Assembly: GCF_030770395.1 (NCBI RefSeq) | Contig: NZ_CP132480.1 | Location: 1,976,713 to 2,040,712 of the forward strand | Direction: 5' to 3' | Source of the DNA: Telluria beijingensis | Lineage (GTDB): Bacteria > Pseudomonadota > Gammaproteobacteria > Burkholderiales > Burkholderiaceae_D | Length of the DNA: 64,000 nucleotides | In this document: one piece after another, positions 1-64,000 of the stretch | Layout of the letters: each line of letters begins with the position of its first letter | How positions within the stretch are numbered: the stretch's first letter is position 1 | Notes under the pieces: model-generated | Told to the model about the DNA's origin: nothing | The model's input: the letters and a program-made list of their open reading frames with translations, nothing else | The model's database searches: none | Program-made: the position numbers and the translations under genes

Positions 1-639
1 CGCGTCCAGCAATTCCTGCTTTTCTTCCAGCTGCTGGCGGATGCGGATGCCGTGCGCCACCTGCTCTTCCAGCTCCACGGTGCGGGCAGCAATGCGGTGT
101 TCGAGTTCGGTGTTGAGCGACTTGAGGGCCTGCTCGGCGAGCATGCGCGCGCCCACCGCCTTCATGTGATTCAGTTCGACCTCGACCAGTTCGGCCAGGT
201 CCTTCAGCACCTGGCGCTGCTCGGCGCCGAAGGCGCGCGGCGCGCGGTCGATGATGCACAGCGTGCCCACCGCCTGGCCGTCGCTATACACCGGCTGGCC
301 GGCGTAGAAGCGGATATGCGGCGCGCCCGTCACCAGGGCATTGTCCGCAAAGCGCGGGTCGAGCGCGGCGTCCTCGATCACCAGCATCTCGCGCGCCTCC
401 ACCGCGTGGCTGCAGAACGAGATCGAGCGCGGCGTTTCCTGCGCCTCGAGCCCGGTGCGCGACTTGAACCATTGACGGTTGGCGTCGACCAGCGAGACGA
501 GCGCGATCGGCACGCCGAAGGTCATCGCGGCGAGCCGGGTGAAGCGGTCGAAGCGCGTCTCGGCGGGCGTGTCGAGGATTTGGAGCGCGGCCAGCGCGGC
601 GAGGCGGGCCTGTTCGGTGTGTGCGTAAGTGACGATGAT
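1..639 (-). CDS. GAF-domain signalling protein (C-terminus outside window)
   Basis: The minus-strand reading contains an N-terminal lead typical of GAF signalling proteins (ARLAALAALQILDTPAETRF) followed by a GAF domain with the usual FCSHAV, DPRFADN and GTLCIID blocks. It then runs into a coiled-coil-like helix (roughly residues 160-210) that continues past base 1. The output domain (kinase, cyclase or other) is therefore not visible. The start is unresolved: in this frame there is no ATG, GTG or TTG between the stop at 754-756 and the GAF domain. The end given here is an ATC codon at 637-639 preceded by GGAAGAG. A GTG at 719-721 opens a different frame, so a frameshift is possible. Confidence 0.75.
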   Translation of the reverse strand, partial: MIVTYAHTEQARLAALAALQILDTPAETRFDRFTRLAAMTFGVPIALVSLVDANRQWFKSRTGLEAQETPRSISFCSHAVEAREMLVIEDAALDPRFADNALVTGAPHIRFYAGQPVYSDGQAVGTLCIIDRAPRAFGAEQRQVLKDLAELVEVELNHMKAVGARMLAEQALKSLNTELEHRIAARTVELEEQVAHGIRIRQQLEEKQELLDA

Positions 640-869
640 GGTGCTCTTCCAGTAACCGGGTCCAGGGCGGCGGGTCGAGGCCGGGATAGTCGACAGGGAC
701 GCCGGGAGTGGGGGCGACCACGGCGAAATCTTACATTGGGTTCCTAGCGGAAACTACTGTTTCCGGAGCGAGCGTTGCGTGGCGCAGACGCTTTTATGCC
801 GAGGCACGATGAATCGTCCTTACAAGCGTGTCATAAGATTTCCGTACGGCATTTAGTGATGAAAATCGG

Positions 870-2009
870 TCATCGCCTATGTTGCCTTATGGCATCCACA
901 GCCTTCCGTCCGGTCGCCGGATCGTCGGTGAAGATGGCGTCCACGCCCGCCTCCAGGTAGGCGCGAATCTCGCCTGCGGCATCGCCGCGCTGGCTGGGCG
1001 AGTCGGCCGGCGCAGCGCGTAGCGCGGGCGGCAGGAAGGGATTCTCGGGCCGCATGGTCCACACATGCACCGCCAGGCCGGCGGCGCGCGCATCGTGCAC
1101 GAAGCGCGTCGGCGATCCCAGCTCGCCGGCCGCGTCGCGTGGGATGACGATGGTCTTGTACGGCGCCACCACGTCGGCATAGCGTGCGATCTCGCGCAGG
1201 CCGTGCGGCGTGATCATGTCGGCATACGTCAGGCCGCTGCCGGCGGCAAGCGCGTCGTACGGCGCCTCGGACGGCATGCTGACCAGCTGCACCAGGCGGT
1301 AGCCGGCCAGCGCGCGCAACTCCTTCAGATTGCCCACTTCGAAGGACTGGATGAACACGGCCGCGTCCCGCCCCCGGTAGCCGTTCGCCGCCAGCACCTC
1401 CACCAGGCGCGGCTCGAGCGCCAGGCCGATCGACTTGAAGTAGCTCGGGTGCTTGAGTTCTGGGACCAGGCCGATGGTCTTGTTGCGCGCGCGGCCTTCG
1501 CTGTCGACCAGGTCGACGATCTCCTGCAGGGTCGGGATGGCGTATTTGCCATCGTGCGCCGCGTTGGCCGGGCGGTTGGCAGGAATCCGTTCGCGGGCGC
1601 GCAACTGCCGCAGTTCGGCCAGCGTGAAGTCTCCGGTGAACCAGCCGATCACCGCCACGCCGTCGATGGTCTTGCTGGTCTTGCGGTCGGCGAACCGGGC
1701 GAGGTCGGCGACATTGGTGGTGCCCGAGATCTCGTTCTCGTGGCGCGCTACCAGCACGCCGTCGCGGGTCGCGACCAGGTCGGGCTCGATGCTGTCGGCG
1801 CCGTCCTCGATCGCCTTGCGGTAGGCGGCCAGCGTGTGTTCGGGACGCAGGGCCGAGGCGCCGCGGTGGGCGATGACGCTGGGCGAAGCGGGCCAGGACG
1901 GGCCCGGGTTCTTCAGGTCGTGACCAATGCTGGCGCAGCCGCTTGCCAGGATCGCCGCGAAGATGCAGCCGACGATACGCAGCGATAGTGCATTGACAGG
2001 AACCAGCAT
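870..2009 (-). CDS. Glycerophosphodiester phosphodiesterase, lipoprotein
   Basis: 379 residues. A signal peptide ends in a lipobox-like ASGC, so the product is probably a periplasm-facing lipoprotein. The GDPD fold is shown by AHRGAS, RPEHT, the acidic pair in SIEPDLV, RHEN near the N-terminus, and a C-terminal AIFTDDP strand. Family role: hydrolysis of glycerophosphodiesters to glycerol-3-phosphate and an alcohol, for phosphate or carbon scavenging. The length fits the GlpQ-type periplasmic branch. The start was chosen because GGAGGT lies six bases upstream of ATG 2009; a longer reading to 2057 lacks a signal-like N-terminus. It lies downstream of the VOC gene on the same strand. Substrate specificity cannot be read from sequence. 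Confidence 0.9.
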   Translation of the reverse strand: MLVPVNALSLRIVGCIFAAILASGCASIGHDLKNPGPSWPASPSVIAHRGASALRPEHTLAAYRKAIEDGADSIEPDLVATRDGVLVARHENEISGTTNVADLARFADRKTSKTIDGVAVIGWFTGDFTLAELRQLRARERIPANRPANAAHDGKYAIPTLQEIVDLVDSEGRARNKTIGLVPELKHPSYFKSIGLALEPRLVEVLAANGYRGRDAAVFIQSFEVGNLKELRALAGYRLVQLVSMPSEAPYDALAAGSGLTYADMITPHGLREIARYADVVAPYKTIVIPRDAAGELGSPTRFVHDARAAGLAVHVWTMRPENPFLPPALRAAPADSPSQRGDAAGEIRAYLEAGVDAIFTDDPATGRKAVDAIRQHRR

Positions 2010-2081
2010 GGAATACCTCCGATCGTCAGGCTTGACCGCATTGTCATGGCCTGGCATGACACCGGCATGACACTTGACGTT

Positions 2082-2465
2082 TCAGATGGTGGCCGGTCCC
2101 TTGGCCACGGCCTCGATCCGATGTCCATCCGGATCGACCAGGAAGGAGGCGTAGTAGTGCGGGCCGTAGTCTTCGCGCAGTCCGGGCCTGCCGTTATCGG
2201 CGCCGCCGGCCAGCAGGCCGCCCGCATGGAAGGCATCGACCGCCGCCCGCGTCGGCGCGGCGAAGGCAAGATGGAAACCGGCGCCGGGCGGCGCGGCATC
2301 GTCGCGCTGCTTCAGGCACAGGATGTCTTCGTCGTCCGCCACACCGTAGCCGATCGCCTCGTCGTCTTCGAACACGCGCCGCCATCCCAGCGCGCCAAGC
2401 GCACCGTCGTAGAAGCGCGCGCTGGCATGCAAGTCGCGCACGCCCAGCGACAGGTGATGGATCAT
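2082..2465 (-). CDS. VOC family (glyoxalase/dioxygenase fold) protein
   Basis: 127 residues with the vicinal-oxygen-chelate pattern: N-terminal HHLSLGVRDL strand with a His metal ligand, RFYDGALGALGW helix, and the C-terminal HYYASFLVDPDGHRIEAV block carrying the second half-site. Single VOC domain with no fusion. Members include glyoxalase I-like isomerases, dioxygenases and antibiotic-binding proteins, and the sequence does not choose between them. The start lies about 10 bases after the end of the glucokinase-RpiR gene, so the two are probably co-transcribed. Specific substrate unknown. Confidence 0.85.
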   Translation of the reverse strand: MIHHLSLGVRDLHASARFYDGALGALGWRRVFEDDEAIGYGVADDEDILCLKQRDDAAPPGAGFHLAFAAPTRAAVDAFHAGGLLAGGADNGRPGLREDYGPHYYASFLVDPDGHRIEAVAKGPATI

Positions 2466-2475
2466 GATGGCCCCT

Positions 2476-4341
2476 CTAGATATCGAGGTGCGAGATCAAG
2501 AGCCGGCGCTGCTCGATGTCGGCCTGGCTGCCCTGGCTGCCCTCCCCTTGCGCGCCGAGCGAGATCCCGACCGACATGATGTCGATCAGCAGCAGTTGCA
2601 GGATGCGCGAGATCATCGACAGGAAGGTGGTGCTGTCCTCGCTGTGGTCGACCGACAGGCAGACGCTGGCCTTCTTCGCCAGCGGCGACTTGCTGCTGGT
2701 GATGGCGATGACGTCGGCGCCTTGCGCGCGCGCGGTGTCGACCGCCTCCAGCAGGTCGGGCAGCTGGCCGCCGGTGGAGATCGCGATCACCACGTCGCCC
2801 GGTCCCAGCAGGCCGGCGGCCAGGTTCAGCAGGTGCGAATCGCCATACAGCGCGGCCGGGATCCGAAAGCGGAAGAACTTGTGCTGGCCGTCCAGCGCCA
2901 CCGCGCGCGAATTGCCCATCGCGTAGAACTCGACCCGGCGTGCGCGCCGCAGCAGCTCGATCGCGCGGTCGATCGCATGCACGTCGAGCGCGTCGCGGAA
3001 CTTCAGGATCGCCGACACCGTGTTGTCGATCACCTTGGCCGACAGGTCATGCGTGCTGTCGGTGACCCGCACCTGGCTGTGGCGCACGGGAATGGTGCCG
3101 GTCAGGCTGCCGGCGAATTTCAGCTTGAACTCGGCCAGGCCCTGGAAGCCCAGCGAGCGGCAGAAGCGGATCACGGTCGGCTGGCTGACATCGGCCAGGC
3201 GCGCGATCTCCGCGATCGGTTCGGACAACACCTTGCGCGGATGGTCGACCACCAGGCTCGCCACGCGCTGCTCGGCCGGCGACAGCTCATGGCGCAGCTG
3301 CTGCACCCGGTCCATCAGCGTGTTGGCGCCGCTGCGGCCGCGCAGGTGCTCGAGCAGGATCGCCGAGACGCCGTACAGGGCCGGATTCGGCGTCATGATC
3401 ACATAGGTCGGGATCTGGGCGATGTAGTCGGTGAAGCGGCCCTTGGCCTCGAAGCGGGCCCGGAACGGCGATCGTGCGAACCACTCGCCCATGCGCGGCA
3501 CGATGCCGCCGCCGATGAAGATGCCGCCAAAGGCGCCCAGGGTCACCGCCAGGTTGGCGGCGGCGCTGCCCAGCATGCCGGCGAAGGTTTCCAGCACCTC
3601 GAGGCAGAGCGCATCGCCTGCGTCCAGCGCGGCGGCCATGATCTCGGCGGTGCTGCGCGGCGGCGCTTCGACACCGTTGCGTTGCGCCAGCGCGCGGTAG
3701 ATCAGTTCGACGCCGGGGCCAGAGATCAGGCGTTCGTTCGACACGTGCTTCCATTCGCGCCAGGCGTATTGCAGGATCGCGAATTCGCGCTCGTCGCTCG
3801 GCGCGAAGTTGACGTGGCCGCCCTCGCTGCCGAGGGTCACGAAACCATCGATGGTCGGGATCACGCCCGACACGCCCAGGCCGGTGCCGGGACCGAGCAC
3901 GCCCGACACCGCATGCGTCTGCGCCTCGCCACCGCCGACCTGCAGCAGGTCCCTGGCCTGGAAGCCGGGCAGCGCCATCGCCAGCGCGGTGAAGTCGTTC
4001 ACGATCAGCAGCGTCGACAGGCCGAGTGCGCGGCGCACCTCGTCGGTCGAGAACTGCCAGTCGCGGTTGGTCATGCGGATGAAATCGCCGCTGATCGGAT
4101 TGGCCAGCGCGAAAGCGGCGTGATTGATGCGCTGGTTCGGGTGCCCGGCCAGGTAGGCGTGCAGCAGCGGCACGATGCCGTCGTAGTCGTCGCAGCGCAG
4201 GACGGTAACCTGGCTCAGGACGCCGGGCCCGGTCTCGAGACCGAAGCGCGCGTGGGTGGCGCCGATGTCGGCCAGCAGGCGCGGACCGTCGGCGAAGGCG
4301 GCCCGCGTGGGTTTCGGTTTGGTGTCTGGATCAACGGTCAT
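2476..4341 (-). CDS. glk: Bifunctional glucokinase / RpiR-family regulator
   Basis: 621 residues in two parts. Residues about 20-340 are a bacterial glucokinase: LLADIGATHARFGLE (phosphate-1 loop), VNDFTA, LGPGTGLGVS and the EGGHVNF substrate block. It would phosphorylate glucose to glucose-6-phosphate. Residues about 350-620 are an RpiR module: a helix-turn-helix with VSQPTVIRFCRSLGF and a SIS sugar-phosphate sensor domain containing YAMGNSR and AISTGGQLPDL. This fusion is known in Burkholderiales and suggests that the kinase product is sensed by the attached regulator, probably controlling hexose catabolism. Start taken at ATG 4341 because the kinase fold begins directly after it; no clear Shine-Dalgarno is seen. 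Upstream sits a long inverted repeat. Confidence 0.93.
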   Translation of the reverse strand: MTVDPDTKPKPTRAAFADGPRLLADIGATHARFGLETGPGVLSQVTVLRCDDYDGIVPLLHAYLAGHPNQRINHAAFALANPISGDFIRMTNRDWQFSTDEVRRALGLSTLLIVNDFTALAMALPGFQARDLLQVGGGEAQTHAVSGVLGPGTGLGVSGVIPTIDGFVTLGSEGGHVNFAPSDEREFAILQYAWREWKHVSNERLISGPGVELIYRALAQRNGVEAPPRSTAEIMAAALDAGDALCLEVLETFAGMLGSAAANLAVTLGAFGGIFIGGGIVPRMGEWFARSPFRARFEAKGRFTDYIAQIPTYVIMTPNPALYGVSAILLEHLRGRSGANTLMDRVQQLRHELSPAEQRVASLVVDHPRKVLSEPIAEIARLADVSQPTVIRFCRSLGFQGLAEFKLKFAGSLTGTIPVRHSQVRVTDSTHDLSAKVIDNTVSAILKFRDALDVHAIDRAIELLRRARRVEFYAMGNSRAVALDGQHKFFRFRIPAALYGDSHLLNLAAGLLGPGDVVIAISTGGQLPDLLEAVDTARAQGADVIAITSSKSPLAKKASVCLSVDHSEDSTTFLSMISRILQLLLIDIMSVGISLGAQGEGSQGSQADIEQRRLLISHLDI

Positions 4342-4412
4342 CGTGTAAGGATACCATTGAACGAATTGCAAGAGAATGGGGTTGCCGGTAGCGCCCTGGG
4401 TAGTGAGCAAGC

Positions 4413-4518
4413 CTTGGGTACCCGCCTTCGCGGGTACGACGTATCAGGGTTGCGGCTGATGGAAACCATCGCGGTCCGCTACCCAACAACGTCGTACCCG
4501 CGAAGGCGGGTACCCAAG
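4413..4518. repeat. Perfect 30-bp inverted repeat, REP-like core
   Basis: Arms 4413-4442 and 4489-4518 are exact reverse complements (30 of 30), separated by 46 bases. Each arm contains the small palindrome CCCGCCTTCGCGGG, so each can fold alone as well as with its partner. The same core recurs inside the MITE at 30866-31033. It lies between the glucokinase start and the end of the hydrolase gene; all flanking genes are on the minus strand. It could act as a transcription terminator or mRNA-stabilising stem for the hydrolase transcript, but no T-run follows. Best read as a REP/BIME-type intergenic repeat. Confidence 0.85.
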
Positions 4519-4546
4519 TTCTTTCACTGAAGCCGCAGCGCCGCGA

Positions 4547-5599
4547 TCAGCGCACCAGCCCCTCCAGCAGCGCCTTGTGGAACTGCGCCGGTTCCTGCAT
4601 CTGTGGCGCATGTCCCATCTCGGGGAAGGTCACCAGCTTCGATCCGGGAATCGCCTGCTTCGTCTGCTGCGCCAGCACCGTGTAGTTGCCGAGTTTCGGC
4701 CGGATCTCGGCCGGCGCCGCATCCTTGCCGATCGCCGTCGTGTCCTTCAGTCCCATCAACAGGAAGGTCGGCGTCCTGATCAACGGGAATTCATGGATCA
4801 CCGGCTGGGTATAGATCATGTCGTAGATCAGCGCCGAATTCCAGGCCACGATCTCCTTGCCCTTGCCGCGGTACATACCGGCCAGCATCTGCACCCAGAC
4901 TTCGTATTCAGGCTTCCACTGGCCGTTGTAATAGGTAGTGCGCGAATATTCGCGCAGGCGCTCGGCCGAGGTCTTGAGCTCGCGCTCGTACCACTTGTCG
5001 ACGCCCAGCGACGGCACGCCCAGGTTCTTCCAGTCTTCCAGGCCGATCGGGTTGATCATCACCAGCTGGTCGGTCAGCTCGGGATACATCAGCGCATAGC
5101 GCGTGGCCAGCATGCCGCCGGTCGAATGGCCGATGACGATCGCCTTCTTCACGCCGATGGATGCCAGCAGCTTGCGGGTATTGTCCGCCAGTTGCTGGAA
5201 GCTGTACTGGTAGTGGCGCGGCTTGGTCGACTTGCAGAAGCCGACCTGGTCGGGCACCACGACGCGGTAGCCGGCCTGGCTCAGCGCCTTGATGGTGCCG
5301 TCCCAGGTCGCGCCGCAGAAGTTCTTGCCGTGCATGAGCACCGCGGTGCGGCCGTTCGGCTTGGCCGGCTTGACGTCCATATACGTCATCTGCATGTCGA
5401 CGCCCTGGGATGTGAAGCGGTATTGCTGCGTCGGTTCAGGGTATTTGAACTCTTCGAGCTCAGGTCCGTAGACCGGCTCGGTCGACGCCTGCGCGAGGAC
5501 GGATGCGGGCAGCAGCGCGAAGGCTAGACTCATTCCCGCGACAGCGCGCATGAAACCAATGCCCGCGTCCGGGCGGGCAAGGCGTGTAAAGACTGGCAT
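4547..5599 (-). CDS. Exported alpha/beta hydrolase
   Basis: 350 residues with an N-terminal signal peptide ending near VLAQA (about residue 38). The hydrolase core has the oxyanion-region LMHGKNF, nucleophile elbow GHSTGG (Ser159) and a C-terminal EMGHAP histidine; an acidic residue after strand 6 (GLKDTT) completes a plausible triad. Predicted periplasmic esterase/lipase-like hydrolase of unknown substrate. No strong ribosome site precedes ATG 5599. An internal ATG (5551) would give a shorter n-region and remains possible. It is on the same strand as its neighbours but separated by the repeat at 4413-4518. Confidence 0.85.
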   Translation of the reverse strand: MPVFTRLARPDAGIGFMRAVAGMSLAFALLPASVLAQASTEPVYGPELEEFKYPEPTQQYRFTSQGVDMQMTYMDVKPAKPNGRTAVLMHGKNFCGATWDGTIKALSQAGYRVVVPDQVGFCKSTKPRHYQYSFQQLADNTRKLLASIGVKKAIVIGHSTGGMLATRYALMYPELTDQLVMINPIGLEDWKNLGVPSLGVDKWYERELKTSAERLREYSRTTYYNGQWKPEYEVWVQMLAGMYRGKGKEIVAWNSALIYDMIYTQPVIHEFPLIRTPTFLLMGLKDTTAIGKDAAPAEIRPKLGNYTVLAQQTKQAIPGSKLVTFPEMGHAPQMQEPAQFHKALLEGLVR

Positions 5600-5668
5600 G
5601 GCAATCTATGCAAAGTTGACGGAAGGTCCAGTCTAGCGCAGTTTACCGACGATTCGATACCCCAAAAG

Positions 5669-7540
5669 TCAGGCCAGCAGCGCGCGCATCTCCGGCACCG
5701 ACAACGGCGCCGCCTGCGCCTCCTGGAAGCGCCGCAGCACCTGTTCGATCGCCGGCGCCGGCTGCGCGCGGCTGAAGTACCAGCCCTGCACGCAATGCAC
5801 GCCGCGCTCGGCCAGCCACGACAGGTCGGCTTCGTCTTCCAGCCCTTCGCACAGCAACTCGGCGTCGAACACGGCGGCGATGCCCTGGATCAGGGCAAAC
5901 ACGCCGGCGGTGCGGGCGTCGCTGGCCACGCCGTGCACGAAGCGGCGGTCGGCCTTGAGCCGGTCGAACGGAAAACTGGTGAGCGCATCGAGGTTCGAGT
6001 AACCGGTGCCGAAGTCGTCGACCGCCACCCGTACCCCGAGCGCGCGCAGCGCCGAGATACGCTGGTGCAGCAGGGTCGGCGAGTCGAGCAGCTGGCTTTC
6101 GGTGACCTCGAATTCGAGCAGGTCGCCCGGCACGCCGGTGGCCTCCAGCACCTCGGCCAGGCGCGCGAAGACCTGGCTGTGCATCAGCGAGGCGCGCGAG
6201 AAGTTGAGCGCCACCGGCGGCACCGACAGGCCGCGTGCGCGCCAGTCCATCAGGTCGCGGCACACCAGTTCGAGCACGTGGATATCGAGCTCGAAGATGC
6301 GGCCCGAACTCTCGGCCTGCGGCACGAACATCCCCGGCCCCACCATGCCGTAGGCCGGATGGCGCCAGCGCACCAGCGCCTCGAGCCCGATCAGGCGGCC
6401 ATGCGCGACGTCGACCTGCGGCTGGTAATGCACCTCGAGCCGGCCGAAGCGCGGCGCGCCGCGGATCGCTTCGCGCAGCTCGTAGCGCAGGCGGGCGCGC
6501 GCCATCAGCGCCGCATCGTACTCGTGCACGACGCTCACGCCCTGCTGCTGGCGGATCGCGGTGGCGGCGATATCGGCGGCATCGAGCAGGCCGCCGGCGC
6601 TTTCCTCGCACGGCGCCTGCTGGCGCCGGATGCCGATGCGCGCATTGAGCGTGTGCATGCAGTCCTGCTCGACCTCGAATGGCTGGTCGATGGCTGCGCA
6701 CAGGCGGCGCATGCAGGCATCGTGCTCGTGCGGCGGCGAGACCAGCGCGAACGCGAACTGGTCGGCGCCGAGATGGCCCAGCAGCGCGCCATCGGCCCAG
6801 TCCTCGAGGCGCTTGCCCATCAGGCGCAGGATTCGGTCGCCCGTCTCGCGCCGAAACAGGTCGTTCACCTGGCGGAATCCGATCAGGTCGACCATGCCGA
6901 CCGACAGCGTGGCGCCCGGCCGCTCGTCCAGCATGCGCTGCAGGTGGTGCAGGAACACGGCGCGGTTGAACATCCCGGTGACGGCATCGCAGTAGCGCAG
7001 TTCGAGCATATCGACGACGATGCGCGCCATCAGCCGCAATTGCGCGGCCTGGGCAACGTCGAGCCGGCGCGGCGTACGGCTCATGACCCACAAGGTGCCT
7101 AGCAGGTGTTCGCTCTCGCCCTTGAGCGCCACGCCAGCATAGTGGCGGTAGTGCGGGGCCTGGCTCACCAGCGGATTGTCGGCGAAGCGGACATCGCGGC
7201 TGGCATCGTCGATCTCGAACCAGTCGACGCCTTCTTCCAGCGCGCTGTGGCAGAACGAACCGGTGCGCGGCAGGATGCAATCCTGGATGCCGATGCGCGA
7301 GGGCAGCCAGATCTGCGACTGGAACATCAGGCTGATGCCGCCAATGTCGGCGCCGGTAGCCTGCACCGCGAGGCGCGTAATGTAGTCGAGCTTGGGGTCG
7401 GCCGGATCGGTGAGCACATCGTGACCGACTTCTTCGTCGCCGACGAACAGGACTTCTTTTCGCGCGCCTGGCCTGACGCGCCGCGCCCGCCCGCGCACCA
7501 GCCGATAGATCATTCTCGCTCTTGCGATGCCGCTGACCAT
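5669..7540 (-). CDS. GAF-GGDEF-EAL protein, likely c-di-GMP phosphodiesterase
   Basis: 623 residues: GAF domain (about 30-170), GGDEF domain (about 180-340) and EAL domain (about 355-605). The GGDEF signature is HLGADQF instead of GGDEF, so cyclase activity is doubtful. The EAL domain keeps its active-site blocks: LEALVRW, NFSRASL, FEVTES, DDFGTGYSNL, a Lys in RLKADRR, CEGLED and QGWYFS. The expected role is hydrolysis of cyclic di-GMP, with the degenerate GGDEF perhaps acting as a GTP-sensing regulatory domain as in other such proteins. Start at ATG 7540, preceded by a purine-rich GGAGAGGGAGC. Soluble, with no signal peptide. Confidence 0.9.
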   Translation of the reverse strand: MVSGIARARMIYRLVRGRARRVRPGARKEVLFVGDEEVGHDVLTDPADPKLDYITRLAVQATGADIGGISLMFQSQIWLPSRIGIQDCILPRTGSFCHSALEEGVDWFEIDDASRDVRFADNPLVSQAPHYRHYAGVALKGESEHLLGTLWVMSRTPRRLDVAQAAQLRLMARIVVDMLELRYCDAVTGMFNRAVFLHHLQRMLDERPGATLSVGMVDLIGFRQVNDLFRRETGDRILRLMGKRLEDWADGALLGHLGADQFAFALVSPPHEHDACMRRLCAAIDQPFEVEQDCMHTLNARIGIRRQQAPCEESAGGLLDAADIAATAIRQQQGVSVVHEYDAALMARARLRYELREAIRGAPRFGRLEVHYQPQVDVAHGRLIGLEALVRWRHPAYGMVGPGMFVPQAESSGRIFELDIHVLELVCRDLMDWRARGLSVPPVALNFSRASLMHSQVFARLAEVLEATGVPGDLLEFEVTESQLLDSPTLLHQRISALRALGVRVAVDDFGTGYSNLDALTSFPFDRLKADRRFVHGVASDARTAGVFALIQGIAAVFDAELLCEGLEDEADLSWLAERGVHCVQGWYFSRAQPAPAIEQVLRRFQEAQAAPLSVPEMRALLA

Positions 7541-7766
7541 GCTCCCTCTCCTTCGCGCCAACGCACGCCGGCGCGCCACGGCCGCGCGCTCCGTTGGCGC
7601 CCGGTTCCGTACAACATGTATGCGTAGACAGCTTATCAGCGTTCGAGCGAACGCTGCGGACGCGTGGACGGGGATTCCGCGCGGCAGGAAATCATGCGCC
7701 CGGCATGGAAAGATGCACCAGCATGGCGCATGGCAGCGAGCGCCGCCATGCGCCGGTCGGACGCGC

Positions 7767-9440
7767 TCAGTCCTGGGCGATCAGCGCCACCGGCGCCGCG
7801 GTGTCGAAGCGCACCTTGCCGCCCTTGACCACGGCGCTCTTGCCGGTGTACCAGTCGCGCACGGTGGCGCCGTCGTGGAACACGCCGCCGACCTGGATGT
7901 CCGCCGGCGCGCCGCCCGGCAGGTCGAGCGCCACCACCACGCGGTCGCTGACGCCGTTCTTTTCCCAGGTGCGCTTGAAGGTGTAGGGGCTGTGGCTGAT
8001 CATCTGGTGCACGCCTGCCCCGACCGCCGGATGGGCGGCGCGGAAGCGGCCCAGGCGCGCCCAGTGGTCGCGAATGTCGGCGACGCGGTGCGCGCCGCGT
8101 GCGGCATTGGACTTCAGCTCGTCCCAGTTCATGAACGAGCGCAGCGTGGCGTCGCCTGCCGCGCCGTCGACGCGCAGGATGCGCGCCGTCTCGTCGCCAT
8201 AATAGATCTGGGCCGCGCCCGGCGCCAGCAGCAGCTTGTTGGCCGATTCGAACGGGCGCTCGCGCAGCGGGTCGAAGGGGCTGCCGTCGTCGTGCGAACT
8301 GATGTAGTTGAGCACGGAATAACCCTTCATCTCTCCCTGCAGGATGGTCGAGTAATCCGAGAAGATTTTTTCGTAGGGCTGCTTGGCGTCGCTGCGCAGG
8401 CTGAAGCTGATCATGCTGTCGAAGCCCTGGTCCAGGTAATCGACGAAGTCGCCGCCGCCCAGGTCGAACTTGCGCGCATGCCTGATCTCGTAGTTGTACA
8501 CCTCGGAGACCATCCAGAACTTGTCCTCACCCAGGCGCTGCTTCGGATTGGCGCGCTTCCAGTCCTCGAAAGCGAGGCTGGCTTCCTGCTTGAGTTCCTT
8601 CCACAGGCCCGGTTCGGTGTGCTTGACCGTGTCGGCGCGGAAGCCGTCGATGCCGTACTTGCGCACCCAGTCGGCGTGCCACTTCATCAGGTAGTAGCGC
8701 GGCGCGCGCGGATAGCCGGTGCGCTTGAAGAACTCGTCCAGCTCCTTCACCTCGCGCTCGTAGCGACCCTCCTTCTTCCACTTCGCCACCAGGTGCGGCG
8801 GCAGGTCGACGTTGGCGTCGCTATTGGTGAGGAAGTCCGGCAGATTGGCCACCAGCGTGCAGTCGATCGTGGTGCGCGCATCTTTATAGGTGCACTGCGG
8901 GCCGGTACGCACCCACGACTTCGGCCATACCGGATCCTGCTTTGTTACCGGGCCGGTGTGGTTCATCACCACGTCGAACACGATGCGGATGCCGCGCGCG
9001 TGGGCGGTGTCGACCAGCTCCTTCAGCTCGGCCTCGGTGCCGAAGGCGGCGTCGAGCGCCGTAAAATCCTTGGCCCAGTAGCCGTGGAAGCCATAGCTCT
9101 TGCCGGTGCCTTCATCGGTCGAGCCGTGGATCTGCTCGACGACCGGCGTGAACCAGATCGCGTTCACGCCCAGGTCGGTGAAATACCCTTCCTTGACCTT
9201 CGCCGTGATGCCGGCGATGTCGCCGCCCATGAAGCCGCGCAGCTTGGCGGCATCGTCCTTGCGGCCATACGCCTTGTCGTTGGCCGGATTGCCGTTGTTG
9301 AAGCGGTCCGTCAGCAGGAAGTAGACGGTCGCGTTCTCCCAGACGAAAGGCTTGCCGGCGGGCGCCGTGGTGTGCGCGGCGGCGGACGACAGCGCGCCGA
9401 AGGCGAGCAGCATGGAGGCGGCAAGGACGGGTAGTTTCAT
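7767..9440 (-). CDS. Periplasmic alpha-amylase, GH13
   Basis: 557 residues with a signal peptide cleaved near SSAAA-HTT. GH13 motifs: DVVMNH (156-161), GFRADTVKH with nucleophile Asp270, VSEVYN with acid/base Glu313, and SSHDDG with the transition-state Asp near 384. A C-terminal beta domain follows from about 470. It would hydrolyse alpha-1,4-glucan or maltodextrin in the periplasm, resembling MalS-type amylases. AGGAAACC precedes the start. It is the third gene of a unit MFS transporter - phosphoglucomutase - amylase, with only 36 bases after the mutase, and is therefore likely controlled from the promoter at 12719-12747. Confidence 0.93.
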   Translation of the reverse strand: MKLPVLAASMLLAFGALSSAAAHTTAPAGKPFVWENATVYFLLTDRFNNGNPANDKAYGRKDDAAKLRGFMGGDIAGITAKVKEGYFTDLGVNAIWFTPVVEQIHGSTDEGTGKSYGFHGYWAKDFTALDAAFGTEAELKELVDTAHARGIRIVFDVVMNHTGPVTKQDPVWPKSWVRTGPQCTYKDARTTIDCTLVANLPDFLTNSDANVDLPPHLVAKWKKEGRYEREVKELDEFFKRTGYPRAPRYYLMKWHADWVRKYGIDGFRADTVKHTEPGLWKELKQEASLAFEDWKRANPKQRLGEDKFWMVSEVYNYEIRHARKFDLGGGDFVDYLDQGFDSMISFSLRSDAKQPYEKIFSDYSTILQGEMKGYSVLNYISSHDDGSPFDPLRERPFESANKLLLAPGAAQIYYGDETARILRVDGAAGDATLRSFMNWDELKSNAARGAHRVADIRDHWARLGRFRAAHPAVGAGVHQMISHSPYTFKRTWEKNGVSDRVVVALDLPGGAPADIQVGGVFHDGATVRDWYTGKSAVVKGGKVRFDTAAPVALIAQD

Positions 9441-9476
9441 GCGGTTTCCTGTGTTGTGGTGTGGCGAGGTGGGTGA

Positions 9477-11228
<1,752 letters not shown>

Positions 11229-12560
11229 TCAAGCCTTGACCGGGGCCGCCTTGTCGGTGACGAACAGGGTCAGCACCGCCGCGACCAGCATGCAGCCGCC
11301 GCCCAGCACCAGGGTCTGGACCGCATGGCCGCCGAACAGGTGCTTGGTGACGCTGCCCAGCAGCAGGCCGCTGACGATTTGCGGGATCACGACGAAGAAG
11401 TTGAACAGGCCCATGAAGTAACCCATGCGCTTGGCCGGCAGCGAGCCGGCCAGGATCGCGTACGGCATGGTCAGGATCGAGGCCCAGGCGATGCCGATGC
11501 CGATCATCGGCAGCACCAGGGTCTGCTTGTCGGTGATCAGGAACATGCTGGCCAGCGACAGGCCGCCGATGGTCAGGCACGTGGCGTGCACGATCTTGCG
11601 GCTGGTGGCGCGGGCGAACACCGGCAGGATGAAGGCGGCCAGCGCCGACACGCCGCTGTACACCGCGAACATGATGCCGACCCAGTTGCCGGCGTCCTGG
11701 TAGGCGCTCGATTGCGCATCGGTGGTGCCGTAGACGTTGTCGGCGATCGCGGTGCCGGTGTAGATCCACATCGCGAACAGCGCGATCCAGGTGAAGAACT
11801 GCACGAAGGCCAGTTGCACCATGGTGCGCGGCATCTTGCCGAAGCCGCCGAGGATCTCGACGAACATCGTGCCCACGCCGCGCGAGGCCTTACGCTCCTT
11901 ATGGAAGGCCTCCATGTCGGGCGGCGGCAGTTCGTCGGCGAATAGCACGGTCCAGCTTACCGCCAGGAAGAACACCAGGCCGCCGGCATAGAAGGAGTAG
12001 CGCACGGTGTCCGGGATCACGCCGCCGACGGCAGCGTTGGACACGCCCATGCTCTCGAAGAAGGTCGGCAAGAGCGATGCGATGACGGCGCCGCAGCCGA
12101 TGAAGAAGGTCTGCATCGCATAGCCCGCGGTCTGCTGGGCCGGATCGAGCTTGTCGCCGACAAAGGCGCGGAACGGTTCCATCGATACGTTGATGGCGGC
12201 GTCCATCATCCACAGCACGGCGACCGCCATCCACAGCGCGGTGGAGTTCGGCATCAGGAATAGCGCGATCGCGGCCAGCACGGCGCCGATGAAGAAGAAC
12301 GGACGGCGGCGGCCCCATTTCGGGTGCCAGGTATTGTCGCTCAGGTAGCCGATGATCGGCTGGACCAGCAGGCCGGTGACCGGCGCGGCCAGCCAGTACA
12401 GGGCCAGGTTGTCGGGATCGGCGCCGAGGGTGGCGAAGATGCGGCTGGTATTGGCGTTCTGCAGCGCGAAGCCGAACTGGATGCCGAAGAAACCGAAGCT
12501 CATGTTCCACAGCTGCCAGAACGACAGGCGCGGCTTGAGCACGGTCGATTGCATATCCAT
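11229..12560 (-). CDS. MFS sugar transporter, maltose/maltodextrin type
   Basis: 443 residues with about twelve hydrophobic segments and the GPH/SLC45-like pattern: N-terminal WQLWNMSFGFFGIQFGFAL, the loop GYLSDNTWHPKWGRRRPFF and an acidic cytoplasmic middle loop (ELPPPDMEAFHKER). Homologues are proton-coupled maltose or sucrose importers of the inner membrane. The genomic setting (amylases, phosphoglucomutase, TonB receptors) makes maltose or short maltodextrin the likely substrate. GGGGACAC precedes ATG 12560. It is the first gene of the unit driven from the promoter at 12719-12747, with regulatory palindromes at 12713 and 12803. Confidence 0.9.
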   Translation of the reverse strand: MDMQSTVLKPRLSFWQLWNMSFGFFGIQFGFALQNANTSRIFATLGADPDNLALYWLAAPVTGLLVQPIIGYLSDNTWHPKWGRRRPFFFIGAVLAAIALFLMPNSTALWMAVAVLWMMDAAINVSMEPFRAFVGDKLDPAQQTAGYAMQTFFIGCGAVIASLLPTFFESMGVSNAAVGGVIPDTVRYSFYAGGLVFFLAVSWTVLFADELPPPDMEAFHKERKASRGVGTMFVEILGGFGKMPRTMVQLAFVQFFTWIALFAMWIYTGTAIADNVYGTTDAQSSAYQDAGNWVGIMFAVYSGVSALAAFILPVFARATSRKIVHATCLTIGGLSLASMFLITDKQTLVLPMIGIGIAWASILTMPYAILAGSLPAKRMGYFMGLFNFFVVIPQIVSGLLLGSVTKHLFGGHAVQTLVLGGGCMLVAAVLTLFVTDKAAPVKA

Positions 12561-12712
12561 TGTGTGTCCCCAATCTGGCCCGGACGCGACCGGGCTTCTC
12601 TCGTGTGTGATTGCACGGCCGCTCGTTCGAGCGTGCCGTCAGTGCCTTGTGCAGGATGCGGTGCGAAGCCGGAAGGGACGAAAAGAGACGACCACAGTCC
12701 GGCTAGCGTATC

Positions 12713-12727
12713 TGTAGCAAAATAACA
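12713..12727. promoter_or_regulatory. Putative maltodextrin-regulon operator overlapping -10
   Basis: TGTAGC-AAA-ATAACA, an imperfect copy of the palindrome TGTAGT-N3-ACTACA found repeatedly in this locus. It overlaps the -10 hexamer of the transporter promoter, a position that suits repression. Weakest match of the set. Confidence 0.45.
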
Positions 12728-12747
12728 TGGTGGTTTCTAGGTGTCAA
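12719..12747 (-). promoter_or_regulatory. Sigma-70 promoter of transporter-pgm-amylase unit
   Basis: On the minus strand TTGACA (12742-12747, all six consensus bases) is followed after 17 bases by TATTTT (12719-12724). It predicts a transcript start near 12712 and a 5' leader of about 150 bases before the transporter gene. Confidence 0.7.
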
Positions 12748-12802
12748 TCGCGGCGTTCCCATAGTAGGACAGCCGCGACAACCCAGTGTAAACACGGATT
12801 TT

Positions 12803-12817
12803 TGTAGTCAAACAACA
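12803..12817. promoter_or_regulatory. Putative maltodextrin-regulon operator
   Basis: TGTAGT-CAA-ACAACA, a close copy of TGTAGT-N3-ACTACA, about 90 bases upstream of the predicted transcript start of the transporter unit. GTAGTCAAAC (12804-12813) is also the left arm of a larger inverted repeat with GTTTGACTAC at 12830-12839. That could form a stem after the helicase gene, but no T-run supports a terminator. Confidence 0.5.
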
Positions 12818-12843
12818 GCGTGCACCGTCGTTTGACTACCTGC

Positions 12844-14682
12844 TTACGCCTGCCCTTTGCGGTGCGGCTTCTTGCCCGGCGCCGGCTTTTCGCTCAGGCG
12901 GCGTTCGACGCCCTTCTTGGCGGCGTACGGTTTCTTCGCAGCGGGCGTGGCCGGCGTTTCGCCATCGCGCGTGATATCGAGCTGGCGCCCTGCCACCCAC
13001 ACGGTCTTGAGGTGGTCGACCAGGTCCTTCGGCATGTCGTCCGGCAGGTCCAGCGTCGAATAGTCGTCATAGATCTCGATGCGGCCGATGTGCTTCGACG
13101 GGATATTGGCTTCGTTGGCGATCGCGCCGACGATATTGCCCGGCTTGGCGCCGTGCACATAGCCGACTTCGATGCGGAAGGTGGCCATGCCCGGCTCCGG
13201 CTCGCGCGCCACGCGCTCTTTCTTGAAGCCCGGCTCGCGCGGCGGACGCGCGGGACGGTCTTCCCACTCGCCGCGCGGCGGACGCTCCTGGAAGCCGCGC
13301 TCGGCGCCGCCGCCAAACTCGCGCTGCGACGGCACGCCTTCCGGACGCGCCTCGCGATCCGGCTTGGTCAGCAGCAGCGGCTCGTCGCCGCGCGCCAGCT
13401 TGGCCAGCGCAGCCGCGATCTCGATCGCCGGCACGTTGTCTTCACGCTCTATCTCTTCGATCAGCGAGCGGAACACTTCCAGCCCGCCTTCGGCCAGCGT
13501 GGTGCGGATCTGGTCCTTGAAGCGGCTGATGCGCACTTCGTTGACTTCCTTGATCGTCGGCAGCGACAGCGGCGCCACCGGCTGGCGCGTGGCGCGCTCG
13601 ATCGCCTTCAGCAGGCCGCGTTCGCGCGGGGTGATGAACAGGATCGCGTCGCCGCTGCGGCCCGCGCGGCCGGTGCGGCCGATGCGGTGGGTATAGCTCT
13701 CGGGATCGGACGGCACGTCGTAGTTGATCACGTGGCTGATGCGCTCCACGTCCAGGCCGCGGGCGGCGACGTCGGTCGCCACCAGGATGTCGATCTTGCC
13801 GTTCTTGAGCTGCTCGATGGTGCGCTCGCGCTGTTGCTGGGCCATGTCGCCGTTGATGGCGGTGGCGGCGAAGCCGCGCGCCTGCAGCTTGGTCGCCAGT
13901 TCCTCGGTGCCCAGCTTGGTGCGGGCGAAGATGATCATGCCATCGAACGGTTCGGCCTCGAGGATGCGGGTCAGCGCGTCGAGCTTGTGCATGCCCGACA
14001 CCAGCCAGTAGCGCTGGGTGATGTTCTCGGCGGTGCCGGTCTTGGCCGCGACGGTCACTTCGGCCGGATCGCGCAGATAGGTCTTGGCGATGCGCTTGAT
14101 CGCCGGCGGCATGGTGGCCGAGAACAGCGTGGTCTGGCGGCCTTCCGGGGTCTGCTGCAGGATGTGTTCGACGTCGTCGATGAAGCCCATGCGCAGCATT
14201 TCGTCGGCTTCGTCGAGCACCAGCGTGGTCAGCTGCGACAGGTCGAGCGAACCTTTTTCGATATGGTCGATGACCCGGCCCGGGGTGCCGACGACGACGT
14301 GCACGCCGCGGCGCAGGCTCGACAGCTGCGGGCCGTAGCTCTGGCCGCCGTAGATCGGCAGCACGTGGAAGCCCTTGATGTGGGCGGCATAGCTCTGGAA
14401 GGCTTCGGCCACCTGGATCGCGAGCTCGCGCGTGGGCGCCAGCACCAGCGCCTGCGGGGTGGTCTGCTTGATGTCGATGCGCGACAGGATCGGCAGGGCG
14501 AAGGCGGCGGTCTTGCCGGTGCCGGTCTGGGCCTGTCCCAGCACGTCGCGCCCTTCCAGCAGCAAAGGAATGGTGGCGGCCTGGATCGGCGACGGCGTTT
14601 CGTAGCCGACGTCCTTCAGCGCTTTCAGGACGGGCGCCGAGATGGAAAGGTCGGAGAACGATGGGATGGGGGTGTCGGACAT
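12844..14682 (-). CDS. deaD: DEAD-box RNA helicase, DeaD/CsdA-like
   Basis: 612 residues. Helicase motifs in order: Q-motif (SPIQAATIP), AQTGTGKT, PTRELA, TPGR, DEAD, SAT, then HRIGRTGRAGR in the second RecA domain. After a charged, Arg/Pro/Gly-rich linker (about 445-500) comes a DbpA-type RNA-binding domain (TFRIEVGYVHGAKPGNIVGA and following, about 505-575) and a basic Lys/Arg-rich tail. This order matches DeaD, which remodels structured RNA in ribosome assembly, mRNA decay and cold adaptation. It is housekeeping and unrelated in function to the sugar genes around it. The gene symbol rests on domain order only. Confidence 0.92.
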   Translation of the reverse strand: MSDTPIPSFSDLSISAPVLKALKDVGYETPSPIQAATIPLLLEGRDVLGQAQTGTGKTAAFALPILSRIDIKQTTPQALVLAPTRELAIQVAEAFQSYAAHIKGFHVLPIYGGQSYGPQLSSLRRGVHVVVGTPGRVIDHIEKGSLDLSQLTTLVLDEADEMLRMGFIDDVEHILQQTPEGRQTTLFSATMPPAIKRIAKTYLRDPAEVTVAAKTGTAENITQRYWLVSGMHKLDALTRILEAEPFDGMIIFARTKLGTEELATKLQARGFAATAINGDMAQQQRERTIEQLKNGKIDILVATDVAARGLDVERISHVINYDVPSDPESYTHRIGRTGRAGRSGDAILFITPRERGLLKAIERATRQPVAPLSLPTIKEVNEVRISRFKDQIRTTLAEGGLEVFRSLIEEIEREDNVPAIEIAAALAKLARGDEPLLLTKPDREARPEGVPSQREFGGGAERGFQERPPRGEWEDRPARPPREPGFKKERVAREPEPGMATFRIEVGYVHGAKPGNIVGAIANEANIPSKHIGRIEIYDDYSTLDLPDDMPKDLVDHLKTVWVAGRQLDITRDGETPATPAAKKPYAAKKGVERRLSEKPAPGKKPHRKGQA

Positions 14683-14790
14683 AAAAGAATTGCTCTTGAA
14701 ATAAGTAGAAACGAAACCGACAGTTTACACCGTCGTCTCGTCCGGGGCGCTAAATAGGATGGATGCGGGGGTCAAAACCACAGAATCCGG

Positions 14791-14830
14791 AAAAACAAAA
14801 AAGCCCTTGCAGGCAAAAACCTGCAAGGGC
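14791..14830 (-). terminator. Rho-independent terminator of first TonB receptor gene
   Basis: GCCCTTGCAGG (14803-14813) pairs with CCTGCAAGGGC (14820-14830) around the loop CAAAAA; on the minus strand the 11-bp stem is followed by TTTTTTGTTTTT (14791-14802). It lies 56 bases after the receptor stop codon. Confidence 0.92.
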
Positions 14831-14886
14831 CCCGATGAGGGCAGGCGCTGCCGCCGTGGCGGCGCGCCGGTATTACGGCGTGAAAC

Positions 14887-17556
14887 TTACAGCTTGTAGT
14901 TCAGGCCGAGCAGCATCTGGCGGCCATACTTGCTGTAGCCGCGCGGACGGTCTTCGGTGCCGGCGTAGCTGCGGAACGCGGTATCGGTCAGGTTGTTCAC
15001 CTGGAACAGCACCGACAGGCCTTCGATCTGCTTGAAGTCGTAACCCAGCTGCAGGTCGACCACTTTATCAGCTTTCACGTAGGTCAGCTCGGTAGCGCCG
15101 CCGATGCCGCCGATCTCGCCCACGAAATCGCTGCGGTAACGCTGGCTGACGCGGGCCGAGAAACCGTCTTTTTCATAGTAGGCGGTGACGTTGAACACGC
15201 GCTTGGACAGGCCCGGCAGCGGGATCGCGAGGCTGCCGAAGCGCTGGTCGACGATCGAGATTTCGCTGGCGGTGAACGAGGCGTTGGCGGTGATGCCGAA
15301 GCCGTCGAGCATCGGGTGGATCATGTCGAGCGGGGTCGAGGCCGCGAATTCCAGGCCTTTCAGGTTGCCGCCTTCGCCGTTCATCGGCTGGGTCATGGTG
15401 CCGATATTGGTCAGCGCGCCCTGCAGGTTAAACTCGGAGAAGTCACGCGGCACCGTCACGCTGTAGATGTACGAGGACAGGTCCTTGTAGAAGCCGGCAG
15501 CCGAGACATAGCCCTTGTTGCCGAAGTATTTTTCGTACGACAGGTCGACCTGCTTGGCGCGCCATGGATCGAGCTGGGCGTTGCCGCCATTGCCCCACGG
15601 GGTGCCGGTGGTCTGCGCGGTCAGGCCCACTTCGAGGGCGGCGTTCAGCTGGTTCAGCTTGGCGCGCGCCAGGGTCTTGCCGGCGCCGAAGCGGATGAAT
15701 TGCTGGTCAGGCAGGGCCCAGGACAGGTTCACGCTCGGCAGGTAGTCGGTGTATTTCTTGCCGTCGGTCAGCGGGACCAGGTCGGCGAACGGCCAGGCGC
15801 GCAGGGTGTTCGCGGTCGAGCTCTGGTCGGTCTCGATCACTTGCATGCCGATATTGCCGCGCAGTGGCATCGACATCAGTTCCGTGTCGATGTTCAGCTT
15901 GGCGTAGCCGGTCTTGACCTTTTCTTCGATCGACCAGTTCTTGGTCGCGCCCCATGGCACCAGGATGGCCGGGGTGAACGGGCCGAAGTTATTCGCCAGC
16001 ACGGCGTCGATGTCCCAGCTCAGCGAATTCTGCAGCCCATACAGGCCTTGCGAACCGTTGATCACGCCAGGTGCGAAGGTACCGGCGCCGATCTTCGAGA
16101 AGCCGGTTTCCAGGTGCTCTTTCTCTTTTTCGCGCTTGGAGTGGTTGTAGCCGACTTCCAGGCTGCTGAACGGACCGTCGGCGAACTTGCGCTCGAGGCT
16201 GACGCGGAACGACGTCATCTTGTCGGTCATGTTCGGGGCATTCACATAACCTTCGCCGAACTGGCCGCCGATGGCGATCTGCGACGGATCGTCGTACACG
16301 CCCGACAGCGACAGTTGCGGGATGGTGCCGCCGTTGTAGCTGTAGCCCAGGGTCTGGCGCGCGGCGCGGCCGGCGTTGATCTCGATCAGCTGTTCCTTGT
16401 GGTCGGCCTTCGAGCGGCTGATGTCGACGATACCGACCCAGTCGCCATTGGTGTAGCGGTTGTTCCAGCCGAAGGCGGTCAGCTTGTCGTCGCGCGTCAT
16501 GCGGTTGTTACGCACGACCGGATTGACGTTGTTGGCGGTGCCGGCGATGGCGACGCCATTGACCACGCTCGACGGCGCGAAGCGCACTTCGCCGTCGTCC
16601 TTCAGTGGAATCTCGATGCCGCGGCGGATTTCTTCCTGGTCGAAGCGCGAGTGGTAGACGTCGAAGGTCGAGCTGAAGTTGCGGTTCGGACGCCATTCCA
16701 GCACGCCCATCAGGCCGTCGCGCACCTGGTCGCCGGTGGTGGCCATCGACTTGATGCCCTTCGGCACCTTGACGGTCGTGCCCGGCACGGCATTAGTGTC
16801 GTCCACCCAGTCCCAGGTCTCGAACTGCTGGTGCACGTTCGGTTTGTCCTGGCGCGCATAGCCGATCGCCACGCCGATGGTGCGGTCGGCGAACTGGTCG
16901 ATGTAGGAGGCGCTGATGCGGCTGCCGGTGTCCGGCGAACCGGCGCTGATCGAGCCCTTCGAATTCTTTTCGCCGCGCACGTTGACGCTGATGGTGCGCT
17001 CGCGCAGTGACAGCGGCTTGATGGTCTGCAGGTCGACCGTGCCCGACAGGCCCTGGCCGATCACGCTGGCGTCGCCGGTCTTGTACACGGTGACGGCATT
17101 GATCAGTTCGGATGGGTACTGGTCGTATTCGACGGTACGGTCGGAGCTGGTGGTGACCTGCTCGCGGCCGTTCAGCAGCGCGGTCGACAGGTCGCCCGAG
17201 GTGCCGCGGATGCTGATCGACTGGGCCTGGCCGTTGACGCGCTGGGCCGACAGGCCCGGCAGGCGGGCCAGCGATTCGGCGATCGACACGTCCGGCAGCT
17301 TGCCGATGTCTTCCGAGGAGATCGCTTCGACGATGCCGGTCGATTCGCGCTTGACGGCGATCGCGTCCTCGATCGCGCGGCGGATGCCGGTCACGGTCAC
17401 GGTGGTGACGGGCGCGTCGGGATTCAGGGTGGCGGCTTCGGAGGTGGCGGCGGTTTGCGCGTGTGCGCTGCCGGCCAGAACCGTGACGAAGATGGCGCAG
17501 CCGGCGGCAACCGGGCTCAACTGGAATGCGGCGCGCTTGGTGGCGATGTTTTTCAT
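14887..17556 (-). CDS. TonB-dependent receptor, Xanthomonas/Caulobacter type
   Basis: 889 residues. Signal peptide to about residue 34 (GSAHAQ), then a TonB box-like VTTVTVTGIRRAI and a plug with EAISSEDIGKLPDVSIAESLARLPG, SIRGTSGD and LLNGREQ. A long beta-barrel ends in an aromatic-poor but typical LLGLNYKL strand. This is the subfamily linked to carbohydrate uptake in oligotrophic proteobacteria. With the amylases nearby, maltodextrin import across the outer membrane is the likely task (inference). GAGGGGACAC precedes the start. The promoter region carries three copies of the locus palindrome, and a strong terminator follows. No FecR/STN domain is seen, so no surface signalling is expected. 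Confidence 0.93.
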   Translation of the reverse strand: MKNIATKRAAFQLSPVAAGCAIFVTVLAGSAHAQTAATSEAATLNPDAPVTTVTVTGIRRAIEDAIAVKRESTGIVEAISSEDIGKLPDVSIAESLARLPGLSAQRVNGQAQSISIRGTSGDLSTALLNGREQVTTSSDRTVEYDQYPSELINAVTVYKTGDASVIGQGLSGTVDLQTIKPLSLRERTISVNVRGEKNSKGSISAGSPDTGSRISASYIDQFADRTIGVAIGYARQDKPNVHQQFETWDWVDDTNAVPGTTVKVPKGIKSMATTGDQVRDGLMGVLEWRPNRNFSSTFDVYHSRFDQEEIRRGIEIPLKDDGEVRFAPSSVVNGVAIAGTANNVNPVVRNNRMTRDDKLTAFGWNNRYTNGDWVGIVDISRSKADHKEQLIEINAGRAARQTLGYSYNGGTIPQLSLSGVYDDPSQIAIGGQFGEGYVNAPNMTDKMTSFRVSLERKFADGPFSSLEVGYNHSKREKEKEHLETGFSKIGAGTFAPGVINGSQGLYGLQNSLSWDIDAVLANNFGPFTPAILVPWGATKNWSIEEKVKTGYAKLNIDTELMSMPLRGNIGMQVIETDQSSTANTLRAWPFADLVPLTDGKKYTDYLPSVNLSWALPDQQFIRFGAGKTLARAKLNQLNAALEVGLTAQTTGTPWGNGGNAQLDPWRAKQVDLSYEKYFGNKGYVSAAGFYKDLSSYIYSVTVPRDFSEFNLQGALTNIGTMTQPMNGEGGNLKGLEFAASTPLDMIHPMLDGFGITANASFTASEISIVDQRFGSLAIPLPGLSKRVFNVTAYYEKDGFSARVSQRYRSDFVGEIGGIGGATELTYVKADKVVDLQLGYDFKQIEGLSVLFQVNNLTDTAFRSYAGTEDRPRGYSKYGRQMLLGLNYKL

Positions 17557-17651
17557 GTGTCCCCTCAGATAGAACGATGTGGTCCCGAAATCAGCTGGCT
17601 GGCCGGACCGGGATCGGCTTTTTGCGACAAAATCAACGTTGGGCGGAATTT

Positions 17652-17677
17652 TGTATTAAAACTAGATGCACTGTCAA
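17652..17677 (-). promoter_or_regulatory. Promoter with embedded operator, first TonB receptor
   Basis: On the minus strand TTGACA (17672-17677) is followed after 16 bases by TACAAA. The spacer and -10 are occupied by the palindrome copy TGTATT-AAA-ACTAGA (17652-17666). The string ATCTAGTTTTARTACA is shared with the same position upstream of the second receptor gene, about 90 bases before each start codon. Confidence 0.6.
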
Positions 17678-17779
17678 CGGGAGTTATTTGCAGCAAGGAT
17701 CATCGCAGGTTTTTCGCTAATTCATTGTAAATGAACGAGTTTTTCGTTGTTAAAGCGCTACATGGCGATTTTCCCGGTC

Positions 17780-17794
17780 TGTAGTCAGGCTACA
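17780..17794. promoter_or_regulatory. Putative maltodextrin-regulon operator
   Basis: TGTAGT-CAG-GCTACA, near-perfect inverted symmetry, about 225 bases upstream of the first receptor gene. An almost identical copy (TGTACT-CAG-GCTACA) lies upstream of the second receptor gene. Confidence 0.55.
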
Positions 17795-17848
17795 AATGCC
17801 TTAAAAACCAGCATGATTTTCTTGCTTTGCACCATCGTGGTGCACTTA

Positions 17849-17863
17849 TGTAGTAAAACAACC
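17849..17863. promoter_or_regulatory. Putative maltodextrin-regulon operator
   Basis: TGTAGT-AAA-ACAACC, third copy in the 437-base gene-free stretch 17557-17993. Apart from these sites, the receptor promoter and the halogenase terminator, I see nothing else in that stretch. Confidence 0.45.
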
Positions 17864-17942
17864 AGATCAGAAGCGAGGCGTTCAAACGCATGAAAAATTG
17901 CTACATGCAAATGATCGGACCCTGATGTGTCGTTACAACAGG

Positions 17943-17968
17943 CGAAAAAAAAGCCGCCCGAAGGCGGC
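17943..17968 (-). terminator. Rho-independent terminator of halogenase-like gene
   Basis: GCCGCC (17953-17958), loop CGAA and GGCGGC (17963-17968) form a GC stem with a tetraloop; the minus strand continues into TTTTTTTT. It lies about 25 bases after the stop codon of the flavoprotein gene. Confidence 0.9.
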
Positions 17969-17993
17969 CGCGTGACGCAGGAATGACGGTCGA

Positions 17994-19505
17994 TCAGCCT
18001 TTGCGCACCGCGCAATGCTTGGCGATGTACTCGTCATGCGTTGGCATCACATCCACGCATTTGCGGATTACATCGCGCACGCTGCCCATATAGTCGGCGA
18101 TGTCCGCCTCGGACTGGGTATCGGCCAGCGGGTGGTAGCCGTCGACCGGCATGTTCTGCCCTTCCAATACCTGCAACCAGCCGACTTCCGAAAACAGCTC
18201 GTTATCGACCCGCACGATCTTGCCGCGCGAGCGGTACAGGTCCATCTTCTGGCGCAGGGTATCGGGAATCGCCATATTGGCGCATTCGGTCCAGTAGGCC
18301 GAATCGGTGCGCTGGTTCAGGTGGTAGTGCAGGATGATGAAGTCGCGCACGCGCTCGTACTCGAAGCGCGACTGGCGGTTGAATTCGATCCGGTCGGTAT
18401 CGCTGAAACGGCGGTCCGGGAAAAATTCGACCAGGCGCGCGATCGCTGACTGGATCAGGTGGATGCTGGTCGACTCGATCGGCTCCAGGAAACCACCGGC
18501 CAGGCCCATCGCGACCACGTTGCGGTTCCAGGCCTGCTTGCGCATGCCGGTACGGAACCTGATCAGGCGCGGTTCGGCCAGCGCGCGGCCGTCGAGATTC
18601 GACAGCAGGGTCGCCGTCGCCTCGTCGTCGCTGATGAAGCGGCTGCAGTAGACGTGGCCGTTGCCGGTGCGGTGCTGCAGCGGGATGCGCCACTGCCAGC
18701 CCGACTTGTGCGCGGTCGCGCGCGTGAACGGCGTCAGCGCCGGCACCGATTCGCAGGGCACGGCCAGCGCGCGGTCGGCCGGCAGCCAGTGGTGCCAGTC
18801 TTCGTAGCCGGTCTCCAGGGTTTGCTCGATCAGCAGGCCGCGGAAGCCCGAGCAGTCGATGAACAGTTCGCCCTCGACGCGCTGGCCGCCTTCCAGCTCG
18901 ACCGCCTCGATGAACCCGTCCGGCTCGCGCTGGATGGCGCGGGTGATCTTGCCTTCGATGCGCGTCACGCCGCGCTGTTCGGACAGTTTTCTCAGGTATT
19001 TCGCATACAGGCTGGCGTCGAAGTGGTAGGCGTAGGCGATGTCGCCCAGCGGCGAATTCGGTACATCGGTACGGGCCGGCATGAACTTGCCAGCCTTGGC
19101 CGCCATGCGCGTGATCGAATACTCCTCGAGCGGCGCGGCCTTGCCCAGCGCGCGCATCTTGTGCCAGTACTGTTCGAACGGCACCGTGGCCAGGTCCTGG
19201 CCCATGCGGCCGAAGCCGTGCATGTAGCGCTCGCCCAGCTTGCCCCAGTTGACGAACTCGACGCCCAGCTTGAAGGTGCCCATCGTCTCGCGCATGAATT
19301 CGTTCTCGTCGATCCCGACCACGCGGTTGAAGCGCTGGATCATCGGGATGGTCGCCTCGCCCACGCCGACGATGCCGATCTCGTCCGACTCGACGAGCCG
19401 GATGTTGTAGCGGCCGTTCAGCATGCTCGAAAGCGCCGCCGCCGTCATCCAGCCCGCGGTGCCGCCGCCCACGATGACGATGTCCTTGATTGCCTGGTTT
19501 TCCAT
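17994..19505 (-). CDS. Tryptophan-halogenase-family flavoprotein
   Basis: 503 residues. FAD-binding GGGTAGW at the N-terminus, GVGEATIP, TFKLGVEF with Lys79 (the catalytic lysine position of PrnA/RebH), GWQWRIP (the WxWxIP signature of flavin halogenases, 269-275) and LEPIESTSIH with Glu344 at the PrnA Glu346 position. Catalytic residues are thus retained. Family members halogenate tryptophan or other indoles with FADH2. Those linked to TonB receptors have unknown substrates, and no partner flavin reductase is visible here. The start was set at ATG 19505; an open frame runs further upstream into the receptor gene but is only a mirror of it. Located between two TonB receptor genes on the same strand. 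Confidence 0.9.
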   Translation of the reverse strand: MENQAIKDIVIVGGGTAGWMTAAALSSMLNGRYNIRLVESDEIGIVGVGEATIPMIQRFNRVVGIDENEFMRETMGTFKLGVEFVNWGKLGERYMHGFGRMGQDLATVPFEQYWHKMRALGKAAPLEEYSITRMAAKAGKFMPARTDVPNSPLGDIAYAYHFDASLYAKYLRKLSEQRGVTRIEGKITRAIQREPDGFIEAVELEGGQRVEGELFIDCSGFRGLLIEQTLETGYEDWHHWLPADRALAVPCESVPALTPFTRATAHKSGWQWRIPLQHRTGNGHVYCSRFISDDEATATLLSNLDGRALAEPRLIRFRTGMRKQAWNRNVVAMGLAGGFLEPIESTSIHLIQSAIARLVEFFPDRRFSDTDRIEFNRQSRFEYERVRDFIILHYHLNQRTDSAYWTECANMAIPDTLRQKMDLYRSRGKIVRVDNELFSEVGWLQVLEGQNMPVDGYHPLADTQSEADIADYMGSVRDVIRKCVDVMPTHDEYIAKHCAVRKG

Positions 19506-19531
19506 GTTTTCTGCCCTAGTCTCTTCCAACG

Positions 19532-19555
19532 AAAAACAACCCCCGGGGCCGGGGG
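19532..19555 (-). terminator. Rho-independent terminator of second TonB receptor gene
   Basis: CCCCCGG (19540-19546) and CCGGGGG (19549-19555) form a GC stem; the minus strand continues TTGTTTTT. It lies 33 bases after the receptor stop and about 30 bases before the halogenase start. A weak half-operator, TGTAGT-CCG-GCTTGC, is at 19571-19585. Confidence 0.8.
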
Positions 19556-19587
19556 CCGCGAGGGTTGCATTGTAGTCCGGCTTGCTA

Positions 19588-22473
19588 TCAGAACTTGTAG
19601 TTGGCGCCGAACTGGTAAGTGCGGCCGTACACGACGCGACGGGTAATCGAATCCGGATTATCCGTGTACTCCTGGTATGGCGCGTTGTTCCAGTTGTTCG
19701 CCTGGGCGAACACCGACAGGCCCTTGGCGAAGCCCGACTGGATCTCGTACGAGACCTGGAAGTCGACGATGGTCTCGCCCTTGACGAAGGTGTACTGCAG
19801 CGTGTCCGAGAAGTCCGGCGACTGGCCCAGGAAGTCCGAACGCTTGCGCGCCGCGGCGGCGATCTGGAAGCCGTTCTTTTCGTAGTACAGGCGCAGATTG
19901 CTGACCTTGCGCGACAGGCCCGGCAGCGGAATCGACTGCGCCGCGGTCTGCACGTTGCCGAAGCCCAGCGCCGGGATGTCGATCGCGGAACTGGTGTACG
20001 AGTGGTTGGCCAGCACGCCGAAGCCATCCAGCCACGAATGCACCATGTTCAGCGGGACGTTCACCGCCAGCTCGTAACCGCGGATGCGGCCGCCTTCGCC
20101 GTTTTCAGGACGGTTCAGCACGCCGATGGTCGAGCCTTCGAACGTGCCCGAAGTCGGCAGCGGCGTGGTCGACGTGACCCATGGCGCGAAGTCGTATTCC
20201 GACGGCGTGCGCAGGATGAAGCTGTCGAGCTTCTTGTAGAAGCCGGCCACGCTGACATAACCCTTCTTGGCGAAGTATTTTTCGTACGACAGGTCGAACG
20301 ATTTCGCTTCGAACGGCTTCAGGAGCGGGTTGCCGCCGCCGCCGCTGATGAACGGGTTGGCGACGCTGGTGTTCACGCCGAAGCCGATGCCGCCGCGCAG
20401 GTCGTCCAGGCTCGGACGCGACAGCACCTTGGCCACGCCCATGCGCAGCACCTGGTCGTTGTTCAGGTCGAACGACAGGTTCAGGCTCGGCAGCACGTTC
20501 CAGTAATCGGCGGTGTCTTCCGCGCGCACCACCGGGCACGAGGCCGCCGTCTCGCCGGTGCAGTTGCCGCTGTTGTAGCCGCCGCCGGTCTGCTTGGTGT
20601 GCACGAACTGGGTGCCCACGTTGCCGCGGTAATCGAAGCCGAACAGCTGGCCGTTCAGGTCGCCCATCACGTAGGCGGTCTGCACGGTTTCCTTGACGTC
20701 CCACAGCTTGGTCAGGATGTCGGCATTGACCTTCTCGGCCAGTTCGTACACGGTGCCCAGCGAACCGAGCGGGTTCCAGGATGCGACCGGGATGCCGGTG
20801 GTGCCGGCCGTGTTCGGGGTGCTGTCCGGCATCGGCACGGCGCCGTACAGGTCGCCGCCGACGATCATCAGGCGGCCTTCTTCGCCGGTGCGGCGTTTTT
20901 CGCGGTCGGTGAAGTTGTAGCCGAACTGGAGGGCCGATACCGGACCCCACTCAGTGTCGCGCTTGGCGTTCAGGCGGATCGCCTTGAGCGTGTCCGCGAT
21001 ATGGGGCTGGGCCAGGTAGCCGGCCTGCGCCAGCGGCTCGGCCGCGGTGCCCGACCAGCCGTTCACGTCGGTCAGGCGGGCGATGTTCGGATCCGAATAA
21101 TCCAGGCCGGTGCGGTAGGCGACATCGGCGTAGTTCAGGCCATTGAAGCCGGTCCACGAGATGGTGTCCAGGTTGGTGGCGTTGCCCGGCAGGCCGGCGG
21201 TGGTTTCGTAGCGCGAGCTCAGCTTGGTCGCCTTGGACCAGGTGATGTCGGCGCTGGTATCCCACTCGCCCAGTTTCAGCTCGTTCTTCCAGCCGACCGT
21301 CTTCAGGTCGTCCTCGGCCGCTTCGATGTGGTTGCGGATGACGGCCTTGTAGTTGGTCAGGGTGCCGCTGGTGGCGATGCCGTTCGATACGGTGACGTCC
21401 TGCAGCACGCCGACCGGGTCATAGCGGCCCGATTCGTTGTTGCCGATCGCACCTTCCAGGCCGGTACGCTTGAAGCCCGTTTCGCCGGCCGAATAGAACA
21501 GGTCGACGGTGGAGCGGAAGTTGCGGTTCGGACGCCATTGCAGCGAGGCGAAGGCGCCGTCGCGGTTGTGGTAGCCGGTCTCGGTGTCGGCGGTGAAGCC
21601 GGTCGGTACGCGCACGTTCTGGCCGTTGTACGGCAGTTCGGCCGTGTTGCCGCCCCATGCGTCGAACTTGCGCTGTTCGCCGCCGGTCTCGTCGTACGAG
21701 GTCAGGCCGACCGCGAGGCCGATGGTGCGGTTGGCGAACTGGTCGATGTACGACAGCGAGAAGCGGTCGCCATCGCCTTCTTCGTTGGTGCGCACGCCCA
21801 GGCGGCTCTTCTTGTAGTTGACGGCGACCACGCGCTTGCCGAAGTCGAGCGGCTGCACGGTCTTGAGGTCGATGGTCGCGGCCAGGCCCGAACCGATCAC
21901 GCTCGCGTCCGGGGTTTTATAGATCACGACGCCGCCCATCAGCTCGGACGGGAACAGGTCGAATTCGGGGTTGCGGGCGTTGCCCGTCGAGGCCATTTCG
22001 CGGCCGTTGAGCAGGGTGCCGTTGAAGCTCGGCGACAAGCCGCGCACCGAGATTTCGGACGCGCGTCCCGAACCGCGGCTGCGCTGGGCGGTCACGCCCG
22101 GCAGACGTGCGATCGATTCGGCTACCGAGGAGTCGGGCAGTTTGCCGATGTCTTCGGCCGAAATCGCTTCGACGATGGAATTGGAGTTGCGCTTGACCGA
22201 GATCGCCGCTTCGATGCCCTGGCGGATGCCGGTCACGGTGACGGTGGAGACGTTCGGGGTCGGCGCCGCTGCCGGCGTCGCGATGACTTCGCTAGTGGCG
22301 GCCGCGGTCGGGGTGTTCGGTGCGACGGCGGTTTGCTCCGCGCTGCCCGAGGCCTGGGCGAAGGCCTGGCCGGCCAGCGCCGACAGCAGGACGGCGCAGC
22401 CCGCGGCGAACGGGTTCAAGGGGAATGCGGTACGCGCCGACTTGCCGGCGCGCCTGGTGGCGGTAGCTTTCAT
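19588..22473 (-). CDS. TonB-dependent receptor, Xanthomonas/Caulobacter type
   Basis: 961 residues. Basic N-terminus and signal peptide to about AGQAFAQA, an Ala/Pro/Thr-rich segment, then TonB box-like STVTVTGIRQGI. The plug contains EAISAEDIGKLPDSSVAESIARLPG, ISVRGLSP and LLNGREMAS, followed by a long barrel ending in FGANYKF. Same subfamily as the receptor at 14887-17556 but clearly divergent, so the two may take different glucan lengths (inference). Start at ATG 22473 because GAGGAGACCC lies directly upstream; a 21-residue longer reading lacks signal-like character. The upstream region shares operator copies with the divergent GH13 gene. Confidence 0.93.
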   Translation of the reverse strand: MKATATRRAGKSARTAFPLNPFAAGCAVLLSALAGQAFAQASGSAEQTAVAPNTPTAAATSEVIATPAAAPTPNVSTVTVTGIRQGIEAAISVKRNSNSIVEAISAEDIGKLPDSSVAESIARLPGVTAQRSRGSGRASEISVRGLSPSFNGTLLNGREMASTGNARNPEFDLFPSELMGGVVIYKTPDASVIGSGLAATIDLKTVQPLDFGKRVVAVNYKKSRLGVRTNEEGDGDRFSLSYIDQFANRTIGLAVGLTSYDETGGEQRKFDAWGGNTAELPYNGQNVRVPTGFTADTETGYHNRDGAFASLQWRPNRNFRSTVDLFYSAGETGFKRTGLEGAIGNNESGRYDPVGVLQDVTVSNGIATSGTLTNYKAVIRNHIEAAEDDLKTVGWKNELKLGEWDTSADITWSKATKLSSRYETTAGLPGNATNLDTISWTGFNGLNYADVAYRTGLDYSDPNIARLTDVNGWSGTAAEPLAQAGYLAQPHIADTLKAIRLNAKRDTEWGPVSALQFGYNFTDREKRRTGEEGRLMIVGGDLYGAVPMPDSTPNTAGTTGIPVASWNPLGSLGTVYELAEKVNADILTKLWDVKETVQTAYVMGDLNGQLFGFDYRGNVGTQFVHTKQTGGGYNSGNCTGETAASCPVVRAEDTADYWNVLPSLNLSFDLNNDQVLRMGVAKVLSRPSLDDLRGGIGFGVNTSVANPFISGGGGNPLLKPFEAKSFDLSYEKYFAKKGYVSVAGFYKKLDSFILRTPSEYDFAPWVTSTTPLPTSGTFEGSTIGVLNRPENGEGGRIRGYELAVNVPLNMVHSWLDGFGVLANHSYTSSAIDIPALGFGNVQTAAQSIPLPGLSRKVSNLRLYYEKNGFQIAAAARKRSDFLGQSPDFSDTLQYTFVKGETIVDFQVSYEIQSGFAKGLSVFAQANNWNNAPYQEYTDNPDSITRRVVYGRTYQFGANYKF

Positions 22474-22561
22474 GGGTCTCCTCGATGGAAGGCTCGTCCC
22501 CTCCACGGCTCGGGCCGGGTGGTCTCGCCTCAACAATTTTTATCAGCTTCCGACTGCCTAC

Positions 22562-22576
22562 TGTACTAAAACTAGA
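22562..22576. promoter_or_regulatory. Putative operator at second TonB receptor promoter
   Basis: TGTACT-AAA-ACTAGA, 89 bases upstream of the receptor start codon. With its flank it repeats the 16-base block ATCTAGTTTTARTACA seen at the first receptor promoter. Confidence 0.6.
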
Positions 22577-22646
22577 TTCTTGCAATCGGAAAACTGTGTC
22601 TATTGACAATGATGGCAGGTTTCAACAAAAACAGTTTCGCGCTCGT

Positions 22647-22661
22647 TGTACTCAGGCTACA
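22647..22661. promoter_or_regulatory. Putative maltodextrin-regulon operator
   Basis: TGTACT-CAG-GCTACA, differing by one base from the site at 17780-17794. It lies in the divergent intergenic region between the second receptor gene and the GH13 gene. Confidence 0.55.
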
Positions 22662-22743
22662 GAATTCGGCCTCATTTGCCGTCGTCATACGACAATCGCT
22701 CTGTTTCTGAAGGAAATCTGAAGATTCCATATGAGGCAAAAGA

Positions 22744-22758
22744 AGTAGTTCCACTAGA
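22744..22758. promoter_or_regulatory. Putative operator upstream of GH13 promoter
   Basis: AGTAGT-TCC-ACTAGA, ending 16 bases before the -35 hexamer of the predicted GH13 promoter. Its extension ACTAGATGCA also occurs at 17661-17670. Confidence 0.5.
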
Positions 22759-22774
22759 TGCAGTGCCAGGTGTA

Positions 22775-22802
22775 TTGATTGTTTGCACCAGATTTCTATA
22801 GT
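22775..22802 (+). promoter_or_regulatory. Predicted sigma-70 promoter of GH13-glycosidase pair
   Basis: TTGATT (22775-22780), 16-base spacer, TATAGT (22797-22802). The predicted start near 22809 leaves a leader of about 100 bases that contains the operator copy at 22861-22875. Nothing else was seen in the gene-free stretch 22474-22907. Confidence 0.5.
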
Positions 22803-22860
22803 AATCTTCGGCCAACACAACAACATTTTGCGCCTTATCGCTACCCATCAAGCATGGTTT

Positions 22861-22875
22861 TGTAGTCTTACTACC
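22861..22875. promoter_or_regulatory. Putative operator in GH13 leader
   Basis: TGTAGT-CTT-ACTACC, the most symmetrical copy (GTAGT-N3-ACTAC), 33 bases before the GH13 start codon and downstream of the predicted promoter, a roadblock-type position. Confidence 0.6.
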
Positions 22876-22907
22876 TTGCTGCATGAGGAGCGACGACGCC
22901 CTACATC

Positions 22908-24761
22908 ATGAGACAACTCCTCGCCAGCATCGTGCTCGGCAGCGCCTCGTTCGCCGCCTGTGCCCAGCCCACCGCCATCGCCCACATGGAGCCGCCGTTC
23001 TGGTGGGCCGGCATGCAGCATCCCCAGGTCCAGCTGATGGTCCATGGCGACAAGATCGCCGAACTGCAGCCGCAACTGGCCTATCCCGGCGTGCGCATCG
23101 CCAGCGTGACCCGCACCCCGAACCCCAACTACCTGTTCATCGACCTGGCGCTCGATCCGGCGGTCAAGCCGGGCAGCTTCGACATCGCCTTCAACGGCGC
23201 TGGCCGCACGGCCAGCTACACCTACCGCCTGCTCGAGCGCGAACCCGGCTCGGCCAAGCGCCAGGGCTTTTCCAGCAAGGATGCGATCTACCAGATCATG
23301 CCGGACCGCTTCGCCAACGGCGACCCGTCCAATGACAGTGTCGACGGCATGCCGGACAAGCTCGACCGCAAGGGCGGCCTGGGCCGCCATGGCGGCGACA
23401 TCAAGGGCATCATCGACCGCCTGGATTACGTCGCCGGCCTGGGCTTCACCCAGCTGTGGCCAACGCCGCTCGTCGAAAACAATATGCCGGGCTACTCGTA
23501 CCACGGCTATGCGGCGACCGACCTGTACAAGATCGACCCGCGCTACGGCAGCAACGAGGATTTCAAGCGCCTGTCGCAGGAAGCGAAGAAGCACGGCATC
23601 GGCATCATCCAGGACGTGGTGCTGTCGCACATCGGCAGCCACCACTGGTGGATGAAGGACATGCCGGCCCCGGACTGGATCAACTACAACGACAAGTTCG
23701 TGCCGACCCACCACTACCACACGGCGGTGCAGGACCCGTACGGCTCGAAGGAAGACGCCGACAACTTCACGCGCGGCTGGTTCGTCAAGAGCATGCCCGA
23801 CATGAACCAGTCCAATCCGCTGGTGGCGAATTACCTCATCCAGAACAATATCTGGTGGATCGAGTACGCCGGCCTGTCGGGCCTGCGGATCGACACCTTC
23901 GGCTATTCGGACAAGCCGTTCCTGGCGGAGTACACCAGGCGCCTGATGGCCGAATACCCGAACCTGAACCTGGTCGGCGAGGAGTGGAGCACCAAGGTGC
24001 CGGTGGTGGCCTACTGGCAGCGCGGCAAGCAGAACTTCGACGGCTACCAGGCCTATACGCCGAGCCTGATGGACTTCCCGGTCGCCGAGGCGATGCGCAA
24101 GGCGCTGGCCGACAAGAAGGGCGGCAACGTATTCACCGACGTCTACGAGACGCTGTCGCTGGACTACCTGTATCCGGAGCCGGGCAACCTGGTCCTGTTC
24201 GCCGACAACCACGACATGTCGCGCATCTACAGCGAAGTGGGCGAGGACTTCGACAAGTACCGCATGGCGATGATCTTCATGATGACGGCGCCGCGCATCC
24301 CGCAGTTCTACACCGGCGACGAGATCCTGATGACCAGCGCCGTCGGCGAGCGCAACGACGCCACCTACCGCACCCCGTTCCCGGGCGGCTGGGCCGGCGA
24401 CAAGGTCGATGCTTTCAAGGGCGTCGGCCTGAACGCGAAACAGCGCGCGGCGCAGGACTTCGTGCGCAAGCTGGCCAACTGGCGCAAGGGCCAGCCGGTC
24501 ATCCATCACGGCAAGATGATGCACTACGGGCCGCAAGACAACACCTGGGTCTACTTCCGCTACGACGACGAGAAGAAGGTGCTGGTCGCCTTCAACAACA
24601 ATACGAAGGAAAAGGCGCTGGACGTCGACCGCTTCCGCGAGATGCTCACGGGCGTGACGAGCGGCGTCGATGCCCTGACCGGCAAGACCTATGACCTGCG
24701 CGAAAAACTGACCCTGGCGCCGCGCGCGGCCATCGTCCTCGAACTGGCGGCGCCCCAATGA
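22908..24761 (+). CDS. GH13 amylase, cyclomaltodextrinase/neopullulanase-like
   Basis: 617 residues. Signal peptide to about residue 19, an N-terminal beta-sandwich (about 20-110, MEPPFWWAGMQHPQVQLMVHG, typical of the cyclomaltodextrinase N domain), then the catalytic barrel. Motifs: DVVLSHIG (236-243), GLRIDTFGYSD with nucleophile Asp329, VGEEWS with Glu359, FADNHD with Asp436. A C-terminal beta domain follows. It would cleave cyclodextrins, pullulan or maltodextrins in the periplasm or at the outer membrane. Its stop overlaps the next start as ATGA, so the two are translationally coupled. AGGAG lies rather far (about 15 bases) upstream of the start. Confidence 0.92.
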   Translation: MRQLLASIVLGSASFAACAQPTAIAHMEPPFWWAGMQHPQVQLMVHGDKIAELQPQLAYPGVRIASVTRTPNPNYLFIDLALDPAVKPGSFDIAFNGAGRTASYTYRLLEREPGSAKRQGFSSKDAIYQIMPDRFANGDPSNDSVDGMPDKLDRKGGLGRHGGDIKGIIDRLDYVAGLGFTQLWPTPLVENNMPGYSYHGYAATDLYKIDPRYGSNEDFKRLSQEAKKHGIGIIQDVVLSHIGSHHWWMKDMPAPDWINYNDKFVPTHHYHTAVQDPYGSKEDADNFTRGWFVKSMPDMNQSNPLVANYLIQNNIWWIEYAGLSGLRIDTFGYSDKPFLAEYTRRLMAEYPNLNLVGEEWSTKVPVVAYWQRGKQNFDGYQAYTPSLMDFPVAEAMRKALADKKGGNVFTDVYETLSLDYLYPEPGNLVLFADNHDMSRIYSEVGEDFDKYRMAMIFMMTAPRIPQFYTGDEILMTSAVGERNDATYRTPFPGGWAGDKVDAFKGVGLNAKQRAAQDFVRKLANWRKGQPVIHHGKMMHYGPQDNTWVYFRYDDEKKVLVAFNNNTKEKALDVDRFREMLTGVTSGVDALTGKTYDLREKLTLAPRAAIVLELAAPQ

Positions 24762-27646
24762 AGCGCCATGCCATCGCCCTGGCCGCCCTGCTCTCCTGCG
24801 GGGCCGCCGTAGCGCAGGACGGCCTGTACGTGCGCGGCGCCTTCAATGGCTGGGGCACCGCCGCCCCGCTCGCGGCCAAGGGCGATGGCATTTACCAGGC
24901 CGACGTCGAGGTCATGCCCGGCAACCATGCCTTCAAGCTGGGTACCGGCGACTGGAGCGCGGAATGGGTGATCGATCCCGACAAGAGCACCAGCGTCAAG
25001 CCCGATACCGATTACCGGCTGGAGCGGCAGTCCGGTCCCGAGACCTTCCTGTTCGTGCGCCAGCCGGGCACCTACCGCTTCACGATCGATACGCGCGACA
25101 AGGCGGCCCCAAGGCTCAGGGTGGCGCGCATCGCCGACGCCAGGCGCGATACCGGTATCGACCCGCATGCCGGCCACGCGGCCCAGGCCAGCCAGCAATG
25201 GCCGACCTGGGACGGCAAGGTGGAAACCGTGCGCTACTCGACGCCGGATGCGAACGCGCCGCTGCGTCGCTACGTCCAGTCGAGCACCATGCTGCTGCGC
25301 GATCCCGGTCCGCAGCACGTCGCCTACGCCGAAGAGGACGGGCTGCCGCGCGTACGCAGCGGCAACCTGGCCTTCGACGCCCTGTTCGCCATGGCGGGCC
25401 GCGAGATGCGCCAGAATTCGGTCAGCCAGATCAACGACGGCAACTACAACGGCGGCAACGCGATCGACTGCGCCTGCTTCGCCACCGGCGAGAAATGGGC
25501 CTATGTCTGGACCCGCGACCTGTCGTACGCGGCCGACCTTGGGCTGGCGATGCTCGACCCGCAGCGGGTGCGCAATTCACTGGATTTCAAGCTCTCGGGC
25601 TGGCGTCCCGATATCAAGGTGGCGCCGCAGGTTCCCGGCTCGCCAGACGGCCTGCAGGTCGTGCAGGATACCGGTAGCGGCGGCAGCTGGCCGGTCAGCA
25701 CCGACAGGCTGACGTGGGCGCTGGCGGCCGAGGAGACGCTGCGCACCCTGCCCGCGCTAGAGCGCGCGCCGTTCGCCGCGCGCGCATTGAAAGCGCTGTC
25801 GAACACGATCGAGATCGACCGCGTGGCCGCTTTCGATTCGGTCACGGGCCTGTACACGGGAGAAGAATCCTTCCTCGACTGGCGCGACCAGAGCTATGCC
25901 GCCTGGATCCCGGGCGACCTGGCGTCGATGGCAAGTTCGAAAGCGCTGTCGACCAATGTCGTCTATTACCAGGCGCTGAACCTGGCGGCGAAGCTGGCGC
26001 GCGAACACAAAGATACGCAAAAGGCGCAGCGCTATGCAGGCTGGGCGCTAGACCTGAAGCGGGCGATCAACACGCATCTGTGGCTTCCGGACACAGGCAT
26101 GTACAGCAGCCTCACCGCCGGCCACCTGGACAACGCACCGCTGCATAAATTCGACTGGCTGGGCCAGGCGCTGGCCATCGTCAGCGGCGTGGCCGACGAG
26201 CGCCAGGCGCGCGCGATCCTGGCGCACTATCCACATGGCCCGCTGGGCGCGCCGATGATCTGGCCGCAGCAGATTGGCGCCCCGGTCTACCACAACCGTT
26301 CGAGCTGGCCGTTCGTGACCGCCTATGGCTTGCGCGCGGCGGCGCAGGGCAGGAACGTGGCGGTAGCCGACGTCGCCTACGCCTCGCTGATGCGCGGCGC
26401 GGCGGTCAACCTGTCGAATATGGAAAACCTCGAGTGGCTGTCCGGCCAGCCGCTGCTGCTCGACGAGAACAATCCCGACCTGAGCGGCCCGGTGATCAAC
26501 TCGCGCCGCCAGCTATGGTCGGTCGGCGGCTACCTCGGCATGGTGATCGGGAATGTGTTTGGCGTGCAGACGCTGGACGACGCCATCGCACTGCGCCCCT
26601 TCATCACTTCGAAGCTGCGCCGCGACACCTTCGGCGGCACGAACGAGATCGCGCTGCACGACCTGCGCCTGCACGGCAAGCGCATCGACGTGCGCCTGCA
26701 GTTGCCGGCAGCGAGCGAGCAGGACGGCTATTACACCGTCGAGCGCATCGTCCTGAATGGCAAGCCGGTCAAGGACACGATCCGCCTGCCTGAGCTGGCC
26801 GACACCAACCGCATCGAGATCGTGCTGGGCAAACTGGTGGCGGGCCAGCAGGACATCCGCCGCGTGAACGCCAATCCCTACGAGGAGGCAAGCGCAGTCT
26901 TTGGGCCGCGCGAGCCAAGCATCGACCGCCTGGAACGTGCATCTTCCGGCCCGGTCACCCTGCAGATCGGCGCCAACGGCAACGCCGCCAACGTGCGCTA
27001 CCGCGTCTATCGCGACGGCAAGCTGGTTGCCGACGAGCTGCCAGCCGGGGCCTGGCGCGATCCCAAGGCGAGTGCGACGTCCTGCTACGCGGTCGAAGCG
27101 CAGTTCACCGACAGCGGCAACGTCAGCCACCACAGCCAGCCGCGCTGCGTCGATGCGGGAATCGAGATTCCCGTGACGGATGCGCGCGTGCAGTCGAACC
27201 TGCAGGCGACGGCGCCCGATGCGCGCTTCACCCGGCCACACCTGAAGGACTGGGGCCAGCCGGAAGACCGCTTCGCCATCGACGGCATCCGCATCGAGCA
27301 GGCTGGCGACTACCGGCTCCAGGTGCGCTACCACAACGGCGCCAACCAGGTGAACCTGGGCATCAGCGGCGGCGTGAAGTGGCTGGCGCTCAAGGACAGC
27401 ACCGGCAAGGTCGTGGCCCAGGGCGTGATCCAGTTGCCGCATGCGCCGCTGCTCAAGCAGGACACGCCGAGCGTGTACTCGACGCCGCTGGCGGCGCGCG
27501 TCAAGGCGGGCAGCTACCGCCTCGAGATGACGGACTTCTACAATATGAGTTATCTCGAGAGTAACCGCAGCTTCACCGGCGCCGGTGGCGCCGAGCCGTC
27601 GAACCGCTTCGACATCTACGGCGTGCGCCTGCTGCGTGTGAAGTGA
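24758..27646 (+). CDS. Secreted six-hairpin glycosidase with N-terminal starch-binding-like domain
   Basis: 962 residues. Signal peptide to AAVAQ (19), then an E-set/CBM48-like module (about 20-120) with VRGAFNGWG and NHAFKLGTGDWSAEW. The large (alpha/alpha)6 domain (about 150-690) has YVWTRDLSYAADLGLAML, DTGSGGSWPV, LDWRDQSYAAWIPGDLASM and WPFVTAYGLRAA, resembling glucoamylase/amylo-1,6-glucosidase families. Two beta-rich modules follow (about 700-800 and 800-960). Predicted exo-acting alpha-glucan hydrolase or debranching enzyme working with the coupled GH13. The exact GH family and catalytic acids were not assigned. Same operator-controlled unit as the preceding gene. Confidence 0.8.
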   Translation: MKRHAIALAALLSCGAAVAQDGLYVRGAFNGWGTAAPLAAKGDGIYQADVEVMPGNHAFKLGTGDWSAEWVIDPDKSTSVKPDTDYRLERQSGPETFLFVRQPGTYRFTIDTRDKAAPRLRVARIADARRDTGIDPHAGHAAQASQQWPTWDGKVETVRYSTPDANAPLRRYVQSSTMLLRDPGPQHVAYAEEDGLPRVRSGNLAFDALFAMAGREMRQNSVSQINDGNYNGGNAIDCACFATGEKWAYVWTRDLSYAADLGLAMLDPQRVRNSLDFKLSGWRPDIKVAPQVPGSPDGLQVVQDTGSGGSWPVSTDRLTWALAAEETLRTLPALERAPFAARALKALSNTIEIDRVAAFDSVTGLYTGEESFLDWRDQSYAAWIPGDLASMASSKALSTNVVYYQALNLAAKLAREHKDTQKAQRYAGWALDLKRAINTHLWLPDTGMYSSLTAGHLDNAPLHKFDWLGQALAIVSGVADERQARAILAHYPHGPLGAPMIWPQQIGAPVYHNRSSWPFVTAYGLRAAAQGRNVAVADVAYASLMRGAAVNLSNMENLEWLSGQPLLLDENNPDLSGPVINSRRQLWSVGGYLGMVIGNVFGVQTLDDAIALRPFITSKLRRDTFGGTNEIALHDLRLHGKRIDVRLQLPAASEQDGYYTVERIVLNGKPVKDTIRLPELADTNRIEIVLGKLVAGQQDIRRVNANPYEEASAVFGPREPSIDRLERASSGPVTLQIGANGNAANVRYRVYRDGKLVADELPAGAWRDPKASATSCYAVEAQFTDSGNVSHHSQPRCVDAGIEIPVTDARVQSNLQATAPDARFTRPHLKDWGQPEDRFAIDGIRIEQAGDYRLQVRYHNGANQVNLGISGGVKWLALKDSTGKVVAQGVIQLPHAPLLKQDTPSVYSTPLAARVKAGSYRLEMTDFYNMSYLESNRSFTGAGGAEPSNRFDIYGVRLLRVK

Positions 27647-27658
27647 GAGGCCGACCGC

Positions 27659-28645
27659 TTACGCGGTCTCGAACGTCCCGTTGATGGGGCGCGGATCGCC
27701 GCGCCCCTTTTCCGACACCAGCAACTTGAGCCGCCCTTCAAGCACGCGGAACTCGAACGGCGTCGCCATCTTGCTCACTTCCCCATCGGCAGCCACCTTC
27801 AGCCGCTTGCGTCCATAGAACGATGGCGTGCGCACGGTCATGCTCTTGAACGGGAACGCGATCACGTCGCCGCCCGCACCGAGCTTGCCGAAGGCGCCGC
27901 GGATTAGCAAACCCAGCAGCCCGAGTTTACCCATCGGCTTGGGCGCCAGCGCCACCAACTGCCCTTCTTCGACCGCCTCGGTCAGGTCTTCCATGCCGAC
28001 CTGCTCCATCTGCAGCCGATTATTGCCAACGAACAAGGTCGTGGTGCGCAGGCGTTGTTCCTTGCCGTCGAGCTCGAGCGTGATGCGCAGGTGGCGGTGC
28101 GGGCGCAAGGCCATCTTGATCGCCGACAGGAAGGCCACGACACGGCTGCGGCCATACTCGCGCTTGTCGTGTTCGCGTTCCTCCAGCAGCGCCGGATACA
28201 GGCCCACGCTGGCATTGACCAGGAAGATCTTGTTGTTGAGCATGCCGATCTGCACCGGCCTGACCTCGGCGCGCAGCATCGCATACACCGCCTCGGCCAG
28301 GTCTTCCGGAATGCCGTGGGTGCGGCCGAAGTAGTTAAATGTTCCCTGCGGCAGCACGCCGAACAGGCAACCGGCCAGCACCGCCTGGTGCGCCACCGTG
28401 TTGATGGTGCCGTCGCCGCCGGCCGCGACCAGCACGCCGTCGCTGGCGACCGCCTTGCCTGCCATCTCGCGCGCAATGTCTTCCAGCCGCTCCGGCTTGT
28501 CGACCACCTCCAAATGACAGACCCGGCCCGACCTGTCCATGACCTCGCGGATCGTCGAGATGCGTTCTTCGGTCTCGGAATGCCCGGAACCGGCATTCAA
28601 GACGATGTAGAAATGGGCGTCGGGCAGCAGCTCGGTGGGTGGCAT
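27659..28645 (-). CDS. Diacylglycerol kinase-like lipid kinase
   Basis: 328 residues of the DagK/YegS fold: N-terminal FYIVLNAGSGH, the nucleotide loop AAGGDGTINTVA, PQGTFNYFGRTHGI and NASVGLYPAL, with a C-terminal beta domain (KRLKVAADGE). Family enzymes phosphorylate diacylglycerol, phosphatidylglycerol or related lipids at the inner membrane face. Cytosolic with no transmembrane segments. It is convergent with the glycosidase gene, 12 bases apart. Lipid substrate unknown. Confidence 0.88.
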   Translation of the reverse strand: MPPTELLPDAHFYIVLNAGSGHSETEERISTIREVMDRSGRVCHLEVVDKPERLEDIAREMAGKAVASDGVLVAAGGDGTINTVAHQAVLAGCLFGVLPQGTFNYFGRTHGIPEDLAEAVYAMLRAEVRPVQIGMLNNKIFLVNASVGLYPALLEEREHDKREYGRSRVVAFLSAIKMALRPHRHLRITLELDGKEQRLRTTTLFVGNNRLQMEQVGMEDLTEAVEEGQLVALAPKPMGKLGLLGLLIRGAFGKLGAGGDVIAFPFKSMTVRTPSFYGRKRLKVAADGEVSKMATPFEFRVLEGRLKLLVSEKGRGDPRPINGTFETA

Positions 28646-28722
28646 CGCAGGGTCGATTCGATCAGGTGGCGTTGAGGATGCGCCATCGTATCACCGTCAA
28701 TACCGCGCGCAAGGTGCGCTAC

Positions 28723-29238
28723 TCAACCATCCAGCTCCGTCAGATAGACGTCGACCGGCGGCTGGCCCGGCGCCAGGGTGGCGCGGCGCGTGAAGCGCAG
28801 GCCGAGGCGCTGCAGCAGCGCGATGGAGGGGGCGTTGCCGGGCGCGACGATCGCCGCCAGGCGCCGGATGCCCAGCGCCGCCGCATGGCGCACCGCCGCC
28901 TGCCCCGCCTCGAGGGCGTAGCCGTGGCCGCGATGCGCGGGCAGGAAGGCATAGCCGATGTCGACGTCGTCCAGCGTATCGCGCTTGACCAGGCCGGAGA
29001 GACCCAGCGGCATGCCGTCTTCCAGCCGCTCGACCAGGTATAGCGAATGCCCGTGTTTCGCCTGCATCGCGATCGGCCCGTCGCGCAGCCCGCGCCGCGC
29101 GGCGTCGACGCTGCGCAGCTGGCGGTCGCCGATATGCTCGATGAAGGCGGGGTCGTTCACCAGCGCCAGGTAGAAGGGCGCGTCGTCCTCGGTCACGAGG
29201 CGCAGGCGCAGGCGGTCGGTGCGGAGGATGTCGGTCAT
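28723..29238 (-). CDS. GNAT N-acetyltransferase, RimJ/RimL-like
   Basis: 171 residues. N-terminal TDRLRLRLVTEDDAPFYLAL, the acceptor-side IGYAFLPAHRGHGYALEAG with the acetyl-CoA pyrophosphate loop R-G-H-G-Y, and the LGIRRLAAIVAPGNAPSIAL strand-helix that ends GNAT folds. Transfers acetyl from acetyl-CoA to an unknown amine. It is 15 bases after another GNAT gene on the same strand and is probably co-transcribed; the pair do not look like a recent duplication. Confidence 0.87.
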   Translation of the reverse strand: MTDILRTDRLRLRLVTEDDAPFYLALVNDPAFIEHIGDRQLRSVDAARRGLRDGPIAMQAKHGHSLYLVERLEDGMPLGLSGLVKRDTLDDVDIGYAFLPAHRGHGYALEAGQAAVRHAAALGIRRLAAIVAPGNAPSIALLQRLGLRFTRRATLAPGQPPVDVYLTELDG

Positions 29239-29253
29239 CCCCCGATCATACGC

Positions 29254-29781
29254 CTACTCGTCCGCGGTCGGCCAGTGGTCGGGATCCTGCAGCAGCTGGT
29301 ACATCACATAGGCGTCGACGTGGCCCAGGCGCTTGTGGCGGAAGGCCTTGGGCAGGGTGCCGACGATGGCGAAACCCAGCTTCTTCCACAGCCCGATGGC
29401 GGCGGCATTGGTGCTCACCACGTGGTTGAACTGCATCGCCAGGTAGCCCTGGCCGCGCGCTTCGTCAAGGCTGTGCTCGCCCATCAGGCGGCCGATGCCC
29501 GCGCCCTGCGCCGACGGGCTGACCATGTACGAGGCATTGGCCACGTGGTGGCCGCGCCCGACCTGGTTCGGCACCAGGCGGTACATGCCCAGCACGCGCC
29601 CGCCGGTGCTCACGGCGACGAAGCTGCGCACGCCCTGGCCCAGCCAGTAATGGTGACCGGCCTCGCGCGAGGTCGCAGTGGTGAATACATAGCTCTCGCC
29701 GGCCACGACATGGGCACAAAAAATGGTCCAGATCGCCTCGAAGTCGGCTTCGGCGGCGGGACGGATTTCAATATCTCTCAC
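29254..29781 (-). CDS. GNAT N-acetyltransferase, PAT/Bar-like
   Basis: 175 residues with EIRPAAEADFEAIWTIF at the N-terminus, YMVSPSAQGAGIGRLMGEH (acetyl-CoA loop Q-G-A-G-I-G) and FNHVVSTNAAAIGLWKKLGF near the C-terminus. The second half resembles N-acyltransferases of the phosphinothricin/amino-acid type. Substrate unknown. It heads the two-gene GNAT unit and diverges from the phasin gene across a 289-base region. Confidence 0.87.
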   Translation of the reverse strand: MRDIEIRPAAEADFEAIWTIFCAHVVAGESYVFTTATSREAGHHYWLGQGVRSFVAVSTGGRVLGMYRLVPNQVGRGHHVANASYMVSPSAQGAGIGRLMGEHSLDEARGQGYLAMQFNHVVSTNAAAIGLWKKLGFAIVGTLPKAFRHKRLGHVDAYVMYQLLQDPDHWPTADE

Positions 29782-29998
29782 GACTATCTTAATACGAATG
29801 CCAACAATGGCAATCAGCTATTTTGCCTGAATTCTCACGAATTTTCACACACCCACCGAAATCGCCGAACCGCTGCTGCGCCTCATGCTCACGCCAGTGG
29901 ACCACCAAAACGTAGCAATTTTGGCACAAGTGGCATGAGGCCAAACAAACAATGCTGCGATGCAATATTACCCGTTATAAATAAGGCACGGTTGTGCG

Positions 29999-30027
29999 TT
30001 GCAACACCCGCCAATCGTGGTTACACT
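29999..30027 (+). promoter_or_regulatory. Predicted promoter of phasin gene
   Basis: TTGCAA (29999-30004), 17-base spacer, TACACT (30022-30027). The -35 lies in the palindrome GTTGCAAC, and TGC/GCA-rich words (TGCTGCGATGCA) lie about 40 bases upstream. These could be contacts for a PhaR-type repressor, which controls phasin genes in related bacteria; that assignment is inference. Confidence 0.5.
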
Positions 30028-30070
30028 GGCAGATATTGCAGCGCGCCATACTTGACCGATAGGAAACCCG

Positions 30071-30790
30071 ATGACCTCACTTCCCGAGCAATTGTCCGCA
30101 GCATCTACCAGGCAACTGAGCGCCCAGCTGGATGCGCAGTTCCGCATTTTCCATACCTTTGCCGCCCAAGCGCTGGACAACGTCAGCCGCCTCGCCTCGC
30201 TCAACCTGTCCGCCTCGCGCGCGTCGGTCGAGCGCTCGTCGCAGACCCTGCGCCAGCTGGCCGAAGCGACCCAGCCGCGCGACCTGCTGGTGCTGCGCAC
30301 CCACGCCGAGCAGCAGGTGCGCGGCCTGGTCGACTACGGCCGCGAACTGTTCAACATCACCGCCAATGCCCAGCCCTACGGCTTGCGCACGATCGCGGCG
30401 CCAGCGGCGCCAGCAGCCGCGTCGCCAGTCGCGGTTGCGGAGATCGTCCACGAAACGCCGGTTGCCGAGGCGCCGCCGGAAGCCCAGCAAGCTGCGGCTG
30501 CGGCCGCGGAACCTGCACCGGAACCGGCCGCGGAACCAGCGCCGGCGCCAGTGCCGACGCCTGAAGCCTTCGTGGTCGAGCAGGCCGAACCGATTGCCAC
30601 CGCGGCCGAGGTACAGGCGACCATCCTCGAGGAGCCGGTGCCCGTGTCCGAGCCGAAGCCGATCGCCAAGGCCGTCGGCAAGGGCGCCCCGAAGGCCGCC
30701 GCCGCGCCGCAACCGCTCGCGGCCCCGGTCGAGGACAAGGATTCGGCCACCGTCACCCGCATCGGCGCGCCGCCGAAGCGCCGCAAGTAG
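30071..30790 (+). CDS. phaP: Phasin family protein
   Basis: 239 residues. The first ~105 form the phasin domain: amphipathic helices with LSAQLDAQFRIFHTFAAQALDNVSRLASLN and VRGLVDYGRELFNITANAQPY. The rest is an Ala/Pro/Glu-rich, low-complexity tail ending in a short basic segment (APPKRRK), as in PhaP proteins of Burkholderiales. Phasins coat polyhydroxyalkanoate granules and control their size. TAGGAAACC precedes the start. Single-gene unit whose terminator has been interrupted by the MITE just downstream. Confidence 0.9.
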   Translation: MTSLPEQLSAASTRQLSAQLDAQFRIFHTFAAQALDNVSRLASLNLSASRASVERSSQTLRQLAEATQPRDLLVLRTHAEQQVRGLVDYGRELFNITANAQPYGLRTIAAPAAPAAASPVAVAEIVHETPVAEAPPEAQQAAAAAAEPAPEPAAEPAPAPVPTPEAFVVEQAEPIATAAEVQATILEEPVPVSEPKPIAKAVGKGAPKAAAAPQPLAAPVEDKDSATVTRIGAPPKRRK

Positions 30791-30851
30791 GCCGCGCACG
30801 CTGCGGCGAACGAGGCCGCGGAATGCGCCGGACTGGCAAAACGACTACACT

Positions 30852-31053
30852 AGCGGGCTCTGGCCCTAATGCCGTTAAGTTAGCGTAAAAACCGTCGTTC
30901 CCGCTAAGGCGGGAACCTAATTCTGCGAGCGTTTCGACGACGTTAGCAGAACTTGGGTTCCCGCCTTCGCGGGAAGTCGTTACCTCCAGTGGAGGTAACG
31001 ACGTGGTGGCTACTCTTAACTTAACGGCATTAGGCTCTGGCCCGCTTTTTTTT
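30852..31053 (+). terminator. Phasin terminator split by MITE insertion
   Basis: Removing the element and one target copy rejoins AGCGGGC-TCTG-GCCCGCT followed by T7: a perfect seven-bp stem, tetraloop and U-tract. The left arm is now at 30852-30858 and the right arm plus T-run at 31040-31053. The two arms could still pair around the highly folded element. Confidence 0.8.
30866..31033. mobile_element. 168-bp MITE with 17-bp inverted ends and 9-bp target duplication
   Basis: Ends are perfect inverted repeats CTAATGCCGTTAAGTTA (30866-30882 and 31017-31033). Flanking direct copies of GCTCTGGCC (30857-30865 and 31034-31042) are the target-site duplication. Inside are two inverted REP-like stems (30893-30917 and 30952-30980, core CCCGCC..GGCGGG) and a 12-bp-arm palindrome (GTCGTTACCTCC-AGT-GGAGGTAACGAC split at 30976-31002). 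There is no coding capacity, so mobilisation must come from a transposase elsewhere; a nine-base duplication fits several DDE IS families but I do not name one. Confidence 0.9.
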
Positions 31054-31078
31054 CGGGGCCCATTTCCAAGGATCTCGA

Positions 31079-32842
31079 ATGAGTTTGTCCAGGCTGATCG
31101 GCGGCTTCGTGCGCCGGCATTGGCAATCCTATGCCTCGTCGGCGGTCATGCTGGTCGGCGTGGCGATCTGCACCGTCCTCATCCCGCGCACGGTCGGCGC
31201 GCTGGTCGACGCCCTCGCCGCCAACCGCCTCGGCCAGCACGAACTGCTGGTCGGGATCGCCGAGCTGCTCGCGCTCGGCGTGGCGATCTACGTGCTGCGG
31301 GTCTGCTGGCGCATCCGCCTGTACTCGGCCGCCTACCAGCTGGGCGTCGAGCTGCGCACCCGGCTCTACGCGCGCCTGGCCGCGCAAGGCCCGGCCTTCT
31401 ACCAGCGCCAGCGCACCGGCGACCTGATGGCGCTGGCCACCAACGACATCGACGCCATCGAGATGGCGGCCGGCGAAGCGCTGCTGGCCGCCTTCGACGG
31501 TACGCTGACCCTGGTCATGGTGCTGGGCATCATGATGCTGGGAGTCGACTGGCGCCTGGCCCTGGTCGCGCTGCTGCCGTTCCCGCTGATGGGCCTCGCG
31601 TTCTGGTATATCTCGACCCACATCCACACCGCCGAAGGCGATGCGCTCAAGCGCTTCTCCGCGCTCAACGACCATGTACAGGAATCGCTGTCCGGCGTAC
31701 GTACCCTGCGCGCCCTCGGCCTGGAAGGCCGCAGCGCGGCGCAGTTCGGTGAACTGGCCGGCAATGCCGCGCGGGCCAGCCTGACGGCGCAGAAATGGGA
31801 AGCCGCCTATGAACCGGCGGTCGGCCTCACGCTCACCGCCGCCACCGGCCTCACGCTCGGCCTGGGCGGCTACCTGGTGTGGCAAAACGAACTGACAGTC
31901 GGCGCCCTGACCAGCTTCACGATGTACCTGGGCCAGCTGATCTGGCCGATGTTCGCGGCCGGCTGGGTGCTGGCCCTGATCGAACGCGGCCGCGCCGGCC
32001 TGGCGCGCCTGCAGCCCCTGCTCGACGCCCCGCTGTCGGTCGAGGACACCGGCACCATCGACAAGGTCGGCCAGGGCCCGCTGGTGTTCGATGGCGTCAC
32101 CTTCGCCTACGGCGGCGCCGACGCGAACCTGCAGAAGCCGGCGCTCGATCGCGTGTCGCTGACCTTGGCCCCTGGCCAGACCCTGGGCCTGGTCGGCCCG
32201 ACCGGCTCCGGCAAGTCGACCCTGCTGCGGGTGCTGCTGCGCCAGGCCACGCCGCAGGCCGGACGGGCCGAATGGGCCGGCCAGCCGCTCGACGCCTACC
32301 GCCTTTCGGCCCTGCGCGCCGCCACCAGCTGGGTGCCGCAGGAATCCTTCCTGTTCTCGGCCTCGATCGCGGAGAACATCGCGCTGGCCCGCCCCGGCGC
32401 CTCGCGCGACGAGGTGATGGCGGCGGCGCGCATGGCCGACATCCACGACGACATCCTGCGCTTCCCGCAGGGCTACGATACACCGGTCGGCGAAAAAGGC
32501 ATCACCCTGTCGGGCGGCCAGCGCCAGCGGGTCGCGATCGCGCGCTCGCTGCTGGCCGACAGCTCGCTGCTGCTGCTCGACGACGCCCTGTCGGCGGTGG
32601 ACACCGGCACCGAGACCCGCATCCTGGAACACCTGGCCGAGCTGCGCCAGGCGCGGCCCGAGCGCGCCGCGATCATCGCCAGCCACCGTCTGTCGGCAGT
32701 GGTGGCGGCCGACCACATCGTCGTGCTGAAGGATGGCCGCGTGACCGAATCCGGCACCCACGACCAATTGCTCGCGCTGGACGGCTGGTATGCCAGCCAG
32801 TGGCGCTACCAACAACTGGAGGCCAGCCTTGATGCAATCTGA
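31079..32842 (+). CDS. mdlA: ABC exporter half-transporter, MdlA-like (degenerate site)
   Basis: 587 residues: six-helix type I exporter membrane domain (about 1-310) and an ATPase domain (about 335-580). Walker A GPTGSGKST (near 375), signature LSGGQRQR, and Walker B LLLLDDALSAVD, in which the catalytic glutamate is aspartate; the switch His is kept (SHRLS). An Asp at that place marks the degenerate site of heterodimeric exporters. It pairs with the next gene, whose start lies within its last 11 bases. Export substrate unknown (lipid-like or drug). Confidence 0.9.
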   Translation: MSLSRLIGGFVRRHWQSYASSAVMLVGVAICTVLIPRTVGALVDALAANRLGQHELLVGIAELLALGVAIYVLRVCWRIRLYSAAYQLGVELRTRLYARLAAQGPAFYQRQRTGDLMALATNDIDAIEMAAGEALLAAFDGTLTLVMVLGIMMLGVDWRLALVALLPFPLMGLAFWYISTHIHTAEGDALKRFSALNDHVQESLSGVRTLRALGLEGRSAAQFGELAGNAARASLTAQKWEAAYEPAVGLTLTAATGLTLGLGGYLVWQNELTVGALTSFTMYLGQLIWPMFAAGWVLALIERGRAGLARLQPLLDAPLSVEDTGTIDKVGQGPLVFDGVTFAYGGADANLQKPALDRVSLTLAPGQTLGLVGPTGSGKSTLLRVLLRQATPQAGRAEWAGQPLDAYRLSALRAATSWVPQESFLFSASIAENIALARPGASRDEVMAAARMADIHDDILRFPQGYDTPVGEKGITLSGGQRQRVAIARSLLADSSLLLLDDALSAVDTGTETRILEHLAELRQARPERAAIIASHRLSAVVAADHIVVLKDGRVTESGTHDQLLALDGWYASQWRYQQLEASLDAI

Positions 32843-34634
32843 AGCAACGCCCGACAAGTCGCTGGAGCGCGGCATGCTCCGCGACCAGGCCAGGCTGGCC
32901 ACGCGCCTGCTGCGCCGCGCCGCCGCGCCCGAGAAGCGCCAGCTGGCCATCGCCACCCTGTGGCTGGTCCTGGCCGCCGCCTTCGAAGTCCTGGGCCCGC
33001 TGCTGGGCAAGGCCCTGATCGACGACCACCTGCTGCCGCGCGAGCTCGACTGGCCGCGGATGGCGCTGCTGCTGGGCGGCCTGGTGGTCACCGGCTGGAT
33101 CGCGAGCTGGGTGCGCTACCTGCAGCTGATCCGCCTGTCGGGCCTGGCGATGCGCTCGGTGCAGCGCCTGCGCGAATGGGTGTACGGTCACGTGCTGCGC
33201 CTGCCGATGGCCTTTTTCGATCGCGCCATCACCGGCCAGCTGGTCAGCCGCGTGACCAACGACACCGAGGCGGTCAAGACCCTGTACATCCAGGTCCTGT
33301 ACGTCATGCTCGACAACTCGATCGTCCTGGTCGGCACCATGATCGCGATGGCCTGGCTCGACTGGCGCCTGATGCTGATCGTGCTGACCCTGGTGCCGGC
33401 CGTGGTGGGCATCGTCTGGCTCTACCAGCGCCTGTCGGCGCCGGCCGTGACCCGCGCACGCGCGCTGCGCAGCGACATCAACGCGCAAATGGCCGAATCG
33501 ATCGGCGGCATGAGCGTCCTGCAGGCCAATAATGCCGAGGTGCGCTTCGGCGAACGCTTCCTGGGCACCAACCGCAACCACTACACGGCGCGCGTGGCCG
33601 AGCTGCGCGCCAACGCTTTCCTGCTGCGGCCCGCGCTCGACCTGCTCAACGTGGCGCTGCTGGCGCTGGTGATCTTCGCCTTCGGCCAGCGCCAGGTCGG
33701 CGCGGTCGAGGTGGGCGTGCTGTACGCTTTCGTCAGCTATATCGCACGCGTGGTCGAGCCCCTCATCCAGATCACGATGCAGTTCAGCGGCCTGCAGCAG
33801 GCGGTGGTCGCGGCGGCGCGCGTGAACACCCTGCTCGACGAAGCGGGCGCGCCGGAGCACGCCAGCGGCCGCGCCCAGGACGAAGCGGCCTTCTCGCCGG
33901 ACGCGCCGGCGGTACGGGTACGCAATGTGCAATTCGCCTACGTGGCCGGCCAGCCGGTGCTGCACGACCTGTCGCTCGACGTGCCGCAAGGCGCCTTCTT
34001 CGGCATCGTCGGCCATACCGGCAGCGGCAAGTCGACCCTGCTGTCGCTGCTGCTGCGCTACTACGTGGCCGACCAGGGCAGCATCGAGATCGGCGGCCTG
34101 CCGCTGGCCGGCATCGGCAACGAACGCTTCCGCAACGAGGTCGGCCTGGTGCCGCAGGATCCGTTCATCCTGGCCGCCAGCGCGCGCGAAAACATCGACA
34201 TGGGCCGCGGCCTGCCGCTGGCGCGCCTGCAGGAGGCGGCGCGCGCGGCGCATGCGCACGACTTCATCGCCGCACTCGAAGACGGCTACGAAACCCAGTT
34301 GGGCGAAGGCGGCTCGCGCCTGTCGTCGGGCCAGAAGCAGCTGATCGCGATCGCGCGCGCGCTGGCGGGCGAACCGCGCATCCTGCTGCTGGACGAAGCG
34401 ACTTCGCGCATCGACAGCGCTACCGAGCAGATCGTGCAGGAAGCGCTGGAAGAATTGCGCGGCAAGGTGACCATCATTGCCATTGCGCACCGCCTGTCGA
34501 CCATCCGCGAAGCCGACCGCATCATCGTGCTCAACCACGGCCGCATCACCGAGGCCGGACCGCACGAGGAACTGATGCGGATCGAGGGCGGTTTGTACCA
34601 GCGCCTGTACCTGCTGCAGCAGATCGCGGTTTAA
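32832..34634 (+). CDS. mdlB: ABC exporter half-transporter, MdlB-like
   Basis: 600 residues with a six-helix membrane domain (about 40-340) and ATPase domain (about 365-595): Walker A GHTGSGKST, Q-loop VPQDPF, signature LSSGQKQ, and Walker B ILLLDEATSRID with the catalytic Glu intact. The altered signature (SSGQ) and intact Walker B complement the partner's defects, as expected of one heterodimer with one working ATP site. Start at ATG 32832: GGAGG is ten bases upstream, inside the previous gene, and the overlap indicates coupled translation. Its stop overlaps the converging DUF2243 gene by four bases. Confidence 0.9.
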   Translation: MQSEATPDKSLERGMLRDQARLATRLLRRAAAPEKRQLAIATLWLVLAAAFEVLGPLLGKALIDDHLLPRELDWPRMALLLGGLVVTGWIASWVRYLQLIRLSGLAMRSVQRLREWVYGHVLRLPMAFFDRAITGQLVSRVTNDTEAVKTLYIQVLYVMLDNSIVLVGTMIAMAWLDWRLMLIVLTLVPAVVGIVWLYQRLSAPAVTRARALRSDINAQMAESIGGMSVLQANNAEVRFGERFLGTNRNHYTARVAELRANAFLLRPALDLLNVALLALVIFAFGQRQVGAVEVGVLYAFVSYIARVVEPLIQITMQFSGLQQAVVAAARVNTLLDEAGAPEHASGRAQDEAAFSPDAPAVRVRNVQFAYVAGQPVLHDLSLDVPQGAFFGIVGHTGSGKSTLLSLLLRYYVADQGSIEIGGLPLAGIGNERFRNEVGLVPQDPFILAASARENIDMGRGLPLARLQEAARAAHAHDFIAALEDGYETQLGEGGSRLSSGQKQLIAIARALAGEPRILLLDEATSRIDSATEQIVQEALEELRGKVTIIAIAHRLSTIREADRIIVLNHGRITEAGPHEELMRIEGGLYQRLYLLQQIAV

Positions 34635-35395
34635 ATCCGGCTCCAGTTGAAGCACCCGGCCAGCGCGCCGCTGCCGCTCACCAGCAGCGCGCCGTGCCGG
34701 TACAGGTCCCAGCGGCGCGCCTGCGGCACCGCCACCACGACCACGCCCATGGCGCGGTCGCTCCAGACCAGCCGGCCGTCGACGGCGTCGAGCGCCGAGA
34801 ACACCTCGCGCGGGCCGGCGTCGGGACGAAACACGACGGTGGCCAGGTCTTGCCCCGGCGGCGGCACCAGCGCCCAGGCGCCGGCGCCGGCCGTGCCGGC
34901 GGCCAGCAGCACCAGCGCCGCGGTCGAACCGCGCATGCCGGTGGAACCGCCTCCGCCACGGCGGCGCAGCCAGCGCCAGCCGAGCACCAGCGGCGCGATG
35001 CCGAATGCGGCCAGCCACAGCAGATCCCACAGCAGCGGGTTCGGGCTGTCGATGCGGATGCGATGGATGCCGAGCAGCCAGTGCGACAGCAGCGCGTCGA
35101 TGGCGTGCCAGGCGCCAAAACCCACCAGCATCGCGCCCGCCAGCGGCCGCCCCCAGTCGACCCCACCGCGCCGCTGCGCGCGCCACAGGCCGAACAGGCC
35201 GGCCAGCGAGACCACATACATCAGCAGGTGGAAGTAGCCGTCCCACAGCACCTGCAGGCGCAGGTCGTCGATGCCGGGGACCAGGCTCAGCAGATGGTGC
35301 CATTGCAGGATCTGGTGCAGCAGGATGCCATCGAAAAAGCCGCCCAGCGCAAAGCCGAGCGTCGCGCCCCAGCGGGCCCATGGCGATGTCCACAT
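34631..35395 (-). CDS. DUF2243 integral membrane protein
   Basis: 254 residues. The N-terminal half has the DUF2243 signature GFALGGFFDGILLHQILQWHH with conserved His/Asp, a second FHLLMYVVSLAGLFGLW helix and AWHAIDALLSHWLLGIHRIR. About five transmembrane helices lie before a polar C-terminal ~75 residues (REVFSALDAVDGRLVW and following), which probably sit outside. The conserved intramembrane His/Asp suggest metal binding, but no function is established. GAGGAGCGC precedes ATG 35395. Convergent with the ABC exporter. Confidence 0.8.
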   Translation of the reverse strand: MWTSPWARWGATLGFALGGFFDGILLHQILQWHHLLSLVPGIDDLRLQVLWDGYFHLLMYVVSLAGLFGLWRAQRRGGVDWGRPLAGAMLVGFGAWHAIDALLSHWLLGIHRIRIDSPNPLLWDLLWLAAFGIAPLVLGWRWLRRRGGGGSTGMRGSTAALVLLAAGTAGAGAWALVPPPGQDLATVVFRPDAGPREVFSALDAVDGRLVWSDRAMGVVVVAVPQARRWDLYRHGALLVSGSGALAGCFNWSRI

Positions 35396-35614
35396 GAAGC
35401 GCTCCTCGTCGATGTCGTGGAACGAGTATAGAAGGCGCAGACGATCCGGCTCGCACCGTTCAGGCAAAAATAATGTGTGATTTATCGCCTGACAGTAGAT
35501 GACTTGCATCGACAATTTGTTTCAACCCTCATGCGTCGGGAATTGGCTTTCCGGCCTGGATTGGCGGGCTTTATGGGGTATTTCCCCCGGCCCGGTCCAG
35601 GGCTGCCGAGGCTG

Positions 35615-35630
35615 TGTCATTTTTGTGACA
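35615..35630. promoter_or_regulatory. Palindrome upstream of diguanylate cyclase gene
   Basis: TGTCA-N6-TGACA, 39 bases before TATAAT (35669-35674), a good -10 for the cyclase gene, though no clear -35 is seen. Its spacing is CRP-like but its half-site is not. The gene-free stretch 35396-35721 otherwise shows nothing I can name. Confidence 0.4.
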
Positions 35631-35721
35631 TTTAAAGAGAAAGTGGAATTTCTGCTTTGCAAGAGCCATATAATGGCCCAAACAACTTCCGCCGGACCGA
35701 CCCGGCGCGACGAGATACGGC

Positions 35722-37773
35722 ATGTTGGCTGTCCTGCAATGCGCATTGGCGCGCTCTCGCTCCCACGCACTGGCGCTGGCCCTGTGCGCGGCATCGGCGT
35801 GGGCGTTCGCCGATGACGTCCTCCCCCTGGACCAGCGCATCGCCGAGATTCGCGAGCTGAACCGCTTCGTGCCCGAGCGCGCCCTGCCCCAGCTGGAAGC
35901 GCTCGAGACCCAGGCCCGCAACGCGCCGCTGGCGCAGCGCATCGAGTTCCTGAACCAGATGGCCATGGCGCGCCACGGCCTCGGCCACCATGCCCAGTCG
36001 TTCGCCCTGTCCAACGAGTTGATCGCCATCGGACGCGAACACGATCATGCCGGCGCCCTGGCCAAGGGCTTGCTGATGCAGGGTTACTCCGCCTTCGCCC
36101 AGCACCGCCAGGGAGAAGCGCACCGCCTGGTCTGGGAAGCGGAAAAACTGGCCAACACCACCGACGACATCGACCTGCGCGTGCGCGCGGCGATCTCGTC
36201 GGGCGAATCGTATGCCGAGGATGGCAACCTGCCGCGCGCCCTGGAGCGCTTGCAGTCAGCGGCGGCGCTGGCCCGCAAGCAGGGCGAGCCGGTCCATGTC
36301 GTGATGGCGCTCAATTCGCTGGTGCGCCTGTACGCCAAGATGCGCGAGCCCGAAAAAGGCTTCGGCCTGATCGACGAAGCGCTGGCCGCCGCCGAAAAGG
36401 CGAACTCGCCCGGTCGCATGGCGACCATCAAGAACGCCGAATACGGACTGGCGATCGATACCGGCCAGCGCGAACGGGCGCTGCGCGCGCTGCAGGAGGG
36501 CCTCGCCCTGGAGCGCTCGATCGGCGCCAACAAGCGGGTGGTCGTCTCCCTGATCAACCTGTCGGACTTCTATCTCAAGACCGGCGACTTCAGGCACGCG
36601 GCCTCGTACGCCGAGCAGGCGGTGGCGGCCTCGCGCCCATTGAATGACCGCGCACTGGACGCCACCGCCCACCTGAACCTGGGGCAGGCCTACCTGGGCA
36701 TCGGCAACGTGGCCGAGGGCAAGCGCCATATCGAGATCGGCGTGGACGGCTATGAGGAAATCGGCGACAAGCCGGAACTGCAGACCGCGCTGGTCGAATA
36801 CGGCAGTGCGCTGGAACGCGCCGGCGACCTGCCCGGCGCGCTGCAAGCCTATCACCGCGAGCGCAAGATCTCGAACGAGCTGTTCGAGCGGCGCCGCCAG
36901 CAGGCCATGCTCGACCTGCAGGAAAAATACGATACCGACAAGAAGCAGCGCCAGATCGAGCTGCTGCGCAGCGAAAACCTGATCAAGTCGACCGAGATCG
37001 ACAACCGCCGCCTGCAGCAGCGCGTGTGGTGGCTGCTGGTGGCGGTGTTCGCGCTGGCGGCGACCGTGGTCGGCCTGCTGTACCGCAAGGTACGCCACGC
37101 CAACGCCCAGCTGCACGAAAAGAACCGCGAACTGAAGCAGCAGAGCGTGCGCGATCCGCTGACGGGACTGTACAACCGCCGTCACTTCCTGGAGTACATG
37201 CGCGCCTTGCCGGCCGCGGGACAGCCGGCCGGTGCGTTGTTCCTGCTCGACGTCGACCATTTCAAGAACATCAACGACACCTATGGCCACGCGGCCGGCG
37301 ACGCGGTGCTGACCACGATCGCGGCGCGCCTGTGCGAGATCCTGCGTGAGACCGACATGATCGTGCGCTGGGGCGGAGAAGAATTCCTGGCCTACCTGCC
37401 CACTGCGCCGGCTGGCAAGGCGGGACTGGACGAGGTGGCCGAGCGCATCCTGGCCGGCATCGGCGCGACCGTCGTCGAGCATGGCGGCGCGGCCCTGAGC
37501 GTGAACGTGTCGATCGGCTACGCGCCGTTCCCGCTGGCGGTCGGCCAGCAGCAGCTGGCGTGGGAACGGGTGGTCAACCTGGTGGACATGGCGCTGTACC
37601 TGGCCAAGTCGCACGGCCGCAACCGCGCGTATGGCGTGCGCGGCTTCGCCGACGACCGGCTGGCCAGCATCGATGCGATCGAGCAGAACCTGGAACATGC
37701 CTGGCGCGCGGGGCAGGTCGACCTGTCGACCGTGATGGGGGAGCGGGAGCCGTTGAGAGCGGTGAACGGTTGA
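35722..37773 (+). CDS. TPR sensor diguanylate cyclase
   Basis: 683 residues. Signal-like N-terminus (AASAWAFAD), then a tetratricopeptide helical array (about 40-400; repeated YxxxGxxxxAxxxxxxA pattern), a coiled coil, one transmembrane helix (WWLLVAVFALAATVVGLLY, about 435-453) and a cytoplasmic GGDEF domain. The active site reads GGEEF and the product-inhibition I-site RETD lies five residues before it, so an active, feedback-inhibited cyclase is predicted. The periplasmic TPR part presumably senses a protein or peptide. Monocistronic, with a -10 TATAAT 48 bases upstream. Confidence 0.92.
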   Translation: MLAVLQCALARSRSHALALALCAASAWAFADDVLPLDQRIAEIRELNRFVPERALPQLEALETQARNAPLAQRIEFLNQMAMARHGLGHHAQSFALSNELIAIGREHDHAGALAKGLLMQGYSAFAQHRQGEAHRLVWEAEKLANTTDDIDLRVRAAISSGESYAEDGNLPRALERLQSAAALARKQGEPVHVVMALNSLVRLYAKMREPEKGFGLIDEALAAAEKANSPGRMATIKNAEYGLAIDTGQRERALRALQEGLALERSIGANKRVVVSLINLSDFYLKTGDFRHAASYAEQAVAASRPLNDRALDATAHLNLGQAYLGIGNVAEGKRHIEIGVDGYEEIGDKPELQTALVEYGSALERAGDLPGALQAYHRERKISNELFERRRQQAMLDLQEKYDTDKKQRQIELLRSENLIKSTEIDNRRLQQRVWWLLVAVFALAATVVGLLYRKVRHANAQLHEKNRELKQQSVRDPLTGLYNRRHFLEYMRALPAAGQPAGALFLLDVDHFKNINDTYGHAAGDAVLTTIAARLCEILRETDMIVRWGGEEFLAYLPTAPAGKAGLDEVAERILAGIGATVVEHGGAALSVNVSIGYAPFPLAVGQQQLAWERVVNLVDMALYLAKSHGRNRAYGVRGFADDRLASIDAIEQNLEHAWRAGQVDLSTVMGEREPLRAVNG

Positions 37774-37829
37774 ATGACAAAAACGCCAGCCGCAGGATGC
37801 GGGCGTGCTGGCGGTCGCGCAGCAGTTCT

Positions 37830-38056
37830 TGCTTCTTGCCGTAGCGCTCGTATTCGCCAACCAGCGACACGTCCTCGGTCAGCGCATATTGCAGGCCGAC
37901 TGCGCCGTACAGGCCAGTGTCGCGCTCGCTCCAGCGCGCATCCATGAAACTGCCCTTGCGTTCGTTATGGGACACGCCCAGCTTGCCGTAGACCGACAGG
38001 GGGCCGTTCAGCGGCAAGGTGTACTTGCCCGCGACGTAGGTGCTGTTGCCGGTCAA
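37830..38056 (-). pseudogene. Remnant of an OmpA-like outer-membrane beta-barrel gene
   Basis: The minus strand encodes about 75 residues of beta-barrel sequence: GKYTLPLNGPLSVYGKLGVS, then GLYGAVGLQYALTEDVSLVGEYERYGKKQ. This alternating pattern and the EYERYG strand are typical of the last half of OmpA-type eight-strand barrels. There is no signal peptide and no final aromatic strand. The 5' side is cut exactly at the DUF6130 stop codon and the 3' side loses similarity near 37830, before the converging cyclase gene. Best explained as a deletion remnant. Confidence 0.65.
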
Positions 38057-38499
38057 TGCCCGTGCTGCCCGCCCGCCACCGCCGGCACGACGAATTCCAC
38101 GGTCTTGCTGGCGATGACCTTGTGCGTGGGATCGGCCAGTTCGAGCAGCACCTTGTGCGGCCTGGGCGCCAGGCCGACCAGGATGATCGGCTCATTGCTG
38201 GCGTCGGCCCAGTGCCACGGCGCGCCGTCCACCGTCACATGCAGGTGGCCGATGCGCGGCGAGACATCGAGCGCACCCTTGCCATACACCGGCACGATGC
38301 GGATATTCTCGGTGCGGTAGCCGATGAAGACCTGGCCTTTCGCCAGCGGGCCTGGCAGCGGCTGGTCGACGGTCAAGCTGGGCGCCGCCTCGTTCTCGAT
38401 CGCCACCACGGCGATCGGGCGGGCGCCGCCGGTGTCGGCCTGAGCGAACACCGGCAGCGACAGGGTGGCGGCAAGGATCAGGATGGATAATGGTCGCAT
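38053..38499 (-). CDS. DUF6130-like exported protein
   Basis: 148 residues with a signal peptide (LSLPVFAQA, about 1-21) and a single beta-rich domain with LHVTVDGAPWHWADASNEPIIL and LAPRPHKVLLELADPTHKVI, ending in a His-containing tail (GGQHGH). The pattern resembles periplasmic Ig-like/cupredoxin-adjacent domains found beside stress genes; the DUF name is from memory and no function is established. The ribosome site (AGGAG) overlaps the stop codon of the Ohr gene, so it is the last intact gene of the CcdA cassette. Confidence 0.75.
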   Translation of the reverse strand: MRPLSILILAATLSLPVFAQADTGGARPIAVVAIENEAAPSLTVDQPLPGPLAKGQVFIGYRTENIRIVPVYGKGALDVSPRIGHLHVTVDGAPWHWADASNEPIILVGLAPRPHKVLLELADPTHKVIASKTVEFVVPAVAGGQHGH

Positions 38500-38508
38500 G
38501 ACAGTCTC

Positions 38509-38928
38509 CTAGACGAGGTTGATCTCGACGCCGATATTGCCGCGCGTCGCCTTCGAGTACGGGCAGGTCTGGTGCGCCGTGTCCACCAGCGTGCGCGCCG
38601 TCTCCCGGTCCAGCCCTGGCAGGTGCACATTCAGGCGCGCCTGCAGGAAGTAGGCGCCGTCCGCATGGCACAGGTCCACCTCGGCGTCGACCGCCAGGTC
38701 CGCCGGCAGCTTCACGCCCAGCTTGCCCGCTGCGAGCCCGATCGCGCCGATGAAGCAGGCCGACCAGCCGGCCGCGAACAGCTGCTCGGGATTGGTGCCC
38801 TCGCCTTTCGATCCGGGCGAAGACAGTTGCACGGCCAGGCGGCCGTCATGGCTGCGGGCCGCGCCATCGCGTCCGCCCGAAGTGGTGTGGGTCTTGCCGG
38901 TGTAAAGCACGTTTGCTTGGGTGTTCAT
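38509..38928 (-). CDS. ohr: Organic hydroperoxide resistance protein, Ohr/OsmC family
   Basis: 139 residues. The two redox cysteines are present: Cys58 in AAGWSACFIGAI and Cys122 in TCPYSKATRGNI. The N-terminal LYTGKTHTTSGGRDG and length are those of Ohr rather than the longer OsmC. Ohr reduces organic peroxides using lipoylated proteins or dithiols. It lies in a same-strand run with an alpha/beta hydrolase, a thioredoxin-like protein and CcdA, which together read as a thiol/peroxide stress cassette. No OhrR regulator is adjacent. Confidence 0.92.
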   Translation of the reverse strand: MNTQANVLYTGKTHTTSGGRDGAARSHDGRLAVQLSSPGSKGEGTNPEQLFAAGWSACFIGAIGLAAGKLGVKLPADLAVDAEVDLCHADGAYFLQARLNVHLPGLDRETARTLVDTAHQTCPYSKATRGNIGVEINLV

Positions 38929-38939
38929 GGTCGATCTCC

Positions 38940-39974
38940 TTAGAATTTTGCGACGTCGAGGATGGCCTGGGCGAATGCGCGTGGCGCTTCCTGCGGCAGG
39001 TTGTGGCCGATACCGCCCGCGAGGTGGCGGTGCTCGTACTTCTTCAGGAACTTCCTGGCGTAGTTCTTCGGGTCCGGGTGTGGCGCCCCGTTGGCCTCGC
39101 CTTCCATCGTGATGGTCGGCACGGCGACGTCGGGGAAGGTCGCCAGGCGCCGCTCGATGGATTCGTAGCGCGGCTCGCTCGGCGCCAGGCCCAGGCGCCA
39201 GCGGTAGTTGCTGATCGAGATGGCGACATGGTCCGGGTTGTCGAGCGACCTGGCCGAGCGCGCGAAGGTGGCGTCGTCGAACTTCCACTGCGGCGACGCC
39301 AGCTCCCAGATCAGGCGCGCGAAGGCGTGCGTGTTCTCGCGATACCCCAGTTCGCCGCGCGGGGTGGCAAAGTAATATTGGTACCACCATTGCAGCTCGG
39401 CCTTCGGCGCCAGCGGCTTGACGTTGCCTTCCTGGCTGCCGATCAGGTAGCCGCTGACCGAGACCAGCGCATGGAAGCGCTGCGGCCACAACGCGGCCAG
39501 GGTGGTCGCGATGCGCGCGCCCCAGTCGAAGCCGGCGACGATGGCGCGCTCGATCTTCAGCGCATCGAGGAAGGCCACGGCGTCGGCCGTGAAGCTGGCC
39601 TGCTGGCCGTTGCGCGGCGTGTCCGGCGACAGGAAGCGCGTGCTGCCGTAGCCGCGCAGGTGCGGCACGATCACGCGGTAGCCGGCGGACACCAGGATCG
39701 GCGTCACGTCGATGAAGGCGTGGATGTCGTAGGGCCAGCCGTGGAACAGCACGACCGGCATGCCGTCGCGCGGCCCGGCATCGACATAACCGACATCGAG
39801 CACGCCGGCATGGACCTGGCGGATGTCGGTGAAGGTGTTGCTGGCCGGTGAAATCGCGCCGTAGTCGCCGGCGCTGGCGGGTGCGGCCTGCACCGCTTCG
39901 ACCAGGCTGGCCTGGGTAGCGACGAGGCCCAGCGCCGCCGTGCCGAGGAAATTCCTGCGTGTCAGGTTGGTCAT
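38940..39974 (-). CDS. Tat-exported alpha/beta hydrolase, epoxide-hydrolase-like
   Basis: 344 residues. Twin-arginine signal (TRRNFLGTAALGL, 5-17) with cleavage near QAAPA. Core motifs: HGWPYD (79-84), nucleophile elbow GFDWGA with Asp150 instead of Ser, and GGIGHNLPQEAP with the catalytic His. An Asp nucleophile points to epoxide hydrolase or haloalkane-dehalogenase-type chemistry rather than an esterase. AGGAGAAC precedes ATG 39974. It sits between Ohr and a thioredoxin-like protein; the Tat route means it folds before export. Substrate unknown. Confidence 0.88.
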   Translation of the reverse strand: MTNLTRRNFLGTAALGLVATQASLVEAVQAAPASAGDYGAISPASNTFTDIRQVHAGVLDVGYVDAGPRDGMPVVLFHGWPYDIHAFIDVTPILVSAGYRVIVPHLRGYGSTRFLSPDTPRNGQQASFTADAVAFLDALKIERAIVAGFDWGARIATTLAALWPQRFHALVSVSGYLIGSQEGNVKPLAPKAELQWWYQYYFATPRGELGYRENTHAFARLIWELASPQWKFDDATFARSARSLDNPDHVAISISNYRWRLGLAPSEPRYESIERRLATFPDVAVPTITMEGEANGAPHPDPKNYARKFLKKYEHRHLAGGIGHNLPQEAPRAFAQAILDVAKF

Positions 39975-40008
39975 GATGTTCTCCTTCGTGGATTGAATCG
40001 ATGGTGGG

Positions 40009-40530
40009 TCAGGCCACTTCGCCCAGCAGCGCCTGGATCTTCGCTTCGGTTTCCTGGTAGGCGCTTTCACCGAAGTGCGTGTAGACGATGCGGCCGCGCC
40101 TGTCGATCAGGTAGACCGCCGGCCAATAGCGGTTCGAATACGCTTCCCAGGTGGCGTAGCGGTTGTCCTGGGCCACCGGGTACGGGATGCCGAAGCGCTT
40201 GATCGCACCCTGCACGTTCGCGGTCGAGCGCTCGAACGGGTACTCGGGGGTATGCACGCCGACCACGACCAGGCCCTGGTCCTTGTACTTCTCGTGCCAG
40301 CGCTTCACGTGCGGCAAGGTGCGGATGCAGTTGATGCAGGTGTAGGTCCAGAAATCGACCAGCACGACCTTGCCGCGCAGGCCCTGCATGGACAGCGGCC
40401 GGGAATTGAGCCACTTGTCGATGCCGGTGAATTCGGGGGCGGTATCGACCCTGGCGAACGGCGCGCCGTGGGCCGTGGCGGCGTTGAAGAAGGTGGCGCC
40501 GGCGAGCAGCGTGACGAACAGGTTTTTCAT
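40009..40530 (-). CDS. Periplasmic thioredoxin-like protein (TlpA/DipZ-type)
   Basis: 173 residues: signal peptide to about residue 22, then a redoxin fold with the active site WTYTCINCIR (Cys65, Cys68), VVVGVHTPEYPFE, a cis-Pro strand WPAVYLIDRRGRI and a C-terminal helix. This Cys-x-x-Cys context matches the thioredoxin part of DipZ-like proteins. It probably receives electrons from the CcdA protein encoded just upstream (12-base gap). Likely keeps periplasmic thiols reduced. Confidence 0.9.
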   Translation of the reverse strand: MKNLFVTLLAGATFFNAATAHGAPFARVDTAPEFTGIDKWLNSRPLSMQGLRGKVVLVDFWTYTCINCIRTLPHVKRWHEKYKDQGLVVVGVHTPEYPFERSTANVQGAIKRFGIPYPVAQDNRYATWEAYSNRYWPAVYLIDRRGRIVYTHFGESAYQETEAKIQALLGEVA

Positions 40531-40541
40531 GGTGGGTCCTT

Positions 40542-41249
40542 TCACAGCGAGATGAAGTTGGCGAGGTGGGCGTACAGCAGGACGTCGTACTGGAAATAAA
40601 TGGCGGCGGCGGTGGCCAGGATCAGCGCGCCGAACACCTGTTGCAGGCGGTCGGCATGGCGGGCCACGGCGCGGATCCGGGTGCGCACGAACTGGCCGCC
40701 GTAGGCGATGACCAGCATCGGAATGCCGGCGCCGACGGCGTACAGCAGCAGCAGGCCGGCCGAGCGGCCCAGGTCCCGGGCCTGGGCCACCAGCACCAGG
40801 ATCGAGGCCAGCACCGGCCCGGCGCAGGGCGTCCACACCGCGCCGAGCGACATGCCCAGCAACAGACCGCCGAGATTGCCGGCGCGTTCGCTGCCGCTGG
40901 CGGGCAGCGTGCTGCTCACCAGGCTGCCCAGGCGGTTCATGAGCCAGGCATACGGCGCCTTCCACAGCATCGCCAGGCCCAGCACGGCCAGGATCGCCAG
41001 GCCCGCATGGCGCAGGGTTTCATGGGCCAGCACCACGTGCTGCGAGGCGCTGGCCAGCAGCATGCCGAGCGCGGCGAAGGCGATGACGAAGCCGGCCACG
41101 ATGAACAGCGGACGGGTGTTGCGCCGGCCTTCGGCCTGGTCGTTCAGGGTGCCGCCCAGGACGATGGGCAGGATGGGGAGCACGCAGGGCGAGGCGATGG
41201 TCAGCACGCCGCCGAGCAGGGCAAGTGGTGCGTCGATGGGGTTGGGCAT
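40542..41249 (-). CDS. CcdA-type thiol-disulfide membrane transporter
   Basis: 235 residues with six to seven hydrophobic helices. The two membrane cysteines lie in IASPCVLPILPIVLGG (N-terminal) and AVWTPCAGPVLASI (middle), the hallmark of CcdA, which passes reducing equivalents from cytoplasmic thioredoxin to periplasmic partners. AGGAGG is directly upstream of the start. First gene of the cassette CcdA - thioredoxin - hydrolase - Ohr - DUF6130, and divergent from a two-component system. Confidence 0.92.
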   Translation of the reverse strand: MPNPIDAPLALLGGVLTIASPCVLPILPIVLGGTLNDQAEGRRNTRPLFIVAGFVIAFAALGMLLASASQHVVLAHETLRHAGLAILAVLGLAMLWKAPYAWLMNRLGSLVSSTLPASGSERAGNLGGLLLGMSLGAVWTPCAGPVLASILVLVAQARDLGRSAGLLLLYAVGAGIPMLVIAYGGQFVRTRIRAVARHADRLQQVFGALILATAAAIYFQYDVLLYAHLANFISL

Positions 41250-41330
41250 GGCACGGTCCTCCTGTTGGAATGACCGTATTGGACCGCCGTGGCGTATCCG
41301 GGATGTGTCGCGGATGGGCGTTTTTGCAAT

Positions 41331-41363
41331 CCAATGTACCCGCCCGGGGGCCAGATACATTGG
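41331..41363. promoter_or_regulatory. Inverted repeat between ccdA cassette and two-component genes
   Basis: CCAATGTA (41331-41338) and TACATTGG (41356-41363) are perfect inverted arms with a 17-base spacer in the 189-base divergent region. The place and symmetry suit a binding site for the adjacent OmpR-type regulator acting on both directions. Confidence 0.45.
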
Positions 41364-41438
41364 CATACAAAAGTGCGCTACCTTTACGCTATAAAGACAG
41401 CATTGCCACCCTCGACCGACCCTTACCGCGTGCCGACC

Positions 41439-42179
41439 ATGGAACAACCCGACCATATCCTGATCGTCGACGACGACCTCGAGATCCGCGAACTCCTCGC
41501 CAGCTACCTGGAAAAGCAGGGCATGCGCGCCTCCACCGCCGCCAACGGCCGCCAGATGCGCGCGCTGCTGGAGCAGCACCGGTTCGACCTGGTAATCCTG
41601 GACCTGATGCTGCCCGGCGAAGACGGCCTGGCCCTGTGCCGCGACCTGCGCGCCGGCAAATGGCGCGCGCTGCCGATCCTGATGCTCACCGCGCGCGATG
41701 AAGAGACCGACCGCGTGGTCGGCCTCGAGATGGGCGCCGACGACTATCTCACCAAGCCGTTCGCGGTGCGCGAATTGTTCGCCCGTATCCGCTCGGTGCT
41801 GCGCCGCGCGCGCATGCTGCCGCCGAACTTCGAGGTCAGGGAACCGGGCCAGTTCCTGGTGTTCGGCGACTGGCGCCTCGATACCGTCGGCCGCCACCTG
41901 CTCGATGCCGATGGCACCCTCGTGGCCCTGAGCGGCGCCGAATACCGCCTGCTGCGCGTCTTCCTCGACCATCCGCAGCGCGTGCTGTCGCGCGACCAGT
42001 TGCTGAACCTGACCCAGGGCCGCGACGCCGAGCTGTTCGACCGCTCGATCGACCTGCTGGTGAGCCGCCTGCGCCAGCGCCTGGGCGACGATGCGCGCGA
42101 ACCGCGCTACATCAAGACCCTGCGCAGCGAAGGCTATATTTTCTCGTCCGCGGTCGAGGCGGCGGACGGCCCGGCATGA
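41439..42179 (+). CDS. OmpR-family response regulator
   Basis: 246 residues: receiver domain with acidic cluster IVDDD, phospho-acceptor Asp55 (LVILDLMLPG) and Lys in LTKPF, then a winged-helix DNA-binding domain (about 145-240) with LLNLTQGRDAELFDRSIDLL and the terminal GYIFS. Start at ATG 41439, giving an N-terminus in register with the family. Its ATGA stop/start overlap with the kinase gene shows an operon. Divergent from the CcdA cassette, which may be its target (inference). Confidence 0.92.
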   Translation: MEQPDHILIVDDDLEIRELLASYLEKQGMRASTAANGRQMRALLEQHRFDLVILDLMLPGEDGLALCRDLRAGKWRALPILMLTARDEETDRVVGLEMGADDYLTKPFAVRELFARIRSVLRRARMLPPNFEVREPGQFLVFGDWRLDTVGRHLLDADGTLVALSGAEYRLLRVFLDHPQRVLSRDQLLNLTQGRDAELFDRSIDLLVSRLRQRLGDDAREPRYIKTLRSEGYIFSSAVEAADGPA

Positions 42180-43510
42180 GCGCCCCGCTCCTGCGCTGGC
42201 CGCGCACCCTGTTCATGCGCCTGGCGCTGATCCTGGCGCTCGGCCTGGCGCTCGCGCATGCGCTGTCCTACGTCCTGATCATGGGCGAACGGCGCGAAGC
42301 GACGGTCGGGCTGATGCTAGGCTACCTGGAGCAGGACGTGGCCAGCTCGGTGGCCCTGCTCGACCGCCTGCCCGCCGCCGAGCGCGCCGCCTGGCTGCCG
42401 CGGCTCGAGCGCCGCACCTACAGCTTTTCGCTCGGCCCCGGCGACCGGGGCTACCCGCCCGACACCGCGCACGCGCGCCGCATCGCCGACGCCTTCATGG
42501 ACGCCATCGGCAGGCAGTACCAGGTGAGCGCCTACGCGGTGCCAGGCTATCCGAACCGGGTGCAGGCGCGCGTCATCCTGGGCGACGGCACGCCGCTGAC
42601 GATCGATATGCGGCCCGCCGGCCTGCCGGTATCGAACTGGCTGCCGGCGGTGCTGCTCGGGCAGCTGCTCCTGCTGGCGATCGTCACCTGGGCCGGCGTG
42701 CGGCTGGCGACCCGGCCCCTGGCCCGGCTGGCCGATGCCGCCGACCGGCTGGGGCCCGACCTGAAGGCCGACCCGCTGCCCGAATCCGGCCCGCAGGAAG
42801 TCGCGCGCGCGGCACGTGCCTTCAATGCGATGCAGGCGCGGATCACTGGCTACATGACGGAACGCACCCAGATCCTGGCCGCGATCTCGCACGACCTGCA
42901 AACGCCGATCACCCGCATGCGCATGCGCGCCGACATGCTGGACGACGACGTCCAGCGCGACAGGATGAACCGCGACCTGGGCGAGATGGAAGCGCTGGTC
43001 AAGGACGGCGTGGCGTATGCGCGCACCCTGCACGGGACCCTTGAGGCGCCGTGCCGCATCGACGCCGACGCGATGCTGTGCAGCCTGGTGGGCGACTACC
43101 AGGATGCCGGACGTGCCGTGACCCTGCACGGCCAGGCCGGGGCCTCCATCGCAACCCGGCCGCATGCCTTGCGGCGCATACTCGGCAACCTGGTCGACAA
43201 TGGGCTCAAGTATGCGGGCCAGGTAGAAGTGCAGGTCGCGCCGCCCGTCGCGGGCGAACTCGTGATCCGGGTGCGCGATTTCGGGCCAGGCATTCCCGAG
43301 GCCGAGCTGGAGAAAGTATTCGAGCCGTTCTACCGCCTGGAAGCCTCGCGCAACCGCGACACCGGCGGCACGGGGCTCGGCCTGGCCATTGCGCGGCAGC
43401 TGGCGACGACCATGGACGGCGCGCTGGAGCTGGGCAATCATCCGGACGGCGGGCTGGAGGCGCGGCTGCGACTGCCGCTGCGCGACCTGGCTGCGCCACC
43501 GAAAACCTAA
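42176..43510 (+). CDS. EnvZ/RstB-like sensor histidine kinase
   Basis: 444 residues: TM1 about 15-35, a periplasmic sensor region of roughly 130 residues, TM2 about 155-180, HAMP (about 180-235), H-box AISHDLQTPITR (phospho-His) and an ATPase domain with N-box NLVDNGLKYA, G1 VRDFGPGIP and G2 GGTGLGLAIAR. Complete kinase; the input is unknown. Start codon overlaps the regulator stop. Neighbouring redox genes suggest an envelope-stress cue, but nothing in the sensor region proves it. Confidence 0.92.
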   Translation: MSAPLLRWPRTLFMRLALILALGLALAHALSYVLIMGERREATVGLMLGYLEQDVASSVALLDRLPAAERAAWLPRLERRTYSFSLGPGDRGYPPDTAHARRIADAFMDAIGRQYQVSAYAVPGYPNRVQARVILGDGTPLTIDMRPAGLPVSNWLPAVLLGQLLLLAIVTWAGVRLATRPLARLADAADRLGPDLKADPLPESGPQEVARAARAFNAMQARITGYMTERTQILAAISHDLQTPITRMRMRADMLDDDVQRDRMNRDLGEMEALVKDGVAYARTLHGTLEAPCRIDADAMLCSLVGDYQDAGRAVTLHGQAGASIATRPHALRRILGNLVDNGLKYAGQVEVQVAPPVAGELVIRVRDFGPGIPEAELEKVFEPFYRLEASRNRDTGGTGLGLAIARQLATTMDGALELGNHPDGGLEARLRLPLRDLAAPPKT

Positions 43511-43594
43511 GACGCCTGCGCGGTGGACCTGCGCGACAAGTTGGCGACATGGCATCGATAGGATGCCACTTCGTTCAACACCCCGGAGTCCACC

Positions 43595-44737
43595 ATGCAC
43601 TTTCGTCGTACCGTCCTGCACTGCGCCAGCCTGGCGCTAGTCGCACTCACCACGCTGCCGGCCAGCGCGGCAACGCCAGCCGGCGCCACGCTGGCGCCCA
43701 TCGCGCAAGCCCATACCTTCGCCCAGGTGCGCCAGGGCGACCAGGTCCACACCCTGCTGGCCCTGAAGATGACGCCCGGCGCCGGCACGCTCACGGCCAT
43801 CGACCTGAGCGCGGCCAGCGGGTCGTACAGCCCGGACGCCTTCGACGTCATTGCCCGCTTCGATGCCGCCGCCCTCGACGCACTGGCAAGCCAGGGGCAG
43901 GATGCGCGCGCCTATCCGATCGAGCGCCTGCTCGGCGTCGGTCCGCGCGGCCTGGCCCATATCGCGGCCGGCACCAACTACCCCGCGCATGGCGAGGAAG
44001 TCGGCATGCACGAAGCCTTCCTGTTCCCGAAGCTGTCGCAGGCCGGCGGTCCGCGCACGACGGTCGCAGCCAGCCCCGGCGCCTTGCTGGACTATGAAGT
44101 CGAGGTCTGCGCGCGCTTCGACCGCGAACTGCGCTCCACTGCCGACTTCGACGCCGCCCGCAAGGGCTTCTTCCTGTGCGGGGATTTCTCGGACCGCGCC
44201 ACGCTGGTGCGCAACATCGATCTCGCGCACCCTGCCTCGGGCGACGGCTTCGCCGATGCCAAGAGCGGGCCGGACCGCTTCCCCACCGGCGCCCTGCTGG
44301 TGGTGCCGCGCGACTGGAAAGCCTTCCTGCAAGGCGTCACCATCGCGACCCACGTCGATGGCCAGCAACGCCAGCAGGCCAGGGCCGGCGACATGATCAA
44401 GGACTTGCGCGCCATCGTGAGCGAGACGCTGGACGAAGCCGGAAAGCGCACCTGGTCGTATGCGGGCGGACGCATCCCGATGGTCGCGCGCGCGGCAATC
44501 GGCACCGGGAGCGCCGTGCTGACCGGCACCGGCGACGGCGTGGTGTTCAGGGAACCAGAGCCGGCCGTGATCGAGGCGGTCACGCGTGCGAAGGACCGCG
44601 CCGCGCAACTGGCGCAGATCGAGCGCTACCTGGCCGGCGAGGCCGCCAAGCGCATCTATCTGCAGCCGGGCAACCGGGTACGCCATTCCAGCAACGTGCT
44701 TGGCTGGATCGACACCACCGTCGTCCCGAAGCAGTAA
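43595..44737 (+). CDS. Secreted fumarylacetoacetate-hydrolase-fold protein
   Basis: 380 residues. Clear signal peptide (SLALVALTTLPASAATPA, cleavage about 26), unusual for this fold. The FAH signature follows: AGTNYPAHGEEVGMHE, LDYEVEVCARFD with the metal ligands Glu168 and Glu170, GFFLCGDFSDR with Asp197/Asp200, SGPDRFPTGALLV, and TGTGDGVVF. Family enzymes break C-C bonds or decarboxylate beta-keto acids with Mg/Mn in the cytosol; a periplasmic version implies an exported substrate. CCGGAG precedes the start. It shares an upstream word with the next gene (MipA) and lies between two two-component systems. Confidence 0.85.
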   Translation: MHFRRTVLHCASLALVALTTLPASAATPAGATLAPIAQAHTFAQVRQGDQVHTLLALKMTPGAGTLTAIDLSAASGSYSPDAFDVIARFDAAALDALASQGQDARAYPIERLLGVGPRGLAHIAAGTNYPAHGEEVGMHEAFLFPKLSQAGGPRTTVAASPGALLDYEVEVCARFDRELRSTADFDAARKGFFLCGDFSDRATLVRNIDLAHPASGDGFADAKSGPDRFPTGALLVVPRDWKAFLQGVTIATHVDGQQRQQARAGDMIKDLRAIVSETLDEAGKRTWSYAGGRIPMVARAAIGTGSAVLTGTGDGVVFREPEPAVIEAVTRAKDRAAQLAQIERYLAGEAAKRIYLQPGNRVRHSSNVLGWIDTTVVPKQ

Positions 44738-44809
44738 GCCAACGACATTTCATCGACACGGCTGCCGCATAGTGCAGGCACCGAACCACCGACCAACACA
44801 GGACCCTCC

Positions 44810-45577
44810 ATGAAACACCTCTTCCTCCTTGCCACCCTCATCGCCACTTCGAGCCTCGCCAGCGCGCAGCAGGCGCCGCGCTGGGGCCTGGGCGTCGGCG
44901 CCGCCGTCTCCGACTCGGTATATGCCGGCGAAGGCACGCGCGTCACGCCCTTCCCGCTCGTGTCCTACCAGGGCGAGCGTTTCTACTGGCGCGGCATTAG
45001 CGGCGGCGCCCACCTGGTCAAGCGCAAAGGGTTTTCGCTCGACGCCACCCTGTCGGCCCGCTTCGACGGCATCGACAGGGACGATTTCGGCGCGCCCGAG
45101 CTGGCGGAACGCGGCATCGACCGTGCACTGCTGGAAGACCGCGACGACGCCTTCGACCTCGGCCTGGCCGGCAGCTGGAGCGGCGCGCTGGGCCAGCTCG
45201 ACCTGGGTGTCAAGGGCGATATCACCAGCACCAGCAAAGGGTATGAGGCCAACCTGACCTACTCGTACCCGGTACAGTGGGGCGCAATGCGCATCGCACC
45301 GAACATCGGCGTTGCGCACCTGTCGAAGAAGCTGGCCAATTACTACTACGGCACCCTGCCGGAAGAAGTCGCGCGCGGCGTGGCGAACTACCAGCCGGGC
45401 AGCGCGGCCGTCGCCCGCATCGGCATCGACGTGATGCGCCCGTTCGCCGGGAACTGGGTCTTCATCGGCAACGTCGGCTACCGCAAGCTGCCGACCAAGC
45501 TCTCCGACAGCCCGCTGGTGGAGAAGGACAAGGACGGCGCGGTGTCGGCCTTCATCGGCTTCAGCCGCGGCTTCTGA
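44810..45577 (+). CDS. MipA/OmpV outer-membrane protein
   Basis: 255 residues: signal peptide to about ASAQQ, N-terminal WGLGVGAAVSDSVYAGEGTRVTPFPLVSYQG and alternating beta strands to a terminal aromatic FIGFSRGF, the expected BAM signal. MipA/OmpV proteins are 10-12 strand barrels, often next to two-component systems, with proposed roles in antibiotic or small-molecule permeation. Followed after 61 bases by a regulator-kinase pair on the same strand. Confidence 0.9.
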   Translation: MKHLFLLATLIATSSLASAQQAPRWGLGVGAAVSDSVYAGEGTRVTPFPLVSYQGERFYWRGISGGAHLVKRKGFSLDATLSARFDGIDRDDFGAPELAERGIDRALLEDRDDAFDLGLAGSWSGALGQLDLGVKGDITSTSKGYEANLTYSYPVQWGAMRIAPNIGVAHLSKKLANYYYGTLPEEVARGVANYQPGSAAVARIGIDVMRPFAGNWVFIGNVGYRKLPTKLSDSPLVEKDKDGAVSAFIGFSRGF

Positions 45578-45638
45578 TCCCGATACCGCGGACGTGCGAT
45601 ACTCGTCGCGCCCTTTCAATCGACCTCGTTGCGGCCAC

Positions 45639-46337
45639 ATGGACAAGCAGCCCCTGAGCATCCTCATCATCGAAGACAACGCCGGCCTGGCCGCGAACAT
45701 CTACGACTACCTCGACGCCTGCGGCCACCATCCGGACGCGGCGCCGGACGGCGAATCGGGCCTCGGGCTGCTGGCCATCAACCGCTACGACGCCATCGTG
45801 CTCGACTGGATGATGCCGCGCATGGACGGCATGACCATGCTGGGACGCCTGCGCCAGGAGATGAAGTCACGGATACCGGTGATCGTCCTCACCGCGAAGG
45901 ACCAGCTCGAGCACAAGCTGCACGGCTTCCTGACCGGGGCCGACGACTACGTGGTCAAGCCGGTGGCGCTGGCGGAGCTGGAAATGCGCCTGCGGGTGCT
46001 GGTGCAGCGCACGCGCGGCCACGTCGCCGAAGCGCAGGTGCTCGAAGTAGCCGACCTGCGCTTCGACCTCGGCACACTACAGGTGAGCCGCGCCGGCAAG
46101 CCGCTTCCGATGACGCCGGTGCGGCGCCAGTTGCTGGAACTCTTGATGCGCCGCTCGCCGGGCCTGGTGCGGCGCGACGAACTGGAAACCCTGATCTGGC
46201 GGGACGACGTGCCCGACAACGACGTCCTGCGCTCGCACATGCACATGCTGCGCAAGGCGGTCGATGGCGATGCGCCGCGCAAGCTGCTCAAGACCATCGC
46301 CGGCAGCGGCTACCGACTGGGCCTGTCGGATGAGTGA
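45639..46337 (+). CDS. OmpR/PhoP-family response regulator
   Basis: 232 residues. Receiver with IIEDN, phospho-acceptor Asp56 (AIVLDWMMPR), VLTAKD and VVKPVAL (Lys); winged-helix domain with LLELLMRRSPGLVRRDELE, LRSHMHMLRKAVD and terminal GYRLG. Start at ATG 45639. The stop overlaps the kinase gene by eight bases. Likely controls the upstream MipA and FAH-fold genes, judged from synteny and a shared upstream motif. Confidence 0.92.
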   Translation: MDKQPLSILIIEDNAGLAANIYDYLDACGHHPDAAPDGESGLGLLAINRYDAIVLDWMMPRMDGMTMLGRLRQEMKSRIPVIVLTAKDQLEHKLHGFLTGADDYVVKPVALAELEMRLRVLVQRTRGHVAEAQVLEVADLRFDLGTLQVSRAGKPLPMTPVRRQLLELLMRRSPGLVRRDELETLIWRDDVPDNDVLRSHMHMLRKAVDGDAPRKLLKTIAGSGYRLGLSDE

Positions 46338-47625
46338 GCGCCGCCTGTCACGCATGCCCAGCCTGCAGCGCAAGATCAGCGCGCTGTTCGTCCTGTTTGG
46401 CCTGCTCATGGCGCTCGGGCTGGCTCTCCAGGGGAACCTGAGCCAGAACCTGATCGTGCATCCGCTATGGGAAGAACTCCTCAGGTCGAGTACGGCCCAG
46501 TATGTCGCCGACGGCAGGCTGGCGCCGGGCGCGCAACTGCCGGCGACGGGCCGGGTCCGGGCCTGGCGTGTGGTCGATGCCGCGCTGCCGCCCGACATGC
46601 CCGCCTATTTCGCCAGGCTGGAGCCCGGTTATTACGACGAGCAGGCGATGGACAGCTACGAGTCGGCCCGCAGCCATGCGGTGCTGGTCACGCCGCTCGC
46701 GGACGGCGGACGCATCGTGGTGGCGGTCGACATCACCGAACTCGAGGACTACCAGAACAGCCTGGGCTTGATCAGCGTGCTGGTCGCGGTCCTGAGCGGC
46801 GCGACGATCGCCGGCTCGATCGCCTGGGTCTACCGCAGCCTGCGGCGGCCGATCGGGGTGCTGGCGCAGCGGATGGAAGAACTCGATCCCGAGCAGCCAT
46901 CGCAGCGCCTGGCGACCGACTTCGCCCTGAGCGAGTTGCACGACATCGCCGTGATCGTCAACGGCCACCTGGAGCGGGTCGAGCGCTTCATCGAGCGCGA
47001 ACGCAGCCTGCTCGACCAGGCCAGCCATGAATTCCGCACGCCGATCGCGGTGATCGCGGGCGCGGTCGACGTGCTCAGGCTGCACGCGTTGCCGCCGGCC
47101 GTCGAGGCGCCGCTGGCGCGCATCGAATCGACGGTCGAGAATCTCACCGAGATCATGGCGGCGCTGCTGTTCCTGTCGCGCGAGGATGGCAAGGCGCCGC
47201 TGGAAACCACGCGCCTCGATTCGCTGGTGACGACGTTGATCGACGATCACCAGCATCTCTTGGATGGCAAGAGTGCGCACTTCGTCGTCGAGACACTCGA
47301 ACCGCTGACGGTGAACTGCCCGGAAGCGATTCTACGCATCGTGGTGGGCAACCTGCTGCGCAATGCGGCCGAGAACAGCTACCAGGGCGCGATCAGGGTC
47401 CGGCTGGCCGGGGGGCGCCTGGGCATCCAGGATAGTGGGGAAGGATTCGATACGGTTGCCGCGGCGCGGCGCTATACGCAGGCCCTGCGCAATTCGGCCA
47501 AGCAGGGCGGCGGCCAGGGCCTGGGATTGTTCCTGACGCGGCGGGTGTGCGAGCGCTTCGGATGGACCTTGACGATCTCGTCGAACCCATCGCACGGCAC
47601 GCTGGCGGAGATGACGTTCACCTGA
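46330..47625 (+). CDS. Sensor histidine kinase
   Basis: 431 residues: TM1 about 15-35, a periplasmic loop of about 110 residues, TM2 about 150-170 (LISVLVAVLSGATIAGSIAWVY), HAMP-like linker, H-box DQASHEFRTPIAVI, then the ATPase domain with GNLLRNAAENS, QDSGEGFD and GGGQGLGLFLTRR. Layout resembles QseC/PmrB-type kinases of PhoP-group regulators. Translation is coupled to the regulator. It converges on the small lipoprotein gene, 22 bases between stops. Confidence 0.9.
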   Translation: MSERRLSRMPSLQRKISALFVLFGLLMALGLALQGNLSQNLIVHPLWEELLRSSTAQYVADGRLAPGAQLPATGRVRAWRVVDAALPPDMPAYFARLEPGYYDEQAMDSYESARSHAVLVTPLADGGRIVVAVDITELEDYQNSLGLISVLVAVLSGATIAGSIAWVYRSLRRPIGVLAQRMEELDPEQPSQRLATDFALSELHDIAVIVNGHLERVERFIERERSLLDQASHEFRTPIAVIAGAVDVLRLHALPPAVEAPLARIESTVENLTEIMAALLFLSREDGKAPLETTRLDSLVTTLIDDHQHLLDGKSAHFVVETLEPLTVNCPEAILRIVVGNLLRNAAENSYQGAIRVRLAGGRLGIQDSGEGFDTVAAARRYTQALRNSAKQGGGQGLGLFLTRRVCERFGWTLTISSNPSHGTLAEMTFT

Positions 47626-47647
47626 CGCCGTCCTGCACGGATGAAGA

Positions 47648-47971
47648 TCAGTCGTCTTCCTTGATCTCGTCCGCTTTTTCCTGGATTTTTTCGCCGGCGC
47701 GTTCCACCGACTTGCCCACTTCCTCGGTCGCGCGGTCCAGGCCGCGGCTGGCTTCTTCGGTGGCGTCCTTGACCTTCTCATGGGCCTCGGCGACGGCATC
47801 GTCGACCCGGGCCAGTTCTTCCTGCACCGAATCGGTCACCTTGGCGCTGGCGTCGTCCAGCGCCTTGCCGAGGCGCTCCGCCGGGCCGGCGCCGTCCTCG
47901 TCGCGGCTGCAGCCGGCCAGCGCCACGAGCATCAGTGGCACCAGCAACGCCTTCACCATGCTTGCTTTCAT
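47648..47971 (-). CDS. Small helical lipoprotein
   Basis: 107 residues. Lipoprotein signal LVALAGC (Cys21), then an almost continuous amphipathic helix rich in Ala, Glu, Asp, Lys and Val (AERLGKALDDASAKVTDSVQ and onward) that should form a coiled coil or apolipoprotein-like helix. Similar small proteins are linked to envelope stress, but I do not recognise a named family. Monocistronic; TGA is followed directly by the converging kinase gene. Confidence 0.75.
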   Translation of the reverse strand: MKASMVKALLVPLMLVALAGCSRDEDGAGPAERLGKALDDASAKVTDSVQEELARVDDAVAEAHEKVKDATEEASRGLDRATEEVGKSVERAGEKIQEKADEIKEDD

Positions 47972-48045
47972 GCTTTACTCCTTGCGTTTCAATCAACGCC
48001 TTCCATGATACCTCGGGCTTGTCGGGGTGGATATCCTTACAGCGT

Positions 48046-48657
48046 TCAGCCGCCGCGTTTCGGATCGGCCAGCGGATGGCTGCGCCGGCGCCGCTCTTCC
48101 CGCGTGCAGGCGGCTGCCGCGGCATTGAGCGCGTCCTGCACCTTGCGCAACTGCTGCTCGCTGGCGCGCGTCCTGCGCAGGGCGATCAGCTCGTCCTGCG
48201 CGTCCTTCGACTTGCATTCCTTCGCCAGCGCAATGGCCGATTCCATGCGGCGCTCGATGCGCGCCGCAGTCGGCTTGGTCAGCATCCAGGCCAGCCACAG
48301 GATGCCCAGCGCGATCAGCCACCAGCGCAGGCGGATCGGCTTGCGCGCCGGGGCGGCCGGCGGCGGTGGCGCGCTCGCACGGATCGGTGGCGGTGCGGGC
48401 GGCCGGGGTGGCGTCGGCGCCGGCCGCGGAGCGGGCGCCGCGACAGGCGCCGGCGGTGGAACCCGTACCGGTTCCGGCTCCGGCCGTTTCGCCAGGATAG
48501 CCGCCGGCGCCGGCGCCGGCGCCGTCACCTGAGAAACGACCGCCGGTGCAGCCGCCTGCTGCGCCGTGCCGCACCATGGACAAAAATCGACCCGGCGCGG
48601 AAACGCGCGTCCGCAGCCGATGTTCACGCAGCGGTGGGTGACAGTGGCGTGCTCCAT
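48046..48657 (-). CDS. Zinc-ribbon membrane protein with proline-rich linker (tubulin operon, gene 5)
   Basis: 203 residues. N-terminal zinc ribbon with Cys10, Cys15, Cys26 and Cys29 (FCPWCG). Residues about 46-107 are dominated by Pro and Ala with repeated PPP and PAP words. A transmembrane helix follows (about 109-127, LRWWLIALGILWLAWML), then a charged helical tail with two further Cys. The zinc ribbon is probably cytoplasmic and the tail periplasmic. The start at 48657 was preferred over ATG 48663 because GAGG lies six bases before it. It begins eight bases after the stop of the tubulin-like gene. No known family recognised. Confidence 0.8.
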   Translation of the reverse strand: MEHATVTHRCVNIGCGRAFPRRVDFCPWCGTAQQAAAPAVVSQVTAPAPAPAAILAKRPEPEPVRVPPPAPVAAPAPRPAPTPPRPPAPPPIRASAPPPPAAPARKPIRLRWWLIALGILWLAWMLTKPTAARIERRMESAIALAKECKSKDAQDELIALRRTRASEQQLRKVQDALNAAAAACTREERRRRSHPLADPKRGG

Positions 48658-48665
48658 GCCCATCC

Positions 48666-51600
48666 TCAGTCCGGATCCGGCACGCCGTCGTCGGGATCCG
48701 GAATCCCCTCGTCGCGCGTGCCGCCCAGCGCCGCGGCCAGCTCGGGCAATTCGCCCACCGTGCTCCACTTGCCGATCTTCGGATGCCAGCGCATGTCCCA
48801 GGCGCGCGTCGCGTGGTCGATCTCGCCGCGCGCGGCTTGTTGCGCGACTTCGTCGACCGTGAACGGCCCGCGCTGGGCGCCGCCGACGAACAGCTTGAAG
48901 CGCGGCGTCGCGCTCGGCAGCGGCGGCGGCGCCACGGCTGCGGCACGCGGCGCCGCCGCCAGCGCCTGCTCCGCCGCCTCTTCGTCCGCCAGCAGAGCGG
49001 GCCGGATGATCCGCTTGTCCACTGCGCGCTCGACTTCCCAGCTGTAGGCATCCTGGCTGGAGCCGGGCACCACCTCGGTCCAGCGCTCGACCTGGCCCAG
49101 CAAGGCCTCGATCCTCCCCGGCTGCAGTCCCGCATCAAAGGCCTGCGCGCGCCGCATCCAGCTGTCGTACAGGCGGCGCGCGGTGATGTTCGGCAGCGAT
49201 GGCGATGGCAGCTGAGCGCCGGTCTCGTCGATCTCGAGCCGCGGCTCGTAGACGCGCAGCTGGTAGTAGCGCATCAGCGCCGCCAGCAAGGCCAGCCGCT
49301 GCGGGCCGAGCCCGGCCAGGCGCGCCTGCACTGCCGCGATCACGCCCTCGCGGTAATACGGCGGCAAGCCGTTGGAACGGACCGCGAACTCGTTGCCGAT
49401 CTGGAGCCACTCTCCGGAACCCGGTTCAACCTCGAACACATACTGGCCGCGCGGCTGGAACGCCGCTTCGCGGTCGCCCAGCTCGGCCTTGCGCCGGATG
49501 ACGCCCAGCGCGATCGCCTGCAGGAACCATTCGTAGTCGTCGGCCAGCCGTCCCAGTTCGTCCATCGACGGCGAGATCGGGTGGCGGAAACGCGTGGCGT
49601 CGAAATGCAGGTGGGTCGGGATCTTCGGGTTCTCGATCTGGTACGAGGCGCGCCAGGTTGGCAGGCCGCGCAGCACCGTCATCGGATAGCCGGACAGCTC
49701 GATATAGCACACCGCCCGGCCGCTCACGCCGGTGTTGACGATCGAGACCAGCTCGCCGTGGAAGTACCCGGTCGGCACGGCGGCGCGGATCTCGGCTTCC
49801 ATGCGGCGCCAGGCGACCGGATCGCCCACGCCGATGAAGCATTTGAACTGGTCGGCGTTCGGCGTGAACTCGGCCGAGAAGCGCGCGTTCACCCACGGCA
49901 TGGCGCTGCGGATCCACTCGGCGAAGATGCGCTGGCGTTCCTGGGGCGACAGGCCGGACAGGCGTTCGAGCAGCGGATCGGCCGGTTCCTGCCGCTCCAG
50001 GTCCTGGTTCGACAGCTGCAATTGCGCGCGCCGGAACAGTTTGAGCAACAGCTCGGCGCGCAGGCGCTCGTCGCCCAGTTGCGGGAACAGCCGCGCCGAG
50101 CCGCCAAATTCCAGCAGCACCTCCTCGCTCCAGATGCTGGTGTCGCCCGCCAGGCGCACCGGCTCCGGCGTCATCTCGGCGCCGAGCTTGATGGTAGTCG
50201 CATGTTCCTGGCGCGCGTCGGAACGCAGCTGTTTGATGCGCTGGTCGACGGCGCCCAGCATTGCCTGCACGGCGCGCCGGCCTTCCTGGAATTCGCCGGC
50301 GATGCCGCTCCACTGGGCCTGCCCCTGCTCGTCGGTCGATTGCGGATCGCCCAGCCAGGCGGACATCCCGCGCATCACCTCGATCGCCTGCCCGGCCGCC
50401 ACCGCCAGCAGATGGAAGCGCAGGTAGTCGGCCAGGTCGCGCCTCAGGTGGCCCATGACTTCGCGCGCCTGCGGCTCCTTGCCGAACAGGCGGCCGGCCG
50501 CCTGGCCCAGGTTGTTCAGCGACTCCTCGACCTGGCGCGTGCGCAGCGCGTCGCGGATGTCGCGGTAGCGGCGGCCATTGCGCTCGAGGTTGGCCAGGTC
50601 GCGCTGCAGCAGGCGCGCCTTGACCTGCTCCAGCAGCGACAGCACGAATTCCAGCCCGCCCTGGCGGCGGTCGTCGAGCAGGGCGTACAGGCGCTCGCGC
50701 ACCCTGCCTTTCAGGCGGTTTGACAGCTCGCCGGTATGGCGCTTGATGCGGTCCTCGCTGGTCTCGGCGGTGGCGCCGGCCTCGCGGATCGCGTCGCGTT
50801 CCAGTTGCGGCAGCAGTTCCGACACCTTTTCGCGCCACAGCTTGACGTCGTAGGAGGCCATGATGCGGTCGATCTCGAGCTGCACGCGGCTCTCGACCCG
50901 CTCGAGCAGCGAGCGGCCGTCGCGGTCGAGCAGCAGCGCATTCGTCAACGCATATTCGGTGAACGGCGTCACGTCCACCGAACCCTTGCGCAGGTCGGGG
51001 AATTCGTCGAAGGGACGCTCGGTCATCTCCATCTGGTCGCGCATGAAGGCGTCGCGCTCGGCGTCGCCCGCACGCCTCGCCGCCACGCCGTCGCTGCCCG
51101 CCAGGCCAAAGAATGCCTTCACCATCAGCGCCGCCAGTTCATAGGCGCGAATGTCGTCATGCAGGCTTTGCTGGGTGTCGAGCACCGACTGGCCAAAGCT
51201 CGAATACACCTTGGAGTACGACAGCCGCATGTCGCCGAAGCGCGCCTCGGGCACGCGCGGGTTGTACGGGCCGAGCTTGTGCTGCTGCTGGTTGACCGCC
51301 ACCGAGCGCTTGCGGTTGGCAAAGTCGGCCGAGGCGAAGTCTTCGAACAGGGTGTCGGCCACCATCTGGTAGACATCCTTGACGTCGAGCGTGGCCTTGT
51401 TGGCGAGATTCGCGGTGTCGACGAAATAGATGTCGTCGAACGGCGCGCCGCGCCCGGCGATGCTGTCCGGGTCCATCCACGCCACATTGGCATTCATGTC
51501 GCGCATCGCCGTCTCGAGTTCCATCAGGGTGGCGTAGGCATTGGCCTCGGTGCGCTCCTTGTTGGCCTTGGCGAAGCCAGATGGCATCAGCAGCACCAGG

Positions 51601-52310
51601 TCGACCTGGCTGTCGGACACTTCCTGGCGCGCGATCGCCTTCGACAGCCAGCCCAGGTCGAGCACGCTGCCGGCGCCGGTGCCGCCGGCGGCCGACGCAA
51701 TGACCACGATCCGGAACTTGGAGGTGTCGACCTGCAGCCCCAGGCGCTGGTAATTCTCCTTGCGCTCGATGCCGGCATTGCTGCTCAGGTAGTTGAGCGC
51801 GCCCTTGATGCGGCCACGCAGCTTCGGATATTTGTCGAACAGGTAGAGCCGCGCCAGCGCGCGAATCTGGCCCGCGCCTTTCGACGGGTCGATGCCGAGC
51901 GAACGCAGTTTTTTTGGCCGCAGCGGCATCCAGCTCTCGATCAGCGGAAAGCGCGCCAGGCTGTCGTCCGACTCGTGGTATTGCGGCAGGTCGAGCGGTT
52001 CGACCAGGCGCTCTTCGTCGCTCAGCCGCACCAGCTCGTACCAGGGATCGGTGCGCTGCGACTTGCCTTCGTCGATGACGGCATTGTTATCGAGGTCGAA
52101 GTGCAGGAAGCGCGCCACCGGGAAGTCGGCGATCGATTCGACCCGGGTCGGATGGCGCCGGTTCCAGACTGCGGACAGGATGCGGCGCCGGATGCGCATC
52201 ATGACTTCCATGCCGGTGCCGCCGGCGCCGATGAACAGCGTCGGCCGCAGGTCGACCTTGAGTTCGGCCGGGCGGGCGTCGATGCTCGATGGATTCGGGA
52301 ATTCTGCCAT
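48666..52310 (-). CDS. Tubulin/FtsZ-like protein with C-terminal GYF-like domain (operon gene 4)
   Basis: 1214 residues. An N-terminal Rossmann-type loop FIGAGGTGMEVM (26-37) and the tubulin signature ASAAGGTGAGSVLDLG (205-220), with VVIASA and VLLMPSGF strands, mark the large Tubulin-like family rather than FtsZ itself, which has about 380 residues. The middle ~700 residues are mostly helical and of unknown fold. Residues 1138-1192 form a GYF_2-like domain (KLFVGGAQRGPFTVDEVAQQ, GKWSTV), followed by an acidic tail with repeated PDPD. Predicted to bind GTP and perhaps polymerise. No transmembrane helix; membrane contact presumably comes through the operon partners. Confidence 0.88.
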   Translation of the reverse strand: MAEFPNPSSIDARPAELKVDLRPTLFIGAGGTGMEVMMRIRRRILSAVWNRRHPTRVESIADFPVARFLHFDLDNNAVIDEGKSQRTDPWYELVRLSDEERLVEPLDLPQYHESDDSLARFPLIESWMPLRPKKLRSLGIDPSKGAGQIRALARLYLFDKYPKLRGRIKGALNYLSSNAGIERKENYQRLGLQVDTSKFRIVVIASAAGGTGAGSVLDLGWLSKAIARQEVSDSQVDLVLLMPSGFAKANKERTEANAYATLMELETAMRDMNANVAWMDPDSIAGRGAPFDDIYFVDTANLANKATLDVKDVYQMVADTLFEDFASADFANRKRSVAVNQQQHKLGPYNPRVPEARFGDMRLSYSKVYSSFGQSVLDTQQSLHDDIRAYELAALMVKAFFGLAGSDGVAARRAGDAERDAFMRDQMEMTERPFDEFPDLRKGSVDVTPFTEYALTNALLLDRDGRSLLERVESRVQLEIDRIMASYDVKLWREKVSELLPQLERDAIREAGATAETSEDRIKRHTGELSNRLKGRVRERLYALLDDRRQGGLEFVLSLLEQVKARLLQRDLANLERNGRRYRDIRDALRTRQVEESLNNLGQAAGRLFGKEPQAREVMGHLRRDLADYLRFHLLAVAAGQAIEVMRGMSAWLGDPQSTDEQGQAQWSGIAGEFQEGRRAVQAMLGAVDQRIKQLRSDARQEHATTIKLGAEMTPEPVRLAGDTSIWSEEVLLEFGGSARLFPQLGDERLRAELLLKLFRRAQLQLSNQDLERQEPADPLLERLSGLSPQERQRIFAEWIRSAMPWVNARFSAEFTPNADQFKCFIGVGDPVAWRRMEAEIRAAVPTGYFHGELVSIVNTGVSGRAVCYIELSGYPMTVLRGLPTWRASYQIENPKIPTHLHFDATRFRHPISPSMDELGRLADDYEWFLQAIALGVIRRKAELGDREAAFQPRGQYVFEVEPGSGEWLQIGNEFAVRSNGLPPYYREGVIAAVQARLAGLGPQRLALLAALMRYYQLRVYEPRLEIDETGAQLPSPSLPNITARRLYDSWMRRAQAFDAGLQPGRIEALLGQVERWTEVVPGSSQDAYSWEVERAVDKRIIRPALLADEEAAEQALAAAPRAAAVAPPPLPSATPRFKLFVGGAQRGPFTVDEVAQQAARGEIDHATRAWDMRWHPKIGKWSTVGELPELAAALGGTRDEGIPDPDDGVPDPD

Positions 52311-52328
52311 GGTGTGAAGACTCCCTTC

Positions 52329-52799
52329 TTAACGGCGGCCGATGAACAGCGAGGCGACCAGCGCCACCACTCCCACCACCACCAGGGGGCCGGTGACGGC
52401 GAAGGTCAGGAAGCGGCTGGCGTTGATGATGGCCAGCACCGCCGCCGCCGACAAAAAGCCGAGGCCGACGAACAGCAGCCAGCCCGCATTGCCGGCCGAG
52501 GAAGGCGCCACGCGCTTGCGCACCAGGTGGTGCACATACGCGCCGCGCGCGAAGAAGTAGACGCTGATCAGGATCAGGAACACGATGCCTCCGATCGCCA
52601 GGTCGCGGTCCGAGGTGTCGGCCACCGGCAGCGTGTGCGGGTCGACCGGCATCACCTCGACCGGGCGAGTGGCGGTATCCGGCAAGGTCTGCGGCAAGGT
52701 CGACTGCACCGCGTCCGGGGGCGAGGCCGATTCTTCCGGCAGCTTGAAGCCGGGATCGGCGGTCGACGGAGCGTCGGTTGGTGGCTGGGTTGCCTGCAT
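52329..52799 (-). CDS. Small three-helix membrane protein (tubulin operon, gene 3)
   Basis: 156 residues. A Pro/Thr/Ser-rich N-terminal 65 residues, then TM1 (about 68-87, IGGIVFLILISVYFFARG), a basic loop (HHLVRKRVAPSS), TM2 (about 105-125) and TM3 (about 131-153). No recognised family. Start set at ATG 52799, preceded by AGGAAAGGAAG; an ATG at 52820 overlapping the previous stop as ATGA is also possible. It lies 18 bases before the tubulin-like gene. Confidence 0.75.
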   Translation of the reverse strand: MQATQPPTDAPSTADPGFKLPEESASPPDAVQSTLPQTLPDTATRPVEVMPVDPHTLPVADTSDRDLAIGGIVFLILISVYFFARGAYVHHLVRKRVAPSSAGNAGWLLFVGLGFLSAAAVLAIINASRFLTFAVTGPLVVVGVVALVASLFIGRR

Positions 52800-52816
52800 G
52801 GTTTCTTCCTTTCCTG

Positions 52817-54322
52817 TCATGGGCGGCCGAGCCGCACTTGCGCGCCTTCGCGCACATCGAGCAAGCGATGGCCGAACAGCGTTGTTTTCAATTGCGCGAC
52901 CTGTTCGCCGTGGCGGTCATACACCGGCTGGACGGTGCCGGGACGACCGCGCAAGGTGCGCGCTTCTTCGTCCACCAGTACCCGAGCCGTGCGCGGCCGG
53001 GCCCAGGCCCAGGCCGCGGCGGCCAGCGCCGCCAGCAGCGCCAGCAAGCCCCCCACCAGTGCCAGCAGCGGGCCCATGCCGTAATGGACGCGCACCTGGA
53101 CCGGCAGCACCGCCGTCGAAGCCTGCACCCGCGCCGGCGGAATGAAGATGTCCGGCAGCGGATCGCCCGGGAACAGCGCCGCCATGCGCTGGCGGAAGGC
53201 TTGCGAGAGTTCCAGCTTCTGGTCGGCCAGGTGCAGCTCGATCCGGCCCGGCAGCACATAGGCCGAACCGGCCGACTTGAGCGCGGCCAGCGACCACTGG
53301 TCGGGGATCTGCGCCACCGGCAAGGCCATGCTGGAGCCCAGCGGCGCCGGCTTGCCCGGGGCGAGGTCGCGCACCTGCGCCGCATCGAGCCTGATTGCCC
53401 GGCTTTCTCCCCCCAGGGTCGACCGCGCGCTCAGGGTGGCTGAGGCGATCGTGTACGGGTACATCGTGTTCTCGAGATGCCACTCGATGCGCGCCGATGG
53501 CTGGCGCGCATCGGGCGCCACGTCGGCGCGCAGCACGCCATCGGCCTGGCTGGCGAACGACACGCCGGGCGCGTCGACGACGCGGCGCGGCGCCAGCCGC
53601 ACGGTGTCGCGGTCCAGCGGCTTCAGTCGCGCCGGCGGTTCGGTGATCACCTGGGCGATGCGGCCAGTAGCCACCAAGGTATCGAGCGCCGCGGCGCCTT
53701 CCGCTCCGACCGCGAAGGCATACACCATCAGCCCGTTCGCGTCGTAGTGCTTTCCCTGCACCGGCATGCGCAGCGGGAAGGCAAGCGCCCTGGCGACCGT
53801 ATCGCCGCCGTGGATCAACGCATAGAATTCGCGGTTGCGCGTGGCCGTCGCCTGGTCGTTGTTCGGGCTGTTGCGGTTATTGGTCACCAGCCAGACGATG
53901 CCCGGCTTGCCTTGCAAGACCAGCCCCGTCGCGGCGCGCAGCGCTTCGCCCAGGTCGGTATCGGCCAGCGCCGCGCCACCCGGCTTGCGTGCGGTATCGA
54001 GACCGGCGATGGCCTGCGCCACGCGGGCGCGTACCGGTTCCTCGCCGGCCTTGAACGACGCCAGTGCGCGCGGCGATGGCGCGCCGGGCAGCGACTGGTT
54101 GAAACTCGCCAGCACCAATGCTTCGCCCGGCCGCACGACGGTTCCGGCCAACGCCGCCACCAGCGGCTTGAACGGCGACTTCGGGTCGCTATAGAACGGT
54201 TCCATCCAGCCCGAGTTCTGCACCAGGAAGACATGCGGCAGCGCCTGCGCGCAGAACGACACGCCGGCCAGCACGGCCGCTGCCAGTGAATGCGCGATCG
54301 TCCTCATCAAGGTCGTTATCAC
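52817..54322 (-). CDS. Membrane-anchored vWA-like protein (tubulin operon, gene 2)
   Basis: 501 residues. Signal peptide to about CAQA (27), then a domain of vWA shape: first strand VFLVQNSGWM (31-40), where the metal motif DxSGS reads QNSGW, VLASFNQSL, and a later strand WLVTNNRNSPN. A beta-rich region follows. One transmembrane helix (about 416-440, GPLLALVGGLLALLAALAAAAW) leads to a ~60-residue cytoplasmic tail. The bulk is therefore periplasmic. Divalent metal binding is doubtful. The GTG start overlaps the previous stop (GTGA) and has GGATGAG upstream. Assignment to vWA is by pattern only. Confidence 0.75.
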   Translation of the reverse strand: MITTLMRTIAHSLAAAVLAGVSFCAQALPHVFLVQNSGWMEPFYSDPKSPFKPLVAALAGTVVRPGEALVLASFNQSLPGAPSPRALASFKAGEEPVRARVAQAIAGLDTARKPGGAALADTDLGEALRAATGLVLQGKPGIVWLVTNNRNSPNNDQATATRNREFYALIHGGDTVARALAFPLRMPVQGKHYDANGLMVYAFAVGAEGAAALDTLVATGRIAQVITEPPARLKPLDRDTVRLAPRRVVDAPGVSFASQADGVLRADVAPDARQPSARIEWHLENTMYPYTIASATLSARSTLGGESRAIRLDAAQVRDLAPGKPAPLGSSMALPVAQIPDQWSLAALKSAGSAYVLPGRIELHLADQKLELSQAFRQRMAALFPGDPLPDIFIPPARVQASTAVLPVQVRVHYGMGPLLALVGGLLALLAALAAAAWAWARPRTARVLVDEEARTLRGRPGTVQPVYDRHGEQVAQLKTTLFGHRLLDVREGAQVRLGRP

Positions 54323-55809
54323 AGCGACTCATCCAGGCGCCAGCCGCGCATCTGGTTCCAGTCCGGGTGGTGCAGCCACAGGCAACCGCCCGCCACGATC
54401 GGCACGCATTCGAGCGGCCGCGCCAGGCGCGCGATCTCGTCAAGGATCACGTTGCGGCGGCCGATCCACTCCACCGTGGTGCGCGCGATGGCACGATCGC
54501 CCAAGGCTTCCTCCGCCCGGAAGTTAACCTTGTGGAAGCGCAGCACCAGCCCGCTCGGCTGGCTGCGGTTATTGTTAAAACTGCGCAGCAGCGGCAGCAC
54601 CAGGGTGTCGTCGTGGTGCGGGTCTTCGACGTGCTCGTTCGACCACGGATCGTCCAGCACCGGATGCCCGCGCCGGAACAGGAAGTTGGCGAAGCCCAGG
54701 CGCGCGCCGTCGATCGCCATCCGCGCCGGCAGGTGGTCGATGCCGGCGCCCAGTTCGAGATAGGAATAGCCGTGGCCATCGTGCCCGATCTGCCACAGGC
54801 GGCCGTCGCGGCTCTGCGTCGGCCCGCCGAAATCCAGGCGCGGCTGCCAGTGCAGGGGCCAGGGCGTGAATAGCGGCGCCTCGCCCGGCCGCCATGCGAG
54901 CTGCCCTTGCGCGTGCAGCCAGATCAGGCGGCCGTCGTAGCCGAGGGGCCGGCTCCAGCCAGCCGATGGCGCATCAGGACATGCATATTCCTGCACCTCA
55001 TGCAGGTCGAGGCGCAGGCTCCACAGGCGCACGCCATCGGCGCCGCCAGCCAGGCAGGCCAGGTGGCGCCGCATGATGCCCGGCGCCGCCACGATGGGCG
55101 CGGCCAATACGGTCTCGGTGCGATAGGTCTCGCTGACCGGATCGATCCACAGCCGCTGCAGGCCATCGAGACCCGGCACCACGCCAGCCTCACCACGTCG
55201 AGGATCGAGCGCCGGAATCCAGGCGTGGCTGGACGCGGTGAACACCAGGCTGGCGGCGCCCGCCTCGGGCGTGAGCACATGCCAGCTGGCGGCCAGCGGA
55301 TCCCAATACTGCAGCACGCCGCGCGTGTGCGCCAGCGCCAGCAGGCGTTCGCCGGGAAAGCCGAAACCGGCGGCGGCGAATACCGAGCAGGCATTGGGCG
55401 GCGCCGGCATCGCCAGGTCGCAGCGGCCGGGCGTTGGCGCCGCCGGCCGTTCTTCGAGGCTGTCGCCGAGCGGTAGCGACGTGACCGGCAAGCCGTGCGG
55501 CACGTGGCGCGGCAGGGCCTCGTCGCCGCCCGGGCCCCACCATCCGCGTGCCCGCGCCGGCGCGCCGGATAGCCGCAGCAGCGGGCGCCCGCAGCGCGGG
55601 CAATAGGCGAAACCTTCGGGATAGATTGGCGCGCAGCGGCAATCGAGGGGGAGCGAGGCGCCGAGCACGTGGGCGACGTCGGGCAGGCGCGCACGCGCCC
55701 GGCCCTGCCAGTCGACTGGCCCCAGGCCCTCGCTGGCGAGCAGGGAAAACTCGCCATTTTCTTCGCTTTCCTGCCAGATGCTGGCAGGGGTTTCCCATCG
55801 ATACGCCAT
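54319..55809 (-). CDS. Zinc-ribbon plus beta-propeller-like protein (tubulin operon, gene 1)
   Basis: 496 residues, no signal peptide or membrane helix. A four-Cys site (Cys57, Cys59, Cys70, Cys73; CRC...CPRC) near the N-terminus is followed by about 350 residues of repeated beta hairpins with Trp/Asp corners: RGVLQYWDPLAASW, LQRLWIDPVSETY, DGVRLWSLRLDL, RLIWLHAQGQLAW, RLWQIGHDGHGYSYLE. This resembles a WD/PQQ-type propeller without a clear family match. It may be a cytosolic scaffold or sensor. First gene of the operon; GAAAGG precedes ATG 55809, and two upstream in-frame ATGs lack ribosome sites. Confidence 0.72.
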   Translation of the reverse strand: MAYRWETPASIWQESEENGEFSLLASEGLGPVDWQGRARARLPDVAHVLGASLPLDCRCAPIYPEGFAYCPRCGRPLLRLSGAPARARGWWGPGGDEALPRHVPHGLPVTSLPLGDSLEERPAAPTPGRCDLAMPAPPNACSVFAAAGFGFPGERLLALAHTRGVLQYWDPLAASWHVLTPEAGAASLVFTASSHAWIPALDPRRGEAGVVPGLDGLQRLWIDPVSETYRTETVLAAPIVAAPGIMRRHLACLAGGADGVRLWSLRLDLHEVQEYACPDAPSAGWSRPLGYDGRLIWLHAQGQLAWRPGEAPLFTPWPLHWQPRLDFGGPTQSRDGRLWQIGHDGHGYSYLELGAGIDHLPARMAIDGARLGFANFLFRRGHPVLDDPWSNEHVEDPHHDDTLVLPLLRSFNNNRSQPSGLVLRFHKVNFRAEEALGDRAIARTTVEWIGRRNVILDEIARLARPLECVPIVAGGCLWLHHPDWNQMRGWRLDESL

Positions 55810-56020
55810 CACTGCCTTTCGCTCTGCCATATGATTTGCCGAAACACGGCCCACAAGCCGCGTCATGGTCCTTGCTATTGCTCAAATGATAGCTCCGCAT
55901 ACTGCCGCGCGGCGCGCTGTTCACGAGGTAGCGCGGTGCGATCCCGGACGGATCAATAAGTGAGCTGAAAGCGGCCTCATGGCCTATCCTGGCGGGGAAC
56001 TTTTGTGAGAGATACGTATA

Positions 56021-57097
56021 ATGGCCGCCTGCCCGTCCACCCTTCCCGATTCCGCCATGACCGCTGCCGATTCCCACGACGACCTCCCTGCGCATGCCAT
56101 CGATGCCGCCACCAGGCATCTGCATGACGTGCTGACGATCGCGCTCGAACACGGGCCCGGGCAGAAGGCGCTGGTGGTCTACGACACCCGCACCGGCCTG
56201 TCGCGCGCGCTGCTGGCGGCCTATCGCCACAACCTGCCGGATGCGCAATTCATCGACTTCGACGCCGTGGCGCCGCAAGCGGTGCTGGCGGCCTTCGGCA
56301 CCATGAACGCGGGTGAGCTGGTGGTGCTGCTGCAGTCGTCGAATTTCCGTCTCGACGGCTTTCGCATGCGGGTCGAGCTGTTCAAGCTGGATTTGAAAGT
56401 GATCGAGCACGTGCACCTGTCGCGCATGCCGGGCATCCAGGGCGAACACTATATCGACGCGCTGGCCTACGACCCGGCCTATTTCCGCGGCACCGGGCGC
56501 GCGCTCAAGGAACGCATCGACCGCGCGCCGCACGGCCGCGTGGTCGGCGGCGGCGAAACGCTCACCTTCGCTTCGCCGTTCGAGCCGGCCAAACTGAATA
56601 TCGGCGACTACAGCGACATGAAGAACGTCGGCGGCCAGTTCCCGATCGGCGAGGTGTTCACCGAAGCGCTCGACCTGGAGGCGGTGTATGGCCGGGTGCA
56701 GGTCCACGTGTTCGGCGACACCAGCTACCGCTCGAACCGCCCGGACGTGCCGGTGACGCTGCTGATCGAGCGCGGCCGCGTGGTGGCGACCGAGAACGCG
56801 ACCCCGGCCTTCCAGCAGGTGCTCGACAACATCACCGCCGACGAGGGCGAAGTCTGGGTGCGCGAACTGGGCTTCGGCCTGAACCGCGCATTCACGCGCG
56901 AACTGCGGGTGGACGATATCGGTACCTACGAGCGCATGTGCGGCGTTCACCTGTCGCTCGGCGCCAAGCACGGCGTGTATCCGAAGCCCGGCTTCAAGCG
57001 CAAGGATGCGCGCTATCACATCGACGTGTTCGCGGTGACCGAGGCGGTCTACCTGGGCGAGGAACAGGTGTTCGCGGACGGGCGCTGGCTGGCCTGA
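56021..57097 (+). CDS. M29-like metallo-aminopeptidase
   Basis: 358 residues. The order VGGQFPIGEVFTEALDLEAV, GRVVATENATP, VRELGFGLNRAF and CGVHLSLGAKHG resembles clan MQ (thermophilic aminopeptidase T / M29), whose Glu, His and Asp ligands lie in these blocks. Cytosolic with no signal. It would release N-terminal residues from peptides. The first ~25 residues are poorly conserved; ATG 56057 is an alternative start. GAGAG lies nine bases before ATG 56021. Divergent from the tubulin operon. Confidence 0.8.
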   Translation: MAACPSTLPDSAMTAADSHDDLPAHAIDAATRHLHDVLTIALEHGPGQKALVVYDTRTGLSRALLAAYRHNLPDAQFIDFDAVAPQAVLAAFGTMNAGELVVLLQSSNFRLDGFRMRVELFKLDLKVIEHVHLSRMPGIQGEHYIDALAYDPAYFRGTGRALKERIDRAPHGRVVGGGETLTFASPFEPAKLNIGDYSDMKNVGGQFPIGEVFTEALDLEAVYGRVQVHVFGDTSYRSNRPDVPVTLLIERGRVVATENATPAFQQVLDNITADEGEVWVRELGFGLNRAFTRELRVDDIGTYERMCGVHLSLGAKHGVYPKPGFKRKDARYHIDVFAVTEAVYLGEEQVFADGRWLA

Positions 57098-57207
57098 GGC
57101 CTCTCGCAAGCGCTGCATGTATCAGCATTTTTACAATTCCACTGAGCAGTTGATGAGTATCAAAGCTAGAATTCTTTTCTAACTTCAACGACAAACCCAG
57201 GGGATCC

Positions 57208-59577
57208 ATGTTCCGTTTGCCCATTGGCGTGGCAGCGCTATGCCTCGCCGTCGCGGCGTTCGCCGCGCCTGCCCACGCCGCCGCACCCTTCGACGACAAG
57301 TTCCGCCAGCTCGACGAGCTGCTGCCGACGCCGGGCGCGACCCGCACCGCGTCCGGCGCGCCGGGCCACGCCTACTGGCAGCAGCGCGCCGACTACAAGA
57401 TCCGCGTCACGCTCGACGAAAGCAAGCGCGCCCTCAATGGCGCCGGCACGGTGACCTACTACAACAACTCCCCTGACACCCTGTCCTACCTGTGGGTGCA
57501 GCTGGACCAGAACATGTTCCGTCCGGATTCGGACAACCGCAGCATCGCCACCCTGCCCTCGCGCGAGGCCTGGCAGGCACGCGGCAACGATGGCGTGAAG
57601 TTCGAGACGCTGCGCCATGCGCTCGAATCGCGCACCTTCGCCGGCGGCATCGACATCGAGAGCGTGACCGCCAGCAACGGCCGTCCGCTGGCCCACACCA
57701 TCAACAAGACCATGATGCGGATCGACCTGCCGCAGCCGCTCAAGCCCGGCGCGCGCCTGTCGTTCAACGTGAGCTGGCGCTTCAACGTGCCCGAGATGAA
57801 CGTGCTGGGACGCCGCATGGGCTTCGAGCGCTTCGACGACGGCAACGACATCTACGAGATCGCGCAGTGGTTCCCGCGCATGGCCGCCTATTACGACGCC
57901 GCCGGCTGGCGTAACGCCCAGTACCTGGGCGACGGCGAGTTCACGCTCGAATTCGGCGACTACGACGTGTCGATCACGGCGCCCAGCGACCACGTGGTCA
58001 CCGCTACCGGCGAACTGCAGAACGCGGGCGAGGTGCTCACAAGCGCCCAGCGCGAACGCCTGAAACAGGCCCGGACCGCCAGCAAGCCGGTGATCATCGT
58101 CAGCCAGCAGGAGGCCGAGCGCGCCGAGAAGGGCCGCGCCAGCGGCACCAAAACGTGGCGCTTCAGTGCGAAGAACGTGCGCGACTTCGCGTTCGCCTCG
58201 AGCCGCAAGTTCATCTGGGACGCCCAGGGCATCAAGAGCGGCAAGCAGGACGTGATGGCGATGTCGTTCTATCCGAAGGAAGCCAACCCGCTGTGGGAAC
58301 GCTACTCGACACCGGCCGTGATCCACACCATCGAGCAGTACAACAAGTACGCGCTCGATTACCCGTATCCGGTGGCGATCTCGGTCAACGGCCCGGTGGG
58401 CGGCATGGAATACCCGATGCTGTCGTTTAACGGGCGCCGTCCGGTGAAGGATGCCAAGACCGGCGAGATCACCTATTCGAAAGCCGCCAAGTATGGCCTG
58501 ATCAGCGTGATCATCCACGAGGTCGGCCACAATTACTTCCCGATGATCGTCAACTCGGACGAGCGCCAGTGGACCTGGATGGACGAAGGCATGAACAGCT
58601 TCGTGCAGTTCCTGGCCGAGCAGGCCTGGGAAAAAGGCTACCCGAGCCGGCGCGGCGAGCCGCGCGACATCGCGGCCTATATGCGCAGCCCGAACCAGAC
58701 CCCGATCATGACCAATGCCGAATCGAACCTGCAGCGTGGCCACAGCGCCTACGGCAAGCCGGCCACCGCATTGGTGATCCTGCGCGAGACCGTCCTCGGA
58801 CGCGAACTGTTCGACTTCGCGTTCAGGGAATACGTGAATCGCTGGAAGTTCAAGCGCCCGACCCCGGCCGACTTCTTCCGCACCATGGAAGACGCCTCGG
58901 GCACGGACCTCGACTGGTTCTGGCGCGGCTGGTTCTATACCAACGACGCGGTCGACATCAGCGTCGACGGCATGACCGAGTACACGGTGAGCAGCCGCAA
59001 CCCGGACGTCGAGAAGGCCATGGCGCGCGCGCGCAGGAATGCCGAACCGGTGTCGCTCACCGAGCAGCGCGACGAAGGCATGGAGCGCCGCGTCGACCGC
59101 CATCCGGAGCTGAAGGACTTCTACAACGAGCATGACGACTACACCGTCACCGAGAAGGACCGCAAGCGCTACAACGAGATGGTGGACGGCCTGGAAGACT
59201 GGGAAAAGGCCCTGCTCAAGGAAGGCAAGCACCTGACGCTGGTCGACTTCTCCAACCGCGGCGGGCTGGTGATGCCGCTGATCGTCGAGATCGAACTCAA
59301 GAGCGGCAAGAAGACCATCGAACGCATCCCGGCCCAGGTCTGGCGCAATTCGCCCACCAGGATTACCCGCCTGTTCGTCACCGACGAACCGATCGTGGGC
59401 CTGGTCCAGGATCCGTTCTGGGAAACCGCGGACATCGACACCAGCAACAATGCCTGGCCAAGAAAGCCCGTGCCGGCGCGCCTGGAGCTGTTCAAGACCG
59501 ACCGCGATCCGGGTAACCTGATGCGCGAGATGTCGCCCGGCGCCAGGCCGGCCGCGGTTCCTTCGCCTGCGCCTTGA
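57208..59577 (+). CDS. Secreted M1-family metallopeptidase
   Basis: 789 residues. Signal peptide to AHAAA (25), beta-rich N-domain, GGMEYPML (exopeptidase GxMEN-like motif), zinc site VIIHEVGHNYF (HEVGH near 437-441) and the third ligand Glu in TWMDEGMNSF 18 residues later. The gluzincin site is complete. The C-terminal part (about 560-780) is rich in charged helices, then beta. Aminopeptidase of the periplasm or outer surface. Starts 110 bases after the M29-like gene on the same strand, so a peptide-degradation pair is plausible. Confidence 0.92.
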   Translation: MFRLPIGVAALCLAVAAFAAPAHAAAPFDDKFRQLDELLPTPGATRTASGAPGHAYWQQRADYKIRVTLDESKRALNGAGTVTYYNNSPDTLSYLWVQLDQNMFRPDSDNRSIATLPSREAWQARGNDGVKFETLRHALESRTFAGGIDIESVTASNGRPLAHTINKTMMRIDLPQPLKPGARLSFNVSWRFNVPEMNVLGRRMGFERFDDGNDIYEIAQWFPRMAAYYDAAGWRNAQYLGDGEFTLEFGDYDVSITAPSDHVVTATGELQNAGEVLTSAQRERLKQARTASKPVIIVSQQEAERAEKGRASGTKTWRFSAKNVRDFAFASSRKFIWDAQGIKSGKQDVMAMSFYPKEANPLWERYSTPAVIHTIEQYNKYALDYPYPVAISVNGPVGGMEYPMLSFNGRRPVKDAKTGEITYSKAAKYGLISVIIHEVGHNYFPMIVNSDERQWTWMDEGMNSFVQFLAEQAWEKGYPSRRGEPRDIAAYMRSPNQTPIMTNAESNLQRGHSAYGKPATALVILRETVLGRELFDFAFREYVNRWKFKRPTPADFFRTMEDASGTDLDWFWRGWFYTNDAVDISVDGMTEYTVSSRNPDVEKAMARARRNAEPVSLTEQRDEGMERRVDRHPELKDFYNEHDDYTVTEKDRKRYNEMVDGLEDWEKALLKEGKHLTLVDFSNRGGLVMPLIVEIELKSGKKTIERIPAQVWRNSPTRITRLFVTDEPIVGLVQDPFWETADIDTSNNAWPRKPVPARLELFKTDRDPGNLMREMSPGARPAAVPSPAP

Positions 59578-59652
59578 TCGCCCGCGACACTTGACTAGTG
59601 GTGGCGGCGCGGCGGTAGAATCGGGTTCATGTAGAACCCGGAGCACGCCGCC

Positions 59653-60471
59653 ATGTCGCACCCCATGACCCGCAGCGGGCTCCCGCTGCGTTCCCTGCTC
59701 GCCATCGTCTGGATCAGCACCGGCATCTTCAGCATCTATATCGCCGTGTTCTATGGCGGCGCGATCCTGGCCGGCACCCTCGAGAAGGACTGGAACGCGG
59801 TGCTGCCGCGCCTCTACCAGCCCGGCGCCATCGCTGCGGCCACGATGATCGGCATGCACTTCATCGCCGGCTCCAGCGTGCTGCTGCTCGGCCCCCTGCA
59901 ATTCATCACCGCCCTGCGCACGCGCTACGCGCGCCTGCACCGCTGGACCGGCCGCGTGTACGTGGTCTCGGCCCTGCTGGCCGGCGTCGGCGGCCTGTCC
60001 TACCTGGCCCTGGAAGGCGCGGTGGGCGGCATCGTGATGGAGGTCGGCTTCGGCCTGTACGGCGTGCTGACGGTGCTGGCGGCGGTGCAGGCCTGGCGCC
60101 ATGCGCTTGCGCGCCGGTTCGACCTGCACCGCGCGTGGGCGATCCGCCTGTTCGCGCTCGGCATCGGCTTCTGGCTGTACCGCATGTACTACGGCATCTG
60201 GCTCAAGGGGCTGGGCGGCGCGGGCCATACCGATACCTTCGACGGACCGTTCGACATGACGATGAGTTTCTTCTTCTACCTGCCGAACCTGCTGGTGGCC
60301 GAGTACTTCATCCGGCGCGCGTCGCCGCCGTCGTTCTCGATGCCGCGCCGCGTGCTGGGCCAGGCCGGCATCGTGGCGCTGGTGCTGGTGCTGCTGGCGG
60401 CGACCTGGCTGTTCGCCCATGCCTACTGGCTGCCGCATATCGGGCGCCGCCTGGCCCCGCTGTTCGCCTGA
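59653..60471 (+). CDS. DUF2306 membrane protein
   Basis: 272 residues with about seven hydrophobic helices. It has the pattern HFIAGSSVLLLGPLQFI, LHRWTGRVYV, FDLHRAWAIRLFALGIGFWLYRMYY. Conserved His residues in RLHRWTG and DLHRAWAIR suggest heme or metal contacts within the membrane, but no function is established. Same strand as neighbours, 75 bases after the peptidase. Confidence 0.8.
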   Translation: MSHPMTRSGLPLRSLLAIVWISTGIFSIYIAVFYGGAILAGTLEKDWNAVLPRLYQPGAIAAATMIGMHFIAGSSVLLLGPLQFITALRTRYARLHRWTGRVYVVSALLAGVGGLSYLALEGAVGGIVMEVGFGLYGVLTVLAAVQAWRHALARRFDLHRAWAIRLFALGIGFWLYRMYYGIWLKGLGGAGHTDTFDGPFDMTMSFFFYLPNLLVAEYFIRRASPPSFSMPRRVLGQAGIVALVLVLLAATWLFAHAYWLPHIGRRLAPLFA

Positions 60472-60536
60472 TCTGACGCATCCTTCCTTCGACGGGGGCC
60501 CTCACCCGTAAAGACGAAAGGTGCTACGCTAACGGG

Positions 60537-61274
60537 ATGACTACCACGCAACTGCCTTATATCGAACCGTCGCAGCTGACGGATGCCCTGCGCAGCACCG
60601 GCTACGCCGTCCTGCGTCCCCGCGACGTCGCGGCGCTGGCCGGCTGCGGCATCGACGCGCTGGACTCGCTCGTGCCGAGCTGGGACCGGCTCGAACTCGA
60701 CGAATACCTCAAGGACGGCGGCCGCTACCGGCGCCGTCGCCATTCCTGCTTCATCGACGATGGCGGCCAGTTGGCCCAGACCCCGCATCGCGCGCACTGG
60801 CAACCGGTCGAGTACAACGCGCTGCACGGCGGCATGCACCGCCTGTTCGCGCCGATGGAAGCGGCCACCGTCGCCAATCCGGCCTGGGAGCGGCTGGTGA
60901 GCGCACTGGGCGCGGTCTGTTCCGACGTGGCGGGCCAGCGGCGCTGGTTCGTCGAGGCGCACCAGTTCCGCATCGATACCGCCGACGGCATCGGCCGCCC
61001 CACGCCCGAAGGCGCGCACCGCGACGGCGTCAACTTCGTGGCCGTCATCCTGATCGGGCGCAAGGACATCAAGGGCGGCGAGACGCGCGTGTTCGAGGCC
61101 GACGGCCCCAACGGCCAGCGCTTCACGATGCTCGAACCCTGGACCCTGCTGCTGCTGGACGATGCCGCCGTGATCCATGAATCGACCCCGATCCAGCCGC
61201 TGGGCGACCATGGGCACCGCGACACCCTGGTGCTGACCTGGCGCGCCAATGCCTTCCAGGGCGAAGACGCCTGA
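60537..61274 (+). CDS. 2OG-Fe(II) dioxygenase family protein
   Basis: 245 residues, the length of the amino-acid-hydroxylase branch (BsmA/isoleucine-dioxygenase-like). Iron ligands: His161-x-Asp163 in GAHRDGVNFV and His214 in AVIHESTPI; Arg228 in HRDTLVL would hold 2-oxoglutarate. The N-terminal half (YRRRRHSCFIDD, VEYNALHGGMHRLF) fits the same family. Predicted to hydroxylate a free amino acid or similar small molecule. A single-gene unit ending 28 bases before a minus-strand terminator structure. Confidence 0.85.
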   Translation: MTTTQLPYIEPSQLTDALRSTGYAVLRPRDVAALAGCGIDALDSLVPSWDRLELDEYLKDGGRYRRRRHSCFIDDGGQLAQTPHRAHWQPVEYNALHGGMHRLFAPMEAATVANPAWERLVSALGAVCSDVAGQRRWFVEAHQFRIDTADGIGRPTPEGAHRDGVNFVAVILIGRKDIKGGETRVFEADGPNGQRFTMLEPWTLLLLDDAAVIHESTPIQPLGDHGHRDTLVLTWRANAFQGEDA

Positions 61275-61301
61275 GCCTTTCAAGAAACACCGTCCACCAG
61301 C

Positions 61302-61371
61302 AAAAAAAACGCCCGCGAACCTGAAGGTTGGCGGGCGGGAATCCAATTTTCGGAGAAAACTGGAGGAGACG
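61302..61371 (-). ncRNA. Candidate ~70-nt small RNA
   Basis: A complete minus-strand transcription unit without a plausible ORF: promoter TTGCAC-N17-TATATT (61377-61405), predicted 5' end near 61370-61371, and a strong intrinsic terminator: CGCCCGC/GCGGGCG with an inner AACC/GGTT stem and UGAA loop (61310-61337), then U8 (61302-61309). Near the 5' end the RNA reads CUCCUCC, complementary to ribosome-binding sequences, followed by a second UCUCC. It could base-pair with mRNAs. The gene-free stretch 61275-61683 also holds a plus-strand hairpin and a palindrome, listed separately. Confidence 0.45.
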
Positions 61372-61376
61372 GTTCT

Positions 61377-61405
61377 AATATAGTCCTTTTTATTGTGCAG
61401 TGCAA
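61377..61405 (-). promoter_or_regulatory. Promoter of candidate small RNA
   Basis: Minus strand TTGCAC (61400-61405), 17-base spacer and TATATT (61377-61382). Just upstream of the -35 lies the palindrome AACTAC-T-GTAGTT (61414-61426), a possible operator. Confidence 0.45.
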
Positions 61406-61466
61406 TACGGTAGAACTACTGTAGTTGTTTCAATAGAGGAAGCACTCTAAACGGCCCCGTCTGTAG

Positions 61467-61497
61467 AAGCGTTTGCGGCACTGCGCAAATCGCTTTT
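61467..61497 (+). terminator. Terminator-like hairpin before RND genes
   Basis: AAGCGTTTGCG pairs with CGCAAA-t-CGCTT (one bulge) around the loop GCACTG, followed by TTTT on the plus strand. It may stop read-through from the dioxygenase gene before the efflux operon. Confidence 0.4.
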
Positions 61498-61547
61498 CTC
61501 CCGCTTCCCTCGGTTTCGGCCTTCACGCGGCCCGGATATCCCGATTG

Positions 61548-61561
61548 TTGAGCAATCTCAA
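61548..61561. promoter_or_regulatory. Small palindrome upstream of RND adaptor gene
   Basis: TTGAG-CAAT-CTCAA about 120 bases before the adaptor start. RND operons are often controlled by TetR or MarR repressors at such sites, but no regulator gene is in view and no clear promoter was found. Confidence 0.3.
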
Positions 61562-61683
61562 TGCATCCTGCGTGAATTTGGTATGTATCCGCCAAGCAAC
61601 GGCACTGGACGCGGTCGTGCGGCCCCCTATGGCCGAAGTCGCATTTGCTACACTTCATGGCTACCTCAGAAGACAGAGACACT

Positions 61684-62808
61684 ATGATAACGATACGACA
61701 TCCCCGTGCCTTGGGCCTCGCGCTCGGCGCCGCCGCGCTGTGCGCCGCCATTGCCCTGGCGACGGCAAACCGCGCCACTGCCAAGGACGAGAAAGCGCCG
61801 CCGCGTCCCGCCCTGAGCGTCACCACCGCCCGCCCCGCCACCGCCAGCCTGCCGATCGTCCTGACGGCAAACGGCAGCATCGCCGCCTGGCAGGAAGCGG
61901 TCATCGGCAGCGAGTCGAATGGGCTGCGCCTGGCCGAGGTGCGGGTCAACGTCGGCGACACGGTCAAGAAGGGCCAGGTGCTGGCGGTGTTTGCCGATGA
62001 AACGGTGCGCGCCGAGATCGAAGGCGCGCGCGCCGCGCTGCTCGAAGCCCGGGCCAATGCCCAGGAAGCGAAGGCGAACGCCGACCGCGCCCGCAAGCTG
62101 GAAAGCTCGGGCGCCCTGAGCGCGCAGCAGGTCACGCAATACGTCACCGGCGAACTGACCGCCGCGGCGCGCGTCAAGTCGGCCCAGGCCACGCTCACCC
62201 AGCAGAACCTGCGCCTCAAGTACACGCAGGTGGTCGCGCCCGACAGCGGCGTGATCTCGGCGCGCAGCGCCACCGTGGGCGCCGTGGTGGGCGTCGGCAC
62301 GGAGCTGTTCCGCATGATCCGCCAGGGCCGCCTCGAATGGCGCGCCGAAGTCGTCGCGCAAGACCTGGGCCGCATCAAGCCCGGCAGCCGCGCCGTGGTG
62401 CGCGCCGCCAGCGGCGTCGAAGTCGCCGGCAAGGTGCGCACCGTGGCGCCGTCGGTCGATCCGCAGACTCGCGTCGCCCTGATCTACGTCGACCTGCCGC
62501 CGGCGCTGTCGGGCGACATGCCGCTCAAGGCCGGCATGTTCGCCAGCGGGCGCTTCGAGCTGGGCGCCTCGAATGCGCTGACGGTGCCGCAGCAGGCGGT
62601 CGCGGTGCGCGATGGCTTCAGCTATGTGTTCCGCCTGAATCCGGACAGCCGCGTGAGCCAGGTGAAGGTGAGCCTCGGCCGCCGCCTGGGCGAGCGGGTC
62701 GAGGTGGTCAGTGGATTGAATGCCGACACGCCGATCGTGGTCCAGGGCGCCGGCTTCCTCAATGACGGCGACCTGGTGCGCAATATCGCCGCGCCGGCGG
62801 CGCGTTGA
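61684..62808 (+). CDS. RND efflux periplasmic adaptor
   Basis: 374 residues. N-terminal signal/anchor (ALGAAALCAAIALATA), then the membrane-fusion-protein order: barrel-sandwich half VTANGSIAAWQEAVIGSE-like strands, RVNVGDTVKKGQVLAVF (lipoyl-like hinge), a short helical hairpin (about 95-150), the second half VVAPDSGVISARSATVG, and C-terminal barrel with VDPQTRVALIYVDL and LKAGMFASG. Bridges the inner-membrane RND pump and an outer-membrane channel (none seen here). Start at ATG 61684. Twelve bases separate it from the permease gene. Confidence 0.92.
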   Translation: MITIRHPRALGLALGAAALCAAIALATANRATAKDEKAPPRPALSVTTARPATASLPIVLTANGSIAAWQEAVIGSESNGLRLAEVRVNVGDTVKKGQVLAVFADETVRAEIEGARAALLEARANAQEAKANADRARKLESSGALSAQQVTQYVTGELTAAARVKSAQATLTQQNLRLKYTQVVAPDSGVISARSATVGAVVGVGTELFRMIRQGRLEWRAEVVAQDLGRIKPGSRAVVRAASGVEVAGKVRTVAPSVDPQTRVALIYVDLPPALSGDMPLKAGMFASGRFELGASNALTVPQQAVAVRDGFSYVFRLNPDSRVSQVKVSLGRRLGERVEVVSGLNADTPIVVQGAGFLNDGDLVRNIAAPAAR

Positions 62809-62820
62809 GGACGACGCGAT

Positions 62821-64000
62821 GAATTTCTCCGCCCTCTCGATCCGCAACCCGATCCCGGCGATCATGCTGTTCGTCCTGCTCACCGTGGCGGGCCTGCTGG
62901 CCTTCAATGCCAGCAAGGTGCAGGACTTTCCGGACATCGAACTGCCGATCGTGACCGTCACCGCGACCCTCGACGGCGCCGCCCCGGCCCAGCTCGAGAC
63001 CGAGGTCGCGCGCAAGATGGAAGACTCGATCGCCACCCTGCAAGGCATCAAGAACATCTATACCCGCGTGCTGGACGGCGTGGCCACCATCACGGTCGAG
63101 TTCATCCTCGAGCGCGATCCGGCCGACGCCGTCAACGACGTGCGCGACGCCGTCTCGCGCGTGCGCGCCGACATGCCGGCCGAGATGCGCGACCCCACGG
63201 TCACCAAGACCGCCACCGCCGGCCGCGTGGTCTCGACCTTCACCGTGGAAGCGGCCAAGGGTGCCGGCCTGGACGACCAGGACCTGAGCTGGTTCGTCGA
63301 CAACGACGTGGCCAAGCGCCTGCTGAGCGTGCCCGGCCTGGGCGCCGTCAAGCGCGTGGGCGGCGTGACGCGCGAGGTGCGGGTCGAGCTCGACGACCAG
63401 CGCATGGCGGCATTGCGGGTATCGGCGCTGGACATCTCGCGCCAGTTGCGCAATGTGCAGCGCGAGGCGCCGGGCGGACGCGGCGACGTGGCCGGGGTAG
63501 AGCAATCGGTGCGCACCCTGGCCACCGTGCAGACGGCGCAGCAGCTGGCGGCAATGGACATCCCGCTGCCGGACGGCCGCCACGTGCGCCTCGACCAGGT
63601 GGCGAATGTGACCGACACGGTCGAGGAGCAGCGCGCGCTGGCCGAACAGGATGGCCGCAAGGTGGTCGCCTTCGAGGTGTTCCGCACCCGCGGCGCCGGC
63701 GAGATCGACGTCGCCCTGGGCGCGCGCGCCGCGATGGCGCAACTGGGGCAAGAGAATCCCAGGCTGGTGATCAAGGAAGTGATCGACAACTCGTACTCGG
63801 TCGAGGAAAACTTCGACGCCTCGATGCACATGCTGTACGAAGGCGCGCTGCTGGCGGTGCTGGTGGTGTGGTGGTTCCTGCGCGACTGGCGCGCGACCCT
63901 GATCGCGGCCGCCGCCCTGCCGCTGTCGGTGATCCCGGCCTTCCTGGGCCAGTACCTGTTCGGCTACACGCTCAATATGGTGACCCTGCTGTCGCTGGCC
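62821..64000 (+). CDS. RND efflux permease (N-terminal part; cut by window end)
   Basis: 393 residues visible, open to the window edge. N-terminus MNFSALSIRNPIPAIMLF and TM1, then FPDIELPIVTVTATLDGAAP, the porter-domain pattern LETEVARKMEDSIATLQGI and VEFILERDPADAVNDVRDAV, and the next transmembrane helices beginning at about 340 (LYEGALLAVLVVWWFLRDWRAT). This is the hydrophobe/amphiphile efflux (HAE-1-like) family, a proton-driven inner-membrane pump. About 620 more residues would be expected beyond the window. Specificity unknown. Confidence 0.93.

Follow-up and report, generated by a model that had tools for sequence, protein, structure and literature searches.

The closest described relative of the locus considered here is the FtsZl1-vWA system, which was predicted by Makarova and Koonin in 2010 to act in membrane remodelling (PMC2875224). 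In the accessible text of that paper, FtsZl1 is defined by an N-terminal FtsZ-like domain, a long coiled-coil middle part and a mostly helical C-terminal domain, and it is accompanied by vWA proteins, most of which carry an intact MIDAS motif (DxSxS), by a separate diverged P-loop GTPase gene that is frequent but not universal, by an OmpA-family gene in several genomes, and by unnamed lineage-specific families. According to the same text, neither the T6-H7 elements nor a tubulin-type C-terminal domain could be located with confidence in FtsZl1, and a referee raised the objection that an FtsZ-like protein of the cytoplasm would not join periplasmic partners. Systems centred on a GAP1-N2 GTPase, with tubulin and vWA genes and zinc-ribbon GTPases, and with GYF proteins in planctomycetes, were described by Kaur et al. 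in 2020, the tubulin theme being restricted to firmicutes and actinobacteria (PMC7159879).

The five-gene locus analysed here represents the FtsZl1-vWA system in a variant form that lacks the separate GTPase and the OmpA gene. As in the 2010 paper, whose genome set included Polaromonas naphthalenivorans (PMC2875224), a predicted operon places an FtsZ-like protein beside membrane proteins and a vWA protein that is secreted or bound to the membrane, and the kinship proposed in the original prediction is borne out. Unlike the system as set out in that paper, the five genes lack a separate P-loop GTPase gene, and a kinase or OmpA gene is likewise absent from them; the Pfam search of the five proteins, which returned neither a GTPase nor an OmpA-family match, agrees with the prediction on this point. 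The GAP1-N2 systems share with this locus a tubulin domain together with a vWA protein that has transmembrane (TM) helices, and zinc ribbons and GYF recur in them, whereas the five genes encode neither a GAP1 or TRAFAC GTPase nor any recognised effector.

Operon Organisation and Distribution

The ORF listing of the window, by which we mean the whole 64,000-nucleotide stretch of DNA that was analysed, gives five ORFs on the minus strand (48046-55809) that form a tight operon: gene 1 (54319..55809, 496 aa), gene 2 (52817..54322, 501 aa), gene 3 (52329..52820, 163 aa), gene 4 (48666..52310, 1214 aa, matching PF13809 and PF14237) and gene 5 (48046..48663). Overlaps of 4 bases occur at the gene 1/2 and gene 2/3 junctions, and 18 bases lie between genes 3 and 4. 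Gene 5 was first listed from a GTG at 48768, with a 103-base overlap with gene 4; translation more probably starts at the ATG at 48663, 2 bases past the stop codon of gene 4, because the zinc ribbon follows soon after it and relatives start at a similar position, and the gene is reassigned to it here. These coordinates, together with the gene order conserved in relatives, agree with the tight same-strand spacing first proposed. A promoter and terminator scan of the locus gave no signal above chance.

Among 66 loci around Tubulin_2 matches, genes 1-4 stand in the same order and on the same strand in 58; one further locus (L068) holds genes 2-4 at the point where its contig ends, and seven have none of genes 1-3; these are Tubulin_2 loci of other types, apart from L051, where the match is doubtful and lies below the threshold. 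A second set of 80 loci, from named genomes, contains all four genes in order in 73 cases and two or three of them in seven. Homologues of the tubulin-like protein thus regularly occur together with genes 1-3, and chance as the origin of the grouping is excluded by this comparison of loci. The loci with the operon belong nearly all to Pseudomonadota, including Massilia and Janthinobacterium species, and Tubulin_2 is near-core in the genus of the window (58 of 62 genomes). This version of the operon is widespread, far beyond one genome, and no local oddity. Carriage by Massilia and Janthinobacterium, along with the near-core status of Tubulin_2, therefore makes the 2010 prediction open to direct testing. 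Matches also occur in five plasmid records, one of which (Azospirillum) covers at least 80% of the query. A literature search, mostly of titles and abstract openings and covering few subscription papers, found no published description of this gene set.

The Tubulin-Like Protein

Judged by its predicted tubulin GTPase fold and the presence of the T1 and T4 loops, the gene 4 product appears to belong to the FtsZ/tubulin superfamily and is, from its sequence, a candidate tubulin-like GTPase. Its Tubulin_2 domain (PF13809, FtsZl1; E 1.9e-48) covers residues 25-393 (51132..52238, minus strand) and contains the loops T1 (GAGGTGM), T3-like (GAGQ) and T4 (AGGTGAG). The AlphaFold2 model of residues 1-1190 (pLDDT 82.4, pTM 0.71) predicts a tubulin fold from residue 21 to about 900 that encloses a long helical insertion, and so includes the region, residues 20-400, in which a tubulin fold had been anticipated. 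Structural alignment pairs 315 residues of CetZ (within its residues 1-345) with the model range 21-896, alignments to tubulins reach about residues 914-916, and identity to bacterial tubulin-family structures is 15% across the aligned part. The tubulin fold first proposed is supported by Pfam, the model and these alignments.

The mainly helical insertion occupies residues ~454-810 (49881..50951, minus strand; approximate limits, inferred from the secondary structure of the model), and the tubulin alignment spans across it. Residues ~820-915 (49566..49853, minus strand; limits again approximate, from the AlphaFold2 model and the alignments), the stretch in which structural alignment with tubulins stops, are inferred to be the end of the tubulin C-terminal domain. 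The alignment of the model with a nearly full tubulin-family chain across the insertion bears on the C-terminal domain missed in 2010. Both the Tubulin_2 domain and the long helical middle of the FtsZl1 family are found in gene 4, whereas its C-terminal part mixes helix and strand in the model, compared with a mostly helical one in the FtsZl1 definition. In comparison with CetZ, TubZ and bacterial tubulins, the protein is about three times longer, carries the helical insertion in its core, and adds an extra C-terminal region and a GYF domain.

The GYF-like tail of the original prediction is a GYF_2 domain (PF14237, E 1.1e-6) at residues 1142-1191 (48738..48887, minus strand), at which the gene 4 profile also matches Adventurous gliding motility protein X (PDB chain 7z3c_A) with an E of 2.3e-7. 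A GYF-like C-terminus is present in 77 of 78 cases, and in many gene 4 orthologues proline-rich stretches adjoin the GYF domain. Among 26 aligned gene 4 rows, the T4 loop AGGTG[SA]G is invariant (26/26) and the T1 loop GxGGTGM is kept in 22, the deviants having the first G replaced by A (L112, L178), GGSG (L159) or M replaced by K (L113). The stretch after the putative H7 is variable in the same rows, with D420 kept in 24.

The vWA-Fold Membrane Protein

In its structure model, gene 2 is predicted to comprise an N-terminal helix, read as a signal peptide, a vWA-fold region (residues ~26-230; 53633..54247, minus strand), a beta-sandwich (~240-414), a TM helix (residues 417-441; 53000..53074, minus strand; hydropathy peak at 412) and a small C-terminal beta domain. 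The vWA gene of the Makarova-Koonin system is therefore represented here on structural grounds, and both the vWA-like character and the membrane anchor expected of this protein are recovered, the former by structure and the latter as the helix at 417-441. Sequence searches were largely silent: no Pfam VWA model matched the window protein, none of 39 relatives scored better than E 0.067 (two or three of them at E 0.067-0.093), one relative (L055) gave a VWA match at E 0.04, and the profile search of PDB sequences returned no vWA chain. Plain Foldseek placed beta-sandwich and potassium-channel chains on top at low TM-score, with vWA not first, whereas in a second look with VIA-align the list was headed by vWA chains, with high rows that include 9c4f_I and 9pd4_E, whose entry titles do not mention vWA. 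The viral structure library yielded four matches at E up to 0.001, all of low TM-score.

At the position where the MIDAS DxSxS is expected, the window protein reads QNSGWMEPF, and its relatives read QNSGW in 74 of 77 cases and QDSGW in one, the pattern not being found in two. The vWA domain has thus lost its metal-binding MIDAS motif, unlike the majority of vWA proteins in the 2010 paper (PMC2875224). This loss is an addition to the original prediction, which did not mention it.

The Remaining Proteins

Gene 1 is probably cytoplasmic, because neither a TM peak nor a signal peptide is seen in it. Of the zinc-ribbon/propeller protein first proposed, the knuckle-like cysteines (near residues 57-74) were found, with a sub-cut-off Pfam match to Zn_Ribbon_1 (E 0.086); they are variable, the CxC/CxH and CPxCG pair occurring in 15 of 36 aligned rows and being lost in over half. 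The propeller was not upheld: a PDB sequence search with the 36-row profile gave no E below 1.2, a self-repeat search revealed no significant repeat, and a single family member of 36 had a sub-threshold propeller match (E 0.045).

Gene 3 has a proline-rich N-terminal segment followed by the three TM helices expected of it (hydropathy peaks at 73, 114 and 142), and three peaks recur in 64 of 69 orthologues. Gene 5 likewise agrees with its description as a zinc-ribbon membrane protein, with a ribbon soon after the start, a proline-rich linker, a TM helix, whose peak is seen only at a looser hydropathy threshold, and a short C-terminal region; its Pfam match to DUF7575 (E 0.00024) is under the cut-off. 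Some gene 5 linkers are proline-poor despite the presence of GYF, as in L144, with no proline in the first 100 residues past the ribbon. A gene 5-like ribbon is absent from L111 and L112, both of which have enough sequence to show one.

Proposed Mechanism and Alternatives

We give roughly even chances to the reading that the locus encodes a trans-envelope complex, in which a GTP-dependent cytoplasmic tubulin scaffold is anchored at the inner membrane and linked to a sensor in the periplasm. The vWA and beta-sandwich domains of gene 2 would face the periplasm and its last domain the cytoplasm, while the gene 4 protein, when GTP-bound, would assemble at the inner membrane, on its cytoplasmic side, as a filament or shorter oligomer, held there by genes 5 and 3. 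The gene 5 tether may involve binding of the gene 4 GYF domain to the gene 5 proline-rich linker; this contact is one possibility only, because some gene 5 linkers are proline-poor and gene 4 has proline-rich stretches of its own next to GYF. The vWA protein would bind or sense an envelope ligand or partner lipoprotein and relay its state across the membrane, and the cytoplasmic assembly might thereby organise or remodel the envelope where required. Points against this reading are the two loci (L111, L112) without a gene 5-like ribbon, the plain Foldseek ranking of gene 2, the insertion in gene 4, which could obstruct filament formation, and the acidic T7 residue, for which no position could be assigned. 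The predicted membrane-crossing vWA protein, two further membrane proteins and, often, a lipoprotein bear on the objection raised by the referee in 2010.

It is conceivable, though we consider it unlikely, that the complex is a bacterial counterpart of integrin-type linkage by architecture rather than descent: a vWA receptor in the periplasm, continued by a beta-sandwich as its stalk, a TM helix and a domain in the cytoplasm, would be coupled via adaptors in the inner membrane to a tubulin-type cytoskeleton that is driven by GTP and has its own GYF docking module. The likeness to the anthrax-toxin receptor ANTXR2 and to integrins is one of architecture only, with low similarity, no metal motif and no claim of kinship in sequence. 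If true, such a linkage would answer the question, put by the 2010 referee, of how a cytoplasmic FtsZ-like protein works with periplasmic and outer-membrane partners.

Gene 4 could instead be a non-polymerising GTPase switch that forms no filaments, its tubulin fold sensing nucleotides within a signalling complex at the membrane, and to this we assign a small but real probability. The acidic T7 residue is not assignable in gene 4, the candidate stretch varies, and the long insertion within the tubulin core could block a tubulin-type filament; the absence of filaments is also one of three options given by Makarova and Koonin in the accessible text (PMC2875224). On the other hand, the gene 4 model covers nearly the whole CetZ chain, second domain included, and the authors replied in the same text that every superfamily member characterised by then made filaments.

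Rather improbable, in our estimation, is a surface-motility or envelope-transport machine that resembles the focal adhesion of gliding Myxococcus but has the tubulin-like protein instead of a small GTPase. In GltJ, a single chain combines a zinc ribbon, a GYF domain, a proline-rich linker and a TM segment. AgmX/GltJ of Myxococcus xanthus provides the best solved-structure match of the GYF domain (7z3c_A), which is limited to one small domain and which, unlike in AgmX/GltJ, lies here on the tubulin-like protein, the ribbon being on a separate membrane protein. Gene 5 scores weakly against the full GltJ model (13.3 bits, E 0.032, far under the curated cut-off of 450), and the match falls in the proline-rich and TM part. 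A Synechocystis mutant in a Tubulin_2 gene is impaired in phototaxis, but the neighbours of that gene differ, being FtsA-like and DivIC-like proteins in the accessible text (PMC9880817).

A conflict or anti-phage defence system akin to the GAP1-N2 GTPase systems is suggested by the tubulin and vWA genes, zinc-ribbon GTPases and planctomycete GYF proteins of Kaur et al. (PMC7159879), and by the caspase, CHAT or DUF4384 genes present at other Tubulin_2 loci. This very improbable role is disfavoured because Tubulin_2 is found in 58 of 62 genomes of the genus, neither phage records nor viral contigs (136 pattern stretches) contained a relative at the thresholds used, and PADLOC matched none of the five window proteins (E up to 1) and none of 26 gene 4 orthologues (E up to 0.01); nor did the five proteins match any GTPase, peptidase or effector family, genes 1 and 3 being without assigned family. 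Defence loci usually have a patchy distribution.

Neighbouring Genes

A possible sixth gene (47648..47971, minus strand) begins 74 bases past gene 5 and encodes a 107-aa protein with an AGC lipobox, which may be lipoprotein-like. This gene recurs at 38 of the 60 loci that gave a gene 4 match, on the same strand in all 38 and within 1.3 kb of the end of the match in 32. Many relatives have a downstream lipoprotein gene, whose product is glycine-zipper-like with every match under the cut-off, whereas the window has a different lipoprotein-like gene after gene 5. The neighbour survey, a coarse one in which ORF choice may take wrong frames in GC-rich DNA, gave seven clusters common to at least four genus labels, two of them same-strand and adjacent: the downstream lipoprotein-like cluster was seen at 21 loci, all with Oxalobacteraceae labels, and a 185-aa gene lay directly upstream of gene 1 at six loci with four genus labels. 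A divergent upstream neighbour was also frequent (29 loci).

Organization of the Operon

Five open reading frames fill 48046-55809 on the minus strand, neighbours being joined by 4-base overlaps or set apart by short gaps, and together they form a variant of a known, barely explored system that is real and widespread and apparently undescribed. Its anatomy, gene 1 excepted, is well supported, and its mechanism is something that we infer. The host genome (6.02 Mb, a single contig) holds one Tubulin_2 match, namely gene 4 (48666-52310, 1214 aa), whose nearest named relatives are found in Massilia and Telluria. Gene 5 (48046-48663) encodes a zinc ribbon, followed by a proline-rich linker and a transmembrane (TM) segment. 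It was listed from a GTG at 48768, but 48663 is its most likely start: the zinc ribbon comes after that position, and relatives begin about as far from gene 4. Such a ribbon motif occurs within 1.2 kb past gene 4 in 63 of the 65 loci with enough contig, a count that leaves out 13 further loci lacking room, and the median proline fraction is 0.24 in the linker versus 0.05 in gene 4 (64/65 proteins, those with a TM segment called). Three TM peaks are present in 64/69 orthologues of gene 3 (52329-52820). For gene 1 (54319-55809, 496 aa), no TM segment was found and no known fold was recognised, and the knuckle pair CxC/CxH plus CPxCG appears in 15 of 36 aligned rows, chiefly in the clade of the window. 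The C-terminal tails of gene 4 orthologues (about 48666-48740 in the window) take two clade-typical forms, IPDP-type (35/78) and PPP-type (38/78), with five others, and by analogy with the FtsZ C-terminus they are perhaps short docking motifs.

Distribution and Conservation

Within the genus, Tubulin_2 was detected in 58 of 62 genomes, including the host's own, and genes 1-4 were confirmed in order in 56 of these 58 (the window and 55 fetched loci); of the other two, one locus is cut by a contig end, and in the other genome genes 2 and 4 alone were located, close together. Three of the genomes devoid of gene 4 also lack gene 2 (52817-54322, the vWA-fold protein), and the fourth, 84% complete, carries a fragment of gene 2 only. 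In the order sample, 7/300 genomes contain Tubulin_2, among them the host and three more of its genus, and gene 2 occurs in five (the host included), all with Tubulin_2, the other two Tubulin_2 genomes being without it. For the most part, then, the genes of the set are present or absent together, as a unit. No Tubulin_2 was found in six genomes listed for the family's other genera, and the phylum sample gave matches in 8/398 genomes, seven above the cut-off.

Scanning genome contigs with the gene 4 alignment yielded 259 related loci, the best 80 of which were retained. These 80 derive from Oxalobacteraceae, Comamonadaceae, Burkholderiaceae, Zoogloeaceae, Pseudomonas, Acinetobacter, Chromatiaceae, Alphaproteobacteria and one Humidesulfovibrio, among others, and 73 contain genes 1-4 in order. 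Four of the seven incomplete loci (L123, L157, L173 and L174) are on short contigs whose end is too near, and at L110, L111 and L112, where room is present, a match to gene 1 or to gene 3 is missing. One genome, G716, carries both clade versions of the operon (L053 and L062), separated by about 225 kb of the same contig.

Neighbouring Genes

A glycine-zipper-like lipoprotein relative, with Pfam matches below the cut-off, lies near gene 5 in 29/79 rows of the gene 4 tree, which was built by a quick method with long branches flagged: it is present in 3 of 36 rows of the window's clade, mainly Oxalobacteraceae, and in 25 of 34 rows of a wider clade. In the window, a distinct lipoprotein-like gene (47648-47971, minus strand, 107 aa) is placed 74 bases past gene 5. 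Its type often recurs in the window's clade, being present, always on the same strand, in 38/60 loci with a gene 4 match, and perhaps takes the place of the glycine-zipper lipoprotein that other clades have. On the upstream side, a divergently transcribed gene (56021-57097, plus strand, 358 aa) adjoins the operon in many loci of this clade; among the named loci (the best 80 of 259), 30 were found to have it.

Relation to Known Systems

The closest known system is FtsZl1-vWA (PMC2875224), which has tubulin-like and vWA proteins in common with the present version; the five genes differ from it in that a GTPase, a kinase and OmpA are not encoded by separate genes among them and in the loss of the MIDAS motif. 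GAP1-N2 conflict systems (PMC7159879) have several parts in common with the operon, namely tubulin, vWA, zinc ribbons and GYF, but are centred on a GTPase, and no such GTPase is seen here. PMC9871819 regards Tubulin_2 proteins as divergent and leaves them out of its main reconstructions, and PMC5898192 restates the membrane-remodelling prediction. No paper on the five-gene set was recognised among the titles and abstracts searched.

Possible Mechanism

The products of genes 4 and 1 are predicted to be cytoplasmic and those of genes 3, 5 and 2 to reside in the inner membrane, with the vWA domain and beta-sandwich of gene 2 in the periplasm; in many relatives the predicted reach extends on to a lipoprotein. 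In the simplest reading, gene 4 would undergo GTP-dependent, tubulin-type assembly at the inner face of the membrane, tethered there by genes 3 and 5, while the periplasmic vWA protein would control this assembly or be controlled by it. GYF domains bind proline-rich peptides, and since gene 5 has such a linker, the C-terminal GYF domain of gene 4, which among solved structures best matches Adventurous gliding motility protein X (7z3c), is suggested as one tether. Two observations speak against a simple rule: the gene 5 linker is poor in proline in some cases, and gene 4 itself contains proline-rich segments in many orthologues. The cell-level function of the operon can only be inferred. For Tubulin_2 genes a single phenotype was found: interruption mutants of Synechocystis sll0445 show impaired phototaxis and altered photosystem fluorescence (PMC9880817), and the context of that gene differs from that of the operon.

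Other Tubulin_2 Loci

In the genus, a second Tubulin_2 type (L052:7662-12861) adjoins two genes, one with a caspase domain and one with DUF4384, and L054 looks similar in its ORF layout. The match at L051 (genome G471), sub-threshold (E 3.9e-4) in a 222-aa ORF with no partner genes present, is probably false. Another type (L009:1617-10851) is accompanied on the same strand by a caspase-DUF4384 protein and a CHAT-domain protein. On an Azospirillum plasmid (L188), a tubulin-like gene lies amid three caspase-family, three OmpA-family and two DUF4384 genes, and on a Thermus oshimai plasmid (L189), a TROVE-domain gene and a brxL-annotated gene are found near vWA and tubulin-like genes.
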